Part shown: in pieces, positions 1-64,000 of the stretch
How positions within the stretch are numbered: position 1 is the stretch's first letter
How the letters are laid out: every line of letters begins with the position of its first letter
NCBI RefSeq assembly: GCF_900104575.1
Contig: NZ_LT629731.1
Coordinates: 2,306,689 to 2,370,688 of the forward strand
Source: Bacillus tuaregi
GTDB lineage: Bacteria > Bacillota > Bacilli > Bacillales > Cytobacillaceae
Length of the DNA: 64,000 nt
Direction of reading: 5' to 3'
Made by a program: the position numbers and the translations under genes
Notes under the pieces: generated by a model
Seen by the model: only the letters and a program-made list of their open reading frames with translations
Told to the model about the DNA's origin: nothing
Database searches by the model: none

Positions 1-474
1 CAGTAATAAAATATTGGACCCACTTAAGCTCGTTCTCAAAAAGGATACCCTCTGTCTCATACCGCCTGATAGATTACTTGGCAGAGCATTTTCTTGGCCT
101 TCTAAGCCAAAATCATGGAGCAGCGCTTTGACCCGTTGTTGGGCTTCCGACTTTTTCATTCCTTTAATTTCTAATGGAAGCACCGCATTTTCCAATACAG
201 TCCTCCACGGCATTAACAAATCCTGCTGCGGCATATAACCGACTGTACCTAAACGATTCTTAATGTTTTCTCCATTTAAGAGAATCGTTCCCTCTTTGGG
301 CTGCTCCAGTCCGGTGATTAATCGGAATATCGTGCTTTTTCCTGAACCGCTGGGTCCAATGATGCTAACAAATTCTCCCTCTTGAATTTGGAATTGGATT
401 CTATCCAGGATTGGCTGTTGCTTTAGATCATAATGAAAGGTTACTCCATTAAATTCTAGTGCTGGATTATTCAT
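1..474 (-). CDS. ABC transporter ATP-binding protein, thiamine-precursor uptake (ThiZ-like), 3' end missing
   Basis: This is the ATPase of an ABC importer and is cut by the left window edge, so only about 158 N-terminal residues are visible. The translation starts MNNPALEFNGVTFHYD, has a Walker A motif GPSGSGKS, a Q-loop (GYMPQQDLLMPWRTV) and the signature LSGGMRQR, and ends before Walker B. The start ATG at 474 overlaps the tenA stop, so the two are translationally coupled. Its position behind ylmB and tenA under a TPP riboswitch matches the known thiXYZ-ylmB-tenA arrangement that imports formylaminopyrimidine, a breakdown product of thiamine. The role is inferred from context; the fold is certain. 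The binding protein and permease would lie outside the window. Confidence 0.88.
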   Translation of the reverse strand, partial: MNNPALEFNGVTFHYDLKQQPILDRIQFQIQEGEFVSIIGPSGSGKSTIFRLITGLEQPKEGTILLNGENIKNRLGTVGYMPQQDLLMPWRTVLENAVLPLEIKGMKKSEAQQRVKALLHDFGLEGQENALPSNLSGGMRQRVSFLRTSLSGSNILLL

Positions 475-1141
475 CGCCCGGCCACATTTCTTTGTGATAC
501 GCCATATCCCAGAATAAATATTCAAATCGGGTTGTGTTTAGAAAGATTTTTTCTAGCTGACGAAGCTCAGGCTCAGGCTTTCCTGCCGTCAATTTATCTA
601 ATAAATCAATACACCACTCTGCTGTTTGGCCAAATTCCTTTGAGCTGTACATGGTAATCCAATCCCCATACCATTCATGATCCGATGCACCAGGAATTTC
701 ACTCAAGCTTTTTCCAATTTCCCAATAGCTCCATGCACATGGTAGAAGGGCTGCCACTAACTCAGCCAGTGTTCCATTTTGCGCAGAATGAAGCATGTAA
801 TGGGTATAAGCAAGTGTGACCGGAGAGGGATCTGCATGCTCCAACTCCTCCTCTGAAATGCCAAACCGCGCAGCATACTGACGGTGTAGTGACATCTCTT
901 CATTCACAGTCGAATGTAATAAAGCAGAGAATATCTTCATATCTTCAATATCTGTCGCTTTTACAGCCCCTAAGGCAAATAGCTTGGCATAATCAATCAA
1001 ATATAAATAATCCTGAATCATATAGAAACGGAACTTATCTCTATCCAATGTTCCTGCCCCCATTTCCTGTACAAAAGGATGGACGTGATTTTTTCGCCAA
1101 ATAGGCTGTAGCTTTTCATGTAAACGCTCAGAAAACTTCAT
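467..1141 (-). CDS. tenA: Aminopyrimidine aminohydrolase / thiaminase II TenA
   Basis: TenA hydrolyses aminomethyl-pyrimidine to hydroxymethyl-pyrimidine (HMP) in thiamine salvage, in the cytosol. With the start used here the protein has 224 residues, close to the usual length of about 236. The conserved catalytic positions are visible: Asp44 in QDYLYL, Tyr112, Cys135 in LLPCAWSYW and Glu207 in RFEYLFWDMAYHKE. A longer frame begins at 1189, but ATG 1141 is preceded by AGGAG at good spacing and lines up with the family N-terminus (MKFSE), so it is preferred. It lies 26 nt after ylmB and overlaps the ABC ATPase start, in an operon behind a TPP riboswitch. Confidence 0.95.
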   Translation of the reverse strand: MKFSERLHEKLQPIWRKNHVHPFVQEMGAGTLDRDKFRFYMIQDYLYLIDYAKLFALGAVKATDIEDMKIFSALLHSTVNEEMSLHRQYAARFGISEEELEHADPSPVTLAYTHYMLHSAQNGTLAELVAALLPCAWSYWEIGKSLSEIPGASDHEWYGDWITMYSSKEFGQTAEWCIDLLDKLTAGKPEPELRQLEKIFLNTTRFEYLFWDMAYHKEMWPGDE

Positions 1142-1167
1142 TCTTTGATAACTCCTATTCTCACGAT

Positions 1168-2442
1168 TTATTTTTTCGTATGACACCATTGATAAATAAA
1201 CGTCAATATTACCTTTGTAAACCTCACGAGCTGTTCAATGGATAGTTGTTCGTTGACAGCATGCGCATGATGAAGATGTCCGGGACCATAGATTGCTGCC
1301 GGAATTCCGGCAGCACCAAACCAGCCACCATCCGTGACAGTTGTTGAAACATCTAGTGCAGCAGCTTCTTTCAGAACACTTTCATGTGAATGCATTAGAG
1401 CTGCGACAGCAGGGTGCTCGGGATCGACTTCAAGAGAAGGAAAAATTTCACCTTGATCTTCAATCATAGAGGAGCCGCCCCATTCAAAAATTGGAGGATT
1501 TTCCCGTAACCATGGGTCTGACTGTGCCACGGAAAGAATATGCTCCTCGATTTCTCTAGCAACCTGCTCATATGTTTCATTTGGATAAAAATGAACCGTA
1601 ATCCATAACCGACATTCATCTGCAATAAAGGCAGCATGTCTTCCCCCTTCAATGACGGCAGGGTTAATGGTGTTGGTTCCTGCTGGAAAGCCTGGATAGC
1701 TTTTCATAACAGCCCAATGTCTTTCTAGCTCCTGCAGGCCTTGCATAATTTTCATCATTTTTTCAATGGCACTGGCTCCAAAAAGCTTTCCCCCGGCATG
1801 GGTCATTTCTCTTCGTGTTGCATCATGGAAGGTCTTCTTGCTTTTGACGGTAATCCAGCCAGTAATTACCCCGCCTTGACCTTGTATATGTAAATCACTT
1901 GTATCGACAACAACGGCAAAATCAGCCTTATATCCTCTTTTACAGCATTCCAATGTACCTGCTTCCCCTACTTCTTCCCCGATAACAGATTGAAAGGTCA
2001 GGTCACCTGGTAGCTCAATTCCGGCTTCATGAAGCAGCTGGATAGCAAATAACGCGCCGGCAAGACCACCCTTCATATCAGCAGCTCCCCTGCCTATTAC
2101 GGCTCCATCTTGAATAATAGGAGAAAATGGATCTAATACCCATTCTTCATCTTCATTGATTTCGGCTACATCGATATGACCATTAATGATGAGACTTTGA
2201 AAATAGTCTGATTCACTGCCTTTTAAGACACCAACAACATTGGGGTCGCCTGGATATACATCCCATTGGTCAACCTTAAAGCCTCTTTCTTTTAGAAATG
2301 CGGAGACAAATCGCTGAGCTTCCTCTGTATTCCGGGCAGGCGGTGCAGGTGTTTTATAGCGAATTAATCTCTCTAGTAATTGAATAAGCTCTTCTTTTCG
2401 GTCTTCAACCTGATTTAGCAGCCCTTGTAAAGAATTTTCCAT
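1168..2442 (-). CDS. ylmB: Formylaminopyrimidine deformylase, M20 family (YlmB-like)
   Basis: This is an M20-family zinc amidohydrolase of 424 residues, essentially the length of Bacillus YlmB. YlmB removes the formyl group from N-formyl-aminomethyl-pyrimidine so that TenA can finish HMP formation. Visible motifs are the metal-binding GHIDVAE, GRGAADMKGG, the general-base pair GEEVGEAGT, an Asp in VVVDTSD and the late histidine in GPGHLHHAHAVNE. The start at 2442 is chosen because AGGAGG lies just upstream; the open frame to 2478 lacks a suitable site. M20 enzymes are hard to separate by sequence (ArgE and DapE are relatives), but the TPP riboswitch and tenA neighbour make YlmB the best assignment. 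Confidence 0.9.
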   Translation of the reverse strand: MENSLQGLLNQVEDRKEELIQLLERLIRYKTPAPPARNTEEAQRFVSAFLKERGFKVDQWDVYPGDPNVVGVLKGSESDYFQSLIINGHIDVAEINEDEEWVLDPFSPIIQDGAVIGRGAADMKGGLAGALFAIQLLHEAGIELPGDLTFQSVIGEEVGEAGTLECCKRGYKADFAVVVDTSDLHIQGQGGVITGWITVKSKKTFHDATRREMTHAGGKLFGASAIEKMMKIMQGLQELERHWAVMKSYPGFPAGTNTINPAVIEGGRHAAFIADECRLWITVHFYPNETYEQVAREIEEHILSVAQSDPWLRENPPIFEWGGSSMIEDQGEIFPSLEVDPEHPAVAALMHSHESVLKEAAALDVSTTVTDGGWFGAAGIPAAIYGPGHLHHAHAVNEQLSIEQLVRFTKVILTFIYQWCHTKK

Positions 2443-2465
2443 GCATAATCTTCCTCCTGATGACA

Positions 2466-2500
2466 ATAAAAAAACCACTTCTCACATGAAAGAAGTGGTT
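2466..2500 (-). terminator. Intrinsic terminator of the TPP riboswitch
   Basis: A perfect 10-bp stem (AACCACTTCT with AGAAGTGGTT, 7-nt loop) is followed on the minus strand by a run of T residues. It lies between the riboswitch aptamer and ylmB, so it is probably the expression platform for thiamine-dependent premature termination. Confidence 0.85.
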
Positions 2501-2556
2501 TTCTGATTATCACATTGTTAATTCCATATACATACGTGTATAAAGACAACGATCTA

Positions 2557-2640
2557 CCACTTTCCTTCGCTAGCATTACCTAGTGCAGGTTCAAGGGTTA
2601 AGGCCAATGCCTCTCTCAGCTTCAAAAGCACCCCTAGTGT
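2557..2640 (-). promoter_or_regulatory. TPP (thiamine pyrophosphate) riboswitch, THI element
   Basis: On the minus strand the conserved blocks of the THI element occur in order: ACTAGGGGTGC, GCTGAGAG, ACCCTTGAACCTG and a final TAATGCTAGCGAAGGAAAGT. These are the pyrimidine-sensor and pyrophosphate-sensor helices of the TPP aptamer, closed by a CACT/AGTG P1 stem. It precedes ylmB-tenA-ABC ATPase, with an intrinsic terminator in between, so high TPP should switch the operon off. Confidence 0.95.
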
Positions 2641-2751
2641 TACTTGGTTAATAAAATTGTATATTCATATAGTTACATAATTTGGAGAGTAAATCAATAG
2701 CTTTATTTGATTTTTAATACTATTCGTATAATCTGGTGCCATACACTGATA

Positions 2752-4617
2752 TTAGTGTATGGCTGCTTTGATTTGTTTTGTGTAGAAAAAGCGAACGATG
2801 AAAAAGTAAATCACTTGGATTACAAAGAAAACACCTAACACAATAACGGATTCTTTAAACAAATTATAATTGAACATATGAGAAAGTGCAGTAAGTGCTA
2901 CGGCCCCATGGATAAGCGCCACAATAATGGGTGCGAAGAAAAGTATTGCTGTTTGTCTGTTCAACACCTTTTTTAATTCTTTTTCAGTTAAACCCATTTT
3001 GGCTATTGCTTTAAATTTTTGTTTGTCTTCGTCTAAGTCCGTGTAGAGGCGGAAATAAAGAAAACTCCCAGCAGAAACGAAAAAGACAATTCCGATGAAC
3101 AACCCTACAAACATGATCGGTCCATATGTCTTATTTATCTGATAAACTTTATATTCACCAACGGTAATTTCATGCGGTAGTAGTTCCTCATACAAGGTTT
3201 CAGAAGCTTTTAAAACATTTTTTTCTCCATCTATGGCTTGCCATGCATGAAAGCTTATTTCTTCATTAGGAGTGGGAAGCTTTTCGTAATCATGATCTGT
3301 GATAACATAATAAGAATTAGGTGCAGGTAAGGCTCTTGAATAAATGACTTCATTTGGTTTCAATGTTACACCTGAGTTCAACTCAATCGTTTGGTTCATT
3401 AACTCTTCTGTCTGTCCATAAGCCACTCCTTCAAATTCTGCGACTACTATCTGTCCATCCTGAAGCTCAATCTTTTCTTCTCCAATCAAGTCTGCAAATC
3501 GGTTATAATCAGACTGCTTAGCTATTAAAACACTGGGACCTTTACCTATTTCATAGTATCGGAGCATCATCTGGGCTTTGTTTGTCTCAATTTGTGCGTC
3601 ACTTAATGTTTTATTAATGAAAGATACATCTTGTTCTTCATTATCCTCAAATTCCATGTAGGTAAGCGTGTTGGGGGTCATTATTTTTGTTCCTTCTGTA
3701 AGTAACGTTTGAAATCCAAATAATGTCCCAATCGCACTGAACGCTACAGTCGAAACCATCGCTACCATGAAGAAAGTCCGTGCATTATCTTTCATTCGAA
3801 AGGAAAGATCAGAAAAGAGAAGCATATTTGTTTTATACCAGAAAATAGTATCCTTCTTCTTTAGTCGGTGTATCACAAAAACACTTAATTGCGTAAACAA
3901 AAGATAGGTTCCAAACATAACCACAATGATAACCGGAATCATCGCTGCGATGACGGTCATTCCCTTTACTAGTAAGGCAACACCATAACCAATTGCTAGC
4001 AAGGCTGCAGCCAGAATCGTTAAAAAGAGATTTGCCTTTGGCTCTCCCTTTGACTGTTTATCGCTTTTAATTAACTCAATTAATTTCTTACTTCGAAGAA
4101 TATAGGAAACAAATAAAGAGATAAAGAAAAATAAGACAATAAACGAAATAAAGGTTAACAGGATGGCTAGTATCGGGATATAAAAATGTAGGTTTTCAAT
4201 GATTAAAACATTTTCAGCCAATAATAATATCCCTTTAGCGAAGACTAGTCCAAGCCCAATGCCGCTGATGGTCGCAAAAAAGCCAATCACCATATTTTCC
4301 AGGAACACCATCGAACGGATTTGTCGCATCGACATCCCTTGCATCATCAATAAACCAAATTCCTTTTTGCGAGACTGTAAAAAAGAGCTCATGGAATATA
4401 AAATGAAGAAAAAGGAAAACACATAAATAATTCCCGCCGCCGTCATCATGCCTGTTTTGACATGTTGGTTCATTTCATTCCCGCTTAACACAGGATGGAA
4501 TGAAAAAAGCGCAAAAGCAAAAAAGACCATGACAGTAAACAGGCTGCTTAGGAAGTAGGCTGCATATAGACGCTTATTACGAATTACATTATTAAACGCG
4601 AATTGACGAAAGGTCAT
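2752..4617 (-). CDS. BceB-type ABC transporter permease (antimicrobial peptide resistance)
   Basis: This large FtsX-fold permease has about 621 residues. The N-terminus (MTFRQFAFNNVIRNKRLYAAYF) is diagnostic of BceB/YxdM-type permeases. These have ten membrane segments and a large extracellular domain between segments 7 and 8, seen here as a long hydrophilic stretch around residues 310-510. Such permeases free cell-wall precursors from bacitracin-like or cationic peptides and also signal to the partner kinase. ATG 4617 has GGGAGGG at good spacing; the in-frame ATG at 4623 is too close to that site. The gene overlaps the ATPase by 26 nt. The peptide recognised cannot be told from sequence. Confidence 0.9.
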   Translation of the reverse strand: MTFRQFAFNNVIRNKRLYAAYFLSSLFTVMVFFAFALFSFHPVLSGNEMNQHVKTGMMTAAGIIYVFSFFFILYSMSSFLQSRKKEFGLLMMQGMSMRQIRSMVFLENMVIGFFATISGIGLGLVFAKGILLLAENVLIIENLHFYIPILAILLTFISFIVLFFFISLFVSYILRSKKLIELIKSDKQSKGEPKANLFLTILAAALLAIGYGVALLVKGMTVIAAMIPVIIVVMFGTYLLFTQLSVFVIHRLKKKDTIFWYKTNMLLFSDLSFRMKDNARTFFMVAMVSTVAFSAIGTLFGFQTLLTEGTKIMTPNTLTYMEFEDNEEQDVSFINKTLSDAQIETNKAQMMLRYYEIGKGPSVLIAKQSDYNRFADLIGEEKIELQDGQIVVAEFEGVAYGQTEELMNQTIELNSGVTLKPNEVIYSRALPAPNSYYVITDHDYEKLPTPNEEISFHAWQAIDGEKNVLKASETLYEELLPHEITVGEYKVYQINKTYGPIMFVGLFIGIVFFVSAGSFLYFRLYTDLDEDKQKFKAIAKMGLTEKELKKVLNRQTAILFFAPIIVALIHGAVALTALSHMFNYNLFKESVIVLGVFFVIQVIYFFIVRFFYTKQIKAAIH

Positions 4618-5356
4618 GTGCATTCCCTCCCATCAAGGAAAGTGTATCAATAATCTTCTGGAAAAAAGCTTGTCGATTCGCACCACGGTGAATCTCTGAA
4701 TAAAATTTCCCATCACGGATAAAAACGACTCGATTACAATAACTCGCCGCTAGCGGATCATGAGTTACGAGCATCATCGTCGTCCGCTCCTTTTGGTTAA
4801 TCGATTCAAGCATTTCCATTACGGCCTTAGATGACTTTGAATCAAGATTTCCAGTTGGCTCATCGGCCAGCAATAGCTTGGGAGTATGAATCATCGCCCT
4901 GGCAACTGCCGCTCTTTGGGCCTGCCCGCCAGAGATTTCATAGGTTCGTTTCTCCATGATTTCGACAATGCCAAGCTTTTCCGCAATCGCATTGGCCTTC
5001 TCCTTCATCTCCTTTACCTTTTTTCCATCCAATGTCAATGGAAGTACTATATTTTCTTCAACCGTTAAGGTGTGGAGAAGATTAAATTCCTGAAAAACAA
5101 AGCCTAATTCCCGGCGGCGGAATTTCGCTAGGTCCTCCTTTTTTAATAAATGTGGATTTTTTCCGTTTATGAAAATTTCACCCGTTGTCGGTTCATCAAT
5201 GGTGGCAATCATATTAAGTAACGTAGTTTTTCCACTTCCTGATGGTCCCATAATTCCAACAAACTCACCTGCTTCAATGGTTAAGTCTATATTTGTTAAA
5301 GCCCGGTAGGCGACGTTTCCTTCATAAATTTTACTAACCTGCTTTACATTCAGCAT
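4592..5356 (-). CDS. BceA-type ABC transporter ATP-binding protein
   Basis: This is the ATPase partner of the downstream BceB-type permease, about 254 residues, the normal BceA length. Walker A is GPSGSGKTT, the signature is ISGGQAQRAAVARA, Walker B is LLLADEPTGNLD and the H-loop is VTHD. The start at 5356 has AAGGGGA upstream; the extended frame to 5383 has no good site. It sits 91 nt after the kinase gene, following the usual order regulator-kinase-ATPase-permease. Confidence 0.92.
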   Translation of the reverse strand: MLNVKQVSKIYEGNVAYRALTNIDLTIEAGEFVGIMGPSGSGKTTLLNMIATIDEPTTGEIFINGKNPHLLKKEDLAKFRRRELGFVFQEFNLLHTLTVEENIVLPLTLDGKKVKEMKEKANAIAEKLGIVEIMEKRTYEISGGQAQRAAVARAMIHTPKLLLADEPTGNLDSKSSKAVMEMLESINQKERTTMMLVTHDPLAASYCNRVVFIRDGKFYSEIHRGANRQAFFQKIIDTLSLMGGNAHDLSSIRV

Positions 5357-5447
5357 CACTAGATCCCCTTTCAACCATTTCATTTGATCTGTGATTAGTA
5401 TATCGTTAATTACCCTGCCTTAACGATCGATTCTTCTTTCAGTATCC

Positions 5448-6446
5448 TTACATGTTTGTAAGGTTTTGTGTGGCAGGAAAGACAATACGAAAACTCGATC
5501 CTTCACCGACGATTGAATGATAGTCGATTCGATGTCCTAGATGCTCGGCCGCTTCCTTGGTTAAAAACAGTCCCATTCCGGTTGACTCTCTAAATTTACG
5601 TCCGTTTTCACCTGTATAGAATGGATCAAAAATTCGCTTCTTATCCGCCTCCGGAATTCCGACACCGAAATCAGTAACCTCTAAGACAGCTTCATTTCCT
5701 TTTTCATAAATAGAGATAATGATGCTGTTCATTCCATTAGAATATTTGACTGCATTATGTATAAGCTGTGTAAGCATGAAAAACAGCCATTTTTCATCGG
5801 TTTCAACGGTAATCCCTACATGGTCTGCCTTAAGCTTTGGGTAGACATGATTCCGAATATAAAAGCGTTTATTGTCACGATTAACTTCATGAACAATGTC
5901 AGCAAGAATGACAGGCTTGATATGAAAATCCTGCTCAATGGAGCGCAGACGAGCCATGTAGAGAATCGTATTTAAGCCATTTTTCATTCGCTCTGTTTCT
6001 TCGCGAATATTGGAGGAGTCAGGTTCATCTAAATTTTGTGCTGTCAATTCAATCACAGAAAGCGGTGTTTTCATCTGATGAACCCATTGATCCATAAACT
6101 TTAAGTGTTCATTTTGCTGTTTTTCTAATTGTTTGATTTGCTTTTGATAGAGCTTATATTGATTTTTTAATAGGCTGTCAAGGGCTTCAGAAATCGGAGT
6201 CTGTTCTGTTTTTTGCAAGGAAGCGTCAAGAGATTCGAGTGGCTGATTCAGTCGTTTGTAGAACTTTTTCCGACTAGTATAGTAGTATGTAAGATAACAG
6301 CCTAGAAAAAAACAGCCAAGAAACAAGGCATAAAGAGCTGTACTAATGTGTTGATGGCCAGCTAGCCAGTAAATAGAAATCAAAATAAAAAATTGCAATA
6401 GCTGTACAATTATTAACAATGAATACTCTTTAAAAAATAACTTCAT
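5448..6446 (-). CDS. Intramembrane-sensing histidine kinase, BceS type
   Basis: This 332-residue kinase has two membrane helices within residues 8-55 and almost no extracellular loop, the hallmark of BceS-like kinases that sense through their ABC transporter. The phosphoacceptor is His123 in HQMKTPLSV. The N box is HNAVKYS, and the G boxes are DFGVGIP and STGMGLFLTKEAAEHL. Its ATG overlaps the response-regulator stop by 4 nt. It probably phosphorylates the regulator encoded immediately upstream to induce the transporter. Confidence 0.92.
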   Translation of the reverse strand: MKLFFKEYSLLIIVQLLQFFILISIYWLAGHQHISTALYALFLGCFFLGCYLTYYYTSRKKFYKRLNQPLESLDASLQKTEQTPISEALDSLLKNQYKLYQKQIKQLEKQQNEHLKFMDQWVHQMKTPLSVIELTAQNLDEPDSSNIREETERMKNGLNTILYMARLRSIEQDFHIKPVILADIVHEVNRDNKRFYIRNHVYPKLKADHVGITVETDEKWLFFMLTQLIHNAVKYSNGMNSIIISIYEKGNEAVLEVTDFGVGIPEADKKRIFDPFYTGENGRKFRESTGMGLFLTKEAAEHLGHRIDYHSIVGEGSSFRIVFPATQNLTNM

Positions 6447-7150
6447 TTCTCATCAATCCTTGACCAGGAGATGTTTAGCCGGTAGCCTGCACCCCTTACG
6501 GTTTCCACTGCGTCCTTAATCCCTAACTCGAGAAATTTCTTTCGTACTCTAGTAATATTGACATTTAGTGTATTTTCATCAACATATGTTTGTTCATCCC
6601 ACAATTTTTCAAGTAGGTCCTCCCTTCCAGCGACCCGTGGAAAGCGGTCCATTAAGCTTTCGATAATATCAGCTTCTTTTTTGGTCAAGGAAGCAATGAC
6701 GCCATTAAAGGAAATTTCTAGCCTTTCCGGATAGAGCTTAAGCCCTGCCTGTTCTATTATTCTCTCCTCTGTCTGCTTGCTATATTCTCCATATGCCCGG
6801 CGAAGGTGGCTGCGGATTTTGGCCATTACAATTTCCGTATGAAACGGCTTAGTGATAAAGTCATCCCCACCATTCTCCAATGCCATCACCTGATCCATTT
6901 CACCGATTCTTGCCGAAATAAAAATAACCGGACAAATCGATTCCTGACGTATTTGCCTGCACCAGTAATAACCGTCAAAGCTTGGCAAATTAATATCTAG
7001 CAGGACAAGGTCCGGTGTAGATTGACGAAAATCATCCATTATGTTGTCAAAGTTTGTTGCATGTGATACAGAATATCCGTATTTACTGATATGTGAGGTT
7101 AACAATTCAGCAATTTTAGGGTCATCTTCAATAATCATAATTTTGTGCAC
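6443..7150 (-). CDS. OmpR-family response regulator, BceR type
   Basis: This 235-residue regulator has an N-terminal receiver domain, with acidic pocket IIEDD and phosphoacceptor Asp52 in LVLLDINLP, and a C-terminal winged helix ending VETVRGAGYRLN. Translation is taken to start at GTG 7150, which has AGGAG seven bases upstream. It is first in the operon and 4-nt coupled to the kinase. By family analogy it activates the downstream ABC genes by binding a repeat before the ATPase; I did not find a clear operator in the 91-nt gap. Confidence 0.92.
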   Translation of the reverse strand: MHKIMIIEDDPKIAELLTSHISKYGYSVSHATNFDNIMDDFRQSTPDLVLLDINLPSFDGYYWCRQIRQESICPVIFISARIGEMDQVMALENGGDDFITKPFHTEIVMAKIRSHLRRAYGEYSKQTEERIIEQAGLKLYPERLEISFNGVIASLTKKEADIIESLMDRFPRVAGREDLLEKLWDEQTYVDENTLNVNITRVRKKFLELGIKDAVETVRGAGYRLNISWSRIDEK

Positions 7151-7247
7151 AAGAATACTCCTCTCATCATATAAAAAAGGCTAATAAGTTCTTAGCTTAT
7201 TTTATCATTTTTCAATTATGTTGTTTAAGAAATACCATATACACATG

Positions 7248-7274
7248 AAAGGACCGACCCAAGAGAGCCGGTCC
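7248..7274 (-). terminator. Terminator after the DUF202 gene
   Basis: GGACCG and CGGTCC arms form a GC-rich stem followed on the minus strand by only three T residues. It lies just downstream of the DUF202 gene and before the BceRS-type operon, so termination is likely but not strong. Confidence 0.55.
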
Positions 7275-7297
7275 ATCCACTTCTTTTAAAAAAAGGA

Positions 7298-7687
7298 TCA
7301 AAGCATCATAAAGTAAAAAGCAAAAACGACTGCAATGATAATGACAAATGCACCTAGCACAACAACCGTAGTTTTAGGAGTACGGAAGGTTTGCTGATTG
7401 ATCGCATTAATTTTTCTTATGTAGGCAATCGTTGCCAATAGAATCGTGATAATACCAAGTCCTACCGAAGAGAGGCCGATAATGTTAGCCAAATAGTCAC
7501 TTATTGGCGACAATCCTGACCTAATATTAAAGTGCAGGTTTGTCACAAGAAAACCAACGCCAATGATCGCTATGGCTGTTCGTAGCCAGGCTAAAAAGGT
7601 TCGTTCATTTGCTAAATGCTGCTGAATATATTTTGAATCAATTGTCTGAGGGTTTTCCTTATGTTTGAAGGTTTTATCATGATTCAT
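7298..7687 (-). CDS. DUF202 (YidH-family) membrane protein
   Basis: A small integral membrane protein of about 129 residues with the DUF202 signature (NERTFLAWLRTAIAIIGVGF) and three predicted membrane helices. The function of the family is unknown. In-frame TTG 7702 and GTG 7696 are also possible starts; ATG 7687 is the conservative choice because none has a strong ribosome site. It lies between the peptide-resistance module and the sulfur cluster, without an obvious link to either. Confidence 0.8.
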   Translation of the reverse strand: MNHDKTFKHKENPQTIDSKYIQQHLANERTFLAWLRTAIAIIGVGFLVTNLHFNIRSGLSPISDYLANIIGLSSVGLGIITILLATIAYIRKINAINQQTFRTPKTTVVVLGAFVIIIAVVFAFYFMML

Positions 7688-7718
7688 TCGTTTCACGCTC
7701 AATTTTTAGTAAATAAGA

Positions 7719-7951
7719 TTATTTAAAATTATACTCCGTTACAATCTTTTCTCTATCAGTAATTTGATCGTTATAATATTCATACAAACAAATACCTAGA
7801 TAGGAACCAGAAATATTGTATACATTAGAATAACCTAAATGCTGCAGAGCTCTTACAACATTGTAGCTTCTTTGACCGCTTCGGCAGTGAATATAAACGG
7901 GCTGATTATTAGGAATTTCATCTAAACGCTGTCTAAACTTTTTTTATTCAT
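7719..7951 (-). pseudogene. Rhodanese-domain fragment with A7 frameshift (C-terminus of a CoA-disulfide-reductase-like protein)
   Basis: AGGAGG and ATG at 7951 open a frame (MNKKSLDSV) that stops at once. Shifting -1 in the A7 run at 7939-7945 continues as KFRQRLDEIPNNQP and then an active-site loop IHCRSGQRS, ending at TAA 7719. The conserved tail (YEYYNDQ, then IVTEYNFK) resembles the C-terminal rhodanese domain of FAD-dependent CoA-disulfide reductases. The reductase portion is absent. A truncated, frameshifted relic is the simplest reading, but the run A-AAA-AAA in the 0 frame is also a classical -1 slippery heptamer, so expression by slippage cannot be excluded. Confidence 0.6.
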
Positions 7952-7961
7952 CACTATCCTC

Positions 7962-8180
7962 CTAGTTTTCTATTTTCGCTTTGTTTACCCATGACATCAA
8001 GCCGTAAGCCCTGTTTGTTACGTCAAATCCTCTTTGGGTCAAAAATTCACATGCCATACTGCTCCTGCTACCTGAATGGCAGGCTATATAATAGTGTTGA
8101 TTTTTGATTAAATCATTTAGACTATCTGGAATATGACGTGCTCCCTGGATTTCCCATTTAGCAACTTCTCCATTGATTTT
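7962..8180 (-). pseudogene. Rhodanese-like sulfurtransferase, N-terminally truncated remnant
   Basis: The minus-strand frame reads NGEVAKWEIQGARHIPDSL, then IACHSGSRSSMACEF and ends GLMSWVNKAKIEN before TAG at 7962. This is the C-terminal two thirds of a rhodanese domain with its active-site cysteine loop CHSGSRS intact. An in-frame TGA at 8181-8183 precedes it, no start codon or ribosome site fits, and the conserved D-V-R segment is missing. It is probably a decayed copy, adjacent to a second rhodanese relic. Confidence 0.65.
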
Positions 8181-8318
8181 TCATTACTATGATTCCAAAA
8201 TAGTGGATATATAATCGTGGATATTAATATTGAAAAGAAGTAGAAGAAAATGAACGGCGAAGTATAAGAAGAAGGAATTATGGCAAATTAAGTTTAGGTA
8301 ATGCGAGGAGGAATAATG

Positions 8319-8771
8319 ATGAAACACCTATGGGCCATATTGATAAAGCTTGCGGTTGTTGGAACGGTTGTCTTATCTGTATACGGCATTTTTGATCCTG
8401 CCTTTTTTACACTTGTGATGATGTCTGTATTCACTACCCTTGTTTCCTATTTTGCTGGAGATTTGTTTGTCCTTCGTAGAATGGGTAATTTTGCAGCTAC
8501 TCTTGGGGATTTTGTTCTTTCGTTTGGGATCCTCTGGGTGATGAGTTTTTTATTTATTGATACAAATATTAATCGGCTGACTGCTTCCTTAATAGCCGCT
8601 TTCTCCATAGCGGTTATTGAAGTGCTATTCCATTTATATGTCAAAAGACATATTTTGTCTGACTCAGAGGACAGCTATATACCAGGTGTAACTCGAGAAG
8701 ATCGTTTTGCAACCGAGTTCTCTGAAGAACTGAATGATCAAAAGATAAAATCAAATAAAAATAATAAGTAG
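8319..8771 (+). CDS. DUF2512 (YndM-family) membrane protein
   Basis: An integral membrane protein of 150 residues with four predicted helices and a hydrophilic acidic/basic tail. It matches the YndM/DUF2512 family of sporulating bacilli (MKHLWAILIKL, FAGDLFVLRRMGNFAA, ADFVLSFG-type core). AGGAGG at 8306-8311 serves either of two adjacent ATGs; 8319 has the better spacing. Function is unknown. It runs against the surrounding minus-strand sulfur genes. Confidence 0.8.
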   Translation: MKHLWAILIKLAVVGTVVLSVYGIFDPAFFTLVMMSVFTTLVSYFAGDLFVLRRMGNFAATLGDFVLSFGILWVMSFLFIDTNINRLTASLIAAFSIAVIEVLFHLYVKRHILSDSEDSYIPGVTREDRFATEFSEELNDQKIKSNKNNK

Positions 8772-8844
8772 AGTTTCTCAATACACAAAAGCCTCCTTTT
8801 AGCTGTAAAAAGCGACTTACTTTGTTTTATATTTCTAGGACAAA

Positions 8845-8870
8845 GAAAAGGGAACCATCATGGGCTCCCT
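8845..8870 (-). terminator. Terminator after the decayed tusA copy
   Basis: AGGGA-CC and GG-TCCCT arms with a 5-nt loop are followed on the minus strand by TTTTC. It lies 20 nt after the end of the tusA relic, so it is probably the old terminator of that unit. Confidence 0.5.
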
Positions 8871-8889
8871 ATTCCTGCTTTATCCTTTT

Positions 8890-9135
8890 TTAATCCAAAA
8901 ATAACAGTATATCGTCATTATCTTCATGTTTTAATAATTCATGTCCGCCTGATTTTACCCAAGCTGTCAGGTCATTTTTTGCTCCTTTATCTGTTGTATG
9001 AACTTTAAGAATTTGACCGGATTCGATTTCTCCAATGGCTTTTTTGTTTTAACGATTGGCATGGGGCACGCAAAGCCTTTTGCATCTTACAGTCTCTCCG
9101 TTTTGTAACCTCTTTTGATGTCATTACATTTATAG
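8890..9135 (-). pseudogene. Decayed TusA (SirA-like) sulfur carrier, first relic
   Basis: From 9086 the minus strand encodes DAKGFACPMPIVKTKKA, then the TTDKGAKNDL region and GGHELLKHEDND, clearly a TusA protein with its CPMP sulfur-binding motif. A TAA lies directly before the D of DAKG, the ATG upstream (MTSKEVTK) is in another frame, and an extra T near the end turns the expected FWIKK tail into FLD and a stop. Thus both ends are damaged. The intact paralog at 11063-11290 gives the template. Confidence 0.75.
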
Positions 9136-9146
9136 TCACGTCCATT

Positions 9147-9162
9147 TACCCATATAGGTATA
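9147..9162. promoter_or_regulatory. CstR/CsoR-like palindrome before the tusA relic
   Basis: TACC-N6-GGTA centred here resembles the ATACC...GGTAT operators bound by CsoR-family persulfide sensors such as CstR. Similar palindromes occur at 11322-11335 and 11792-11813, with weaker versions near 9207-9223 and 11031-11044. All lie before sulfur-trafficking genes. The regulator itself is not in the window, so the assignment is inference. Confidence 0.5.
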
Positions 9163-9243
9163 TTAAAGATAAAAAAATAACCTACTTTATCTCGCTATAA
9201 ATCATTCTTACCCCTAATAGGTCCGATTTTTATATCAAGATAA

Positions 9244-9825
9244 TTACGAATTAATACTTGTTGTTATACCCTTCCATTGGCTCATACCAGGTACAACATT
9301 AACTACATGAGAAAATCCATTTTCCACTAATTTTTGTGCCGCTAAATCACTTCTATTGCCTGTACGGCAAACCAAATAGATTTCATTTTCTTTGTTTAGT
9401 TCATGTAATCGTTCGTCTAATTCACCTAATGGAATCGAGATGGCAGATGATATATGTTGAAAGGCATACTCCGCAACTTCTCTTACATCAAGAACAACTA
9501 CGTTTTCATTCCCTTCCTCGAGCTTCTTTTCAAGTGCTTCATTATGAATGACATGCGGATATTTTTTCTCGTTCATTTCATCATTAGAGGATTTCCGTAA
9601 ATAGTGCTTCAGCACTTCATTTTCCTCTATAGTGCCTAAATATTGATGGCCTGAGCTGTCAGCCCATGCTTTAATATCTGATTTTGACCCTTTATCTGTT
9701 GCTTGAACCTCTAATATTTGTCCTGCCTCTAGAGTATTCATCGCTTTTTTCGTTTTAACAATAGGCATTGGACATGCTAAGCCTTTTGCATCTAGAACAA
9801 GGTTTACTTTTATATTATTATTCAT
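9244..9825 (-). CDS. yrkF: TusA-rhodanese fusion sulfurtransferase (YrkF-like)
   Basis: This 193-residue protein fuses an N-terminal TusA sulfur carrier (residues about 8-75, motif GLACPMPIVKTKKAM) to a C-terminal rhodanese domain (about 95-190, DVREVAEYA and active-site loop CRTGNRS). The order and length match B. subtilis YrkF. It should relay sulfane sulfur as a persulfide between the two cysteines in the cytosol. The start has AGGAGG upstream. Neighbours are a membrane-anchored rhodanese, a DsrE protein and TusA, forming a persulfide-handling group. B. subtilis also has YrkH (metallo-beta-lactamase/rhodanese) and YrkJ in this group; neither is present here. Confidence 0.9.
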   Translation of the reverse strand: MNNNIKVNLVLDAKGLACPMPIVKTKKAMNTLEAGQILEVQATDKGSKSDIKAWADSSGHQYLGTIEENEVLKHYLRKSSNDEMNEKKYPHVIHNEALEKKLEEGNENVVVLDVREVAEYAFQHISSAISIPLGELDERLHELNKENEIYLVCRTGNRSDLAAQKLVENGFSHVVNVVPGMSQWKGITTSINS

Positions 9826-9887
9826 AGGTTTATCCTCCTGACTTCATTCAAAGGTGGTGTATTTTGGTTCCCTTCCCAGGCTGTTAA

Positions 9888-10250
9888 TTAAGACCAAGCA
9901 TTCATGCCGCCTTTAACATTTGTCACTTTTGTAAATCCTAATTTTTTTAACTGCTTACTAGCTTTTTGGCTTCTCATACCACTTTGGCAGATGACAATAA
10001 CTTCTTTATCCTTCGAAAGTTCTTTTTCTGCTTTTTGAGAAAGCTGATGGAGCGGTATATTTTTAAAGCCTCTGATACTTCTTCCCTTATATTCACCAGG
10101 TGTTCGAACATCAATAAACTGCTTGTTTTTGCTATTTAATTCATTTTTTAATTCGATTGTTGAGATATTTTTAACACCTTTAACTGGAATCAAACGTTGT
10201 ATGATAAGAAAAAGAAGAATGGCTAAAAGGATATAATTTAAATAATCCAT
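9888..10250 (-). CDS. Membrane-anchored rhodanese-like protein (YqhL-like)
   Basis: A 120-residue protein with one N-terminal membrane helix (residues 6-22) followed by a cytosolic rhodanese domain: IDVRTPGEYKG, the active-site loop CQSGMRSQ and the closing NVKGGMNAW. The start at 10250 has GGAGGT ten bases upstream; a longer frame to 10307 runs into the structured repeat and is not favoured. It lies 62 nt upstream of the yrkF-like gene and is probably cotranscribed with it. The repeat inserted upstream (10304-10529) now separates it from the DsrE gene. Confidence 0.85.
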   Translation of the reverse strand: MDYLNYILLAILLFLIIQRLIPVKGVKNISTIELKNELNSKNKQFIDVRTPGEYKGRSIRGFKNIPLHQLSQKAEKELSKDKEVIVICQSGMRSQKASKQLKKLGFTKVTNVKGGMNAWS

Positions 10251-10303
10251 GATTTTTAGTACCTCCAAGTAGTTTTTGGGGAAGCGTTCTCCCCCACCTC
10301 TTA

Positions 10304-10529
10304 TCAAATTCGCCCGTCGAATTTGCGTCCGGATTACCTGAGCATGCTCGGATAAACGACCTTTAAAAAATCCGTGACATCCGCCGGAGGCTTAACTTCA
10401 TTCAGCCGGGGTTTGAAACTCCACTGAATCGAAGTACTATTTGCATTCATCTCCCACTTGTAGAAGTGGAGGACTTCTGTACCTGTCGCAAGCTTTCGGT
10501 ACAAAAAGCATTTGCTGAATGAAGTTAAA
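10304..10529. repeat. 226-nt structured dispersed repeat, copy 1
   Basis: This element is about 85-90 percent identical by eye to 30310-30534. It has a left part with a hairpin (AAATTCG...CGAATTT) and a GAGC/GCTC palindrome. A right part is enclosed by a perfect 15-bp inverted repeat, TTAACTTCATTCAGC (10392-10406) and its complement (10514-10528). Inside are the hairpins CCACTT/AAGTGG and GTACC/GGTAC. Read on the minus strand, GAAGTCCTCC-stem-GGGAG resembles the terminal stem-loop of IS200/IS605 TnpB guide RNAs, so a tnpB-less derivative is possible. The TTAA at its right end supplies the stop codon of the DsrE gene. Confidence 0.8.
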
Positions 10530-11004
10530 TAAATAAGTTTACATTTCCTTCTTGAGCATCTGCTAGATAGGCAGCAACCCCGGCATATTCAATGTTATCC
10601 AATAGTTCTTCCTGCTGCAGACCTAAAAGGTCCATTGTCATTGTACAAGCAACTAATTTAACCTCTTGCTCTTGAGCCATTTCAATTAGTTGTGGAAGAG
10701 GCATTGCATTATGCTTTTTCATAATATCTTTAATCATTTTTGGTCCAAAGCCGGCAAAGTTCATTTTTGAAAGTCCCATTTTGTCTGGACCTTTTGGCAT
10801 CATTTTGCCAAACATTTTTTCCATGAAGTTCTTTTTCACTTCTATATTTTCATCTTTACGAAGTGCGTTTAATCCCCAAAATGTATGGAATATCGTTACT
10901 TCATGATCATAAGCAGCTGCTCCATTAGCAATTATATAGGCTGCCATCGCCTTATCATAATCTCCGCTAAATAAAACAATTGTTGTCTTCTTTCTTTCTG
11001 TCAT
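10525..11004 (-). CDS. yrkE: DsrE/DsrF-like family protein (YrkE-like)
   Basis: This 159-residue protein belongs to the DsrE2/YrkE family (VLFSGDYDKAMAAYIIANGA at the N-terminus, a central MMPKGPDKMGLSKMNFAGFG segment, and VKLVACTMTMDLLG containing the likely persulfide-carrying cysteine). Such proteins pass sulfane sulfur to or from TusA. A GGAGG site precedes ATG 11004. The stop codon falls in the terminal inverted repeat of the structured repeat, so insertion may have replaced the last residues or only touched the stop. It is followed upstream by tusA in the same direction. Confidence 0.88.
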   Translation of the reverse strand: MTERKKTTIVLFSGDYDKAMAAYIIANGAAAYDHEVTIFHTFWGLNALRKDENIEVKKNFMEKMFGKMMPKGPDKMGLSKMNFAGFGPKMIKDIMKKHNAMPLPQLIEMAQEQEVKLVACTMTMDLLGLQQEELLDNIEYAGVAAYLADAQEGNVNLFI

Positions 11005-11062
11005 GTTGTACCTCCAAGAAGTAAGTTTTATACATATTAGGGTATATTATAAGTTAAAAAAA

Positions 11063-11290
11063 TTATCGCTTCTTAATCCAAAACTTTAAAACATCGTTTT
11101 CCTCTTCATAGCTTAATAACTCATGACCGCCTGATTTTGCCCATGCAGCAAGGTCATTCTTTGCTCCTTTATCAGTTGTATGGATTTCTAGAACTTGGCC
11201 TGATTCTAAATCATTCATCGCTCTTTTTGTTTTTACTATTGGCATCGGACATGCTAACCCTTTAGCATCTAATACTTTAACGATATCCAT
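11063..11290 (-). CDS. yrkI: Sulfur carrier protein TusA (YrkI-like)
   Basis: An intact 75-residue TusA/SirA-type protein: VLDAKGLACPMPIVKTKRAM holds the sulfur-binding cysteine in the CPMP motif, then TTDKGAKNDLAAW and a FWIKK tail. It should accept persulfide sulfur from rhodanese or DsrE partners in the cytosol. GGGGGA precedes the ATG. The upstream region carries a CstR-like palindrome at 11322-11335. It is the intact paralog of two decayed copies nearby (8890-9135 and 11882-12001). Confidence 0.92.
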   Translation of the reverse strand: MDIVKVLDAKGLACPMPIVKTKRAMNDLESGQVLEIHTTDKGAKNDLAAWAKSGGHELLSYEEENDVLKFWIKKR

Positions 11291-11321
11291 GTTGAAATTC
11301 CCCCTAATATCTATATACTAT

Positions 11322-11335
11322 TACCACTATGGGTA
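11322..11335. promoter_or_regulatory. CstR/CsoR-like palindrome before tusA
   Basis: TACC-N6-GGTA (TACCACTATGGGTA) lies about 32 nt upstream of the tusA start, in the expected promoter region. It shares arms and spacing with the palindromes at 9147 and 11792. Confidence 0.5.
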
Positions 11336-11382
11336 TAATGTTAATTCAAAAAAAAGATAGTGTCAACTGTTTTTTATAGAGT

Positions 11383-11748
11383 TTATTTGCAGTAGTTTAA
11401 AGTATTTATCTGAATATTGTTTTGTTCAATCATGTTAAAACTAATCACATGAAATCCCTGTTGTCTAAGTAATCGAATACCCATATTTTTTTCTACTAAG
11501 CTTGATGCGACAACATGTAAATCCATATCCGGTATTTCGTGATGATTTCGCTTTAGGTAGGCAATGGGAATATTAAGAGCTTCTTTAACAGGATCCTTAT
11601 AAGATACATTAAAATCTCGTAAATCAATCACTTTTATATATTCCAAATCGAGGTCCTTCAAATGATTAAAAGGTACATCAGTAATTGGAAAATATCTTTT
11701 ATACAAGATAAAAGCGATTAGTATAATACTTATAATCAGTAAAGCCAT
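11383..11748 (-). CDS. Membrane-anchored rhodanese-like protein lacking the catalytic cysteine
   Basis: This 121-residue protein has the same plan as the membrane rhodanese at 9888-10250: one N-terminal helix (residues 3-16), then a rhodanese-like domain with IDLRDFN (the D-x-R motif). At the active-site loop it reads VVASSLVEKNMGIRLLRQQGF, so the cysteine is replaced and the loop is altered. It is therefore unlikely to be a sulfurtransferase and may be a binding or regulatory version, or an allele losing function. AAGGAG precedes the ATG, and the best palindromic operator of the cluster lies upstream at 11792-11813. Confidence 0.75.
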   Translation of the reverse strand: MALLIISIILIAFILYKRYFPITDVPFNHLKDLDLEYIKVIDLRDFNVSYKDPVKEALNIPIAYLKRNHHEIPDMDLHVVASSLVEKNMGIRLLRQQGFHVISFNMIEQNNIQINTLNYCK

Positions 11749-11791
11749 GTAAGAAACTCCTTCTGGTTATTTGTTAAGCAACATGTATTAC

Positions 11792-11813
11792 TTTATACCC
11801 TGATAGGTATAAA
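11792..11813. promoter_or_regulatory. Perfect 8-bp-arm palindrome, probable CstR/CsoR-type operator
   Basis: TTTATACC-N6-GGTATAAA is a perfect inverted repeat of two 8-bp arms, 44 nt before the cysteine-less rhodanese gene. It is the strongest member of a family of TACC-N6-GGTA palindromes spread through this sulfur cluster. Confidence 0.6.
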
Positions 11814-11881
11814 GTCAATGGATATTTATATTTTTTTTGCAGATAATAGTTTAATAACCATTTATAAAATCTATTAAACAC

Positions 11882-12001
11882 TTATATAATTTCCATTACC
11901 TGGCCTGGTTCAAGTGTTGTCATTTCTTTTTTTGTTTTTACAATCGGCATAGGATAGGCTTAGCCTTTAGCATCAAGTGTTTTATTAACAGTTACCTCCA
12001 T
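11882..12001 (-). pseudogene. Decayed TusA, second relic (nonsense codon and Cys-to-Tyr)
   Basis: AAAGGGGG and ATG 12001 open MEVTVNKTLDAKG, then TAA at 11960-11962 replaces the conserved Leu, and the frame resumes AYPMPIVKTKKEMTTLEPGQVMEII before TAA at 11882. The sulfur-binding cysteine of CPMP has become Tyr (YPMP), and the C-terminal half is gone. It is a clear pseudogene, and even readthrough product would be inactive. Confidence 0.8.
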
Positions 12002-12195
12002 GGCAATTCCCCCTTTCAGAATTATTATCTTTATATTCGATTTCCCATGCAGAGATCATCTCCTCCCTTAAACGATAGAACGGTCTCCAGGATGATTGAA
12101 TATTGTATGAGTATGACTATAATGATCAAGAATGTGTTCTACATGTTTCATTTGCGTTTTTCATCATATTGGGTAAATCTGAGGAGGAGAATGAG

Positions 12196-12429
12196 ATGGG
12201 GCTGTTTTTAGTTGCAGTGCTTCTATGGGGCTTGATGATAACTGGATTATTTTTGGCTACATGGGGTTTGTGGAAAACATCATGGAAAGCATTTGTTTGG
12301 AGCGGAGCTGCTTTCATCCTTCCATCCATCATACTGGCTACACAGAAGGGATTGTATAACCTATTTCTCCTCCTTCCGTTTCTTGTGTTGGGGGCAGCTT
12401 ACATTACGTATAAAAGGAAAAAAGGCTAA
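12196..12429 (+). CDS. Small hypothetical membrane protein
   Basis: A 77-residue protein with two to three hydrophobic helices (LVAVLLWGLMITGLFLATWG, an internal WSGAAFILPSIIL and LFLLLPFLVLGAAYI) and a basic tail KRKKG. GAGGAGG at 12181-12187 fits ATG 12196; the open frame continues upstream to 12103 without a ribosome site. I do not recognise the family. A bidirectional terminator follows. Confidence 0.65.
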   Translation: MGLFLVAVLLWGLMITGLFLATWGLWKTSWKAFVWSGAAFILPSIILATQKGLYNLFLLLPFLVLGAAYITYKRKKG

Positions 12430-12444
12430 GGTTCGACAAAATGT

Positions 12445-12477
12445 AAAAGACCAAATCGAATGATGATTTGGTCTTTT
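12445..12477. terminator. Bidirectional terminator between the small membrane gene and purT
   Basis: A 13-bp perfect stem (AAAAGACCAAATC with its complement) with A and T runs on both sides serves the converging genes. Confidence 0.85.
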
Positions 12478-12493
12478 AACGTAACGGATAGAC

Positions 12494-13654
12494 TTATAAT
12501 TCCGTTGCTTGTAATTTATCTAATGCCTGTCCAGCATTTTCTCTAGCCTGTTCAACCGTATTAGCTGTTGATAAGGCAACAGCAATTCTACGACCTACTT
12601 TCGTGACTGGTTTACCAAATACACGAACCTGCGTGTTTGGGATAGCCAATGCTTCCTCCAAACCTGTTACAGTGTAGTCATTTGCCTCCGTCTTTGCCTT
12701 GAGCGGTCTGCTGGCACCTGGCGAAAGTTGAGTAATTTCAGGAATTGGAAAGCCTAAAATGGCTCGTACGTGAAGAGCGAACTCAGAAAGGTTCTGGGTT
12801 ACTAACGTGACCAAACCCGTATCATGTGGTCTTGGTGATACTTCACTAAAATAAACCTTATCTTGAGCTAGGAATAGTTCGACACCAAAGATACCGAACC
12901 CACCAAGCTCATCGGTAATAGCTTTGGCAATTTTCTTTGCATCTTCTATCTGTGCGTCTGTCATGTGATGTGGCTGCCAGGATTCGATATAGTCACCGTC
13001 CTTCTGTATATGACCGATTGGTGCGCAAAACATTGTTCCATTCACAGCTCGAACGGTTAGAAGCGTAATTTCTGATTCAAAAGTGATAAATTCTTCAATA
13101 ATGACACGACCGTTTTGAACACGGCCGCCTTCCATGGCAATGCTCCAGCATTCTTCCAGCTGTTGCTCTGTGCGGCAAACACTTTGGCCTTTTCCAGAAG
13201 AGCTCATAAGTGGTTTAATGACACAAGGAAATCCAATTTTTTTGGCGCCAGCCACAAATTCTTCATATGTATCCGCAAATTCATACTTGGCTGTCGGCAG
13301 CTTTAGCGTTTCCGCAGCTAACCTTCTAATCCCTTCACGGTCCATCGTTAGCTTTGCTGCACGTGCTGTTGGAATGACTCTGAACCCTTCCTCCTCCAGC
13401 TTGACTAGTTCGGAGGTGGCAATCGCTTCAATTTCTGGAACAATTAAGTCAGGCTTTTCCATTTCAATAACTTCTCTAACCCTCACGGCATCAAGCATAT
13501 CCATACAATAGCTTCTGTGTGCGACCTGCATGGCAGGTGCATGCTCATACCGATCCACTGCAACGGTTTCCAGTCCCATTCGTTGGGCTTCGATGATGAC
13601 TTCCTTCCCAAGCTCTCCTGAACCTAGTAATAAGATCTTTTTTGATTTATACAT
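12494..13654 (-). CDS. purT: Formate-dependent phosphoribosylglycinamide formyltransferase PurT (GAR transformylase 2)
   Basis: PurT makes formyl-GAR from GAR, formate and ATP in purine synthesis, without folate. The protein has 386 residues, the usual length, with an N-terminal Rossmann-like segment [20 protein letters not shown] and an ATP-grasp domain including [25 protein letters not shown] and the C-terminal [20 protein letters not shown] 13654 has GGAGAG eight bases upstream; the longer frame to 13675 is not supported. It stands alone between converging and diverging neighbours. Confidence 0.95.
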
Positions 13655-13912
13655 CCCGAACACTCTCCAGTTCAATAGTTTACAACTAAAAAAAAGTACG
13701 ATTCCTTTGTATATATTTTACCCTTAAATATTCTAATTTTCGACAATATTTCGTCGGTTTTGTTTATTTTCCATAGATTATTAGTTTGTTTGATAAATCA
13801 TTGAAAAGTGAAAATGAAGATTACCACTAAGCCAATGATTCATTTGCCGTTTCACATTGGACAATCCTTTAATATATATATGGTATCTCGAGAAAGAAAA
13901 GAGTGAATAGTA

Positions 13913-14944
13913 GTGGATGAAAAGTTCAAGGATTGTGATTGTGAAGGTGATAGCCTCTCTTCTGCTGATGATCTGAATGATCAGAAAAGGAAAGATACCA
14001 TTTCCTTTATGACCTGGAATCTATTTATTGGTGCGGACTTATCCCCACTTTTTTCTGCATCTATCCTAGAAGAAGTTCCCCGTCGAGTAACAGAGGTATA
14101 TCGGCAATTTTTAGCGACGAATTTTCCAGAGCGTGTTAAGAAAATAGCTCAACAAATAGAATTATATACCCCTGACGTTATTGGGCTGCAGGAAGCTGCT
14201 TGCTGGCAGCTACGTCAGCTAACAGTACCGGAAATGCCTGCAGTTACGTTTGATTATATTAAGCTGCTAATAAAGGAACTGGAAAATAGGGGATTAATAT
14301 ATGAGGTAAGCGCATGTAATCATAACATTTCCGCACAGCTGCGTTCAAGTCAGGGAAACTTCATCCGACTATTAGACAGGGATACAATATTAATTCGTAA
14401 AGAATCAGGGTTGAAGATTGTAAAAAGACGGGAAGGGAACTTCAAAACAAATGACACCACTAAGCTTGGGGGTTTGAATTTCGAGCTTCTTCGGGGCTGG
14501 TCAGCTGTTGACATCAGTAACGATAAACATAAATTCAGGGTTATTACAACACATCTCGAAACGGGTTCTCCTGTCATCAATCTCGTACAAGGGAATGAAT
14601 TATTAGAGGGACCAGCCAATACAAGCCTACCCATTATTATGCTTGGGGATTTGAATGTCACCCGTGATGGTCAAAGTCCTTCAGCTGCATACAGCCATTT
14701 TCTCCATGCTGGATTTCAGGATGTATGGTTAGTAGCAGGTCAGGGTCAGGGCCTCACCTGCTGTCAGGATTACGACCTATTGAATGCGTTTTCAACTCTT
14801 AGTAGACGAATGGACTGCATCCTCTACAAAAACGGCTGGAAACCACTCTCCGTCAAAACCTTCGGAACAGAGCTACAGGACCGAACTCCAATTGCCCAAT
14901 GGTTGTCAGACCACGCGGGCGTAATTGCCCATATGGAAGTATAG
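13913..14944 (+). CDS. Endonuclease/exonuclease/phosphatase (EEP) family protein
   Basis: This 343-residue protein has the EEP fold motifs in order: FMTWNLFIGAD, PDVIGLQEA (metal-binding Glu), TTHLETGSP, MLGDLNVTRDG (catalytic Asp-Asn) and the final SDHAGVIA. Members hydrolyse phosphodiesters, from DNA repair nucleases to sphingomyelinases; no signal peptide is evident, so it is likely cytosolic. The start is GTG 13913 with a weak ribosome site, so the true start may be slightly downstream. The substrate cannot be judged. Confidence 0.82.
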   Translation: MDEKFKDCDCEGDSLSSADDLNDQKRKDTISFMTWNLFIGADLSPLFSASILEEVPRRVTEVYRQFLATNFPERVKKIAQQIELYTPDVIGLQEAACWQLRQLTVPEMPAVTFDYIKLLIKELENRGLIYEVSACNHNISAQLRSSQGNFIRLLDRDTILIRKESGLKIVKRREGNFKTNDTTKLGGLNFELLRGWSAVDISNDKHKFRVITTHLETGSPVINLVQGNELLEGPANTSLPIIMLGDLNVTRDGQSPSAAYSHFLHAGFQDVWLVAGQGQGLTCCQDYDLLNAFSTLSRRMDCILYKNGWKPLSVKTFGTELQDRTPIAQWLSDHAGVIAHMEV

Positions 14945-14996
14945 TGTTTTTCTTCTGCTTCCCCAATGAGATATGATCGAACTATTGCAAACAATC

Positions 14997-15027
14997 AAAG
15001 CAGAGAGAGACAATCCTCTGCTTTTTA
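14997..15027 (+). terminator. Terminator after the EEP-family gene
   Basis: AAAGCAGAG and CTCTGCTTT arms with a 10-nt loop are followed by TTTTTAT. The 3' edge overlaps the stop of the converging AEC transporter gene. Confidence 0.75.
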
Positions 15028-15927
15028 TCTTATGAAAAAAATCGTGATTGGTATCGTTAGCAAACTAATCAGTGTGGTAACTAAGGTTGTGAATGATACT
15101 AAATCGGGCTTTACATTAAATTGAACTGCTAGCATGGTTGTGTTGGCTGCAATAGGCATGGCTGCCAACAGAATAAAGACCTTGTGTATTAAATCATTTA
15201 CCGGCATAAAGCTTACCAGCAAGACCGCAATAAGTGGTGACATTATCATACGTACAACGATAACACTATTTACATATTTTAAATCAAATTTGGCTGATTT
15301 TACCTCTGCCAGCTGCATACCCAAAATAAGCATAACGGTTGGGATAGAAGCAGAACCTACCAGACTTATTCCCTCTAAGATTGTAGGAGGAAGCTCAATT
15401 TTCGCTAACTGAAATATGACTCCGAGCAATACACCATAGATAACAGGCATTTTTAATACGCTCCTGAAGGCATCACGAATAGTTGTTGACCTTTCACTAC
15501 CATAGGAAGCAATGAAAATTCCAATCGTATTAATCAATAAAGCGTGGATGACCATGATAATGACGGCATAATCAAAGCCGGCAGAGCCGAAGGCAAACAA
15601 GGCAATCGGTGCACCATAGTTCCCACTGTTTGGAAAAATCGTGCCTAGCTGCATGGCCGAAAGCTCTGTTTTATCTGATTTCATCCATCTTCCAAGAAGA
15701 TTGGTAATACCAATAATCAAGAGGACAAGTAAAAGTGAAAAGAGAAACATATAAAAATACTCGATATTTAATTCATTCGTATAAAAGGTGTCGAAGGTTA
15801 GAAAAGGTAGCATTAAATAAAGAGACATCTTTGAGATAGATTTAATATCAAACTTTAATAACTTTTGTCCGATAAAGCCCGTCCCAAAAATAAGAAATGC
15901 TGGTAATACAATTAAAAGTAAATCCAC
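15025..15927 (-). CDS. AEC-family transporter (auxin efflux carrier fold)
   Basis: A 300-residue integral membrane protein with about ten helices in two five-helix halves, typical of the AEC family. It contains the conserved GNYGAPIALFAFG segment and a C-terminal MPIAANTTMLAVQF crossing. Bacterial members export or exchange organic acids such as malate or malonate. Translation begins at GTG 15927 with AGGAG nine bases upstream. No neighbouring metabolic gene suggests the substrate. Confidence 0.85.
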   Translation of the reverse strand: MDLLLIVLPAFLIFGTGFIGQKLLKFDIKSISKMSLYLMLPFLTFDTFYTNELNIEYFYMFLFSLLLVLLIIGITNLLGRWMKSDKTELSAMQLGTIFPNSGNYGAPIALFAFGSAGFDYAVIIMVIHALLINTIGIFIASYGSERSTTIRDAFRSVLKMPVIYGVLLGVIFQLAKIELPPTILEGISLVGSASIPTVMLILGMQLAEVKSAKFDLKYVNSVIVVRMIMSPLIAVLLVSFMPVNDLIHKVFILLAAMPIAANTTMLAVQFNVKPDLVSFTTLVTTLISLLTIPITIFFIR

Positions 15928-16118
15928 AGACTAAAGCTCCTTTCAAACTTTCAGATTGATCTATAATGGTAGAATATTCGACATTTTAGAATAAGATTAT
16001 ACTAGATATATCATAGAAGCTATTAAATTTCAAAGGATATTTCATAGAAAACCCGACTATGGCTTACACCAATTTTTCCTTCTATAGCTATATCAAAAAA
16101 AGCAACAAAATGGTTCCT

Positions 16119-18863
16119 CTAGCTTTGGAGCCATTCTGTTGCTTGTGTTACCGGCAATGGTCGGCTGTAAAAATAACCTTGGACCTCGTCGCAATGATGC
16201 ATATGCAGACATTCTAATTGTGCCTTCGTTTCTACACCTTCCGCAATCACCTGTTTATTTAATAGATGCGCCATGTTAATGATGGCTGCGACAACCGTAA
16301 GCATTTGCTCATTTTTATCGATATCATCAATTAAGGATTTATCAATTTTAATGAAATGAACCGGTAATTTATTTAAGTGATTAAAGGAGGAATAACCTTT
16401 TCCAAAGTCATCCAATGAAAGCTTTAGTCCTATTGATTTTAATTCTTCTAAGATAGAGATGACCTGATTAATGTCCAATACTGCCATGGACTCGGTTAAT
16501 TCTAAATTAATGAACTGCGGATCGATGTTGGTTTCGTTAAGGATGGTTTTTATCGTAGAAATAAAATCACTTTGTAAAAACTGGCGGACCGATAAATTAA
16601 CACAAACGATAATAGGCTCATATCCGGCATCCTGCCAGGCTTTGTTCTGTCTACATGCTTCTCGAAGGACCCAATTGCCGATTGCCACAATCGCATCGGT
16701 TTCTTCGGCGATAGGAATAAATTCTGCAGGCGATATCATTCCTTCCTCTGAATCATTCCAACGCAGCAGTGCCTCAAAACCGACTAATGTATTTGTATGG
16801 ATATTCATTTTTGGCTGATAGTACAGCTCGAATTCTTCATTATATAATGCTCTCATCATTTTTGTTTCGAGTAAAGCCCTACGATCGTTATTTTTGTCTA
16901 ACTCGTCATAATAGAATTGGAAATCATTTTTTCCTTTATGTTTGGCCTCGTACATCGCTAAATCAGCGTGTTTAATTAATTGGTCCGGATGACTGCCATC
17001 GTCTGGATATAAGCTGATTCCAATACTAGAGGTTACATAAATTTCGTGTGTATACAGCTTAAATGGATAGCTCAGCACATCCATGATCCTTTCTGCCACC
17101 TGGGTGGCTTCCAGTTTAGATGACTGATTTAATAAAATAATAAATTCATCCCCTCCCTGTCGAGAAAGAATATCATCCTTTGACAGGCAGCTTTGCAATC
17201 TAGTAGCCACCGAAATTAATAATAAGTCCCCCATTTCATGACCTAAGGTATCATTAACTGGCTTAAACCGATCTAAATCAATAAAGAAAACGGCAAGGGT
17301 TTGTTTCTCCCTTTCTGCGTTTTGAATCGCTTCTTGAAAGCTTTTATTAAAATAATTCCGATTGGGCAAGCCTGTAAGCGGGTCATGGTAAGCCATACGC
17401 TTTATTAGTTCTTCTGATTTTTTTTGTTCGGTTATATCACGAAAAAAGACCTGCACCTGTTTTTTTCCATTAGTGCTAATCGGGATTCCCATGATTTCAA
17501 CATCAATGACCCTCTGATCGAGCCTTGTCATTTTTTCTTCTAATACTGGTACATGTTTATTCTCTCGCTTCATTTTTCTCCAGCGTTCCCTAACGATGGA
17601 ATGAAAATCAGGATGGATAAAATCCAAAATACTTTTTCCGAGAATATCTGAGGCGCTCTTACCTCCAAGAGCCTGAATTCCTGCGGGATTGATGTAAATC
17701 ATTTCACCAAAATTATGGATGGCGATGGGAAACGGAGAAAATTCAGCAAGTCTTCGGTACCTCTTTTCACTTTCAATCAATTCGTGCTCCAGCTTTTTGC
17801 GGTTGGAGATATCTCGAAAGTAAATTGATAAGCCACTATCCGAGGGAAATGTCCGAACTTCCAGCCATTCGCCTGTTGTCTTGAAATAGTGTTCAAATTC
17901 AACTGTTTCATTTTGTTTTATTTTTTCTAAATAATTTGCAAATAATGTGTTATTTACATTCGGGAAGGTACTGAAAAAGGGTCTTCCAAATAGCCTTTTT
18001 GATTGCATTCCTAGTAACTCGTTGGCTTTTTTATTAATATGAATGATGTTCCATTGCTGATCCAATGAAACAAATCCATCCGTAATTTCATCAAAATTTC
18101 TTTGAAATTGATAGGTGTGAACTAATAGTTTTTGATCGTGAACAGCACTTCCAATTAGAAAACCAACAATAGAAAGAATCACAAACAAAATACAAAGGCT
18201 GATCAGCACTTCATTCATAATCAACCCCTTTGGCTTTGTGAATGGGATTTCTTGTATCACAGCAGCCTTCATGGCAATATCATGCATGCCCCATATTCCC
18301 ATACTTAACAGGAGTATGCTGCCAAGGAACTTCATGGCAAATTGCTTACGGTGATTATGTGAAAGTGTATGGGCTAAATAAAAGGCAAGGATGGAAAAGC
18401 CAATAGATGCCATGATGGATAATAAAACATAAAGCCTATGGTAGGAAATGGATGCTCCTCTAATTGCAGTCATTCCTACAAGATGCATCATACTGATACT
18501 AATTCCCATCATGACTCCACCCAGTACCAGATACACCCATTTCCCTTTTATTGATTTTTGAAATATCCAAAGGCCGATGGAAGATCCTAGGATGCCAAGG
18601 AGAGCTGAGATGAGCACTCGTGAAAGCTGATAGGTATAGAGGGGATGTGTATCGTCAGCCAATATTCCGACAAAATGCATACCCCAAATACCTAATCCCA
18701 TATAGATACCGCCGACAACCAGCCAAAAGACTTGCTTCCAACCTGTAGAGGAACGAACTTTTCCAATACATTTTAATGTAATATAGGATGCTAGTACCGC
18801 TAGCATATATGAGACGAATATTAAAAAAGAATGTTCATTGGTAAGCTGATGCATGTCTGCCAC
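16119..18863 (-). CDS. MHYT-PAS-PAS-GGDEF-EAL cyclic-di-GMP signalling protein
   Basis: This is a 914-residue membrane protein. Residues about 10-260 form a seven-helix MHYT sensor with three M-H repeats (MHFVG, MHLVG, MHDIA), thought to bind copper or a gas. Two PAS domains follow (about 265-500). A diguanylate cyclase domain has an intact GGDEF (RQGGDEFIILL). A phosphodiesterase EAL domain has intact motifs (FEALLRW, NLSVRQF, ELTES, DDFGKGYSS, IAEGVE). Both catalytic sites look competent, so the protein could make or degrade c-di-GMP. GTG 18863 follows AAGGAG; an ATG three codons on is an alternative. A terminator is not obvious. Confidence 0.93.
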   Translation of the reverse strand: MADMHQLTNEHSFLIFVSYMLAVLASYITLKCIGKVRSSTGWKQVFWLVVGGIYMGLGIWGMHFVGILADDTHPLYTYQLSRVLISALLGILGSSIGLWIFQKSIKGKWVYLVLGGVMMGISISMMHLVGMTAIRGASISYHRLYVLLSIMASIGFSILAFYLAHTLSHNHRKQFAMKFLGSILLLSMGIWGMHDIAMKAAVIQEIPFTKPKGLIMNEVLISLCILFVILSIVGFLIGSAVHDQKLLVHTYQFQRNFDEITDGFVSLDQQWNIIHINKKANELLGMQSKRLFGRPFFSTFPNVNNTLFANYLEKIKQNETVEFEHYFKTTGEWLEVRTFPSDSGLSIYFRDISNRKKLEHELIESEKRYRRLAEFSPFPIAIHNFGEMIYINPAGIQALGGKSASDILGKSILDFIHPDFHSIVRERWRKMKRENKHVPVLEEKMTRLDQRVIDVEIMGIPISTNGKKQVQVFFRDITEQKKSEELIKRMAYHDPLTGLPNRNYFNKSFQEAIQNAEREKQTLAVFFIDLDRFKPVNDTLGHEMGDLLLISVATRLQSCLSKDDILSRQGGDEFIILLNQSSKLEATQVAERIMDVLSYPFKLYTHEIYVTSSIGISLYPDDGSHPDQLIKHADLAMYEAKHKGKNDFQFYYDELDKNNDRRALLETKMMRALYNEEFELYYQPKMNIHTNTLVGFEALLRWNDSEEGMISPAEFIPIAEETDAIVAIGNWVLREACRQNKAWQDAGYEPIIVCVNLSVRQFLQSDFISTIKTILNETNIDPQFINLELTESMAVLDINQVISILEELKSIGLKLSLDDFGKGYSSFNHLNKLPVHFIKIDKSLIDDIDKNEQMLTVVAAIINMAHLLNKQVIAEGVETKAQLECLHMHHCDEVQGYFYSRPLPVTQATEWLQS

Positions 18864-18984
18864 CTCTATTCACTCCTTCCTCCCCGTAATGATTTTCCAT
18901 TATTATCTGTATCATAACCTTGTTCCTATTCGTTAAAAGTAGAAAAGGAAGCTGATTTTCATAGAAATTGGAGCTGTTTTGGCT

Positions 18985-19024
18985 CATAAAAAAAGGAAGC
19001 AAAGAGGCCGTTCCTCTGCTTCCT
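18985..19024 (-). terminator. Terminator after the universal stress protein gene
   Basis: AGGAAGC-GAGG and CCTC-GCTTCCT arms are followed by TTTTTTT on the minus strand. The hairpin begins at the stop codon of the stress protein. Confidence 0.8.
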
Positions 19025-19448
19025 ATTTGACAATTAACACGGGGCAATGAGACAACTGTGTGACTCTTTGACTGACACTGCCTAGCATGATGCCTTTAAT
19101 GCCTCCCAATCCTCTGCTTCCCATGACAATCAATTGGTAATTTCCTTCCTCAGCCATTTTCACAATGAGCGTAGATGGTTCTCCAATTACATAGTATGTC
19201 TCAATTTCTACACCATAGTCTTCTGCAAGTGCTTTGGCGTGATTAAAAAGCTTATCCGCTTCTTTTTTCATTTCACTGTACATTTCATCTACAACCTCTG
19301 ATGACATGGTTTCGTAAATGGTGATATTTTTTTTAACATGCATGACAGTAACCTTCGAATAACGCTCATTTGCAAATTTCAAAGCGGACTTTAATGCTTT
19401 TTCACTTTGTTCCGAGCCATCTATCGCCACTAGTATTCGATTATACAA
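19023..19448 (-). CDS. Universal stress protein (UspA family)
   Basis: A cytosolic nucleotide-binding stress protein of about 141 residues with the Usp fold: ILVAIDGSEQSEKALKSAL at the N-terminus and the ATP-binding signature GSRGLGGIKGIMLGSVSQRV near the end, followed by CPVLIVK. The best start is TTG 19448, which has GGAGG seven bases upstream. A paralog lies at 48333-48761. No target is implied by its neighbours. Confidence 0.9.
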   Translation of the reverse strand: MYNRILVAIDGSEQSEKALKSALKFANERYSKVTVMHVKKNITIYETMSSEVVDEMYSEMKKEADKLFNHAKALAEDYGVEIETYYVIGEPSTLIVKMAEEGNYQLIVMGSRGLGGIKGIMLGSVSQRVTQLSHCPVLIVK

Positions 19449-19671
19449 TGTAAAAACCTCCAAAAATCAACATAATACTATTATACTATCAAAGCTAAAC
19501 GATAAGTGATAATAGAAAATAGTACGATATCGTGAAATTATTCGTATTTTCATATTGTTAAAAGAAGAAAAATAAAACAAAAATACTCCAATTGGTGAAA
19601 ACAGGAAGAATTTTTTAGCTACACTTGTTAAAAATAATTTTGTTTGGCCAAATACTTTTAGGAGGAATTAG

Positions 19672-20238
19672 ATGATGATGAATCGTTTTGGAGCCCACGA
19701 ATTTTTAGAAACACAAGAGTTAGTAAGATCACAAGCAGCCAATATTGAATTACATGCTGTATGTGCTTCGATGACGAATGATCAGGAATTAAAAACAATT
19801 CTCTATCGCCATATTCAAGGAATGGAGCAATCCTATCATCAAGCAGTTCATTTATTGCAAAATAAAGGGATTAGTATGAATCCATCTACCTATGGGATGC
19901 AAATTCAGAATCAGCCTCAAATAGGCTTGAATAACCCTGCGATGAATCCGCCGAACCCGCAAGCCCAGAAACTATCTGATATGACGATTTCAACTATTAT
20001 TTTAAATTCTCATAAGGCTGGTTCAATTTTTGGCATGCAATGGGCAAATGAATGCGGTGATCCTCAGCTACGCCAGCTCCACATTACTTGCGCTGTAAAC
20101 TGTAATAATATGGCTTATGAGATTTGGCAGTACATGAACAGAAAGGGTTATTATCAAGTGCCGCAATTAGCTGATCATACCATGCAAACGATGAATCAGG
20201 CATTCAATACAACTATGCCGAATCAACAATATCAATAA
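19672..20238 (+). CDS. Spore coat protein, CotF family
   Basis: A 188-residue coat F-domain protein of the ferritin-like helical type (FGAHEFLETQELVRSQAANI, then ILYRHIQGMEQSYHQAV), with a Gln/Asn/Pro-rich linker at about residues 70-105 and the second helical half QKLSDMTISTIILNSHKAG. These are spore coat components or closely related proteins. AGGAGG stands before a triple ATG at 19672. The sporulation promoter was not identified. A strong terminator follows. Confidence 0.88.
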   Translation: MMMNRFGAHEFLETQELVRSQAANIELHAVCASMTNDQELKTILYRHIQGMEQSYHQAVHLLQNKGISMNPSTYGMQIQNQPQIGLNNPAMNPPNPQAQKLSDMTISTIILNSHKAGSIFGMQWANECGDPQLRQLHITCAVNCNNMAYEIWQYMNRKGYYQVPQLADHTMQTMNQAFNTTMPNQQYQ

Positions 20239-20240
20239 AT

Positions 20241-20278
20241 GCATAAAAAAGAAGGGGTTATCCCCTTCTTTTTTATGC
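20241..20278 (+). terminator. Terminator after the CotF-like gene
   Basis: A 17-bp stem formed by GCATAAAAAAGAAGGGG and its complement, with a T run on either strand; it may also act on the converging SASP gene. Confidence 0.88.
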
Positions 20279-20350
20279 AAAAACATCCTCCTAAGCAATG
20301 GTTACATCCTGATGTTGGATTCACCATATACATTTAGGGGGTTACTCTTG

Positions 20351-20968
20351 CTAGAATAAAGTATTAAAGCTCTGACCTTGTGCCGATTGAGCGTTCTGCT
20401 GTCTTACCTCTTGAGTGTTTGTATTCGAGAATCCCGGCTGGAAGGCAGCCTGTGGTCCACTGAATTGCCCCATCCCTCCGCCATACTGTTGAAAGCCAGA
20501 AGATTGCTGATAACCACTGCCACTTTGTGCCGATTGAGCGTTCTGCTGTCTTACCTCTTGAGCATTTGTATTCGAGAATCCCGGCTGGAAGGCAGCCTGT
20601 GGTCCACTGAATTGCCCCATCCCTCCGCCATACTGTTGAAAGCCAGAAGATTGCTGATAACCACTGCCGCCTTGTGCCGATTGAGCGTTCTGCTGTCTTA
20701 CTTCTTGGGCATTTGTATTGGAGAACCCAGGCTGAAAAGCAGGGTGTGCTCCGCTAAATTGATTAAAGCTACTACCAGCTGATTGCTGACCTATTTGTTG
20801 GAATTGGTTACCTCCGCTCTGGTTTTGAGCAGATTGAGCATTTTGTTGTCTTACTTCCTGGACATTTGTGTTCGAGAATCCAGGTTGGAAAACTGCGTGT
20901 GAGCCACTGTATTGAGTGTTTGACTGCTGAAATGGTTGTTGATTACTTTGGTTGAATTGATTAAACAT
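20351..20968 (-). CDS. sspE: Enlarged gamma-type small acid-soluble spore protein
   Basis: Four copies of the gamma-SASP motif (FSNTNAQEVRQQNAQSAQ and variants) are separated by Gly/Gln-rich spacers (YQQSSGFQQYGGGMGQF). Gamma-type SASPs are abundant core proteins degraded at germination to supply amino acids; the motif carries GPR protease cleavage sites. The classical protein is about 84 residues with two repeats; this one is 205 with four. The ATG is preceded by AGGAGG. At DNA level the repeats are nearly identical, showing recent tandem duplication. I see a possible but not convincing sigma-G promoter upstream. Confidence 0.88.
   Translation of the reverse strand: MFNQFNQSNQQPFQQSNTQYSGSHAVFQPGFSNTNVQEVRQQNAQSAQNQSGGNQFQQIGQQSAGSSFNQFSGAHPAFQPGFSNTNAQEVRQQNAQSAQGGSGYQQSSGFQQYGGGMGQFSGPQAAFQPGFSNTNAQEVRQQNAQSAQSGSGYQQSSGFQQYGGGMGQFSGPQAAFQPGFSNTNTQEVRQQNAQSAQGQSFNTLF
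20379..20825 (-). repeat. Tandem 147-bp coding repeat in the gamma-SASP gene
   Basis: Units begin at 20379, 20526 and 20673, each 147 bp (49 codons) apart, with a diverged 153-bp spacing to the next at 20826. The first two units differ at only a few positions over their full length. The period is a codon multiple, so copy-number changes keep the frame. Confidence 0.85.
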
Positions 20969-21120
20969 ATTAACAACACCTCCTAGGTAAATTATTAGCC
21001 ATTGATTGTTAGATTATTTAAGATTTCTAACTTTAGTTAGATGTTGATTATATTCCTTATTCTTAAAAAAATAGGCTATATTAAAGTAAAATTAATAATT
21101 AAGTACACTTTACTATTTTC

Positions 21121-22158
21121 TTACTGCTGTTTTTTTTGTAAATAGCGATTGTCGTGCATAAACATTTTCCAAAAGTATATGAATCCGGGAAACAGGATGG
21201 CGAATCCTGCTATGTATGAAGCAAAGATGGCACGGAAGGAATTAGGATCTGTGAAACCTGATTCGATTGTGACATGTGGATAGACCATATAAGGTAAATG
21301 TGCACGTCCATAAACTAAACTTGCTAATAAATATTGGAGTGTTACGGCAATGACAGCAACCCTGGGCATACCCATTTCATTATTTTTTGAAAAATGAGGC
21401 AGGTACAGTGCCGCACCGGCAATAACAAAACAAATGACGGAAAGGATTAAATAAGGCAAATCATCCATCATTTTTATGTATATCCAATTTGCCTCTTGTT
21501 TTAATGTCAGCATGATGAGAAAAGCCATTACGAGAGAAATCGGTCCTGTTATCATGGCATCCTTACGATACACTCGATAAGCCTCTATCTCACCTGATAC
21601 CTTAGAATAATCAGAAAGCAGCAAGGAAGATAAAAACAATGTGCTGCTGATGGCGAATCCGATGAAGGCATACTCATTTGGACTGGTGAACAATTTTCCT
21701 AAATCCAGCGTTTGGATGTTCCCTTCAAAAACAACAAAATTCCCGTGTGTGATTGGCAGTACGCTAATTAATAAAGCGGGTAATAGTATCCCGGCAATCC
21801 CAGAAATATAGGTGAGGATTTTCTTATATTCTTCGGCAATATGTGAAAATACGAGAAAAGCACTCCTCAATGCCAATAATAGGAGAATAATGCTTCCCGG
21901 AATGAGTAGAATGGTTCCAAGTGTGTAGGCTGCACCGGGAAACATGCTGTATACGGCAACGACGAGAGCGACGATAAATGTGTTGGTAACCTCCCATGTC
22001 GGGGATAAATATCGATTGGCAATATTTGTTGCACCGGTTTTGGTCCGATTAATATAGACCATCGACCAAAAACCGGCGCCAAAATCCATCGTTGCCATAA
22101 CCGAATAAATAAACACAAACCCCCACAGGACAATACTGGCAATGATAGCATCTGACAC
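21121..22158 (-). CDS. ythB: Cytochrome bd-type oxidase subunit II (YthB-like)
   Basis: Subunit II of a bd-type terminal quinol oxidase, 345 residues, eight or more helices, with the conserved MATMDFGAGFW and the SPTWEVTNTF segment. It pairs with subunit I encoded 14 nt upstream. Length and style match B. subtilis YthB rather than the longer classical CydB. Translation starts at GTG 22158, with AAGGAG nine bases upstream. Confidence 0.9.
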   Translation of the reverse strand: MSDAIIASIVLWGFVFIYSVMATMDFGAGFWSMVYINRTKTGATNIANRYLSPTWEVTNTFIVALVVAVYSMFPGAAYTLGTILLIPGSIILLLLALRSAFLVFSHIAEEYKKILTYISGIAGILLPALLISVLPITHGNFVVFEGNIQTLDLGKLFTSPNEYAFIGFAISSTLFLSSLLLSDYSKVSGEIEAYRVYRKDAMITGPISLVMAFLIMLTLKQEANWIYIKMMDDLPYLILSVICFVIAGAALYLPHFSKNNEMGMPRVAVIAVTLQYLLASLVYGRAHLPYMVYPHVTIESGFTDPNSFRAIFASYIAGFAILFPGFIYFWKMFMHDNRYLQKKQQ

Positions 22159-22172
22159 GAAATTTCTCTCCT

Positions 22173-23534
22173 TTACGAGTTCGTACTAAATTGCGGAACA
22201 CCTTTCGCTTCAGCTCGATGTAAATCATCTTCAACTTTATTTCTTTTAAAATAATATAGCAGGACAAATAAGACTGCTGCAGCCAAAATAACATAGACAA
22301 TGATAAAAAACGTAAAGAGAACGCCAAGATTTCCTGCTGTCGTGGCAGAATCCGCAGTCGAAAGAATACGGTAAATGGTCCAAGGCTGTCTGCCGGTACA
22401 GGCAAAAATCCAGCCGCTTTCAATTGCAAGGACGGATAACGGTCCAGATAGGACTAAGAGCCACATAAGCGGATTTGGAAAGTGCGGCTTTTTCAGCCAT
22501 TTGTGCCAGAAGAGAGTGAAACCTGCAAGCAGGATAAGGAGCGAGCCAATTCCAACCATGACATTGAATAAAGTATGAATAAACAATGGTGGCCACCATT
22601 CCTCTGGAAAATCATTTAACCCGATAACCTTTGTATCAAAGCTATTACCTGCAAGAAAGCTCAAGGCCCAAGGAATTTCAATCGCCCATTTCACTTCCTG
22701 TGTTTCCCTATCTGTAAACCCGCCTATTGCTAGTGGCGCATGCGTCTGCGTCTCAAATAATCCTTCTGCAGCAGCCAACTTTTCGGGCTGATACTCATGT
22801 AGATACTGTGCTGACGTATGTCCGTTTAACGCGGTTAGTAAAGAGAATACGCCGCCAATGATAAGGCTAAGCAGCAACGCTTTTTTGTGGAATAGATAAA
22901 GCTTTGAACCCGCTGTATTTTTTAACATTTTAAAGGCTGCAATAGAAGCAACAACAAATGCACCGGTTGTGTAAGCTGACAGCGCTACGTGTCCTGCTGT
23001 AACAATGAAGCTTGGATTAAAGAATGCTTTCCATGGATCGACATCTGTGATTTCCCCATTCACGATTCGAAAGCCGGCCGGTGTTCCTTCAAAAGCATGT
23101 ACATTGGTAATGAGTACTGCTGAGCCAAGAGCACCAATAGCCACTAGCGTGAGACTGACAATTCTCATCCACGGAGGAATTCTGTCTGCCGCATACACAT
23201 AAATGGACATAAATAGAGCTTCAATGAAAAAAGCATAGATTTCAATCTGGAAAGGTAGTGCCATTACCCTGCCAATCACCTCCATAAATCCCGGCCATAG
23301 CAAGGACAGTTGCACTCCAGCAATAGTGCCTGTTGGAATACCAACGCCAAGCAATACAGCGAAAGCCTTGGTCCAGCGTTTAGCCATTACAGCATATTGG
23401 AAGTCTTTTGTCTTCTGATACATTAATTCAGCCATTAATATCATAAATGGCAGTCCTACACCAATCGTTGCAAAAATAATATGAAAAGCCATGGTTGTTC
23501 CAAACATGGACCGTGCAATTACTAGGTCATCCAT
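22173..23534 (-). CDS. ythA: Cytochrome bd-type oxidase subunit I (YthA-like)
   Basis: Subunit I carries the heme b and d sites and oxidises quinol. The 453-residue protein has the conserved N-terminus (ARSMFGTTMAFHIIFATIGVG with an axial His), the glutamates in FQIEIYAFFIEALFMSIY, and the quinol-region GRQPWTIY. It has a short Q-loop, as in YthA. No cydCD assembly genes are nearby. A weak Rex-like site lies upstream at 23562-23579, which would suit induction under low oxygen. Confidence 0.92.
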   Translation of the reverse strand: MDDLVIARSMFGTTMAFHIIFATIGVGLPFMILMAELMYQKTKDFQYAVMAKRWTKAFAVLLGVGIPTGTIAGVQLSLLWPGFMEVIGRVMALPFQIEIYAFFIEALFMSIYVYAADRIPPWMRIVSLTLVAIGALGSAVLITNVHAFEGTPAGFRIVNGEITDVDPWKAFFNPSFIVTAGHVALSAYTTGAFVVASIAAFKMLKNTAGSKLYLFHKKALLLSLIIGGVFSLLTALNGHTSAQYLHEYQPEKLAAAEGLFETQTHAPLAIGGFTDRETQEVKWAIEIPWALSFLAGNSFDTKVIGLNDFPEEWWPPLFIHTLFNVMVGIGSLLILLAGFTLFWHKWLKKPHFPNPLMWLLVLSGPLSVLAIESGWIFACTGRQPWTIYRILSTADSATTAGNLGVLFTFFIIVYVILAAAVLFVLLYYFKRNKVEDDLHRAEAKGVPQFSTNS

Positions 23535-23561
23535 CCCATTCTTCCCTTTCCTTTTATAATC

Positions 23562-23579
23562 TTGTGATAGTATTTACAT
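23562..23579. promoter_or_regulatory. Weak Rex-like site before the bd oxidase
   Basis: TTGTGATAGTATTTACAT matches the first half of the Rex consensus TTGTGA-N6-TCACAA fully and the second half at four of six positions. It lies 28 nt before ythA. Suggestive only. Confidence 0.3.
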
Positions 23580-23620
23580 GTTATAAGGAAATTATTGATA
23601 TTAGTTCCAAGTTTTGATAC

Positions 23621-23656
23621 AACAAAAAAGCCAATCACCATTTAGGTAATTAGCTT
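23621..23656 (-). terminator. Terminator after the proline iminopeptidase gene
   Basis: A 12-bp stem with two G-U pairs (AAGCTAATTACC with GGTGATTGGCTT on the minus strand) is followed by TTTTTTG. Confidence 0.8.
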
Positions 23657-23691
23657 CCTTCTAATACTTGTATAGCAAATGGTAGGATTAC

Positions 23692-24561
23692 TTAATCCTG
23701 TTCCTTCAAAAAACTATCGATGACTGAAACATATTCCTCCTGTTCTTCCAGATAGGCCATATGTGCACTCTTTTCAAAAACATGGAATTTTGCGTTTGGT
23801 GTCAATGAGCTAAAATATTCAGTAGATGCTGGTGTAGCCTCATCGTAGCGGCCGCAGGTATATAATGTTGGGATAAGGATGTCCTTTAGTTGAGCTGTAC
23901 AATCAAAATCTTTTAAATTACCAGTCACATAAAACTCGGATGGTCCCCACATGATCTCATATATCTTAGGATTTTTATATTTTACTCCTGTTTTAAGAAA
24001 CTCAGGATAGGGTTGCATCCGGCAGACAAAGTGTGAATTAAAAACTCTTGTTGCTGCCTTGTATTCTTCGGAGTCTGTCATTCGATTTTCTTCACACGTT
24101 GATAGGGTCTGTTGGACATCAAGTGGAAGCTTTTTTCTATTTTCCACCTGATTTTTTGCCCACAATGGCGCACTTAAACATGGGCTTGAAAAAATGATAC
24201 TCTTTACACTATCCGGATGTGAGAGGTAATAGGCAGCTGCTAACGTTGTCCCCCACGAGTGACCCAGAAGATGGAATTCATCGAGGGATAAAGCATTACG
24301 TATCTGTTCCAACTCCTCTACAAATCGCTCAAGCCTCCATAATGATGCGTCATCAGGCCGTTCTGATTTTCCGCATCCTAATTGATCATAAAAGATGACA
24401 GGACGTTGTTCTGCCAGTATTCTTAAACCCTGTAAGGAATAATGGGAAGAACCAGGTCCGCCATGCAAGATGACAACAGGAGTGTTTTGCTTCGAGCTGC
24501 CATGTATTTGATACCATATCTTCCCCCCTGTTACCTCAATGAATCCATCTCTTATTGACAT
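23692..24561 (-). CDS. Proline iminopeptidase-family alpha/beta hydrolase
   Basis: A 289-residue S33-type hydrolase. The oxyanion region is ILHGGPGSSHYS, followed by IFYDQLGCGKSERP and the nucleophile elbow GHSWGTTLAAAYY. A catalytic Asp (GRYDEATP) and His (KSAHMAYLEE) appear near the end. Such enzymes release N-terminal proline from peptides, though close relatives hydrolyse other amides. The start has AAGGAGGAG upstream. It stands alone between the oxidase operon and a divergent antiporter gene. Confidence 0.88.
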   Translation of the reverse strand: MSIRDGFIEVTGGKIWYQIHGSSKQNTPVVILHGGPGSSHYSLQGLRILAEQRPVIFYDQLGCGKSERPDDASLWRLERFVEELEQIRNALSLDEFHLLGHSWGTTLAAAYYLSHPDSVKSIIFSSPCLSAPLWAKNQVENRKKLPLDVQQTLSTCEENRMTDSEEYKAATRVFNSHFVCRMQPYPEFLKTGVKYKNPKIYEIMWGPSEFYVTGNLKDFDCTAQLKDILIPTLYTCGRYDEATPASTEYFSSLTPNAKFHVFEKSAHMAYLEEQEEYVSVIDSFLKEQD

Positions 24562-24828
24562 TCCTACTCCTCCTTGCTTCTATTTATCTTACTTTTATTA
24601 TTGTTCAAATAAAAAGAAATTGGAAGTGACATGATGGTTTTCACTCGATAAACTTGACAAAATTATGTCTAGAAACAGAACAGGACTCCCCATTTAGACT
24701 AATCTATAGAAATTGTAATTGTATTTTACTCATGGATATTTAAATCTGTAATAATGCTCTTACACATATGGCAATACTAACAGAGTAATTTGAATTGATA
24801 GTGTTTCCATTATCTAGGGGGAGAAATT

Positions 24829-26253
24829 TTGGATCAAACTTGGCTTTCTCTGATACCATTTATGATTGTGATTTCCATGGCAGTCTGGTTAAAGGATATA
24901 TTACCGGGACTTGTAGTGGGTTTACTCGTCGGTTCTATTATCGTAACAGCCAATGTCTTGACTGGAGCGCAGCAATCCGTCACCTATATGGTTATGACGT
25001 TAGCAGATGAAAATAATATCAAAATCATAAGCTTTCTTTATCTATTTGGTGGATTAATAGGAATGATGAATATTGCCGGAGGAATCAAAGGGTTTTCAGA
25101 ATGGATTGGCGCCAAAATAAAAACAGAACGCGGTGTGCTAGGCATTATTTGGCTGACCCTGCCATTTACCTTTATGATGCCGATGTTTCGAATTATGATG
25201 ATTGGGCCTATCGTCAAAACCTTGATTAAAAAGATGAATCTGCAAAAGCAAAAGGTGGGCTTAACGCTTGATATTTCAACTGAGTCGGTAATTGTCCTTT
25301 TGCCGGTGGCAACAGCCTTTGTCGGGTTTATGGTGTCATTAGTTGAAGGAGGAATTAGGGGACTTGATTTAGGTAAGTCTCCATACGAGATTTTTTTATT
25401 AAGTATCCTGTTTAATTTTTACGCGATTATCATTCTATTGATTGGAGTCATTCAGACGATTTGGCCGTCAAGAAAGTTAAATACTCTTAGTCAAGATGTA
25501 AATCAGGACCAGCTTAATGAAGAAGAGCATGAGTATCACCGAGCTGGAATCAAAAGAGAATTATCACTCGTAAAAGCACAGCCCTGGCATTTAATCATTC
25601 CTGTGTTTTTACTGCTTGGCTTATCCTTATTTTTATTGTGGGAAAATGGTACTTCATTAGGGGCTGTAAGCTTGTTTGAAGCCTTTGCAATGGCAGATGC
25701 GACGTTTGTGATGTTATTAGCTGTTTTTATTACCCTTATTTTTACATTTGTTTTTTATATGGCTCGACGGCAGTCGTTAAACGAAATCATGTACCACTTT
25801 TATGATGGTGGCAATCAAATGATGCAGGCCATCAGCTTACTAATTCTAATTTGGGCGCTGACGCTAACGGCAGAGGATCTCGGCTTTTCTGATTTTATCG
25901 CTTCCACATTAGGGTCCTTTTTACCTGGGTATATGACTCCAGCCATTATTTTTTTAATTGGCTCTGTTGTCGGTTATTTTATCGGCTCCTCTTGGGGAAC
26001 ATGGGGCTTGTTTATGCCGCTAGGAATAGCCCTTGCACTTTCAACAGGAGCCTCTATTCCATTAACAGTTGGAGCCGTGTTTGCTAGTGGGGCATTCGGA
26101 GCCATCACCTCTCCATTAGGTGACACAACGATTACCACTGCCTCCATCTTGGACATGGACCTTGTTGAATACGCGCAATATAAATTGAAAATTTCAAGTA
26201 TAGGAGCAATCATTGCAGCTATGTTGTATATTGTGGTGGCATTAATCATATAA
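24829..26253 (+). CDS. NhaC-family Na+/H+ antiporter
   Basis: A 474-residue transporter with about twelve helices. The N-terminal LIPFMIVISMAVWLKDILPG, the TLPFTFMMPMF loop and the C-terminal GSSWGTWGLFMPLGIAL followed by AITSPLGDTTITTASILD match the NhaC family, which includes Na+/H+ and malate/lactate-type antiporters. The start is TTG 24829 behind GGGGGA. It is monocistronic with a strong terminator. The exact ion or substrate is not decidable. Confidence 0.87.
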   Translation: MDQTWLSLIPFMIVISMAVWLKDILPGLVVGLLVGSIIVTANVLTGAQQSVTYMVMTLADENNIKIISFLYLFGGLIGMMNIAGGIKGFSEWIGAKIKTERGVLGIIWLTLPFTFMMPMFRIMMIGPIVKTLIKKMNLQKQKVGLTLDISTESVIVLLPVATAFVGFMVSLVEGGIRGLDLGKSPYEIFLLSILFNFYAIIILLIGVIQTIWPSRKLNTLSQDVNQDQLNEEEHEYHRAGIKRELSLVKAQPWHLIIPVFLLLGLSLFLLWENGTSLGAVSLFEAFAMADATFVMLLAVFITLIFTFVFYMARRQSLNEIMYHFYDGGNQMMQAISLLILIWALTLTAEDLGFSDFIASTLGSFLPGYMTPAIIFLIGSVVGYFIGSSWGTWGLFMPLGIALALSTGASIPLTVGAVFASGAFGAITSPLGDTTITTASILDMDLVEYAQYKLKISSIGAIIAAMLYIVVALII

Positions 26254-26266
26254 GTGAACGATATAC

Positions 26267-26304
26267 AATAGAGAGGGGCTGTCAATATACAGCCCCTCTC
26301 TATT
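26267..26304. terminator. Strong bidirectional terminator (antiporter / NAD salvage operon)
   Basis: A 16-bp perfect stem (AATAGAGAGGGGCTGT and its complement, 6-nt loop) lies between the converging antiporter and nadD-like genes. Confidence 0.88.
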
Positions 26305-26317
26305 GATAAAAGGATAT

Positions 26318-26923
26318 CTAATGATAAAGCCCATGCTCAAGTGCGTATTCCAACGCTGGCTGTGGCACTAAATAGCGTACGCTCAGTCCGTCCTTCATAC
26401 GAGAACGAATTAGTGTCGAGCTCGTCTCGATATTGACACCTTTGCTGAGGCAGTCGAAACGATGTTCATTTTTGATCAGAAAGGAATCCTTTGCGATGAT
26501 ATCTGCCATATCATAGCCCTCTCTTCCCATGACAATAAAGCGGTTGCTTTCAATCAGCTCATGTCCTTTATGCCACCTGACAATGCTTTGCAGATTATCA
26601 GCCCCCATCACAAATAACAGCTCATCGTTTGGATATTCCAGCTTCAGCTTCTTCATCGTTTCATACGTATAGGTTTCCCAGCCTTCTGCTACCATTTCAA
26701 TGGGATTCACCTGAATTTTTGGGTTATCAGCAATAGCCAGCTTCGCCATATTTAATCGATGCTCATTTTCGGTTAAATTTCTTCCTTTGTCCCTACGTTT
26801 TGTTGAAGATGGTATGAGAATCATACCGTCCAACTTACGTCTATCAATCACCATTTCCATTGTGACAAGATGCCCAATAGTAATAGGATCACATGCTGAA
26901 CCAAACACACCGTAACGCCCCAT
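26318..26923 (-). CDS. NadD-like nicotinate-nucleotide adenylyltransferase
   Basis: A nucleotidyltransferase of 201 residues with the HxGH-type site (FGSACDPITIGHLVT), the central FVMGADNLQSIVRWHKGHEL and the late ETSSTLIRSRM (ISSTxIR class). These join nicotinate mononucleotide to AMP. The first motif departs from the usual GGTFDPxHxGH of housekeeping NadD, so this may be a second, salvage-dedicated enzyme. It is last of three genes, 24 nt after pncB, which supports the role. Confidence 0.85.
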   Translation of the reverse strand: MGRYGVFGSACDPITIGHLVTMEMVIDRRKLDGMILIPSSTKRRDKGRNLTENEHRLNMAKLAIADNPKIQVNPIEMVAEGWETYTYETMKKLKLEYPNDELLFVMGADNLQSIVRWHKGHELIESNRFIVMGREGYDMADIIAKDSFLIKNEHRFDCLSKGVNIETSSTLIRSRMKDGLSVRYLVPQPALEYALEHGLYH

Positions 26924-26947
26924 GATTGTCTTCCTTTCCTGTAATAA

Positions 26948-28411
26948 TTACTTCAGGCTATCCACTTTTTTTCGTACCTCTTTTATACTGTCCATTTTAT
27001 TCTCCCAGCAGTTTGGACTTAAATCGATTGGATATTCTTCTGGATTTAATGGACGTTTATATTCATCCCAAAGTAGTGCTAGATTATCATGTGCAAATTG
27101 TTGTATATCTTTAAGCTTTGGACACTTGTAAATTAAAGACCCATTTACATAAATATCCTGATGCAGGTCTCTCGCTTCAAAATTGGTGACTACTTTACTT
27201 ATATAGGTATGAACAGGATGGAACATATGCAAGCTTTCTTCTTCATTCGGCTTTTCTACCTCTAAGGTAATATAATCTCCTTCTGCCTTCTGGTCCTTTC
27301 TATCGATAATTCGATAGACTCGTTTCATTCCAGGTGTTGATACCTTTTCAGGACTGGAGGAGATTTTAATTGTATCCTCGAGTACACCATTTTCGTTTTC
27401 AATCGCCACCAACTTATAGACAGCACCTAATGCTGGTTGATCAAAGGCCGTTATCAACTTCGTACCCACACCCCAGCTGTCAATTCTCGCTCCTTCCTGC
27501 TTTAAATTGATGATGGTTTCCTCATCTAGGTCATTAGAAGCCACGATTCTTGTGTTTGGAAAACCAGCTTCATCCAGCATTCTTCTTGCCTCTTTTGAAA
27601 GATAGGCTAAATCACCACTGTCGATTCGAATTCCCTTGAAATCAATCCTATCGCCCAGTTCCTTTGCGACTTTTATGGCTGTTGGTACACCTGACTTTAA
27701 GGTATCGTAGGTATCAACTAAAAAAGTACAATCCCTATGGGTTTTTGCGTATTTATGGAAGGCGGTATATTCATCCTGATATGCTTGGACAAAGGAATGG
27801 GCATGTGTTCCGGCTACCGGAATGCCGAACAGCTTACCGGCACGGACGTTACTTGTGGCATCAAAGCCTCCAATATAGGCAGCCCTTGCGCCCCAGATAG
27901 CAGCGTCCATTTCCTGCGCCCGTCGCGAACCAAATTCCATCAGGATGTCATTTTTTCCTGCCACCTGTTTAATCCGGGCTGCTTTAGTTGCAATTAAGGT
28001 TTGGTAATTCACAATATTTAACAACGCTGTTTCGACCAATTGTGCTTCAGCCAACGGTGCCTCGACTCGAACAAGGGGCTCGTTTCCAAATACAATTTCA
28101 CCTTCCTGCACTGATCGGAGGCTGCCGGTAAAGTGCAGCTCCTTTAGATACGCAAGAAAATCCTCCTGATAGCCTAGCTTTCGCAAATATTCCAAATCCG
28201 TTGTGGAAAACCTAAAACTATTTAGATATTCAATTACTTTTTCCAAGCCGGCAAAAACCGCAAACCCATTACCAAACGGCATTTTGCGAAAATAGAGATC
28301 GAATACTGCCTTGCGATTATGAATCTTGTCCTCCCAATAGGTTTCTGCCATATTAATCTGATATAAATCTGTATGAAGCGTTAAACTGTCATCTAACTGA
28401 TTTGCTTTCAT
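26948..28411 (-). CDS. pncB: Nicotinate phosphoribosyltransferase PncB
   Basis: PncB converts nicotinate and PRPP to nicotinate mononucleotide with ATP hydrolysis. The 487-residue protein shows the conserved TLHTDLYQINMAETYW start, MEFGSRRAQE, the GTHAHSFVQAY motif, KGIRIDSGDLAYLS and DSWGVGTKL. ATG 28411 follows AGGAGG at seven bases; the earlier ATGs at 28429 and 28417 overlap that site. It lies between pncA and the nadD-like gene, so the three enzymes carry nicotinamide to nicotinate adenine dinucleotide. Confidence 0.95.
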   Translation of the reverse strand: MKANQLDDSLTLHTDLYQINMAETYWEDKIHNRKAVFDLYFRKMPFGNGFAVFAGLEKVIEYLNSFRFSTTDLEYLRKLGYQEDFLAYLKELHFTGSLRSVQEGEIVFGNEPLVRVEAPLAEAQLVETALLNIVNYQTLIATKAARIKQVAGKNDILMEFGSRRAQEMDAAIWGARAAYIGGFDATSNVRAGKLFGIPVAGTHAHSFVQAYQDEYTAFHKYAKTHRDCTFLVDTYDTLKSGVPTAIKVAKELGDRIDFKGIRIDSGDLAYLSKEARRMLDEAGFPNTRIVASNDLDEETIINLKQEGARIDSWGVGTKLITAFDQPALGAVYKLVAIENENGVLEDTIKISSSPEKVSTPGMKRVYRIIDRKDQKAEGDYITLEVEKPNEEESLHMFHPVHTYISKVVTNFEARDLHQDIYVNGSLIYKCPKLKDIQQFAHDNLALLWDEYKRPLNPEEYPIDLSPNCWENKMDSIKEVRKKVDSLK

Positions 28412-28489
28412 AACCATACCTCCTGCCATCGTTTATGCCGATCGTTCTTAAAATATTATTTTTAACAAAAACGGATAACTTATGTCATC

Positions 28490-29038
28490 TTAAACTACTT
28501 TTGCCCCCATCGAAGAGGTAAAATGCTGTAACGCCCAGTCATGACCAAGCGGATTAAAGCTTGCTACGGCATTTTTGTGAATGACAAGTTGAAAACCTTT
28601 ATTATAGGCATCAACAGCTGTATGCAGTATACAGATATCGGTGCAGACGCCTGTTAAATGAAGCTCAGTAATCCCCCGCTCTCTCAGCTTTTGCTCTAAA
28701 TCGGTTCCAGCAAAGGCGGAGTAACGGGTTTTATCCATCCAATAAACATGTTCCTCATGCTGATGCTTCTCGTAAAGAAATTTCAGTGAGCCAAATAAGT
28801 CACGTCCCGGAGTTCCGATGATATTATGTGGAGGAAACAGATTCGTTTCAGGGTGATACTGATCTCCTTTTCGGTGTGAGTCAATGGCAAATACAACAAA
28901 ATGCTGTTCTTCGATAAATTCCCTTGTAATAGCTGTAATGGAGTCCTCTATATCCTGGCCTGGTTTGCTGCAGGTCAATGCCCCATCTTCAGCTACGAAA
29001 TCCACGGTATAATCAATTGAAAGTAACGCTTTTTTCAT
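28490..29038 (-). CDS. pncA: Nicotinamidase PncA
   Basis: PncA deamidates nicotinamide to nicotinate. In this 182-residue isochorismatase-fold protein the catalytic triad is visible: Asp9 (SIDYTVDF), Lys103 (MDKTRYSAF) and Cys136 (GVCTDICILHTA). Metal ligands Asp53, His55 and His71 also fit. It is the first gene of the salvage operon and has an ATTAAC-N5-GTTAAT palindrome upstream at 29067-29083. Confidence 0.95.
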   Translation of the reverse strand: MKKALLSIDYTVDFVAEDGALTCSKPGQDIEDSITAITREFIEEQHFVVFAIDSHRKGDQYHPETNLFPPHNIIGTPGRDLFGSLKFLYEKHQHEEHVYWMDKTRYSAFAGTDLEQKLRERGITELHLTGVCTDICILHTAVDAYNKGFQLVIHKNAVASFNPLGHDWALQHFTSSMGAKVV

Positions 29039-29066
29039 TGTTCTATCTCCCTTCTATTGGCTAACA

Positions 29067-29083
29067 ATTAACTAAACGTTAAT
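29067..29083. promoter_or_regulatory. Palindromic operator before pncA (probable NrtR-like site)
   Basis: ATTAACTAAACGTTAAT is an inverted repeat of 6-bp arms with 5-nt spacer, 28 nt upstream of pncA. The same arms and spacing recur before the Nudix regulator gene at 29935-29951, which argues for one shared regulator. Confidence 0.65.
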
Positions 29084-29108
29084 CAAATTCTTCAAAAAAA
29101 TTTTTTTA

Positions 29109-29909
29109 TCAATATTTTGCACTATAAATAGAAACAAACGGCTCATAATCATTAAAGGTATAAAGCTGTGCATTACCCTTTGACCATTTATTTGTCTTTT
29201 TCGGTTCTCCGTTCACCATAACTTTTTCAATAAATGGGAGAGATGGTGCCTTTCGAAAAAACTGAGAGTCTAACTTAATCCAAGGTTCATCCAGTACCGT
29301 CAATAAGACTCCCTGCAGCTCTGAAAGAACAAATTCCTTAGGTAAAAAATTCTTAGCCAATGTTGTTAAAGACATGTCTTTCTTGATAAACCAAAGGGCA
29401 TCATCAATAATTTGCGCATGGTCAAAGGCAAGCTCAAGCTTCCCGAGTTCATGCATATCAAATAATTCAACCTCTGAGGCATCATCGGCAGCCTTTCTTT
29501 TTTCCACGAAAGTCTCCGGAACAATCGCATAATGGGCATTGGAGATAATCCAGCCGCGCCGGTCTCTGCCTAACTTATCATAAATCCCAAAATGCTTTAT
29601 TTTAACTCCATTCACCCCTGTCTCTTCTTCGAGCTCACGGACGGCCGCTTCAAAAGCTGATTCCTCCGGTTGGATAAACCCACCTGGTAGCGCCCATTTC
29701 CCGCCCTCAATATTCGGATGGCCTTCACTATTCGTTGTAGTCCGTTTAATCAGCATAAGCTTTAATGTTTTTCTTGGTGGCTTATAGGCTGCTACCTCCT
29801 CTGAAATAATCGTAAATACTGCTATATCCGAAGTATAACCGTCAGGTGTTCTATATTTACTCGAGTCATAATGCTCAATAGCCTCTTCATTTGACTGAAA
29901 ACTAGACAA
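29109..29909 (-). CDS. Nudix-domain transcriptional regulator, NrtR-like
   Basis: A 266-residue protein with an N-terminal Nudix domain (Nudix box GGFIQPEE followed by RELEEETG, all catalytic positions intact) and a C-terminal region of about 90 residues containing LPKEFVLSELQGVLLTVL, the winged-helix segment of NrtR regulators. NrtR proteins sense ADP-ribose-type NAD metabolites and repress NAD salvage genes. It lies next to pncA-pncB-nadD and its own promoter region carries the same palindrome. The intact Nudix box means a hydrolase role is also possible. The start is taken as TTG 29909. Confidence 0.82.
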   Translation of the reverse strand: MSSFQSNEEAIEHYDSSKYRTPDGYTSDIAVFTIISEEVAAYKPPRKTLKLMLIKRTTTNSEGHPNIEGGKWALPGGFIQPEESAFEAAVRELEEETGVNGVKIKHFGIYDKLGRDRRGWIISNAHYAIVPETFVEKRKAADDASEVELFDMHELGKLELAFDHAQIIDDALWFIKKDMSLTTLAKNFLPKEFVLSELQGVLLTVLDEPWIKLDSQFFRKAPSLPFIEKVMVNGEPKKTNKWSKGNAQLYTFNDYEPFVSIYSAKY

Positions 29910-29934
29910 TATATCACCTGCTTTTCAGTTATTA

Positions 29935-29951
29935 ATTAACAATTTGTTAAT
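29935..29951. promoter_or_regulatory. Palindromic operator before the NrtR-like gene
   Basis: ATTAACAATTTGTTAAT, extendable to two 9-bp arms around a single base (29934-29952), lies 25 nt upstream of the regulator. It matches the site before pncA and suggests autoregulation. Confidence 0.7.
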
Positions 29952-29952
29952 T

Positions 29953-30309
29953 GTTATTTTTAATATATGGTAACGATAATGAAAATGCAACGATTTTTTA
30001 CCTAAAATTATAAAAGAAGTCCACTTACTTTTTGTAGTATATGCAATCTTCGACTATCTATGTTGATGGACCTCTTACCCTTCTTGTATGATTGGTTATT
30101 TTCTAGTATGTAATTGAATTGTACGTGGGTTATATACTGATATTTAATTTAATATGGGCGAGGTGATTTGTTATTTTATTGTGTAATTAGCACATTGTAA
30201 AATTAGATAGAAATATTGAATTACGAATAAGGGAAGCTTGCCAATGATTGAATAGTTTCTTAAAGAACCGAATCATCGAAGTAATCATAAAATAATCCAG
30301 GAATTATGA
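29953..30309. other. AT-rich intergenic region with no gene seen
   Basis: About 357 bases between the NrtR-like gene and repeat copy 2. I found no open frame with a ribosome site and no convincing RNA gene; it presumably holds the leftward promoter of the regulator near its left end. Confidence 0.5.
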
Positions 30310-30534
30310 TCAAATTCGCCCGTTGAATTTGCGTCCGGATTACCTGAGCTCGCTCGGGTAAACTACCTTTAAAAAATTGCAAGACTCGCCGGAGGCTTAA
30401 CTTCATTCAGCCGGGGTTTGAACCCCCACTGAAACGAAGAACCATTTGCCCACATCCCCCACTTGTAGAAGTGGAGGACTTCTGTGCCTGTCGCAAGCTT
30501 TCGGTACAAAAAGCATTTGCTGAATGAAGTTAAA
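30310..30534. repeat. 225-nt structured dispersed repeat, copy 2
   Basis: Second copy of the element at 10304-10529, in the same orientation. The perfect 15-bp inverted repeat is conserved (30397-30411 and 30519-30533), as are the CCACTT/AAGTGG hairpin and the CTTCATTCAGCCGGGGTTTGA core. Differences are concentrated in the spacer between the left and right parts and in loop positions, with some arm changes keeping pairing (for example CTCCCACTT to CCCCCACTT). This copy ends 12 nt before a small plus-strand gene. Confidence 0.8.
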
Positions 30535-30546
30535 GGATGTGAAAAT

Positions 30547-30795
30547 ATGATTTCTTGGTATCGGAATCAATCGATGATTGGTCAGGCCTGGACCGGCAGA
30601 CATGTGATGGTTGTTCAATGCCAATTGAATCCTCACAATGTATGGAATGTTCAAACCAGTTATTATGCCCCAACAGAGCCAATCAAAAAAAATTGTGCTG
30701 AAACCCTGTCCCAGCACTTAAGTATCGGCTATAAAATTATTGACATGACGTTTATTCCGCCAAATTTGGTTCAATACCTGTTAGTGTTGGAATAA
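30547..30795 (+). CDS. Hypothetical protein directly after repeat copy 2
   Basis: An 82-residue soluble protein (MISWYRNQSMIGQAWTGRHV at the start, ending QYLLVLE) with AGGATG eight bases before ATG 30547. I do not recognise a family. It has two cysteines and no membrane helix or signal peptide. An open frame extends upstream into the structured repeat to 30484, but that part is repeat sequence and not credible. The promoter would have to lie in or before the repeat. Confidence 0.5.
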   Translation: MISWYRNQSMIGQAWTGRHVMVVQCQLNPHNVWNVQTSYYAPTEPIKKNCAETLSQHLSIGYKIIDMTFIPPNLVQYLLVLE

Positions 30796-30807
30796 ACTCA
30801 AGAACCT

Positions 30808-31476
30808 CTAATTTGATGCAGCCTGTTCGATTTGCTCCGATGGATAAATATGGATTCCTGTTTTATTCATTTGCGCAATCCTGTACATCGCTAATGAAAC
30901 CGTTCTGCCCTGAATCGCTTTGTATTTTTTCAACGGCCCAATAAATAAGCATGCAAAAAAGGTAAAGAAGATCTCTCCTGCCTTCTCACCTAATCGAAAT
31001 TCGTCTCTATCACCTAATAGTAATGATGGCTGCATAATCGCGATACTTTGAAATGGAATCTGGTTTATTTTTTCTTCAAGCTGTCCTTTCATTTTTGGAT
31101 ACCAAATCGATGAGTGAGGATTCGCATTCAGCGAACTGACGATGAGAAATTTTTTCGCTCCTTTTTCACTTGCCAGCTGCGCCATCTGGACGGGATATTC
31201 TACGTCAATCTTGTACATAGCCTCCTTCGTTTTCGCTTTCTTGATGGTCGTACCTAAACAGCAAAACACGTCATCGACAGCAAAAAGCTCTTTATCGTGA
31301 TCCATTTCATCAAAGGATATAATTTTTTCCTCTAGCTTAGGATGTGTTATGTTTAATGGAACTCTTACAATGGCTGTAACCCGATCATATTCAGCTCCCT
31401 CTAATAAATAATGGAGCAATTCATTGCCAATTAACCCACTAGCACCTGCAATTAATGCAGTTTTTTTCTGCTTCAA
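30808..31476 (-). CDS. NAD(P)H-binding oxidoreductase, atypical short-chain dehydrogenase type
   Basis: A 222-residue Rossmann protein with the nucleotide motif ALIAGASGLIGNELL, the FCCLGTTIKKAKTKEAMYKID segment and the VSSLNANPHSSIWYPKMKGQLE region, in which YxxxK-like residues occur. It resembles the HTATIP2/NmrA-like group of NAD(P)-binding proteins. The substrate is unknown. It converges with the hypothetical gene to its left, 12 nt apart. Confidence 0.8.
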   Translation of the reverse strand: MKQKKTALIAGASGLIGNELLHYLLEGAEYDRVTAIVRVPLNITHPKLEEKIISFDEMDHDKELFAVDDVFCCLGTTIKKAKTKEAMYKIDVEYPVQMAQLASEKGAKKFLIVSSLNANPHSSIWYPKMKGQLEEKINQIPFQSIAIMQPSLLLGDRDEFRLGEKAGEIFFTFFACLFIGPLKKYKAIQGRTVSLAMYRIAQMNKTGIHIYPSEQIEQAASN

Positions 31477-31718
31477 TCAAATCCCTCTTTCTCATTTCGC
31501 TACTATAGTCTACTGGATTTGCTTCGTAGAAACAACTATGTTTCATGCAAGCATACTACTAAAAGCATTTACGCTTAAGACAATAGGAATACAGTACTAG
31601 TATCTCAGCGATAAAGATGAGAATGGGTGGTGATTACATATTGAAGCAAAATACAGGAAAATAGAACCATACACAAGGTAATAATAGTGTTAAACCAATA
31701 AACGAGGAGTGATTGATC

Positions 31719-31916
31719 ATGTTGGAATCTATTCATGACGAGCTACTAGAAATGATTAATATAAAAAGAAAGAATCTTATCGAAATAGGAATGAAGAAAG
31801 GCTTAACAGACCTTGAAACTGTCAAATGCAGTCAAGAGCTCGATGATATGATCAACTCATTTTATAGGAAGCAAGAGAACCTAACCCCTGCTTCCTTAAG
31901 AAAAATCGTTTCATAA
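31719..31916 (+). CDS. Spo0E-family aspartyl-phosphate phosphatase
   Basis: A 65-residue two-helix protein with the family signature SQELDDMINSFY. Spo0E-like phosphatases remove phosphate from Spo0A-P and delay sporulation. ATG 31719 has GAGGAG at nine bases; a TTG two codons upstream is in frame but less likely. It is monocistronic. This supports a sporulating Bacillaceae host. Confidence 0.88.
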   Translation: MLESIHDELLEMINIKRKNLIEIGMKKGLTDLETVKCSQELDDMINSFYRKQENLTPASLRKIVS

Positions 31917-31984
31917 GTAGACAGGCTGATAAAGGTGGTCAAACCATAGCCACCGATTGGGTTGATAAAGGGTTTTGATTGATT

Positions 31985-32569
31985 TCAAGAAAAAAGACTT
32001 AAGAGGGTAGCCTCTACTTTCTTTAATATGCCTTTATTCTCGTCTTCACTAAGTGTTCCAATGCTTCCGAAGAATAAATGCTCCATTGGTTCGATGCCGA
32101 CAAAATCTAATATTCCGATATCAGAGGTAGCCTTCATCCCTTCTGTCATACCCATCGCATCGTAAACATCGTTAGGATGACCTTGAGTATTAATAATCAA
32201 CCCTTTTTTTTCTGTTAACAGCGGAATATGGCCTTTTTCACCTATTCCATATGCAAAGCCCTCGGCAAACACACGATCTACATACCCCTTCACTATAGCT
32301 GGAAGACCTGTCCACCAGATTGGATAGATAAAGGTTAAGACTTCAGCTTCTCTAATATATTCCTGCTCTTGTTGAATATCCTTCGGCATTGTACCTGCTC
32401 TTATGGCTGTCATGTCATTAAGTGTAAGAACAGGCTGAAATTCCATCATATACAAATCACGAATCACATAGTCATGCCCAAGCTTCTCTAATACAATCGC
32501 AGTTTTGTCTAATATGGCATGATTCAAGCTTTCATGGTTTGGGTGTGCATAAATAATCAGATGCTTCAT
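31985..32569 (-). CDS. NAD(P)H-dependent flavin oxidoreductase / quinone reductase (flavodoxin fold)
   Basis: A 194-residue protein of the NQO/KefF-like family: LIIYAHPNHESLNHAIL at the N-terminus, FIYPIWWTGLPAIVKGYVDRV and a C-terminal MEHLFFGSIG. These bind FMN or FAD and reduce quinones by two electrons. ATG 32569 follows GGAGGT nine bases upstream. The partner electron acceptor is unknown, and no potassium-efflux gene adjoins it. Confidence 0.85.
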   Translation of the reverse strand: MKHLIIYAHPNHESLNHAILDKTAIVLEKLGHDYVIRDLYMMEFQPVLTLNDMTAIRAGTMPKDIQQEQEYIREAEVLTFIYPIWWTGLPAIVKGYVDRVFAEGFAYGIGEKGHIPLLTEKKGLIINTQGHPNDVYDAMGMTEGMKATSDIGILDFVGIEPMEHLFFGSIGTLSEDENKGILKKVEATLLSLFS

Positions 32570-32809
32570 ATATAACAAACCTCCCATAATATGACTTGCT
32601 GTTAAACAGTGTAATCAAGTATGAGAGGAATAAACATCTTACATGGTCGAACGATCACAAATCATTGCATTCCTTTTTTCCGGTGTCGAAATAAGATTTG
32701 GAGTGTTTAATCCTTTTTCATTGTTATAATGAACTTGTAGAGAATATTTCAAACAAATAGGCTATTATGGGAAAGACTGTGTTAATTTTAGACAAAGGAG
32801 GCGACTAGG

Positions 32810-35800
32810 ATGAATAAAAGGGTTCCCTATTCCCGAAGGCAGGTATTCAGAGATGAATTACGCCAGTTAAAGGTTCATGATTATATTGATGAATTAGATT
32901 TTCAAAAAATGAACAATGCCTACAATCAATATGTACAAGACCTTGATGAACAACAGCAAATAATGGAGGCAGCCGCCTTTAAAAAACGGGACATCGGAAA
33001 AGAAAAACCTAAACCTGTTAAAACGAAAACAGCTTCAACTCCGGAACAAATAAGAGAAAGAAATATTACCTGGGCTTTAATACTCGGAGTTATCCTCCTT
33101 TTTATCGGCGGATTAGTATTTGGTACCAGCAAATGGAGTTCCTTGAACAATCTGTTTAAAGTAATCCTTGTATCAATGGTTTCGGGCGTATTTTTTGTCA
33201 GCAGCTATGTTGCCGATAAATATTTACATATACACAAAACGGCATTTGCCTTTATGACTTTAGGAAGTTTATTTCTTCCCATTACCATTATTTCAATTGG
33301 GTTTTTTGAACTTTTAGGAAGCTGGCTCTCTTTTTACGGCTCTGGCAAATATGTATTGGGTTTTATCGGCAGTATGTTTTGCTTATCACTTTATTCCTAT
33401 ATCGCAGCGAAATATAAGCACCGGCTATTTGTTTGGTTTTCCTATCTGACCGCAACAATTGGCGTTGGCTTTTTACTGGGAATGACCTATTTACCACGGG
33501 ACTTTTTTTATTTCGGAATCATGCTCTACAATGCACTTTTATTATTCGGCTATTATAAAGGGAAAAATCATCAGCGTTTTGAATTATTTATCAGGGAATT
33601 GCCTCTATACTCACAATTAAATTTAATTGTCAGTACGTTACTGATGTTATTTTTCTATGAAAATGCGACTTTTTACAGTTTTAATATATTAATAACAGCT
33701 ACGTTATATATTTCGATGGTTTATGTGAATAAAACAAAGCATTACCATTATATTTTCACTGGGCTCTTTGTCTATGGAATGTATCAGCTTATTGAAAATT
33801 CCTTTCTGCAATCTATTCAATATATCGGCTTTGCCTTGATTGGAATTCTATATTTGTTGGTGGAAAAATTCACGGATCAAGAGGCTGGTTTGAAAAAAAT
33901 CTTTCAAATCACCAGTGGTATTATTTCCTTTTTTGCGTTTATTTTTATCAGTATCCAAGGACTCTTATTGCACTCCGATGAGGATTCCGTTGTGCTGTTT
34001 GCAGCCTATCTCATTATTGCGATTAATTATATCTATTTGTCCAATATCGCAAAAGCTAAGATTTTCCGATACTTAGCCCCGTTTTTCCTGATTACAGCAG
34101 GTCTGCAAAGCTATTTTATTGTATTTAAGGGGATTGAGGGTAGCTACGTTGATCTCTATTTATTTGCCTACGCAGCGATTGTATTTTTTGTTTTTTATGT
34201 AAAAAACAGCTTTACTTTTCTAATCCCAATAAAAACTAGCAGTTTTATCGTTTCGCTTGCGACCATGATGTTGATGGTCCTAACCGCTGTTGGGAACGGT
34301 GAGTTAAACCATGCTTCGATTCTCTTTTTTGCTCTTGGTCTTATTGCGCTCTGGACCTATAGATATCCAGAGAATGAGAAATGGATAAAGGTTTCCACCT
34401 GGGTCTATTCCGTTAGCTGGGCATGCTCGTGGATTTGTCTCTTTGACTACTTAGACGGACAGTTTGCCTTTTACCGCTACCAGGTAGAAATCATTGGTCA
34501 TTTAGCGTTGGGTGGACTGCTGTTATTGGCCATTAGTTATGTGTGGAGGTCGAAAAATCATCAGCTAGTAGATTTGTGTACTTTCTTAACTGCAGTAACA
34601 GTCTATACATTAGGTGTGCTGTCAACCCTTCTTGAAGGCTTCGAGCATCCAATGATGACTTCGTCCATTTACGGAGTCGGAATTGTCATCTATGTACTGC
34701 TTGTCTATAAAGTCAAACTTCAAGGCTTATGGACGCTCGTCAGCGTGACGACGATTGTTTTCTTAGCGTCGCTTGCTAGAGTATTTCAGCTTGAGCATTA
34801 CAACACGTTAGCGGTCATCCATTTCTTATTGATACCAGGGGTCCTACTTGCGGTTTATGAATGGGTTGGCAGAAGGGTAAATGAATTAAAACCGTATTTC
34901 TTCTGGACTGCACATGCTTTTTTAGGACCAGTCCTGCTCGTTGCCATCTTTTATGTATTCTTTGCCCAATTACAGCCTGCTATCCTCTTAATCGGGTTAG
35001 CACCATATCTATACAGTACATTAAACCGTAAAAAGGAATGGGAAGTGAGATTATTTCTGTATCTTGGCTTCACTGTCCTCCCCTTCATTCTATATGTATC
35101 GATCAGCTTTTATCAGCTGGAGCAGGTGTTCAAGGATGAGCATTTACTTCTACTCGTATCAGGAATTCTATTGATCATCTGGCTGCTCGGAAATGAAATA
35201 TGGAAAAAACGAATCGATTGGTACTTGGTGCCACAAGCCTGTCTTGGTCTATTCTTGTTTATTCCGATTGCGGATGGACGAAATCTACTGAATTTAGCTC
35301 TTGTTGTTTTATATTCGGCGGTCATTTTATATTTACTGCATCGCAGAGCCTGGCAGCTATTTACGATTATTCCATTACTCATCACAACGGTTTACATATT
35401 CGTTATCCTAGCGTTTTTTGATCAATGGCTCCAGATGGCTATTGTTATGGTAGTGTATTTAGCGCTTCATTTGTTTGGACGTCATGCCTTTAAAGTACTG
35501 TATGCCTTAAAGCCGATATCATTTGACTGGTATACAATCATTTCAGGTATTTATATCTTGATGTTATTTTTCGTGATTCATAGCGGTGAACCCTTATGGC
35601 TCAAGCTAGTTCCTTCCCTATTAGTCGTATATTTTTTCTATAGTCTCATTCATCGTCTTGCCTCAAGAGTCGAACAAATGATTGTCAGAACCATCACGGC
35701 GGTTTCTGTTTTATTACCATATTATGTTACATTGGTAGAATTTGAAATCAATCAATACATTGAAACCGAGCTGTATACTCTGCCGTTTATCGTGTTAACG

Positions 35801-36217
35801 ATATTTTTGAGCAGGCATACGTGGAAGGATTATCAAAGAGTGATGAGAATCATCCAATTCGCCGTGCTGCTGATTGTAACAGTGATTCTGGTAACAGACG
35901 CATTGTACAGCAATACGATTTATGATGCGATTATTATCGGGGTATTGTCTCTTGCTTCTATTTTAAGCGGAATGCAATTCCGTATTAAAGCCTACTTTTT
36001 TGTCGGCATCAGTGTATTACTCTTGAATGTTTTACTGCAAACGAGACCATTTTGGGGTAGCTTCCCTTGGTGGGGCTATCTCATCATTGCGGGACTAACC
36101 TTAATCGGCTTCGCCAGCTCCTACGAACTGCAAAAGCAGAAAAAAGACAGCAGCACTAAATCCTTTATCCAAAGGAAAAAGGAGCAAATCATTAGGATGT
36201 TTAAGAATTGGGATTAA
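32810..36217 (+). CDS. Very large polytopic membrane protein of unknown function
   Basis: A 1135-residue protein whose first 85 residues are soluble and charged (MNKRVPYSRRQVFRDELRQL), followed by roughly thirty hydrophobic helices to near the C-terminus, and a short basic tail (KKDSSTKSFIQRKKEQII). There are no ATPase, peptidase or glycosyltransferase motifs that I can see. Its style resembles the large DUF2157-like/permease-like proteins of bacilli, but I cannot name the family with confidence. AAAGGAGGCG precedes the ATG, and a terminator follows, so it is a single-gene unit. Confidence 0.85.
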   Translation: MNKRVPYSRRQVFRDELRQLKVHDYIDELDFQKMNNAYNQYVQDLDEQQQIMEAAAFKKRDIGKEKPKPVKTKTASTPEQIRERNITWALILGVILLFIGGLVFGTSKWSSLNNLFKVILVSMVSGVFFVSSYVADKYLHIHKTAFAFMTLGSLFLPITIISIGFFELLGSWLSFYGSGKYVLGFIGSMFCLSLYSYIAAKYKHRLFVWFSYLTATIGVGFLLGMTYLPRDFFYFGIMLYNALLLFGYYKGKNHQRFELFIRELPLYSQLNLIVSTLLMLFFYENATFYSFNILITATLYISMVYVNKTKHYHYIFTGLFVYGMYQLIENSFLQSIQYIGFALIGILYLLVEKFTDQEAGLKKIFQITSGIISFFAFIFISIQGLLLHSDEDSVVLFAAYLIIAINYIYLSNIAKAKIFRYLAPFFLITAGLQSYFIVFKGIEGSYVDLYLFAYAAIVFFVFYVKNSFTFLIPIKTSSFIVSLATMMLMVLTAVGNGELNHASILFFALGLIALWTYRYPENEKWIKVSTWVYSVSWACSWICLFDYLDGQFAFYRYQVEIIGHLALGGLLLLAISYVWRSKNHQLVDLCTFLTAVTVYTLGVLSTLLEGFEHPMMTSSIYGVGIVIYVLLVYKVKLQGLWTLVSVTTIVFLASLARVFQLEHYNTLAVIHFLLIPGVLLAVYEWVGRRVNELKPYFFWTAHAFLGPVLLVAIFYVFFAQLQPAILLIGLAPYLYSTLNRKKEWEVRLFLYLGFTVLPFILYVSISFYQLEQVFKDEHLLLLVSGILLIIWLLGNEIWKKRIDWYLVPQACLGLFLFIPIADGRNLLNLALVVLYSAVILYLLHRRAWQLFTIIPLLITTVYIFVILAFFDQWLQMAIVMVVYLALHLFGRHAFKVLYALKPISFDWYTIISGIYILMLFFVIHSGEPLWLKLVPSLLVVYFFYSLIHRLASRVEQMIVRTITAVSVLLPYYVTLVEFEINQYIETELYTLPFIVLTIFLSRHTWKDYQRVMRIIQFAVLLIVTVILVTDALYSNTIYDAIIIGVLSLASILSGMQFRIKAYFFVGISVLLLNVLLQTRPFWGSFPWWGYLIIAGLTLIGFASSYELQKQKKDSSTKSFIQRKKEQIIRMFKNWD

Positions 36218-36226
36218 ACACAAAAA

Positions 36227-36259
36227 AAGATCAACCAGAAAAGGAATCTGGTTGATCTT
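36227..36259 (+). terminator. Terminator after the large membrane protein gene
   Basis: A 13-bp stem AAGATCAACCAGA with its complement, loop of 7, followed by TATCTATTTTT. Confidence 0.8.
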
Positions 36260-36428
36260 ATCTATTTTTAGCTTTAGGAATATCTCAATGGCTTACCAAC
36301 CATCTGTCTCTTATTATATAGAAGAAATATTACTATAAGATATTAGCTATTTTAATAATCATAACAATTACATTTCATAAACGTGTTTTCCTGTAAATAT
36401 CAAGACAAGATTTTACAAAAAAACATTT

Positions 36429-36959
36429 TTAGCGGAACACTGATAACGGAACATCAAAGGTAAACCATAAAAATAAGATAAAGATAATGGCAATAGGCCA
36501 AGCTATTAACGGCTTTCGATAATGAATATATATGCAGACAAACATTACCGCATTAAATATGACAGACCATTTGAAGCTCCAGCCATTGTAGTATTTTATT
36601 AAATGAAAGGATAAATCTATTAATTCATTTATGGAATAGAGTAATACCCAAAACATAATAAATAGAATCTGCTTTATTATGTTCCGTTCAGGGAATTTTG
36701 ATAAATAAATGAAAATGGTTGCAGGATATTTGATGAGCATGACGGATAACGAGATATGCGTATTGGTCAACCCATGTTTCGCATCACCTTCAGAAGGGTT
36801 GTATCTCCACATTGGATAATGATCAGACAATAAATAAAGATAAATAAAATCCCCTATGAGAAAAAAAAGGAGAGTTGGATAATATTTTTCCCAATTCTTC
36901 CAATCTCCCCATTTCCATAAAATAAAAAACCAAACGGAAGCATAGATTGCATTTGCCAT
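36429..36959 (-). CDS. CBO0543-family membrane protein
   Basis: A membrane protein of about 176 residues with five helices, matching the CBO0543 family common in bacilli (WKWGDWKNWEKYYPTLLFF, SDHYPMWRYNP, TNTHISLSVMLIKYP). ATG 36959 is chosen because AGGAG lies eight bases upstream; the frame extends to ATG 36983 without a comparable site. Function is unknown. Confidence 0.8.
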   Translation of the reverse strand: MANAIYASVWFFILWKWGDWKNWEKYYPTLLFFLIGDFIYLYLLSDHYPMWRYNPSEGDAKHGLTNTHISLSVMLIKYPATIFIYLSKFPERNIIKQILFIMFWVLLYSINELIDLSFHLIKYYNGWSFKWSVIFNAVMFVCIYIHYRKPLIAWPIAIIFILFLWFTFDVPLSVFR

Positions 36960-37519
36960 AAAGAACTCTCCTAATTGAAACATAGCTGAAATTTTAAAAT
37001 ATTTTGATATCTTATACTAAATATTATATTGCAATGATTGAAATCCTACTACCATACTTTTGTATCATTGTTGATTGCGTTTGCATGACAATGTAACATT
37101 ATTTGTAAATAACACTTATAAAGACTTAGAAAAAAATAATACTTAATTAGAAAAAACGTTTCTCAGCCAAGAATCGTCTTAGTTTTTCAGTTTATGAACG
37201 ATTATCCAAATTGGTGAAAATTAGTCCTTTTTATACATTAGGATTGAACCAACAAATCAGCTTTTTTAGGCTCAGTTAAAGGACCTGGTTGATTTATTAC
37301 CTTTCCTAATCCTTTCAACAGCATCCTTCAATATCCTCTTCCATTTGATAATAGATATTCACTATTTTTATCACTAAACCTAGAGATAAAGCAAGATTCA
37401 AGGGATATTGCCGAGAGAAAAGAGCTTAAAAAGAAAAGGACTACGTGAGGAAATGTTGAATTATTAAGCATGGGAAATAGAATCCCCTGAAATCTTTTCG
37501 GAAAGGTAGTGATGAAAGA
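36960..37519. other. AT-rich intergenic region with no supported gene
   Basis: About 560 bases. On the minus strand around 37320-37350 a short frame (YQMEEDIEGCC) looks protein-like but stops at once and may be a gene relic. No terminator, riboswitch or RNA gene was recognised. Confidence 0.4.
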
Positions 37520-37864
37520 ATGATATTTCTAATTCTGCGTCGACGAAGGATTCCTGTTCCAGCCACCGTTAAAAAAGGAGAAGGAAACGGAAATCCAGTC
37601 CGGAAAGTTATGATTCCAATGAAAATTCTAACCATGCTGAAAGCAAGGGAAAAAGAAGTGCGAGCGTTCAAAAAACTCGCTTTACAAAGCATCTATATCT
37701 CTCAGGAAGGCACTAAACTGACAGGATGGATCCGAATACAAATGGAGGACGTGAAAAGAAAAGTGGTGCTCTGTTCCCCTGCCGCATTACGATTTATTGG
37801 TCCGGGTGATCATATAGATAGAGAACAAAGGAAAGGGGTGGTAAACAAAATCATTGCAGCATGA
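37520..37864 (+). CDS. Hypothetical basic protein
   Basis: A possible 114-residue protein rich in Lys and Arg (start MIFLILRRRRIPVPATVKKG, later VLCSPAALRFIGPGDHIDRE). The upstream AAAGGTAGTG is a mediocre ribosome site. The sequence looks protein-like in its second half but I recognise no family. The opposite strand is open over part of it, so it may be spurious. Confidence 0.4.
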   Translation: MIFLILRRRRIPVPATVKKGEGNGNPVRKVMIPMKILTMLKAREKEVRAFKKLALQSIYISQEGTKLTGWIRIQMEDVKRKVVLCSPAALRFIGPGDHIDREQRKGVVNKIIAA

Positions 37865-37930
37865 TTCAGGATAATGACAATTTAATAATTTCATTTTAAA
37901 TAAAATATTGGCAGCGTTCGCTTGCTGCAC

Positions 37931-37983
37931 TAATAAACGGAAAAGCGCTTCTTGGTACCGGAAGCGCTTTTTCCGTTTATTAT
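37931..37983. terminator. Long bidirectional terminator
   Basis: Arms AATAAACGG-AAAAGCGCTTC and their complement flank an 8-base loop between the hypothetical gene and the converging osmC-like gene; A and T runs flank the core on both strands. Confidence 0.88.
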
Positions 37984-37984
37984 T

Positions 37985-38431
37985 TTAGTCTTTTTCAATC
38001 ATTATCTCATTGAGGCTGAGATGTACTGGATTAGCTAAGGAATCACCAACAGGACAATGCTTTTCGATAAACGCTACAAATTCCTCTATTTTTTCTTTAG
38101 GACTATCACTTTTGATATGGATGTTATAACGAATGTTACTATAACCTGGGCGGACCCCGGGTAAATCCTTTAATCGGTCTTCATCAAGCTCACCAATTAC
38201 CTCAACCCAAAAATCGTCAAGCTGAATATTGAATCTTTTCGCGAACGTACGAGCCACAATAGATTGGCAGGCTCCAAGCACACCAAGCAAGAGCTCCGGC
38301 GGGTTCATTGCTGTATTAGTTCCACCGCTTTCAATTGGTTCATCAATTGTCACCTCAAACCCTCTGGCTTGAATTTTTACCTTCAAGCCTTCCTGAAGAT
38401 GTGCTGAAGCATTCAATATTGTTTTGGCCAT
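37985..38431 (-). CDS. OsmC-family protein
   Basis: A 148-residue OsmC/Ohr-fold protein with the conserved active-site cysteine in LLGVLGACQSIVARTFAKR and a second cysteine in KHCPVGDSLANPV, the pair expected for peroxide-reducing OsmC relatives. ATG 38431 is preferred because the earlier ATG (38440) abuts the AAGGAG site. It is monocistronic; the organic hydroperoxide role is family knowledge, not shown here. Confidence 0.88.
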   Translation of the reverse strand: MAKTILNASAHLQEGLKVKIQARGFEVTIDEPIESGGTNTAMNPPELLLGVLGACQSIVARTFAKRFNIQLDDFWVEVIGELDEDRLKDLPGVRPGYSNIRYNIHIKSDSPKEKIEEFVAFIEKHCPVGDSLANPVHLSLNEIMIEKD

Positions 38432-38550
38432 TGTATACATCTCCTTGATTTAGTGATGATCACATAACTACCCCTATCGTAACGCTTGCAAAAAAGGATT
38501 CACATAGATAAATTGTGAAACTTCAAACAAAGAAGTTCAGGAGTCTTTTT

Positions 38551-38637
38551 ATGCCTGCTGGATTCGCCAATGCCAAATATCGCGCTGAGGAATGGAATGA
38601 ATGCATCACACACGGCTTCATTATTCTACCATACTAA
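38551..38637 (+). pseudogene. Possible N-terminal fragment of a hemolysin III-like gene
   Basis: ATG 38551 behind AGGAG opens a 28-codon frame containing RAEEWNECITHGFIILPY and then TAA. It resembles the EEEISNSITHGIG segment at the start of the intact hemolysin III protein encoded at 39526-40164. The rest of the gene is missing. Small size makes this tentative. Confidence 0.35.
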
Positions 38638-38837
38638 ATCTCTGAGGTTAGTTAGAGTAATGATTCACCTTTCGTCAGACAAATAGGACTTGTTTCGCCC
38701 ACTTTCTCCATCTATATACAACTTAACGGAAAAATTTTAATGCAGAATTATCAGAAAAGTCGTATAGTTTGAAGGAATAGTTGCTTACAATAGCAAATAT
38801 ATATAGTATAAACCATTTTAAAAGGGGCTTGAAAACA

Positions 38838-39314
38838 ATGTCAATACCACGTTCAACTATGAAAGGTTCGGATCCAATTATCATGACACAGATTCAGGTA
38901 AATCAAGCAATTGCAGCATTTTTCGAGAAGAAGGGATGTACTGTTAAGTTTGCAAAGAATGGAACTGATGTCGATCTGATTGCCGAATATAAATCTTGTA
39001 AATTTTTAATTGAATCGCGTGGAAATCAAGCAGTGACTCAAACCGGTACGAATCAAGTTTTCGATAATTGTCAAATAGGACTCCACTTATCTGAACAGCT
39101 AGAGCAAATTATGAGATTTCAGCAGCAATTTAATTTCTCCAATACCATCTTCTACATTTTAGCAAATCCTGATATTCCAAGAATTAGAGAACGTGTTGGA
39201 AAAATCAGCAAAGGTCTTGATAAGCTGGGAATCATTCAAGCGTGGGTTCAGGCTGATGGAAATGTAGTATTTGAAGGTGAGAAATCAATCTTATTAAATA
39301 ATTTATTATTATAA
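38838..39314 (+). CDS. Hypothetical protein with a possible restriction-nuclease-like fold
   Basis: A 158-residue soluble protein. It contains VNQAIAAFFEKKGCTVKFAK, then GTDVDLIAEYKSCKFLIESRGNQ. The order helix, D-x-D-L-I, beta strand, E-x-R resembles the core of PD-(D/E)XK nucleases, in which the last pair is usually E-x-K; here Lys is replaced by Arg. ATG 38838 has AAAGGGG about ten bases upstream. No methylase or partner gene adjoins it. The family is not recognised, and the nuclease idea is inference. Confidence 0.65.
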   Translation: MSIPRSTMKGSDPIIMTQIQVNQAIAAFFEKKGCTVKFAKNGTDVDLIAEYKSCKFLIESRGNQAVTQTGTNQVFDNCQIGLHLSEQLEQIMRFQQQFNFSNTIFYILANPDIPRIRERVGKISKGLDKLGIIQAWVQADGNVVFEGEKSILLNNLLL

Positions 39315-39359
39315 AAGGAAAAGGTACTGCTACATTCACCAGCAGTACCTTTTCCTTTT
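39313..39359 (+). terminator. Terminator after the hypothetical nuclease-like gene
   Basis: A 19-bp perfect stem, AAAAGGAAAAGGTACTGCT with its complement, 9-nt loop, ending in a T-rich arm. Confidence 0.85.
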
Positions 39360-39525
39360 ACCATCATCAGTACTCCTCCCATACATTACAAACGTCACTA
39401 CCAAATCAGCATAGAAAGGAATATAATAAAGTCTCTCTATAGGATTAAAGAAATCAACAAATTCAAATATAGATTTTACTTTTCTGCAATTCTGTAAATG
39501 GTAGCGAATAAGGAGGTTACACTGA

Positions 39526-40164
39526 ATGGCAAATACTCATGTCTTTTCAAAGGAAGAAGAAATATCCAATTCAATCACCCATGGGATTGGTGTGATTCTC
39601 AGTATAGCAGCACTAGTCCTATTAATTGTTTTTGCCTCCCTATACGGGAATGCCTGGCATATCACAAGCTTTACAATATTTGGAGTCACCATGGTACTCC
39701 TCTATACATCGTCAACACTCCTGCATGCTCTCCGTCCAGGACGAGCTAAGGACTTTTTCGAAATTATGGACCATACGTCGATCTATTTCTTTATTGCTGG
39801 AACCTATACACCTTTCCTTTTTCTGGCTGTTGATGGTTGGGTTGGCTGGACATTATTTGGAATCGTCTGGGGACTGGCTATCGGCGGGACCATTTTTAAG
39901 TCATTTTTCGTCAAAAAATTTCTGTTTACCTCTACCCTGCTATATGTGTTCATGGGCTGGTTAATCGTATTTGTGTGGCAGGATTTAGCAGCTAATTTGC
40001 ACCCAACCAGCTTAAGTCTCTTAATTATTGGTGGCTTATGCTATACTGTCGGAGCCGTTTTCTATATGTGGAAGCTTTTTAAGCACCACCACGCAGTGTG
40101 GCATGTCTTTGTTCTTGCTGGTACAGTCCTTCATTTCTTTTCCGTGCTTTATTTACTTCCATAA
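39526..40164 (+). CDS. Hemolysin III family (PAQR-type) membrane protein
   Basis: A 212-residue seven-helix protein: EEEISNSITHGIGVILSIAA at the start, SSTLLHALRPGRAKDFFEIMDHTSIYF and the C-terminal KLFKHHHAVWHVFVLAGTVLHFF hold the conserved histidines of the PAQR/HlyIII metal site. Family members act in membrane-lipid homeostasis; the haemolysin name is historical. AAGGAGG precedes ATG 39526. It is monocistronic with its own terminator. Confidence 0.92.
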   Translation: MANTHVFSKEEEISNSITHGIGVILSIAALVLLIVFASLYGNAWHITSFTIFGVTMVLLYTSSTLLHALRPGRAKDFFEIMDHTSIYFFIAGTYTPFLFLAVDGWVGWTLFGIVWGLAIGGTIFKSFFVKKFLFTSTLLYVFMGWLIVFVWQDLAANLHPTSLSLLIIGGLCYTVGAVFYMWKLFKHHHAVWHVFVLAGTVLHFFSVLYLLP

Positions 40165-40168
40165 CTAT

Positions 40169-40212
40169 AAGGCGACACACAGTGCTTCTAGTCATTGTGT
40201 GTCGCCTTTTTT
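40169..40212 (+). terminator. Terminator after the hemolysin III gene
   Basis: AAGGCGACACACA and TGTGTGTCGCCTT arms are followed by a TTTTTT run. Confidence 0.88.
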
Positions 40213-40327
40213 GTTCTCTATTAACTAATTCGTACATCCAATTCATGTAACTTGGGTTATTTTCGAAATTTTCGAATACTATAACATATAAGCTATGCAA
40301 CAGATGTCAGGAAGGTGAGGAGAATGA

Positions 40328-41257
40328 ATGACGATTTTAGAAGTGAAAAATCTTAAAAAGACATTTGGGTCGGTTCGTGCTGTCGAGGATGTTAGCTTTT
40401 CTGTGAAAGCCGGCGAAATCTTTACCATCATCGGACCAAATGGAGCTGGAAAAACAACATCACTTGAAATGATTGAAGGATTGGTTTCTCCTGATGAAGG
40501 TGAGATCTATTTTGGAGACTTAAACTGGAATCAGCATGGTCATAGGATTAAAAAAATGATTGGTGTCCAGCCTCAATCGAGTGCCATGTTTGATCTATTG
40601 ACACCAGAAGAAAACCTCAACCTCTTTGCTACCTTTTACGACCATGCACGGTCAACCCATGAAATTCTTGAATTGATTAATCTAAACGAACATCGTCGGC
40701 AGCAGGTTAAAAAGCTTTCCGGAGGTCAACGGCAGCGATTGGCCATTGGACTTGCGATGATTAGTGATCCTGACATTATTTTCCTAGATGAACCAACGAC
40801 AGGACTAGACCCTCAAGCACGCCGTAATATTTGGGATATTATCCTACAGCTCAAGGAGCTCGGCAAAACAACGATATTAACGACTCATTATATGGAGGAA
40901 GCTGAGCAATTAAGTGATAGGGTGTGCATCATTGATCAAGGAAAAATTGTAACCGTAGATACCCCTGCCTCTCTCATTGAACAGCTTACAAAGGATCGAG
41001 AGGTACACTTAACGTTTCTTGATGGCCCTGAAGCAGCTAAAGAAGCCCATCACTTTACAACAAACCTTGAATCTGTGATTCGCAGTGAAGTGGAAAAAGC
41101 ATCGTTAACACTCTGGACCACACACCCTGAGGATACTTTATATACCCTTTTTGGTTTCACAAAGGAAAAGGATTACCAGGTCGAGCAGGTCTCCATTCGA
41201 GATATGAGCTTAGAGGATGTCTTTATTGCGTTTACTGGAAAGGAATGGAGGGATTAG
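40328..41257 (+). CDS. ABC-2 type exporter ATP-binding protein
   Basis: A 309-residue ATPase: Walker A GPNGAGKTT, signature LSGGQRQRLAIGLAM, Walker B IIFLDEPTTGLD and switch LTTHYMEEAEQ, then about 90 residues typical of drug- or antibiotic-export ATPases. GAGGAG precedes ATG 40328. The permease starts 6 nt after its stop, so the two form one exporter. Confidence 0.92.
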   Translation: MTILEVKNLKKTFGSVRAVEDVSFSVKAGEIFTIIGPNGAGKTTSLEMIEGLVSPDEGEIYFGDLNWNQHGHRIKKMIGVQPQSSAMFDLLTPEENLNLFATFYDHARSTHEILELINLNEHRRQQVKKLSGGQRQRLAIGLAMISDPDIIFLDEPTTGLDPQARRNIWDIILQLKELGKTTILTTHYMEEAEQLSDRVCIIDQGKIVTVDTPASLIEQLTKDREVHLTFLDGPEAAKEAHHFTTNLESVIRSEVEKASLTLWTTHPEDTLYTLFGFTKEKDYQVEQVSIRDMSLEDVFIAFTGKEWRD

Positions 41258-41263
41258 CTTAAG

Positions 41264-42376
41264 ATGAAGCAATTTAAGCAAATGTTCTTAGCGCAATTAA
41301 AGCTAACCTTAAGAGAAAAGCAAGCCTGGTTTTGGGGAATCTTCTTCCCTGTTATCCTCATGGTTATTTTTATGACTATTTTTGGCGGCAGCTCTGATAA
41401 TGATTTTTCAGCTAAAGTAGTCATTGTGGATGAAAATCCGAATCCCACTTCAGATACGCTGTTAAATCAGATTGAACAAATTCCAGTGCTGGAGCTTGCC
41501 AATCATCAACCCATCAACCTAAATGAAGCGGAAAAACTGGTTAAAGACCAGGAGGTGGATGCTGCCATTGTCTTACCTCCATCACCTGAAGCTACGTCCA
41601 TCCTTCTAGTTGTTAATAAAGAGGATGAACAAGGTGTAACCGCCCAGGCTCTTTCAGGAATGCTAAATGATTTTGTTCAAAGGGCAAATTTATCTGCCGC
41701 CGGAGCCCCTCCTACCTTCGAGCTGCAGTTTGAATCGATCACATCCAGTGAACAGGAGTTGAATTACACCGATTTTCTGCTCACAGGAATGATTGCCCTG
41801 TCAATCGCCCAGGCCGGTATGTTCGGCATGGTTGATTTAGTTGACATGAACCGGAAGGGTTTAATCAAAAGGCTTCGTATGACACCAGCCAACATGAATA
41901 TCTTTGGCTTCAGCGATATGGTGATGCGTTTGTTATTCAGCATCGTACAGGTGATTTTATTATCACTTATAGGAGTATTTGTGTTTGGTGCGAAGCTGTA
42001 CATTAACTTTCCCAGTCTCCTGGTTGTCTTCTTATTGGGCGCCTTGTCCTTTAATGCACTTGGTTACTTTTTTTCCTCGTTTAGTAAGACAACCGAAGCC
42101 TATATGGGAATCGCCAATATTGTCAGCTTCCTGATGATGTTTTTGAGCGGCATATTTATCCCGATTGAATCCATTCCAAGCTGGATTCAGCCGATTTCAA
42201 ACGTCCTTCCACTCACTTACTTTGTTGAGGGCTTAAGAGACAGCATGGTTTATTCAACCAGTATTTTCTCTAGTACACTATGGGTCGGAATTGGGATTTT
42301 AGTAGTATGGGGTATGATGACCTTTCTATTGGGCTCCTGGTTTTACAAAAGAAAATCAATTGTCGCGACAAGATAA
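41264..42376 (+). CDS. ABC-2 type exporter permease
   Basis: A 370-residue permease with one N-terminal helix, a large outside domain (residues 45-165) and five C-terminal helices, including the LSGIFIPIESIPSWIQPISNVLPLTYF motif region of ABC-2 permeases. It pairs with the preceding ATPase. The substrate is unknown; drugs, lantibiotics or lipids are possible. Confidence 0.9.
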   Translation: MKQFKQMFLAQLKLTLREKQAWFWGIFFPVILMVIFMTIFGGSSDNDFSAKVVIVDENPNPTSDTLLNQIEQIPVLELANHQPINLNEAEKLVKDQEVDAAIVLPPSPEATSILLVVNKEDEQGVTAQALSGMLNDFVQRANLSAAGAPPTFELQFESITSSEQELNYTDFLLTGMIALSIAQAGMFGMVDLVDMNRKGLIKRLRMTPANMNIFGFSDMVMRLLFSIVQVILLSLIGVFVFGAKLYINFPSLLVVFLLGALSFNALGYFFSSFSKTTEAYMGIANIVSFLMMFLSGIFIPIESIPSWIQPISNVLPLTYFVEGLRDSMVYSTSIFSSTLWVGIGILVVWGMMTFLLGSWFYKRKSIVATR

Positions 42377-42388
42377 TCTTGGACCTCA

Positions 42389-42425
42389 CGTAAGACATCA
42401 TCGAAGCAATGGATGATGTCTTACG
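42389..42425 (+). terminator. Terminator after the ABC exporter
   Basis: Arms CGTAAGACATCATC and GATGATGTCTTACG with a 9-nt loop; the T tail (TTATTTA) is short. Confidence 0.75.
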
Positions 42426-42584
42426 TTATTTACTTACCAAGTATTTGATTATTCAATAGATATAAGAAATTTTTTTGAAAATACTCGTAGATTTTCTATT
42501 GCTATTTTTTAAATTGCTTGTTATTATAAAAAACGTGATTTGGAAAGCTGCTATTTGAATATATTGGGATCTTTCCAAGCAGAT

Positions 42585-42760
42585 AATTTTGACCACTTCC
42601 CTCAGGGAATGTTAAGGCAACGGTGTGCCGGGTCAAATGCCGATTGGCAACTTTGGTTGCCTTATTGATTGAGTTAAAAGCTCAAATTTTATAAGTTGGT
42701 AACTTTATAACCAGTGCATCTGCACATCAACTTGTGAAACGGTCAATAAGAGTGGTAAAA
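42585..42760 (+). other. Candidate structured RNA region, unassigned
   Basis: Between 42426 and 43064 there is no open frame but several nested stems. TTGACC (about 42588) can pair with GGTCAA 45 nt on, enclosing TTCCC/GGGAA and GGCA/TGCC hairpins; a GGCAAC/GTTGCC hairpin follows, then GTGCA/TGCAC, and ACCACT can pair with AGTGGT near 42755. An intrinsic terminator at 42911-42956 precedes the next gene. The layout is like a regulated leader, but no known riboswitch consensus was recognised. Confidence 0.35.
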
Positions 42761-42910
42761 GTAATTATTTGCTATATAGACTCTGATCCTATGAAGATTT
42801 ATTCAAATATTAAAGGGCTTTCCGCGTAAATAGCCTTAGGCTATCTTGTGGACGTATGCTTATGATGGAATATCATAGCTATACATACTTTTTAATATGA
42901 ATATTATCCA

Positions 42911-42956
42911 AAGCAAGTAGAATGCGCGATGTGGCGTTTTTTACTTGCTTTTTTTG
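42911..42956 (+). terminator. Terminator-like hairpin before the carboxynorspermidine dehydrogenase-like gene
   Basis: AAGCAAGTA and TACTTGCTT enclose a 22-nt loop with its own short pairing, followed by TTTTTG. It lies about 110 nt upstream of a start codon, as an attenuator would, though it could also end an upstream transcript. Confidence 0.65.
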
Positions 42957-43064
42957 TTAGCTAACGGGATCGACCGAAGAGGCGTTTGAAACTACTGTAC
43001 GTACTACGTGTATTCAATCTTCCTCTGCACTTACTTCAAATCTATTATGTTAGGAGACAGGAAA

Positions 43065-44306
43065 ATGGGAAAAGCACTTATTATTGGTTGTGGCGGAGTA
43101 GCCTCCGTAGCTATTCACAAATGCGTTCAAAACAGTGAGGTATTTGAAGAAATCTGTATTGCCAGCCGAACAAAATCAAAATGTGATGCATTAAAGGAAA
43201 AATTAGACGGCGGCAAAACGAAAATTACGACCGCACAGGTGGATGCGGACAATGTTGACGAGTTGATTGCCTTAATTGAAGAAGTTAAGCCGGACATCGT
43301 CATGAACCTGGCTCTTCCTTACCAAGATTTAACCATCATGGATGCCTGCCTTGCCACGAAAACAAACTATTTAGATACAGCAAACTATGAGCCTGAGGAC
43401 ACAGCGAAATTTGAATACAAATGGCAATGGGAATACAAAGAGCGTTTCGAAGAAGCAGGCATTACAGCTCTTTTAGGTAGCGGCTTTGACCCTGGTGTGA
43501 CAGGTGTCTTCTCTGCTTATGCACTTAAGCATTATTTCGATGAAATTGAAACGATTGATATTCTTGACTGTAATGGTGGTGACCATGGCTATCCATTTGC
43601 AACTAACTTCAATCCTGAAATCAATATCCGTGAAGTATCTGCAAATGGACGATATTGGGAGAATGGCGAATGGATTGAAACAAAACCGATGGAAATCAAA
43701 CGTGTATACAACTTTGATGAAGTCGGCGAAAAGGATATGTATCTGCTATACCACGAGGAGCTTGAATCTCTTGCGAAAAACGTTCCAGGACTTAAGCGTA
43801 TCCGTTTCTTCATGACATTTGGCCAGAGCTATCTTACACACTTAAAGGCGCTTGAAAATGTCGGCATGACTTCTATTGAGCCAATAGAATTTGAAGGAAA
43901 GCAAATTATTCCATTACAATTCTTGAAGGCAGTATTACCAGATCCAGCAACACTAGGACCTCGTACAAAGGGGAAAACGAATATCGGCTGTATCTTCAAA
44001 GGGAAAAAAGACGGTGTTGAAAAAACTTATTATGTATACAATGTTTGTGACCATGAAGAATGCTACCGCGAAGTCGGCTCACAAGCTGTTTCTTACACAA
44101 CAGGCGTTCCAGCCATGATTGGTGCCATGATGATGTTAACTGGTAAGTGGAACAAGCCGGGTGTATTCAATATTGAGGAATTCGATCCAGATCCATTCAT
44201 GGAAGCTCTTAACAAATGGGGATTGCCATGGAAGGAAGACTTCAACCCTGTGATGGTAGACGAAGAGCCAGTAAAAGAAAATGAGACTGTGCTCATAGGT
44301 AAATAA
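43065..44306 (+). CDS. Saccharopine dehydrogenase family protein, carboxynorspermidine dehydrogenase-like
   Basis: A 413-residue NADPH-type reductase: the Rossmann motif ALIIGCGGVASVAIHKC, a MNLALPYQDLTIMDACL segment and LLGSGFDPGVTGVFSAYAL are characteristic of carboxynorspermidine (carboxyspermidine) synthase. That enzyme condenses aspartate semialdehyde with a diamine in an alternative polyamine pathway. Its usual partner, the decarboxylase NspC, is not in the window. ATG 43065 has TAGGAGA upstream; the frame extends to 43008 without support. A possible leader RNA and a terminator-like hairpin precede it. Confidence 0.87.
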   Translation: MGKALIIGCGGVASVAIHKCVQNSEVFEEICIASRTKSKCDALKEKLDGGKTKITTAQVDADNVDELIALIEEVKPDIVMNLALPYQDLTIMDACLATKTNYLDTANYEPEDTAKFEYKWQWEYKERFEEAGITALLGSGFDPGVTGVFSAYALKHYFDEIETIDILDCNGGDHGYPFATNFNPEINIREVSANGRYWENGEWIETKPMEIKRVYNFDEVGEKDMYLLYHEELESLAKNVPGLKRIRFFMTFGQSYLTHLKALENVGMTSIEPIEFEGKQIIPLQFLKAVLPDPATLGPRTKGKTNIGCIFKGKKDGVEKTYYVYNVCDHEECYREVGSQAVSYTTGVPAMIGAMMMLTGKWNKPGVFNIEEFDPDPFMEALNKWGLPWKEDFNPVMVDEEPVKENETVLIGK

Positions 44307-44345
44307 AAGCTGAAAAATAGGTGTCTCACCTATATTTCATCATGA

Positions 44346-44400
44346 AAGAGGGCATTCAAATGGTCAGCATAATACCGGCCCATTTGAATGCCCTTCTCTT
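44346..44400. terminator. Bidirectional terminator (CANSDH-like gene / glnA)
   Basis: Arms AAGAGGGCATTCAAATGG and complement flank a loop of about 16 nt between two converging genes. Confidence 0.8.
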
Positions 44401-45756
44401 TTAGAATTTTGAATGATAGTTTTCGATTTCCCAAGTATGAACGGCGGTTCGATAGCTATCCCACTCTGCCTTTTTCATCGATACATATTCATTATATACA
44501 TGGTCGCCTAATGTATGATAAGCAAATTCACTTGCTTCCATTTCTGTTAAGGCTTCCTTTAATGAGCCAGGCAGATTGTCAATTCCAAGTATTTCCCTTC
44601 TCTCCTCAGCCATATGGAAAATATCCTCATCGATTGGAGCTGGTGCCTTTAGGTCCTTTTCGATTCCATCCAATCCCGCTGAAGCTATGACAGCAAAAGC
44701 TAAATAAGGGTTTGCTGATGGGTCAGGACAGCGTAATTCGACACGAGTAGCAAGCCCTCTTTTGGCTGGAATCCGAATCAGTGCCGAACGATTCGATGCA
44801 GACCAAGCAAGATAGCAAGGCGCTTCGTAGCCGGGTACAAGACGCTTGTACGAGTTCACAAGCGGGTTGGATACTGCGACAAAACTTTTTACGTTTTCAA
44901 GAACCCCTGCAATAAATTGGTAGGCTGTCTCCGATAATTCCAGCTTATCGGAGGAATCCGTAAAGGCATTTTCATCTCCCTTAAAGAAGGACATATTCAC
45001 ATGCATTCCAGACCCATTAATTCCAAATACCGGCTTCGGCATGAAGGTTGCATGCAACCCAAATCTTTTTGCAACCGTTTTTACTACCCATTTGTATGTT
45101 GTTGCTAGATCTGCTGCGTTCAGGGCATCACCATATTTAAAGTTAATCTCATGCTGACCTTCTGCCACTTCATGATGTGAAGCTTCAATGCTGAAACCCA
45201 TTGCTTTTAGAGCACGATAGATTTCTAATCGTACACGTTCACCCAAATCCTGTGGTGATGGCTCGAAATAGCCTCCCTTATCACTAATCTCTTGAGTTGG
45301 GAACCCATTATCATCTGTTTTAAATAAAAAGAATTCCAGCTCAGGTCCAACAGAGATAGTAAAGCCTTTTTCGGCAGCTCGTTCCATCGTTTTCTTTAGG
45401 ACGTTTCTCGTATCACCATCAAAAAGAGTTCCATCTGGAGTAGTAACCGAACATAAGAATCGTGCCTCCGAATAACAATTCTCCACTGACCACGGGAGGA
45501 CAGCAAAGGTATTTAAATCTGGCTTTAGGTACAAATCTGATCGGTTGATTGGAGAAAAGCCCTTAATGGATGACCCATCAAACATGATTTTCCCTTCCAC
45601 GACGTCCTCTAATTGCTCAGCTGTTACTGTTATATGCTTTAAAATCCCTTCAATATCAACAAACTGTAAATGTAAAAGTTCAACACTATTTTCTTTGATC
45701 GTCTCTTTAATTTTGTTTAGTAGACTCGTTTCATTAGTGATTAGCATATCAGTCAT
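44401..45756 (-). CDS. glnA: Type I glutamine synthetase
   Basis: GlnA joins ammonia to glutamate with ATP. This 451-residue protein carries the GSI motifs: MFDGSSIKGF (latch), VGPELEFFLF, HHEVAEGQHEINFKY, FMPKPVFGINGSGMH (ATP/metal) and PANPYLAF-type C-terminal residues; its length fits GSI-alpha of Firmicutes. The usual upstream glnR is absent, so it may be a second paralog. GAGGGG precedes the ATG. Upstream are a good sigma-A promoter and two TnrA/GlnR boxes, consistent with nitrogen control. Confidence 0.94.
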   Translation of the reverse strand: MTDMLITNETSLLNKIKETIKENSVELLHLQFVDIEGILKHITVTAEQLEDVVEGKIMFDGSSIKGFSPINRSDLYLKPDLNTFAVLPWSVENCYSEARFLCSVTTPDGTLFDGDTRNVLKKTMERAAEKGFTISVGPELEFFLFKTDDNGFPTQEISDKGGYFEPSPQDLGERVRLEIYRALKAMGFSIEASHHEVAEGQHEINFKYGDALNAADLATTYKWVVKTVAKRFGLHATFMPKPVFGINGSGMHVNMSFFKGDENAFTDSSDKLELSETAYQFIAGVLENVKSFVAVSNPLVNSYKRLVPGYEAPCYLAWSASNRSALIRIPAKRGLATRVELRCPDPSANPYLAFAVIASAGLDGIEKDLKAPAPIDEDIFHMAEERREILGIDNLPGSLKEALTEMEASEFAYHTLGDHVYNEYVSMKKAEWDSYRTAVHTWEIENYHSKF

Positions 45757-45778
45757 GTTACATTTCCCCTCGCATTCA

Positions 45779-45795
45779 TGTTATGTTTTCTAACA
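45779..45795. promoter_or_regulatory. TnrA/GlnR box, proximal
   Basis: TGTTATGTTTTCTAACA fits the consensus TGTNA-N7-TNACA exactly. It lies just downstream of the predicted -10 element, where binding would block transcription. Confidence 0.8.
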
Positions 45796-45812
45796 TGTTA
45801 TTTGATATGTTT

Positions 45813-45841
45813 ATTATATGCTGATTCTGCTGGTTTCGCAA
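45813..45841 (-). promoter_or_regulatory. Sigma-A promoter of glnA
   Basis: On the minus strand: -35 TTGCGA (45836-45841), 17-nt spacer, -10 TATAAT (45813-45818). It is flanked by TnrA/GlnR boxes on both sides. Confidence 0.75.
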
Positions 45842-45899
45842 GTAATTTTTAGAAAATTCAAACTAGCTTTTTATTATCGGAAAGATTACATTGGATTTA

Positions 45900-45916
45900 T
45901 GTAAGATTTATTTACA
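45900..45916. promoter_or_regulatory. TnrA/GlnR box, distal
   Basis: TGTAAGATTTATTTACA fits TGTNA-N7-TNACA exactly. It lies about 60 nt upstream of the predicted -35 element and 121 nt from the proximal box, so looping or activation is possible. Confidence 0.75.
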
Positions 45917-45937
45917 TCAATCCATTTTTCAAACAAC

Positions 45938-45970
45938 AAAAAAGGAAAGCTACAAAGCTCTCCCTTTTGT
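45938..45970 (-). terminator. Terminator-like hairpin downstream of mqo
   Basis: An imperfect stem with AGCT at its core, followed by a T run on the minus strand. It lies 210 nt after the mqo stop; the stretch between (45971-46183) holds no gene that I can see. Confidence 0.5.
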
Positions 45971-46183
45971 CAAAAATATTGAATTCCGAGTATCATACAA
46001 AAACAGTCATGTGAAAGTCATCAGCAAATGAGCTGTGATCGAAATAACATATTATTTCTACTAAACCAGCAAAAAAATGACTGAAGTACTAAAAAACACT
46101 ATTAATCTACAAATTTCGCAACAAAAACGCAATGAATCCTTAACTGAATTCGCATCTAGGAGCTAATTAAGCTCATAATTTCA

Positions 46184-47704
46184 TTAAACCAGTTCAAGTA
46201 CTCTATCTTGTTTTTCCTGCTTTGTATCTGCTAAACCAAGAGCCTTCGCTGTTGATTGATGGACTTCTCTTAGTAATTCAGGGTTTTCCAATAATGACTT
46301 GCCATACGATGGAATCATTTCTTTTAACTTTGGTTCCCACGCTTTAATATGCTGCGGGAAGCATTGATTTAAGACCTTCAGCATAACAGATACCGCTGTA
46401 GATGCACCTGGTGAAGCGCCAAGTAAGGCTGCAACCGATCCATCCGCTGCACTGACAACCTCTGTACCAAATTGAAGTGTACCTTTTCCAGCATCCGTAT
46501 CTTTAATGACCTGTACACGTTGTCCTGCTACGATTAGATCCCAGTCATCGCTTTTCGCATCTGGAATAAATTCACGCAGCTCTTCCATCCGCTGTTCTTT
46601 CGATAACATAACCTGTTGAATTAAATATTTGGTTAGTGCCATCTCCTTTGCACCTGCAGCCAGCATGGTTAAGACGTTGTTCGGTTTAACAGATGTGATT
46701 AAATCCATCATCGAGCCCGTTTTTAAGAACTTTGGTGTGAAGCCGGCAAATGGTCCAAATAGTAATGATTTTTGATTATTGATAAAACGTGTATCAAGAT
46801 GCGGAACAGACATTGGCGGAGCACCCACCTTTGCTTTTCCGTAAACCTTCGCATGATGCTTCTCGACAACCTCAGGGTTATTACATACCATGAATAGTCC
46901 GCTTACAGGGAAACCACCAATATGTTTTCCTTCCGGAATGCCAGATTTTTGCAGCAGATGAAGACTTCCGCCCCCGCCGCCGATAAAGACGAATTTAGCT
47001 GTATGCTGTTCAACAGCACCGCTAATTTGATTCTTTATTTTCAGCTCCCATGAGCCATCACTTGTGCGTTTAATATTATCAACACTATGATTGTAATGAA
47101 CATGGACATCCTTAGTTTCCAAATGTTCAAACAGCATCCGCGTTAAAGCACCAAAGTTTACATCCGTGCCGGTATCGATTTTCGTAGCCGCGATCGGTTC
47201 ATTGGAGGTCCGATTACTCAGCATAAGCGGAATCCATTCTTTTAACTTTTCGGGGTTATCAGAAAATTCCATCCCCTGGAATAGCGGATTATTTGATAGC
47301 GCTTCAAATCTTTTCTTTAAGAAGGTTACATTTTCTTCCCCTTGCACGAAACTCATATGTGGCAGTGGCATAATAAAGTCCTGCGGATTACGTATTAGCT
47401 TATTATTTACTAAATGGGACCAAAACTGCATTGAAACCTGAAATTGCTCGTTAATATTGATTGCTTTTTTAATATCTATCGATCCGTCTGGCTTTTCAAC
47501 TGTATAGTTGAGCTCGCATAATGCGGCATGCCCTGTTCCCGCATTATTCCATTCGTTGGAGCTTTCCTCTCCTGCGTTTGCTAGCTTCTCGAATACTGTA
47601 ATTTCCCAGTCCGGTACTAATTCCTTCAGAAGCGATCCTAATGTTGCGCTCATAATTCCGGCCCCAATTAAGATCACATCTGTCTTTGTTTGTCTGTTAC
47701 TCAT
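46184..47704 (-). CDS. mqo: Malate:quinone oxidoreductase Mqo
   Basis: Mqo oxidises malate to oxaloacetate and passes electrons to quinone at the membrane face. The 506-residue protein has the FAD motif [43 protein letters not shown], and the C-terminal [14 protein letters not shown], all typical of Mqo. The initiator ATG has no strong ribosome site that I can see. It is monocistronic; promoter elements were not identified. Confidence 0.94.
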
Positions 47705-48041
47705 ATTCTACCATCCCTAACCCTAAAGATTTACAGAAAGGATGTAAGCGCTCCCCACTAGAAACCAAAGCAAGCCAGGGTGCGACTTAGTCACACATCA
47801 TTTCTGGACCAAGTATTACCACATTATAGTGTATCATTATTGTTTAAATATTAAAATATCTTTTTACAATTCTAGTATATAGTAATAATAATCAATTTGA
47901 AAGCAGACTGTTTCAGATGCAACAACAACAATCATTCAAATTTCCATTCTATTAAGTCCTATATGTTTCTATATTATATCTATTTATTCACCAAATCGTC
48001 AAAATATATTTCATTTTCAAAGAATTTTTTTTAAATATTGG
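47705..48041. other. AT-rich region upstream of mqo, no gene seen
   Basis: About 337 bases, strongly AT-rich in its middle, presumably including the leftward mqo promoter. Nothing else was recognised. Confidence 0.4.
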
Positions 48042-48224
48042 CTCTGTTAAACATAAGTGTTGATTTTCGTTCCAGGCACTTCGCTTTCCGCAGGCGACCG
48101 CCGAGCCTCCTCGACACTACGGGTCTGCGGGGTCTCGGCTGTTTCGCTTCTCCTGCAGGAGACTGCGCTGCGTGCCTTCCACTACAATCAACCTGCTTGA
48201 AAATCAACATTGTGCTTTAACACA
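48042..48224. repeat. Dispersed GC-rich palindromic repeat of Bacillaceae type
   Basis: About 180 nt, much richer in GC than its surroundings. GTTGATTTTC (48059-48068) and GAAAATCAAC (48199-48208) form the outer inverted repeat. The inner sequence (TTCCAGGCACTTCGCTTTCC, then GGTCTCGGCTGTTTCGCT and TGCAGGAGACTGC) is typical of a palindromic element found in many intergenic regions of Bacillaceae genomes. It has no protein-coding content. Only one copy is in this window. Confidence 0.65.
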
Positions 48225-48254
48225 GCTTAAATATTAGACAGTCCTAATGAATAA

Positions 48255-48287
48255 TAAAAAACTCGTCAGATTTTGACGAGTTTTTTC
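48255..48287 (-). terminator. Terminator after the second universal stress protein gene
   Basis: AAACTCGTCA and TGACGAGTTT arms with T runs on both strands. Confidence 0.82.
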
Positions 48288-48332
48288 GCTAGTATCCATA
48301 TAATAACTCCACTTAATTGGTAAACAACCAAG

Positions 48333-48761
48333 TTAAGGTACCAGCGTAACAGGACAAGGAGCAAGCTGTAAAACTCCGAGACTCACACTGCCAATAAAGG
48401 CACTTTTGACCGCACCTAATCCGCGAGTACCCATAATGATACAAGCAGCATTTCGTTCTTTTGCTAAATTTGTAATTTCAACCTTCGGAATTCCTGTACG
48501 AATCACTTTTTCTGTATGAATTTCCTGATTTGTTATGGTTTTTATGGCCTTTTCTAAAATTCCATCACCTGTTTCTTGTATATAGGCTTGAATCTCTGCT
48601 TTCGATACAAATTGATGAAAATTGGGTGAGGAATCGTAACTTGGCTGAACATTAACAAGAATAATATCAGCGTTTGATTCCGTTGCTACCGTACAGGCAT
48701 ATTTCAGAGCTTGATGAGAATGAATCGAATCATCAATTGGAACAATGATTTGTTTTTTCAT
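48333..48761 (-). CDS. Universal stress protein (UspA family)
   Basis: A 142-residue Usp protein: IIVPIDDSIHSHQALKYAC at the N-terminus and the nucleotide loop GTRGLGAVKSAFIGSVSLGVL near the end. It is a paralog of the gene at 19023-19448. ATG 48761 has GGAG eight bases upstream; an in-frame GTG at 48770 is less likely. It stands beside an IS607-family element. Confidence 0.9.
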   Translation of the reverse strand: MKKQIIVPIDDSIHSHQALKYACTVATESNADIILVNVQPSYDSSPNFHQFVSKAEIQAYIQETGDGILEKAIKTITNQEIHTEKVIRTGIPKVEITNLAKERNAACIIMGTRGLGAVKSAFIGSVSLGVLQLAPCPVTLVP

Positions 48762-48899
48762 GTGTATCACTCCAAATTTTTATCGAGAAGTAGTTTGTCA
48801 TGTAATAAGAAAACTTCTTCTATATGACATCATTCGACAACAGTTTGGCAAATCCCTTCTTTTTCCAACATAATCAGTGGTAATCCCGCTCTACAAAAT

Positions 48900-48985
48900 T
48901 TACCTAAACTTACTTAAATACTACTTAGAGGCAAGTTTTCCAGTAAACCTTGCTCCCTTGGTCAAGCCATAGGATTCAATTTATT
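48900..48985 (-). ncRNA. Probable TnpB guide RNA (omega RNA) at the IS607 right end
   Basis: TnpB guide RNAs overlap the tnpB 3' end and run to the right end, the next host bases serving as guide. Here the region contains a hairpin (GCAAG-TTT, then AAA-CTTGC) just after the tnpB stop, and an AT-rich end motif. The RNA is inferred from family knowledge and not proven; its exact 3' end is unknown. Confidence 0.45.
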
Positions 48986-50404
48986 TGCACCGCTATTTCT
49001 AACGGATGCAATCGGTTTCTCATGATTTGCGAACAAATCATACCTTACCGCATAGGTGATACAAGCGAGCTTCCACTTTTTCACCCAGTCCGAGCCAGAC
49101 AATATTTGTATCTTTTTAGCCATATTAATGGCACTATTTAAGTCACGAACAATGGTATGTCCACAAGAAAGACAAATAAACAAACGAACCTCCGGTTCTT
49201 TCTTTTCTTTATGACCACAAACACAACATTCTTTGGTTGTATTTCTTTCGTTTACCATTTTATATTGTTTCCCACGTTTAGAAGCAACCCACTGTAATAT
49301 TTTACGGAATTCACCAATATGTGTTTGATTCAACATACTTCTTTTCATATTTTTAGAACGAGCTGTGCCATTCGTAGGCGTATAATCACCAATAATCACT
49401 AAATCGTAGTGATTATATAACCAATGTGCGATACTATATAACGCGACTTTAATTTGTTCTCGTCGTGTATGGTACGCTTTATTCAAAGTATTATTGTATC
49501 GAGCCCATCTTTTGCTTGGCTGCCAGTAAGCGTTGCCGTGTTCTGTTTCTATTTTGATTGATTTTCTCTCGCAAAAATCTCTTTTACTTTTGATTTCATC
49601 AATCTTTTGATCCCAGAATTCTGTTTGATAAATTTTACTCATTTCATAGGAAACTCCTTTGTAATCTACTGCTACAAAGAAATTTTTATGATTCGGATCT
49701 AAACTAACCCATTTGGTTCCCTTCGGGAACCTTTCTTTTGTTTTTGATTGTTTTTTCTTTTTCTTCGAGTGATAAATCGAATGTGTATGTAATAACTTTT
49801 TCTTTAGTTCTTTAAATGTTTTTTCTATTTGTTTTTGTTCTTTTTCCATTGTTTTATATCTTTCAATGGTAAATATCCCATAAAAACGATTTCCTTGTTG
49901 TTTGCATAACCGAAAGGTTTTGATTTCTTCTTTTTCTTTAATAAAAAAAGGTTCACGTAACGTTCCGTTTACTGTGAGTTGTTTGCCTGATATATCTTTC
50001 CCAAATGAAATCCTAATCGTTTTAGAATCGAGTAATTTAAACCCTTTGTTTGGCTCATCAAAGTATAAAGAAAACCACTTCTCCTTCCAACTACGGAACT
50101 TTGGATATCCATTTTGCTTTTTAAAAAAACGGTCATAGGCATCTTTTAAGCGCAAGGCCGTGTTTTTTAACGGGGAAGAATGCACGGTCCGAAGGAATGG
50201 ATGGATTTTTTTCAATGTTGTAGCGTAATTTCTTAAATTTCGTCCTTCTAACAACTTTAAAGGGGAACCATTCTCATAATCATTTTGGGCAGCTTGAATT
50301 AATTGATTATACAGCCAATTACATATTTTACTTTGACCGTCTAAGGCATAAGTGGTTTCTTTTGGAAAAATAATTTCCACCTTACGATTGAACGTTATAC
50401 TCAA
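48962..50404 (-). CDS. tnpB: RNA-guided nuclease TnpB of an IS607-family element
   Basis: TnpB proteins are RNA-guided nucleases that help keep the element at its site. This 480-residue protein has the split RuvC site: SLDPNHKNFFVAV (first Asp), VIIGDYTPTNGTARS (second acidic residue, Asp where Glu is common) and IVRDLNSAINMAKK (third Asp), with a CxxC...CxxC zinc ribbon (CCVCGH, CLSCGH). Translation starts at TTG 50404, eight bases after AGGAGG. The GDYTP variant is also, to my knowledge, common in Bacillus IS607-linked TnpB, so it need not mean inactivation. Confidence 0.9.
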   Translation of the reverse strand: MSITFNRKVEIIFPKETTYALDGQSKICNWLYNQLIQAAQNDYENGSPLKLLEGRNLRNYATTLKKIHPFLRTVHSSPLKNTALRLKDAYDRFFKKQNGYPKFRSWKEKWFSLYFDEPNKGFKLLDSKTIRISFGKDISGKQLTVNGTLREPFFIKEKEEIKTFRLCKQQGNRFYGIFTIERYKTMEKEQKQIEKTFKELKKKLLHTHSIYHSKKKKKQSKTKERFPKGTKWVSLDPNHKNFFVAVDYKGVSYEMSKIYQTEFWDQKIDEIKSKRDFCERKSIKIETEHGNAYWQPSKRWARYNNTLNKAYHTRREQIKVALYSIAHWLYNHYDLVIIGDYTPTNGTARSKNMKRSMLNQTHIGEFRKILQWVASKRGKQYKMVNERNTTKECCVCGHKEKKEPEVRLFICLSCGHTIVRDLNSAINMAKKIQILSGSDWVKKWKLACITYAVRYDLFANHEKPIASVRNSGANKLNPMA

Positions 50405-50492
50405 GTTTTCTCCCTCCTTTCTTTGATAATTAACCTAATTATAAGATTATTCAGGTGATATTTCAAGTAAGAATAAGTAAGTTTGAATAATT

Positions 50493-51098
50493 TTATTCTT
50501 TTATAACTTCTTCCACCATTTGTTTTAATTTTTTTGACTTATGGCTTCTACTTCCATATAACCGACTACTAAATACGGTTAAAATGGATAATATATCTTC
50601 TACCATTTCTTGTTCATATGTTTTGTCTTCTGTTTGATTAATGACTTCTATTTTCACATCGTGAAACTCGCAAATTTGTTCGATTAATTCCATACCAAAT
50701 CGAATCAACCGATCTCGATAATTTATAACCACACGTTCCACTTGATTCGATTGAATCATTTTAATTAATTTTGTTAAACCTTTTTTGTTATAGTTTAATC
50801 CACTTCCCAGATCTTCTATTATTTCGAAACCGTACCCCTTTGCCGTACAATACATACTCACCAGTTCTACCTGACGTTTCAAATCTTCTCTTTGATCAGA
50901 AGAAGAAACGCGACAATAACCTACGGTTATTTTTTCATTTAATGGCTTCACTTTTTTTATTTTAGATAATTCTTCAACAGTATACCGACGGTGGTTGCCT
51001 GTTGTACGAACGGACTTAATTTTTCCTTCGTTTTCCCACCTTCTTAACGTAGATGTTGCCACTCCTAACATTTCCGCCGCTTCTCTAATTGTGAACAT
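50493..51098 (-). CDS. tnpA: IS607-family serine transposase TnpA
   Basis: A 201-residue protein with an N-terminal MerR-type helix-turn-helix (FTIREAAEMLGVATSTLRRWE) and a serine-recombinase domain with the catalytic region VGYCRVSSSDQREDL, then DLGSGLNYNKKGL and INYRDRLIRFG. This domain order (DNA binding first) is diagnostic for IS607. It lies 88 nt upstream of tnpB. It appears complete and therefore possibly active. Confidence 0.92.
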   Translation of the reverse strand: MFTIREAAEMLGVATSTLRRWENEGKIKSVRTTGNHRRYTVEELSKIKKVKPLNEKITVGYCRVSSSDQREDLKRQVELVSMYCTAKGYGFEIIEDLGSGLNYNKKGLTKLIKMIQSNQVERVVINYRDRLIRFGMELIEQICEFHDVKIEVINQTEDKTYEQEMVEDILSILTVFSSRLYGSRSHKSKKLKQMVEEVIKE

Positions 51099-51310
51099 AA
51101 TAAAAACACCTCACCTTTGTAGATGAAGTGTAACATATTTACTTGCTTAATTTAAGTAATTTAGATTAACTTTGGATAATTTTAAACAAACAGTTATCTA
51201 GCCCCTCACTCTTAGGAAACGACTGAATAAACGCTACAGCTGCTTTTATCCATTCTATTTATCAGTATAATAGTCAGTAGAGTTCTATAAAGAAAAGGAG
51301 AATAGAAGTA

Positions 51311-52000
51311 ATGACAGAAGGGAAAGATTGGAAAAATGGCGCAAAGGGGCATCGTTTTGTCGCTTCCTTTAGTGGCGGTAAGGATAGTGTACTCGCGCTT
51401 TATAAGGCATCACAGATGGGAGATGCCCTTGGGTTGATTGTAATGATGGAGGAAGAAGGGAAACGTTCTAGGTCTCATGGAATGCCACCTGAGCTGATTC
51501 AGGCCCAAGCTGAATCGATTGGTTTACCTGTTTATACAAGAGCAGCAAGCTGGGCAGATTATGAAGCGGTTTTTATAAAACTTTTAGAAAAAGCAAAAAG
51601 TCAAGGTGCTGAGGTGCTGGTGACCGGTGACTTAGATATGCCTGAACATGGCTGCTGGCATGAAAAGGTGACCGAGAAGGCCGGTTTAAAGCTAGCAATG
51701 CCTTTATGGGGTATGAATCACCGTGAAGCTGTCGAGGAATTCATTCAATTAGGCTTTGTCACTATGATTGTCACCGTTAATTTGTCTTTAGGTATGATGG
51801 AAAAGGATTTAGGGCGCATTCTAACCCTTGAGTACATAAAGGAGCTTGAAGCACGTGGAATCGACCCGTGTGGAGAAGGTGGCGAGTTTCACACAACCGT
51901 AATCGACGGCCCTATTTTTCAGCAGCCGATTCCGATTCGAAAGGGTGAAATCGTTAAGGATGGAGATTATGCCTTTTTACCGTTAAAGCTAGAACAATGA
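51311..52000 (+). CDS. Dph6-related ATP pyrophosphatase
   Basis: A 229-residue protein of the adenine-nucleotide alpha-hydrolase (PP-loop) superfamily: SFSGGKDSVLALYKA is the PP-loop, followed by the LVTGDLDMPEHGCWHEKV region and GIDPCGEGGEFHTTVIDGP typical of the diphthine--ammonia-ligase-related family. Bacteria have no diphthamide, so the true substrate is unknown; annotation as diphthine ligase should be read as family only. AGGAG precedes ATG 51311. Confidence 0.85.
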   Translation: MTEGKDWKNGAKGHRFVASFSGGKDSVLALYKASQMGDALGLIVMMEEEGKRSRSHGMPPELIQAQAESIGLPVYTRAASWADYEAVFIKLLEKAKSQGAEVLVTGDLDMPEHGCWHEKVTEKAGLKLAMPLWGMNHREAVEEFIQLGFVTMIVTVNLSLGMMEKDLGRILTLEYIKELEARGIDPCGEGGEFHTTVIDGPIFQQPIPIRKGEIVKDGDYAFLPLKLEQ

Positions 52001-52027
52001 AAATACATATTTGTTCAGAGACATCAA

Positions 52028-52053
52028 ATGCCAGCCCCTTTTTGGGACTGGCA
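52028..52053 (+). terminator. Terminator after the ATP pyrophosphatase gene
   Basis: ATGCCAG-CCC and GGG-CTGGCAT arms with a short loop, then CTTGTTT. The following gene converges from the right. Confidence 0.7.
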
Positions 52054-52059
52054 TCTTGT

Positions 52060-53901
52060 TTAGTTCCACATAATGAAAAACAAATCCTTCAAACGAGTCC
52101 AGAACCCCTTCTCTTCTTCTTTCAGTACAGGTTCTTTCTTTGTTTCCTGTTTCTCGTATTCGATACTTTCTGTTTTTAAAACAAACTGGACGGATTCTAC
52201 ATGCTCATTTTCACTGGATACAAAGGATTCAGCGTCGAAATCTGACTTGTCATAATCTGCTATCATTTCATCCACTTTTTCCTTCATTTGACCAGGTAAA
52301 TCACTTGTAGATTCATATAATTCAGCTGTACCATCATGAAGCTCGCCAACTCCATTGTCCAGCTTATCTGTACCACCGGACAGTTCGACAATTCCATTAT
52401 GCAGCTCATGGTAGAAGCCCGGTAATTGGCTGACACCCGAAGTATAGTCCACTAATCCACTGTGGAAGAGCTTATAATTAGAGGAGAGTGTAGTCAGTCC
52501 CTCCTGAAGCTGTGCGAAGGAATTCGCCATATCATCCTGCTCCAGGGAAGCGGTTAGCCCACTTGCCATATTATCAAGATTCAGAGTCATTTCGTTAAGC
52601 GAGCCGATGACTCCCTCCAGGGTTGTATTAACGGCAGAGAAGGCTTCTTTTACATAGGAATAGGTACCCTTGGCAGTTTGTGCTGCGCTATACGTTTCTA
52701 TTAAACTATTTAACACTTCAGGATCTGCACCGCTTGAGTACAGGCCTTGAAGTTCTTCTTCTGTTAGATTAGCTGCCGGAATGGCTTCCATTGCCTGTGC
52801 TAAGGCTCCATTAGCGTTCGCGTAATTCTCTTTCAAAATGGCTAATCCCGCGGCTGTTTGACCTAAGCCATCAGAAATTTGAGTGAGTCCTTCTACAAGC
52901 TGACCAAGATCGCCAAGACCCATCTCTCCTGTGTTTTCCTGAAGGAAAAGGCTGATTGATTCGAGCGCTTGATCAATACTTTGGGAACCATTAACCAGTT
53001 CAGTTGAAGCTCCATTGAATTGTGAAATACCATTTTTAAATTGCTCGGAGCCATCACGTAAACTAAATACCCCATTGTTTAATTCAGAAACGCCGCTTTT
53101 CAATTCGCCAACCCCGTTATTGACGGCTTTAATGGCATCGCTTAAGGATTCCATATCACCGGTCATTTCATCTACATTAGGGGCCTCGATTGGCATGGCG
53201 GAAGGAACCGCTGAAATATCAATTCCCTGAAGCTCAAAATCAACGACATCTGCTTCAAGAACAAGCTCCTTTTCTTTTCCTGGCATGACCGTAAAGTTGA
53301 CCTGCTTGTTTTTACCCGCATTGGCAATCATCCCGCCATCTGCGAGAATGTTGCTGTACACATCCTGATTAAGCGTTAAGGAAACCTGGACAAGATAATT
53401 GTCAAAGAAGATGGGATTGACTTCTTCATTTTCAGAAAGTGCTAACCTGATTTGGATATGTCCGTCCTTGCCGGCAAGCTCACTCGGATCCGTTTCTTTT
53501 CCATCTAACCAATAAGATATATTGATATCCCATGGTAGAGGTTCCTCCGTCATATTCCCTTGATAATAGAATTTTCCTTTAGGTGCCGTGAACTCTACCG
53601 TATCGCCCTTCTGTGTGATTTCTGACAGGTCGGTTAAATTTTTTAGACTGGAATAGGTCCCATAATCGATCACTCTTCCTGCTTGTTCGATATCTAAAAT
53701 ATTGACAGTGTAGATTTCTTGTTGTTTACCTGTCGCATTAAGCTTTGCATAGACAACTTCATCCTTGGAAGAAATCACGGCCTCTTCCAAGTTTTTTCCT
53801 TCAGCAGACTGGCTGGTATTTTCCGCTGCTGTGACAAGAAATGACGGCAATGCAAGAGTGGCGACTGTATACATAACAAATAGCATTTTTGTTCTCTTCA
53901 T
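52060..53901 (-). CDS. Secreted YhgE-like coiled-coil protein, partner of an MMPL exporter
   Basis: About 613 residues with an N-terminal signal peptide (MKRTKMLFVMYTVATLALPS), an N-terminal beta-rich domain and, from about residue 250, a long run of short repeats (NNGVGELKSGVSELNNGVF and similar, with L/V and G/N spacing) of the kind seen in YhgE/Pip proteins. The C-terminus has a short amphipathic helix (GFWTRLKDLFFIMWN). ATG 53901 has AAGGAG eight bases upstream, and the MMPL stop lies two bases before it, so the genes are coupled. Probably a periplasm-like, elongated component of the exporter; role inferred. Confidence 0.78.
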   Translation of the reverse strand: MKRTKMLFVMYTVATLALPSFLVTAAENTSQSAEGKNLEEAVISSKDEVVYAKLNATGKQQEIYTVNILDIEQAGRVIDYGTYSSLKNLTDLSEITQKGDTVEFTAPKGKFYYQGNMTEEPLPWDINISYWLDGKETDPSELAGKDGHIQIRLALSENEEVNPIFFDNYLVQVSLTLNQDVYSNILADGGMIANAGKNKQVNFTVMPGKEKELVLEADVVDFELQGIDISAVPSAMPIEAPNVDEMTGDMESLSDAIKAVNNGVGELKSGVSELNNGVFSLRDGSEQFKNGISQFNGASTELVNGSQSIDQALESISLFLQENTGEMGLGDLGQLVEGLTQISDGLGQTAAGLAILKENYANANGALAQAMEAIPAANLTEEELQGLYSSGADPEVLNSLIETYSAAQTAKGTYSYVKEAFSAVNTTLEGVIGSLNEMTLNLDNMASGLTASLEQDDMANSFAQLQEGLTTLSSNYKLFHSGLVDYTSGVSQLPGFYHELHNGIVELSGGTDKLDNGVGELHDGTAELYESTSDLPGQMKEKVDEMIADYDKSDFDAESFVSSENEHVESVQFVLKTESIEYEKQETKKEPVLKEEEKGFWTRLKDLFFIMWN

Positions 53902-53903
53902 CC

Positions 53904-55964
53904 TCATTTCTCCTTATAAAAATTTGCTTTCCACGTTGTTTTCATGATAATTCGATCAAATACCAACAGCATCGCTGGCAGGAAGCAGATAACGGTGATA
54001 AACGCTAATAATGCCCCTCTTCCCAGCAAGAGTCCTATCGACGAAACAATCGGATTTGATGAAGTAAACCATAAGATAAAGCCGACGCTTGATAAAATAG
54101 AAGCAGAAATGGCAATCGAGAACATTTTACCATCTACACTTTTCTTAATTGCATGAAGTGCACTCATTTCCTGTCGCCGTTCTTTATAGTCATCAGTCAA
54201 TAAAATGGCATAGTCCACTGTTGCGGCAAGCTGTATCACGCTGATTAAGAGATAACCGACATAGACAAGAGATGTATCCGTAAAGTACGGTACGGATAGG
54301 TTCACCCATACAGCAGATTGAATCGTCAAGAGCAGCACCAATGGAATGGTAATCGATTTAAAGGTAACAAACAGAACGATGGCAACCGTAATGATTGTTA
54401 ATAGGTTCACCAACGTGTTGTCCTTTTGCACCGTATGCTTTATATCATACAGCGTCACGCTTTCACCTAAGAGATATGTGTCATCTTCATAATATGGCTT
54501 GACTGTATCTTTTACCTTTTCAATTAAGGAGAATGCCTCGCTCCCCTCATTGTTGGTTTCTGTTTGAAGAATGATTCGGCTATAATGCTCTGAATAAAAT
54601 TGCTCGATGATCTCCTTATCGAGATATTCCGGTGGAATAACGGTTCCGACTGTGTTGCTGTACGATAGTACACTGGAAACATACTGTAGCTTCTCTAAGT
54701 CCTGTACAAGCTCTGACTCCTTTGCGACGTCCCCTTTTGGGACAAGCAGAACAATCGGTATATGCTTGCCGAATTGCTTTTCTATTTTAGCTAAATCACT
54801 TCCGGATCGTGTATCCTCTGGCAGCTCGCCAATCCCATAGGTGAAGCTTGTCTGACTTTGCGCTAAAAAGGCCGGAACAATCAAAAGCAAGACAACGATA
54901 ATACTGAGGACTCTGATTTTGACAACGCCGCTTCCGATTTTTTTGAAGCTTGGCAATAACGGCTTGTGCTGTGTCTTATCAATCCATTTATAGAACATAA
55001 GAGTCATGGCTGGTAAAAAGACCATCACACTGATAAAGCTTAAGAGAATTCCTTTTACAAGATTAATTCCTAAATCAGAGCCAATCTCAAAATTCATAAA
55101 CGATAGGGCAATAAAACCGAAGAAGGTAGTAGAAGCACTAGCAGCAATCGCAGAAAAAGATTTCTTCATCGCAAGCTTCATAGCTTCCTCCGGGTCTTTT
55201 GTTTTCTTTCTGTAATCTGAAAAACTATGAAGCAGAAAGATGGCATAATCAAGTGAGACCGCCAGCTGCAGAATCGGTGCTACCGATTGGGTCACAAAGG
55301 ATACTTCGCCTAGAAATACATTCGTTCCCAAATTAATAAGAATGGACACTCCGATAGCGGTTAAGAAAAATAACGGTTCTGCCCAGGAATTGGTCGATAA
55401 AATCAGGATGAGGATGATAATCGGCACTAAAAAGGCTGCCGCATACATCGACTCTTTCCCTGCCATTTTTTGCTGTGTAGCTGTATTGAGTGCTTCTCCA
55501 GCCATGGCATTTTCTTCACCAATTAATTCATAGACGGCATCTGTTACTGCCACTTCCTCCCCTTCAGGGATACTAAAGGAAAATAAAGCATGGTTGTCCT
55601 TATAATAGGTTTCCACAAGCTCCTGATCGGCCATTTCAATCGGGGTTGTAATTCCTATGGCATCATCCAACCAGGTCACATCGGATACTCCGTCGATGTT
55701 CGCAAGCTTTTCCTTGAACACAAGTGCTTCCTGTATCGTAACGTCATGAATCATGACTCGTGTATTTGGGACAGAGCCTTCAAATTCCTGCTCCATAACA
55801 TCCATTGCTTTCGTCGATTGCGCGTCCTCTGGCAGGTAATCGGCCATATTATAGTTAACTGCTACAGTAAACTGGGCAATCGTACCGATAACGGCTATCA
55901 GCATAAAGGCAATCACAACGAACTTTTTGTGCTTCATAATCCGTGCTGCTAGACCTATAATCAT
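53904..55964 (-). CDS. MMPL/RND-family transporter
   Basis: A 686-residue RND-superfamily protein with two six-helix halves and two large outside domains, each half beginning with a single helix (HKKFVVIAFMLIAVIGTIAQ). AVSLDYAIFLLHSFSDYRK and ATVDYAILLTDDYKERRQE are the paired DYA/DY motifs of MMPL proteins that carry proton-relay Asp residues. It is first of a two-gene operon with the secreted protein. A TetR gene, here interrupted, is divergently placed upstream, so it is likely an inducible efflux or lipid-export system. Confidence 0.9.
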   Translation of the reverse strand: MIIGLAARIMKHKKFVVIAFMLIAVIGTIAQFTVAVNYNMADYLPEDAQSTKAMDVMEQEFEGSVPNTRVMIHDVTIQEALVFKEKLANIDGVSDVTWLDDAIGITTPIEMADQELVETYYKDNHALFSFSIPEGEEVAVTDAVYELIGEENAMAGEALNTATQQKMAGKESMYAAAFLVPIIILILILSTNSWAEPLFFLTAIGVSILINLGTNVFLGEVSFVTQSVAPILQLAVSLDYAIFLLHSFSDYRKKTKDPEEAMKLAMKKSFSAIAASASTTFFGFIALSFMNFEIGSDLGINLVKGILLSFISVMVFLPAMTLMFYKWIDKTQHKPLLPSFKKIGSGVVKIRVLSIIVVLLLIVPAFLAQSQTSFTYGIGELPEDTRSGSDLAKIEKQFGKHIPIVLLVPKGDVAKESELVQDLEKLQYVSSVLSYSNTVGTVIPPEYLDKEIIEQFYSEHYSRIILQTETNNEGSEAFSLIEKVKDTVKPYYEDDTYLLGESVTLYDIKHTVQKDNTLVNLLTIITVAIVLFVTFKSITIPLVLLLTIQSAVWVNLSVPYFTDTSLVYVGYLLISVIQLAATVDYAILLTDDYKERRQEMSALHAIKKSVDGKMFSIAISASILSSVGFILWFTSSNPIVSSIGLLLGRGALLAFITVICFLPAMLLVFDRIIMKTTWKANFYKEK

Positions 55965-56019
55965 TCACCCTCTCTTGCATTATTTTAATTTCAACTCTAT
56001 CATTATATAAAACACAGTG

Positions 56020-56034
56020 TTGTTTATTCAACAA
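56020..56034. promoter_or_regulatory. Possible TetR operator between the MMPL operon and the tetR pseudogene
   Basis: TTGTTTATTCAACAA is an inverted repeat with 5-bp arms and 5-nt spacer in the divergent promoter region. Only weak support. Confidence 0.35.
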
Positions 56035-56113
56035 ACAGTCACTTTAATATCGTTCAATTGACAACACTTTCTCCATTTATGTTGTTTAATGTCGAAAAAG
56101 AAAGGAACTTCCA

Positions 56114-56683
56114 ATGAATACCTCTAAATTAGATAGACGAAAACAATATACAAGAATGATGTTATAGGACAGCTTAATTCAGCTATTAAAGCAAAAGCAG
56201 CTGGCAACGATTACGGTTAAGGAGATATGCGAGCGAGCAGATATAAATCGCTCCACCTTCTACTCCCACTACTCGGATCAGTTTGATCTTCTTGACAAAA
56301 TTGAAGCAGAAATTATTGAGGATATGAATGGGTACCTCAGTCAATACAATTTCGAAAAAGAAGAAGAATCCTTACAAATGACTGAAAAACTATTTGAATA
56401 TTTCGCTGAAAAAAAGGATGTATGCCAAACTCTTTTCAATGAAAACGGAGACCTAACCTTTCAAAAAAGAGCCATGGATGTGGCGTATCAATTCATCATG
56501 AAAAATTGGATGGAAGTCAACCATCTCGATGAAGACGTTTCCGGTTATTTAAGCACCTTCATTATTAGCGGAAGTATCCGTGTGATGAAAAGCTGGCTTG
56601 ATAATGGGATGGATCGAAGTCCTAAAGAAATGGCTGAGCTAATTAATAGCTTTATTAATAAAGGACTTTCGTTTGTGAAATGA
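56114..56683 (+). pseudogene. TetR-family regulator interrupted by an amber codon
   Basis: ATG 56114 behind AAGGAA opens a 190-codon frame that is continuous except for TAG at 56165-56167 (codon 18). Before it: MNTSKLDRRKQYTRMML; after it: DSLIQLLKQKQLATITVKEI, then a clear TetR helix-turn-helix (CERADINRSTFYSHYSDQFDLL) and a C-terminal ligand domain ending SFINKGLSFVK. The position normally has Lys or similar (TRMLKDSLI-type), one base from TAG. Everything else is intact, which implies recent loss of the divergent MMPL repressor, a sequencing error, or suppression. Confidence 0.85.
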
Positions 56684-56690
56684 CGCAGAT

Positions 56691-56722
56691 AAAAAGGAGC
56701 TGTCCTCTACAGCTCCTTTTAT
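56691..56722. terminator. Bidirectional terminator (tetR pseudogene / MscS gene)
   Basis: AAAAGGAGCTGT with its complement and a 5-nt loop, with A and T runs on both sides. Confidence 0.85.
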
Positions 56723-56729
56723 TATTCCT

Positions 56730-58001
56730 TTATGAACGTTCGATTTCCATTACTTTAGTCTCTTTGTTCGATTCAGTAAGAATCGTTTTTAAATCATTCC
56801 CAGATGGGTTTTGGAAGACTCGAAGTCCGAATTCTGGCGCAACGGCGAAGAGATGATCAAAGATATCTGCTTGAATCGATTCATATACAGCCCACTGAGT
56901 ATTATTGGTAAAGGCATATATTTCTAATGGCAGACCATGCTCTGTCGGTGCGAGCTGGCGCACAATGATCGTCATGTCCAGATTAATTCCCGGATGATTT
57001 TCTATATAGTTGCTAATGTATTCTCTAAAAACACCAATATTGGTAAGGGCACGTCCGTTTACACGATTACTAGGGTACATATCATATTTCGTATTATATT
57101 GCGAAATTTCTTTTTCCTTGTGAACAATATAGTCTCTTAGGTAATGAATCGTTTTTAGCTTATTCAGCATTTCCTCTGTACAAAAAGTAATTGAGCTCGT
57201 ATCAATATAAAGTGCCCGCTTAATCCGTCTGCCACCAGAGCTTTGCATGCCTCTCCAGTTCTTGAAGGAATCGGATATCAAAGCATAGGTGGGAATCGTC
57301 GTGATCGTTTTATCAAAGTTTTGCACTTTTACGGTATTTAAAGAAATGTCAACAATATCCCCATCCGCACCATATTTTGGCATTTCAATCCAGTCTCCAA
57401 CACGGACCATATCATTGGCAGTCAGCTGGACCCCTGCAACAAGTCCTAATAATGAATCCTTAAAAACTAACATGAATACAGCCGATAATGCTCCTATACC
57501 ACTTAGAAGAATGAGCGGACTCTCGCCCATCAAATTAGCAATCATGATAATTATCCCTAATGTAAAGACAATAATGTTGGCTACCTGAATATATCCCTTA
57601 ATCGGTCTGACCTTCGATATTTCAAAGGTCTGGTAAATATCATTTATCGCATTTAATAGACTGTAAATTACCATTAAGCCAACAATAATAATATAGGTAA
57701 CAGCAGCCTTTTCTATGATGGTTTGATAGCTTGGAAACGTTGATGAGAAATAATAAATGACTATAGCAGGTACCACATGTGAAAGCTTATGGAATACCTT
57801 TCTGTCTAAGAGAATATTATCCCACGTATATTTGTTGTTTTGCACAAAATGTGTAATCACCTTAATGACGATTTTCTTCGTGATAAAATTCACAACGATA
57901 CAAATAAGTGCAATAAATAGAATCATAATCATCGTGGAGAGATAGCTCGTTATCTCTGGAGCCAGTCCCCAATCCAGCAGCTGATTATTTATAAGTTTCA
58001 T
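56730..58001 (-). CDS. Small-conductance mechanosensitive channel family (MscS/YbdG-type)
   Basis: A 423-residue protein with four to five N-terminal helices and an MscS core: the pore-lining segment around LLSGIGALSAVFMLVFKDSLLG followed by VAGVQLTANDMVRVGDWIEMP (beta domain), and a C-terminal cytosolic domain ending with the ELTxxxE-type linker region. Length and style fit the YbdG-like branch. GGGGGAGGAA precedes the ATG. It probably gates on membrane tension under osmotic downshift. Confidence 0.9.
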   Translation of the reverse strand: MKLINNQLLDWGLAPEITSYLSTMIMILFIALICIVVNFITKKIVIKVITHFVQNNKYTWDNILLDRKVFHKLSHVVPAIVIYYFSSTFPSYQTIIEKAAVTYIIIVGLMVIYSLLNAINDIYQTFEISKVRPIKGYIQVANIIVFTLGIIIMIANLMGESPLILLSGIGALSAVFMLVFKDSLLGLVAGVQLTANDMVRVGDWIEMPKYGADGDIVDISLNTVKVQNFDKTITTIPTYALISDSFKNWRGMQSSGGRRIKRALYIDTSSITFCTEEMLNKLKTIHYLRDYIVHKEKEISQYNTKYDMYPSNRVNGRALTNIGVFREYISNYIENHPGINLDMTIIVRQLAPTEHGLPLEIYAFTNNTQWAVYESIQADIFDHLFAVAPEFGLRVFQNPSGNDLKTILTESNKETKVMEIERS

Positions 58002-58358
58002 ATTTCCTCCCCCGTTATCTGCTATAGATGGCTAACAGAATCCATATTTCTAATTAATAGGTTTATAGAGTTTTCCAACATCAGCATTATGATGTCATCA
58101 GATGTACTCGATAAAGCTAGTATAACAAACATTGAAAAAGAGAGACAATGGTCGAAATACTCTCCTTACGGCAAGACACATAGTGTCATATCAGGGTTTT
58201 TGAGGACAAAGTTCTAAATTTTAACCATGATTTACCGGAATTCCTTCAACTAATCCGCAGCATTATTTAAGACATTAATCTTTGTTATTTGAAATTTCAG
58301 AATAATATGGTATTATGTATACCAAATATAAAATACATAAAAGGAGAATTCAACAAAG
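58002..58358. other. Divergent promoter region of mscS-like and terC-like genes
   Basis: About 357 bases with no gene. The rightward promoter at 58289-58316 is the only element recognised. A search by eye for the Mn-sensing yybP-ykoY aptamer common before some TerC genes gave nothing. Confidence 0.45.
58289..58316 (+). promoter_or_regulatory. Predicted sigma-A promoter of the terC-like gene
   Basis: -35 TTGAAA, 16-nt spacer, -10 TATTAT, 42 nt before the ATG with AAGGAG in between. Confidence 0.55.
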
Positions 58359-59078
58359 ATGGAAAACCTATTACTAGCACTTGGAATTACTGTTTCATCG
58401 GGAGCTATGATTGCACTGCTTAAAATTATCATGATTGATATCATTCTTTCCGGTGATAATGCGATTGTCATTGCAATGGCAACAAAAAACCTGCCAAAAG
58501 AATTACAAAATAAAGCCATTTTCTGGGGAACCGCAGGAGCTGTTATTTTACGGATTGCCTTTGCAGCTATTGTTGTCTACCTGCTGCAAATTCCATACGT
58601 CAACCTAATCGGTGGTGCTCTACTGCTTTGGATAGCCTACAAGGTGCTAGTTGAAAGTGAAGAAAGTGCCAACATCAAATCACATAATAGCATAGCAAAG
58701 GCCATTCAAACGATTATTATTGCGGATGCGGTCATGAGTCTTGATAATGTGGTCGCAGTTGCTGGGGCTGCACATGGTCATATCGGTATGATTGCCCTGG
58801 GTGTCATTATTAGTATCCCCATTATGATTTTCGGCTCAAAGTTTATTGTGAAAATGATGGAGAAATACGCATGGATTGCCTATGCGGGTGCAGGTATACT
58901 TGCTTGGACTGCTGGAGAAATGATCTTAAAGGATAAAAACTTAAATAGTTTAGTTGACATTCCACATGGTCCATTATCCTATGCCATTCTAGCTGTAGCA
59001 ACAGCTATGGTCCTAACAGCAGGCTATATTAAAAATCAAAGCAAGGAAAAGACTGTCGAGGGAAAACAAACAGCTTAA
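58359..59078 (+). CDS. TerC-family membrane protein (YjbE-like)
   Basis: A 239-residue protein with seven helices and the conserved acidic motifs MIDIILSGDNAIVIAMA and ADAVMSLDNVVAVAGAA, which form the metal-binding centre of TerC proteins. In B. subtilis, TerC relatives (MeeF, MeeY, YjbE) export manganese, some of them for metalation of secreted enzymes. AAGGAG precedes the ATG. The exact paralog type cannot be fixed from sequence alone. Confidence 0.88.
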   Translation: MENLLLALGITVSSGAMIALLKIIMIDIILSGDNAIVIAMATKNLPKELQNKAIFWGTAGAVILRIAFAAIVVYLLQIPYVNLIGGALLLWIAYKVLVESEESANIKSHNSIAKAIQTIIIADAVMSLDNVVAVAGAAHGHIGMIALGVIISIPIMIFGSKFIVKMMEKYAWIAYAGAGILAWTAGEMILKDKNLNSLVDIPHGPLSYAILAVATAMVLTAGYIKNQSKEKTVEGKQTA

Positions 59079-59169
59079 TAACCGGTTATTAAGCTACTTC
59101 TAATCAATGAACAGGGCATTACAGAACATAATCAAGTATACCAATCTAATCGATTATGTTTTGTAATGC
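59072..59169 (+). terminator. Two hairpins after the terC-like gene
   Basis: A perfect 24-bp palindrome (AGCTTAATAACC plus complement) overlaps the stop codon at 59072-59095. A long stem follows at 59116-59169 (GCATTACAGAACATAATC against GATTATGTTTTGTAATGC). The second borders the 3' exon side of the group II intron. Confidence 0.65.
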
Positions 59170-59257
59170 TACCTACTTAAGCATTATGAGTAGAGTAAGA
59201 AACTGATTTCAAAGGGATAGCTTGAGCTATCTCTTTTACTTTCAGTTCCTCCTCATC

Positions 59258-59290
59258 AAACCGTACGTGAGGTTTTCCCTCATACGGCTT
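59258..59290 (-). ncRNA. Group II intron domain V
   Basis: A 33-nt hairpin AAGCCGTATGAGG-GAAA-ACCTCACGTACGGTTT on the minus strand, with the GAAA tetraloop and the two-base bulge expected in catalytic domain V. It sits 33 nt after the reverse transcriptase stop codon. Confidence 0.85.
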
Positions 59291-59323
59291 TCCGACGTTC
59301 TTCTTTCTTTGGCTTTACGGTGT

Positions 59324-60625
59324 CTAACCAGCCAATTTCACTAAAATATGATCAACTTCTTCTCTAACATCCTTTAGTTTTCCGTGCTTCTTTCGATTGT
59401 TCCTCTTTTTGTTATAAAACAAGACGAGGCGTTCTAACACATACCAGTCAATACGATTCAGCCATTTCTTTGCGTGAGTTGATATAAGGTAATAGTTCTT
59501 GAAACCTTGCAGTTTCCTATTTAGTCCTTTCACTAACTCTTTGATGTCCAAGAATAATTTATTCCTTGGTTCTGTGTAGGCTTTAATCTTGGAGCGCATT
59601 TTCTTCATTGCGTCCCTCTTCGGTATATGTGACATGACATATAACGTGTTTCCTCCTTTTCGTCTGATTGGAAACTTCCGATTATGAAAACCTAGAAAAT
59701 CAAAACCATCTATGTCATTCCACAGATTAACTAGTCTCGATTTGTTTCTATTAATAGTAAGGTCGAGTTTTCCCATTATTGATTGGATAACCTTTATACT
59801 TTCAAGTGCTTGTGATTTGGTTTTGCACATGATGACGAAGTCATCCGCATACCTTATGAGTTCACCCAAGTCTTTGAACTTCTTCTCCCAAAGCATATCC
59901 ATTGTATTTAAATAGATATTCGCTAAAAGAGGTGAAATTACACCACCTTGAGGTGTACCAGTAATCGGATTTCTTATTTTGCCTTCCTCCATTATGCCTG
60001 ACTCTAACCATTTTCGAACAAGTTTTAAAACCCGTCGGTCACTAATCCTTTGTTCTAATAATTTCATCAACTTATGTTGATTGATATTATCGAAATATCC
60101 TTGGATATCGACGTCTACTACCCAAAAACATTTCTTACTGGCTTTTCTTATCTTTGCCATTGCTTGATGGGCATTTCGTTTTGGACGAAAACCAAACGAA
60201 CAGTCATGAAAGTCAGCTTCGAATATTGGTTCAATAACCATTTTCGTTGCCATTTGTGCGACTCGGTCTTTAATAGTAGGAATTCCTAATGGACGTTTCT
60301 TACCATCATCCTTTGGAATATAGGTTCTTAGGACTGGACTAGGGTGATAACGTTTCTCCTTTAATTCTAGATAGAGTTCGTTCATAAATTTCTTCTCACC
60401 GTACTCCGAGACGATTTGTTCAATCGTCTGTCCATCGACACCTCCACTTCCTTTCTTACGTTTCACACGTTGCCACGCTTCCCATAGAATATCAGGACGA
60501 TAGATTTTGTCATATAAAGCGTGAAATCTTCGAGTTGGACATTCCTTGGCACAAAGATATAACGTCTTCCAGAGTTCTTGAGCTTTTACATTATTGGTGT
60601 AGTTAGTCATTTTCCTGACATTCAC
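59324..60625 (-). CDS. ltrA: Group II intron reverse transcriptase/maturase
   Basis: A 433-residue RT: GVDGQTIEQIVSEYGEKKF in the first RT block, PLGIPTIKDRVAQMATKMVI, TPQGGVISPLLANIYL and the catalytic IRYADDFVIMCK are all intact, followed by the maturase X domain and a GIIM-type end (AKKWLNRIDWYVLERL). There is no HNH endonuclease. GTG 60625 has AAGGAGG nine bases upstream; ATG 60610 is an alternative. The active site is complete, so the intron may be mobile. Confidence 0.93.
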   Translation of the reverse strand: MNVRKMTNYTNNVKAQELWKTLYLCAKECPTRRFHALYDKIYRPDILWEAWQRVKRKKGSGGVDGQTIEQIVSEYGEKKFMNELYLELKEKRYHPSPVLRTYIPKDDGKKRPLGIPTIKDRVAQMATKMVIEPIFEADFHDCSFGFRPKRNAHQAMAKIRKASKKCFWVVDVDIQGYFDNINQHKLMKLLEQRISDRRVLKLVRKWLESGIMEEGKIRNPITGTPQGGVISPLLANIYLNTMDMLWEKKFKDLGELIRYADDFVIMCKTKSQALESIKVIQSIMGKLDLTINRNKSRLVNLWNDIDGFDFLGFHNRKFPIRRKGGNTLYVMSHIPKRDAMKKMRSKIKAYTEPRNKLFLDIKELVKGLNRKLQGFKNYYLISTHAKKWLNRIDWYVLERLVLFYNKKRNNRKKHGKLKDVREEVDHILVKLAG

Positions 60626-61155
60626 TGACTCTTACCTCCTTCTGACATATGAACGAAGTAGGGTAATGGCTAACGCCGTCCTTCCCTAGACAATGTTGTG
60701 TTGTCATTGTCATCATTGGTACTATGACCCCCTCCGACTCCCTCTCATCCATCTACCATTTCGTTTGCACTTATAGGTTTCTGCTTTACTTTCTTGAGAA
60801 AGTGATGAGGAGGGTATCCCCAGTTCCGTTAACTACTTTCCTAACATGTCGTTCCCCTTACCCCGAGAGATTCTTCGGTACTGCTGTTCCAAGTTCTTCA
60901 CACCTTCCATGGTCTTCGCCCATATTCACAAGGCTCGACTTCTCTTTAGCCACCGTAGGTGGGTTCTTTTGACGAGACGGCAGGATTCACTTTATGTTAC
61001 AACCTGTTAGTTTGCTCGCACTCTGCTAGAGAGTTACTTTGTCACAGGGCTTCAACCTTAGAATTTCTTCACCAGTTGCCTGTCAGCTACTGAGCGTCTT
61101 GGTACTTACTCAGATTGGACTTTCACCAATTAGCAATTAACGGCTTGCTGGGCAC
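60626..61155 (-). ncRNA. 5' structural domains (I-III) of the group II intron
   Basis: This 530-nt stretch between the intron 5' end and the reverse transcriptase has no gene and fits the ribozyme's domains I to III. Secondary structure was not worked out in full. It begins GTGCCCAGC directly after the SGNH terminator tail. Confidence 0.7.
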
Positions 61156-61160
61156 GCTAA

Positions 61161-61195
61161 ATAAAAAGAACTCGACCTAGTGACGAGTTCTTTTA
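61161..61195 (-). terminator. Terminator of the SGNH hydrolase gene, now the intron 5' exon
   Basis: AAAAGAACTCG and CGAGTTCTTTT arms with a 9-nt loop, followed by TTTTTATTTA and then the intron 5' end. Confidence 0.85.
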
Positions 61196-62206
61196 ATCTG
61201 TTTCCTCCGTGCTGTTTGTTTCTTCTCTGATGACTTCGTTCAAATTTTCCAGTACACGTTCTGCAATTAATTTATAGCCGCTTGTATTTGGGTGAAAAAA
61301 GTCTTCAGCTAAAAGCTCTTTGTTCGACTCGTCAAATAAATCAGCGACTGGAATATACTCTACATTGTGAAATTCTTCTGTAACAAACCTGCCTGCCTCA
61401 TTCCAGCTATCGGAAATCATTCGGAATTCCTCTATATCGCCAAAGAATTGTTCAAATGGGTTGTAAAAGCCAACCAAGTAAATTTGTACTTCTGGATTTA
61501 GATCGTTTATTTTCTGAAAGATGTCTCTTAATCTTTCAATATATTCTTCCCTTTCCTTTTCAAAAGGCTCCAAGGTAAGGTTGGTCAAGTGACTTTTGAC
61601 CACTTTCATAATATCATTTGCACCAATTGTGATGATTACTGTATCTGCTTTTTCTATTGAGGAAGCAATCTCTTTATTATCAAGACGCTTTAGGAGCTGG
61701 TCTGTCCGATTCCCTCTTTTTCCATAGTTTTCAATTGAAATATTTAATTGATTATCTTCAAAGCTGTGCTTCAGGATTCCGACAAAGCCGCCATTCCCTG
61801 TTTCATCTCCTACTCCCTGTGTAAGCGAATCACCGATGGCCACTACTTTGAGATCTTTTTTAAACAAACGAATAGTCCCTTGTATAACTTCCCTAATTTT
61901 ATCCTTAATACCTTCTGTAAAAGTTTGCTTGCTGGAATCATGATCTGCTTCTTCTTGGCCCTCTTCCTCTGCCAGGCTAATCAATGTATCTGTGTCCAGT
62001 TGCTCTTCTTTTTTATCCGTTGCATAACTTGAAATAGTAATCTCGGAATCATTTTCTTCCGCTGCAACCATTATTTTTTCTTTTGTCGATGCTTCGATTG
62101 TCGAATTTGCTTGTTTTACTTGAGCGATATTTGAAAAAAATAGTACAAGCAAGAGACTTCCAAACAGCAGGCTGGCTAAAATAATGATGACTTTATGTTT
62201 ATGCAT
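61193..62206 (-). CDS. Secreted or membrane-anchored SGNH/GDSL hydrolase (YpmR-like)
   Basis: A 337-residue protein with an N-terminal helix (VIIILASLLFGSLLLVLFFS), an acidic linker (residues 35-110) and an SGNH hydrolase domain: block I VVAIGDSLTQGVGDE (nucleophile Ser), block III ITIGANDIM, and block V DFFHPNTSGYKLIAE (Asp and His). These are esterases or lipases acting outside the cell. It stands alone; the group II intron lies right after its terminator and does not interrupt it. Confidence 0.88.
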   Translation of the reverse strand: MHKHKVIIILASLLFGSLLLVLFFSNIAQVKQANSTIEASTKEKIMVAAEENDSEITISSYATDKKEEQLDTDTLISLAEEEGQEEADHDSSKQTFTEGIKDKIREVIQGTIRLFKKDLKVVAIGDSLTQGVGDETGNGGFVGILKHSFEDNQLNISIENYGKRGNRTDQLLKRLDNKEIASSIEKADTVIITIGANDIMKVVKSHLTNLTLEPFEKEREEYIERLRDIFQKINDLNPEVQIYLVGFYNPFEQFFGDIEEFRMISDSWNEAGRFVTEEFHNVEYIPVADLFDESNKELLAEDFFHPNTSGYKLIAERVLENLNEVIREETNSTEETD

Positions 62207-62461
62207 GATGATTCTACACCTGCCAAAATGTATTCTATATTTCTATCTTTATCTTATCATTTATGGGATTATGACGATAGGTAGAATAATATCTAAAGCT
62301 ATCTTTTTTACAAGAGATATGGATTTAATATCATTATATAAAGGTCCGATATAAAAAATGTGTGCTTTTTTGACATTTGTAAAGAATAGGTGTCAAAAAA
62401 CGATTGCTAGGTGGTTCATAAGGAAAAAGCGTACAGCCAATGAGACTGAACGCTCCCGCAA

Positions 62462-62842
62462 TTACTCAAGGCTGATACAATATAAAATGGCTTTTGATTT
62501 AGCGACAAGCTCTTGTTTATCGTTATAAATGGAACACTCCGTATGAATTAAGGTTCTGCCCTGTTTTTCAATATGGGCATGTGCAATCAAATAGGTGCCA
62601 GTAGCCGGTTTGAAAAAGGAAACATTTAAATCGACAGTTAATGCTTGTTGGATTCCATCTTCATTAGCTGGGATTAAATTGGTCATGGCGACATCTGCCA
62701 AGGAAGAAATAACACCTCCATGAACAACCCCTGCACTATTAATAAATAAATCCTTAATCAATAATCGCAATTCCAAATTGTCTTCATCAATCTTTTTGTA
62801 TTCAACACCTAAAAATTCATCCAATGGCTGCTTTATGAACAT
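62462..62842 (-). CDS. Hotdog-fold acyl-CoA thioesterase (PaaI type)
   Basis: A 126-residue protein with the PaaI/hotdog motif NSAGVVHGGVISSLADVAM and the strand-rich second half (LNVSFFKPATGTYLIAHAHI). Members hydrolyse short or aromatic acyl-CoA. No catabolic genes adjoin it, so the physiological substrate is open. Confidence 0.85.
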   Translation of the reverse strand: MFIKQPLDEFLGVEYKKIDEDNLELRLLIKDLFINSAGVVHGGVISSLADVAMTNLIPANEDGIQQALTVDLNVSFFKPATGTYLIAHAHIEKQGRTLIHTECSIYNDKQELVAKSKAILYCISLE

Positions 62843-63086
62843 ACATTCACCCCGGTAATTATAAATAACATTTTGAATATTATAACATAGTTTTATATCG
62901 CAACAGATAGTAGAATGTCAACCTTTGATGAGTATTAGGTACAGATTATTGCTATTACTATCCTGTATATATCTACTTAACTGTGATTATCTTTTATTTC
63001 CCCTAGGAATATTTTATAATGAGGTCAGTAAAGGACTGTTTTTCAAATACTACGTCAGGAAAATGGGTGCAAAAGGAGGTCATGTT

Positions 63087-63896
63087 TTGATCGTTTATGC
63101 TTTAGTAGGAAAAAGCGGTACCGGTAAAAGCACAAGTGTTTTGCAATATTGCCATGAACATAATATACCTGCGATAATAGATGACGGAATATTCATACTA
63201 AACGGAAGTAAAATCGCGGGAACCTCGGCAAAGTATGAAAAAAATTATATAAAAGCAGTGAAGCGGGCCACTTTTTTTTATGAAGATCATTGCAAGGAAG
63301 TAATGGATGCGATTCAAATGACCTGCGTTGCGAAAATCTTAGTCGTTGGAACCTCGGTCAAAATGGTTAATTTAATCGCAAGCAAGTTAGAGTTGGGAAA
63401 GATTAATAAATATGTGGACGTCTCGGAAATCCGAACAAGTATGGAAATCAATATGGCTCGTCATATGCGGAACACTCAAGGAAAGCATGTGATTCCAATT
63501 CCCTATACGCAGGTAGAAACAAACCGATTAAAGAAAATTATTCAAAAAGGGAAAAAGCTATTCTCCAAACAAGCAAAATATATCGGCGAAGTGACGGTAA
63601 TACAGCCTCGTTTTACTAAGGGTACGATTATGATACATGAAAATGTCTATCGTGATGTCATCATACATACCTGTAAAACACTCCATTTTGTTAGAAATGC
63701 AAAAATTGTTGAGAGTGATTTTAACACCTTTCAAGGTGTTACGATTGAAATCGAATTGAACTGGCAGCTTGAGAAAAACATCTATGAGCCTCTGGAGAAA
63801 GTACAGGAAATGGTGAATGAAGTGCTTCTCTCTTATTTTGAGATTGAAATGAATACAATTGATATACAGCTGGCTGCTATTAAGCTAGAAATATAG
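63087..63896 (+). CDS. P-loop ATPase-like protein with an Asp23-like C-terminal domain
   Basis: Reading from TTG 63087 (AAAGGAGG seven bases upstream) the protein has 269 residues, starting VYALVGKSGTGKSTSVLQYC, a clear Walker A motif at residues 8-16. The middle part is basic and ends in a KKIIQKGKKLFSKQ segment. From about residue 165 the pattern (IGEVTVIQPRFTKGTIMIHE, then VTIEIELNWQLEKNIYEPLE and VQEMVNEVLLSYF) resembles the Asp23/Gls24 envelope-stress domain. The frame is open back to 62925, but that part has no start signal. The combination is unusual; function unknown. Confidence 0.75.
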   Translation: MIVYALVGKSGTGKSTSVLQYCHEHNIPAIIDDGIFILNGSKIAGTSAKYEKNYIKAVKRATFFYEDHCKEVMDAIQMTCVAKILVVGTSVKMVNLIASKLELGKINKYVDVSEIRTSMEINMARHMRNTQGKHVIPIPYTQVETNRLKKIIQKGKKLFSKQAKYIGEVTVIQPRFTKGTIMIHENVYRDVIIHTCKTLHFVRNAKIVESDFNTFQGVTIEIELNWQLEKNIYEPLEKVQEMVNEVLLSYFEIEMNTIDIQLAAIKLEI

Positions 63897-63902
63897 CGAT
63901 AA

Positions 63903-63952
63903 AAAGGAAATTCCAAAAGGACGATTCAAAGCCGTCCATTTGGGTTTCCTTC
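63903..63952 (+). terminator. Terminator after the P-loop/Asp23-like gene
   Basis: A long, imperfect stem (AAGGAAA...TTTCCTT outside, GGACG/CGTCC inside) ending in a T-rich tail. Beyond it the window holds only about 48 AT-rich bases. Confidence 0.75.
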
Positions 63953-64000
63953 TATTTTTATACATTTGTGAAATTTATGATGCTTAATTTCGTTTAAAAT

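Follow-up and report, generated by a model that had tools for sequence, protein, structure and literature searches.

A gene-less repeat of Bacillus tuaregi with the features of a palindrome-associated, non-autonomous IS200/IS605 element

The repeat that occurs twice in the 64,000-nt stretch of Bacillus tuaregi DNA analysed here (the window) is, with a probability of roughly 0.92, a gene-less, non-autonomous IS200/IS605 element of the kind known as palindrome-associated transposable elements (PATEs). A MITE-like derivative of this IS group had been one reading in the preliminary description, and exact ends, numerous copies, empty sites and covarying base pairs now all speak for it. The repeat is a new PATE family in a Bacillus-like host, and we met no account of it in the titles and abstract openings of the literature searched, subscription papers lying outside that search. 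Its sense strand is the minus strand of the window, where the following parts were delimited:

10303..10524, minus strand: copy 1, long form, 222 nt (ends from the 81 copies with both ends read; covariance-model match 10303-10393)
10525..10529, minus strand: TTTAA target (left cleavage site, CL), kept in the left flank of copy 1 (left-end logo)
10479..10513, minus strand: extra 35-nt module of copy 1, between the left tip and the guide (copy comparison, length classes)
10451..10477, minus strand: left guide GAAGT of copy 1 (10473-10477), then the left hairpin (10451-10472) (sequence; IS605 elements are arranged alike)
10303..10326, minus strand: right end of copy 1, with guide GCAA, hairpin ATTCG...CGAAT and terminal cleavage site TTGAT (sequence, alignment, pair counts)
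30309..30529, minus strand: copy 2, long form, 221 nt (sequence, right-end covariance model)
30530..30534, minus strand: TTTAA target of copy 2 (sequence)

The two copies had been described as near-identical, alike in orientation and provided with a 15-bp inverted repeat, and so they are: 207 of 228 aligned columns are identical, and the inverted repeat, TTAACTTCATTCAGC...GCTGAATGAAGTTAA, is common to both. By the 91-nt right-end model they are the only full copies within the window. The limits first given, 10304-10529 and 30310-30534, were correct to within one base at the right end and took in the target at the left. In the family consensus, TTTAA is followed by CTTCATTCAGC, the 35-nt module, a single A, the guide GAAGT and the left hairpin, CCTCCACTT CTAC AAGTGGGGG (in copy 1, CCTCCACTT-CTAC-AAGTGGGAG in minus-strand sense); onward from this hairpin come ATGAATGC..., GGGGTTCAAACCCC, the internal arm GCTGAATGAAGTTAA and a long imperfect hairpin, and the right part is composed of GCAA, ATTCG...CGAAT and the terminal TTGAT. 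Copy 2 with its target ends 12 nt ahead of the ATG (30547) of a plus-strand open frame (window 30309-30549); the promoter of this frame, if there is one, lies in or beyond copy 2.

The ends could be defined to the base from copies elsewhere in the genome. Among 90 loci read, the core was placed in 89, the left end in 88, the right end in 82 and both ends in 81 (one of the 89 is without a left end and seven are without a right end; L004, with its core unmatched, was dropped, as were L261 and L262 from the relatives' set). Flanking sequence is random up to TTTAA, whose bases are found in 78, 85, 84, 85 and 85 of the 88 left ends, followed by C in 85; at the other side, random flank begins straight after ...TTTGAT (n = 82), with G rare as its first base (2/82). 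The exact ends are therefore TTTAA followed by C on the left and TTTGAT on the right, and terminal inverted repeats are absent, the left CTTC... (TTTAACTTC) and the right ...TTTGAT being different. Measured from the target AA, 37 of 81 copies are 222-226 nt long, 36 are 187-193, seven are 110-180 and one is 230; without the two target bases, these 81 copies span 108-228 nt, too short for a transposase. Copy comparison indicates that one class of short copies is without the 35-nt module near the left tip, and that others are without the module between two GTGGGGG repeats. PATEs also lose parts between direct repeats, according to passages of PMC3119063. L254 and L268 have a different sequence on the guide side of their left hairpin, which creates a longer palindrome of the CTTCATCC...GGATGAAG type.

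Insertion takes place 3´ of TTTAA or CTTAA without target duplication. From the 81 sites, 16 were chosen for their nearby genes, their 70-base flanks were joined, and 15 of the joined flanks were searched in the genus; six matched across the joint in at least one of four relatives (L013, L022, L067, L081, L101 and L109). L067 (TTTAA) and L109 (CTTAA) are gapless through the joint against genome G001. L101 keeps the target as ...GTGATTTAA with a 2-base gap after it, L013 and L081 have drifted and have indels at the joint, and the match of L022, whose right end is damaged, is unusable. No duplicated target was seen in the six cross-joint matches, two of them gapless and four less clear. The other nine sites gave no match clearly crossing the joint, L080 reaching 4 bases past it.

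The expectation that further copies exist elsewhere was confirmed by counts in this genome and its relatives. A 27-base left-hairpin pattern, allowing up to three mismatches, found 145 matches in the B. tuaregi genome (4.86 Mb, 16 contigs) and none in a reversed control, and the four other genomes of the genus that were searched also carry the family, so that it is present in 5/5 with at least 40 matches in each. When the 226-bp DNA was searched against the B. tuaregi genome, the best 40 of 277 candidates were all near full length. The 91-nt right-end model, used with stricter filters, matched five of the 61 genomes of the bacterial family; all five belong to this genus, and the 56 from other genera gave no match. 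The repeat is spread more widely than this model shows, because a diverged copy (L179) is found in Bacillus norwichensis, about 300 bp from yrkE there. Many right ends in G002 share one model score, and L076 and L095 of B. tuaregi are identical over 194 nt, which suggests recent movement of the element. With 145 core matches in one genome, equal-scoring copies in a sister genome and the empty sites, the family offers extensive and sharply bounded natural material for the study of single-strand transposition.

The arrangement of guides and targets points to a transposase of the IS200/IS605 type. In IS608, as set out in passages of PMC5934647, each hairpin is preceded on its 5´ side by four guide bases that pair with the cleavage site (AAAG with TTAC for GL, GAAT with TCAA for GR), C is preferred at +1, and insertion is 3´ of the target. 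We placed left ends in 16 resident or related IS elements, L041, L202 and L204 by position and not by copy comparison; loci with an unplaceable left end, such as L199, L205-L210, L275, L277 and L281, were left out of the guide count. In 16/16, left guide and target end in complementary bases. The 16 are not independent of one another, since they include a set of close relatives (L195-L198 with L200) and the pairs L031/L032, L201/L220, L203/L221 and L284/L287; L041, L203 and L221 were read after the guide rule was formed. GAAGT accompanies TTTAA in eight of these elements (L195, L196, L197, L198, L201, L202, L204 and L220), GAAAT accompanies TTTAA in one (L200), GAAGA accompanies TTTAT in five (L031, L032, L041, L203 and L221), and GAATC accompanies TTTAG in two (L284 and L287). 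The repeat, with guide GAAGT and target TTTAA, agrees with the rule. Judged from sequence, the left guides and targets fit IS608 guide-target pairing, and GAAGT/TTTAA, GAAGA/TTTAT and GAATC/TTTAG provide a natural test of that rule on five-base targets. Only three right-end types were read, AGAAG/TTCAC, GGAAT/TTCAA and the CGCAA/TTGAT of the repeat; in all three, the last base is complementary and the base before it sets A against A. Across 38 sequences of the repeat, the CAA of the right guide is invariant. In the terminal TTGAT, positions 1 (T) and 4 (A) never vary either, and the remaining bases are at 90% or more.

We propose that a Y1 transposase (TnpA), acting in trans, would fold the minus-strand sequence as single-stranded DNA and grip the hairpins at both ends, whose guides are GAAGT on the left and GCAA on the right. 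It would cut after TTTAA on the left and after TTGAT on the right, with the guides picking the cut sites by base pairing, and the element would be joined to a new TTTAA in single-stranded DNA, mostly on the lagging-strand template, without target duplication. The mobilising enzyme is probably a TnpA, and candidates are the resident TTTAA-type TnpA (contig C16, 418612-419007; Pfam Y1_Tnp, E 4.4e-43), which belongs to an element with tnpA and tnpB, or a lost relative of it. Relatives of the resident TnpA with 91-95% identity are found in G057, G001, G004 and G045. The resident IS605 element (about C16:417360-419150, L042/L195) shares with the repeat TTTAA, the C, GAAGT, and a left hairpin followed by GATGAA; its relatives agree with the repeat in the same left-end features (target, C, guide, hairpin context) wherever that end is present but differ from it at the right end, and IS605 relatives in other genera are like the repeat in the same respects. 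Unlike the repeat, the resident element has TnpA and TnpB, an omega-RNA end, and a right end of the form AGAAG-hairpin-TTCAC instead of GCAA-hairpin-TTGAT, and kinship of the repeat to IS605-type ends was seen at the left end (target, guide, hairpin context). It counts against the proposed mechanism that, searching B. tuaregi and four relatives with the Y1_Tnp model, we found no IS or transposase element with the right end of the repeat; scanning their TnpA loci for the repeat ends gave short or nested matches only. G002, which has many copies of equal model score, contains only a truncated 60% relative of the resident TnpA, and G003 contains only distant or broken ones. We infer that either the resident TnpA tolerates another right end or the true partner has been lost or is unsampled.

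Folded as DNA, the window copies are more stable than shuffles, with z -3.66 (0/200 as good) and -3.65 (1/200), and folded as RNA, copy 1 has z -2.47 (2/200 as good). The near-terminal palindromes give z -4.31 (left hairpin of L070) and -2.15 (right hairpin of window copy 1). Some pieces taken in isolation fold no better than shuffles: the right end of L179 (z 0.02), that of L054 (-0.19) and, in copy 1, the tip together with the module (-0.77). The right hairpin, in which 98.5% of cells are paired, exists in two versions, AAATTCG...CGAATTT and AAATACGCC...GGCGTATTT. Covariation was assessed on a 97-column alignment of 28 right ends (11 from B. tuaregi, 17 others) from five genomes and B. norwichensis, hand-picked with the gap-free form favoured, using a 23-pair structure named from one of the sequences. 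In this set, 8/23 pairs have changed on both sides, compared with 1.6 +/- 1.1 in shuffles (0/500 reach 8); 96.0% of cells are paired, 15 of them double-change cells, and slid versions of the structure have 1-4 double-change pairs. The early remark that differences between copies often keep pairing thus holds across the genus; among the B. tuaregi copies alone, RNAalifold on 38 full-length sequences gave a double change in 1/47 pairs. An earlier 38-sequence alignment had led to a weaker automatic structure. The covarying right ends fit selection on folded DNA or on folded RNA, and either is possible.

A further reading is that the element regulates itself by alternative folds, with the internal arm GCTGAATGAAGTTAA pairing with the left tip and the target TTAA; in one fold the left cut site would be open to transposition, in the other it would be concealed within the 15-bp stem. 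We regard this as unlikely, though it has points in its favour. The two 15-bp arms are the best-conserved part of the 38 long copies (99.0% each, other parts 91.6-98.7%), and the left tips vary among IS elements of this group. The 11 tip pairs form in 837/858 cells in the B. tuaregi copies, leaving out three copies without a recognisable inner arm, and in 388/407 cells in a second set, mostly relatives. Against alternative folds, the 35-nt module is almost equally conserved (98.7%), and there are only two double changes, one of them in a rearranged copy.

The orientation of the copies shows that the sense strand of the element is mostly the lagging-strand template. GC skew was sampled separately from the copies, in twenty 20-kb stretches. 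Between 0.1 and 2.2 Mb it is positive, a single stretch at 0.44 Mb excepted; between 2.45 and 4.2 Mb it is negative, as it also is in the flanks of copies located at 3 kb, 55 kb and 2.25-2.40 Mb. Of the 113 distinct C16 copies listed, 102 are oriented with the skew-defined replichore (61/71 plus-strand in the positive-skew part, 41/42 minus-strand in the negative-skew part). In G003, which has 47 to 49 matches in all, 16 of the 17 listed copies accord with the replichore, and local skew agrees with copy orientation in 75/89. Passages of PMC6006769 report a preference for the lagging-strand template in IS608 and ISDra2. Genes share part of this bias, 5/44 sites with clear gene direction lying among lagging-strand genes; four of these five copies follow the replichore, the limits for this count having been set after the copies were seen.

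This last count bears on an improbable alternative, in which the repeat is a host cis-element, a terminator or mRNA 3´-end stabiliser, that is kept for its function and is not mobile. The strong folding of the window copies would suit such a role, as would the frequent intergenic location of copies in gene direction; at 12/81 sites, an upstream open frame of like direction terminates in TTTAA, with the copy directly after the TAA. The empty orthologous sites in relatives argue against it, as do copies on a 22-kb contig, near-identical pairs, and an orientation set by replichore and not by gene in four of the five opposed cases. Individual copies of what we consider a mobile element may have been adopted by the host. 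The left flanks of L003, L010, L017, L090 and L092 resemble the T-tract of an intrinsic terminator, and TTTTTAA offers a target. Copy 1 has the following upstream neighbour:

10528..11004, minus strand: yrkE-like DsrE_2 protein (Pfam PF13686, E 1e-69)

The element had been thought to supply the stop codon of this gene, an idea that the orthologues contradict: all 80 that were kept (of 549 found) stop at the same codon, and TTTAA lies over the stop in 27 of them. The yrkE stop codon is ancestral, the TAA of the target TTTAA, and the element was inserted directly behind it.

Much less likely is that the repeat is an orphan omega RNA, the minus strand being a TnpB guide RNA with a scaffold that ends in the GAAGTCCTCC hairpin. 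This hairpin does resemble omega-RNA terminal hairpins (GAAGCCCCCACTTC...AAGTGGNGGG), and TnpB genes account for 11 matches in the genome, one of them belonging to an element whose left end carries TTTAA. However, the hairpin is located at the left end of the repeat and is followed by more than 100 nt of element, not by flank. It lies 17 or 52 nt from the target with GAAGT directly 5´, as in the left ends of resident tnpA/tnpB elements. We read it from its sequence context as the putative left transposase-binding hairpin, because the left guide GAAGT and target TTTAA fit IS605 left ends; the likeness to omega RNA is explained by the similarity, in these IS, between the transposase-binding hairpin of the left end and that of the right. 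Six tnpB elements belonging to one omega-RNA group supplied the 3´ ends for a covariance model, which was searched against 18 sources. It matched L033 and L228, which are one element and had gone into the model, as well as the unused tnpB elements L032, L031 and L041 (E 4.5e-12, 2.7e-9 and 8.4e-7), and no repeat copy in the 13 sources holding one or two; its sole other match, in L003 with E 3.4, is outside the element. Rfam gave no match at the gathering threshold on the element and one chance match below it (sRNA162, 16.6 bits vs 78). We rejected omega RNA on this one-group model with its positive controls and on the left-end anatomy, and the proposal that the GAAGTCCTCC stem is a TnpB guide-RNA terminal hairpin was abandoned with it. 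The case is a warning that a transposase hairpin at the left end can be mistaken for a TnpB guide RNA.

It is slightly less probable still that the repeat is REP/REPIN-like and moved by a RAYT (TnpA-REP) transposase. REP elements have a GTAG/GGAG-type guide. Many copies, hairpins and relatives of Y1 transposases are common to both systems, and B. tuaregi has four RAYT-like Y1 genes (labelled by length and a weak Y1_Tnp score), one of them with a repeat copy directly upstream:

C15:173886-177230, B. tuaregi genome: RAYT-like gene module with nested repeat copy (L045)

This gene lies between inverted repeats of its own, GTGACAGGCACC...GGTGCCTGTCAC, with the copy nested inside after TTTAA, and the repeat is built like TnpA-IS200 elements in the arrangement of its five-base guide, GAAGT, and target; we therefore rejected RAYT as the mobiliser. 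The repeat is also much longer than REP/REPIN sequences and is without a GTAG-type guide (GT[AG]G in passages of PMC6006769). An ordinary MITE of a DDE transposase, which would likewise be short, non-coding and present in many copies, is the least credible origin and was rejected, given that TTTAACTTC at the left end does not form an inverted repeat with TTTGAT at the right, that filled and empty sites are without target duplication, and that the 15-bp inverted repeat pairs the left tip with an internal arm.

Among known systems, the closest likeness is to the PATEs of Haloquadratum walsbyi, which passages of PMC3119063 describe as having near-terminal palindromes and as lacking terminal inverted repeats, target duplication and a transposase; PATEs are also treated in PMC7290912. 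The repeat resembles them in its near-terminal palindromes, a left target of 4-5 bases, the absence of duplication and core loss between direct repeats. It differs in its Bacillus-like host, its internal hairpin modules, an internal arm that complements its left tip and the strong bias of its copies towards one replichore orientation, and no parent IS with both ends was found. With IS608 and ISDra2, as presented in parts of PMC5934647 and PMC6006769, it shares insertion 3´ of a short target, a 5´ guide plus hairpin at each end and the lagging-strand preference, and the C after the target is as in IS608 (PMC5934647). Unlike IS608 and ISDra2, the repeat is without tnpA or tnpB, and its target is TTTAA and its right cleavage site TTGAT. 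Passages of PMC6542083 portray the bcr repeats of the Bacillus cereus group as 100-400 bp long, with up to 130 copies of bcr1, a T-rich motif, TTTAT, linked to mobility, and a mechanism that is possibly site-specific recombination-like. We liken them to the repeat by description (size, copy number, T-rich motif) and not by sequence. The bcr motif TTTAT is the target of the GAAGA-guided elements read here, which provides a lead.

The window also contains other features. A TnpB-like frame of 490 aa (Cas12f1-like_TNB; L036) lies on the minus strand at about 48960-50430 and has five further copies in the genome (L034, L035 and L037-L039), with the same 3´ end in all. Each of these five starts at one or two single N, and the truncations therefore look like assembly joins rather than biology. 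Rfam places the following in the window:

59190-59292 and 60992-61132, minus strand: two group II intron parts
2545-2645, minus strand: TPP riboswitch
42590-42643, plus strand: SpF59 sRNA (43.6 bits vs 37.2)
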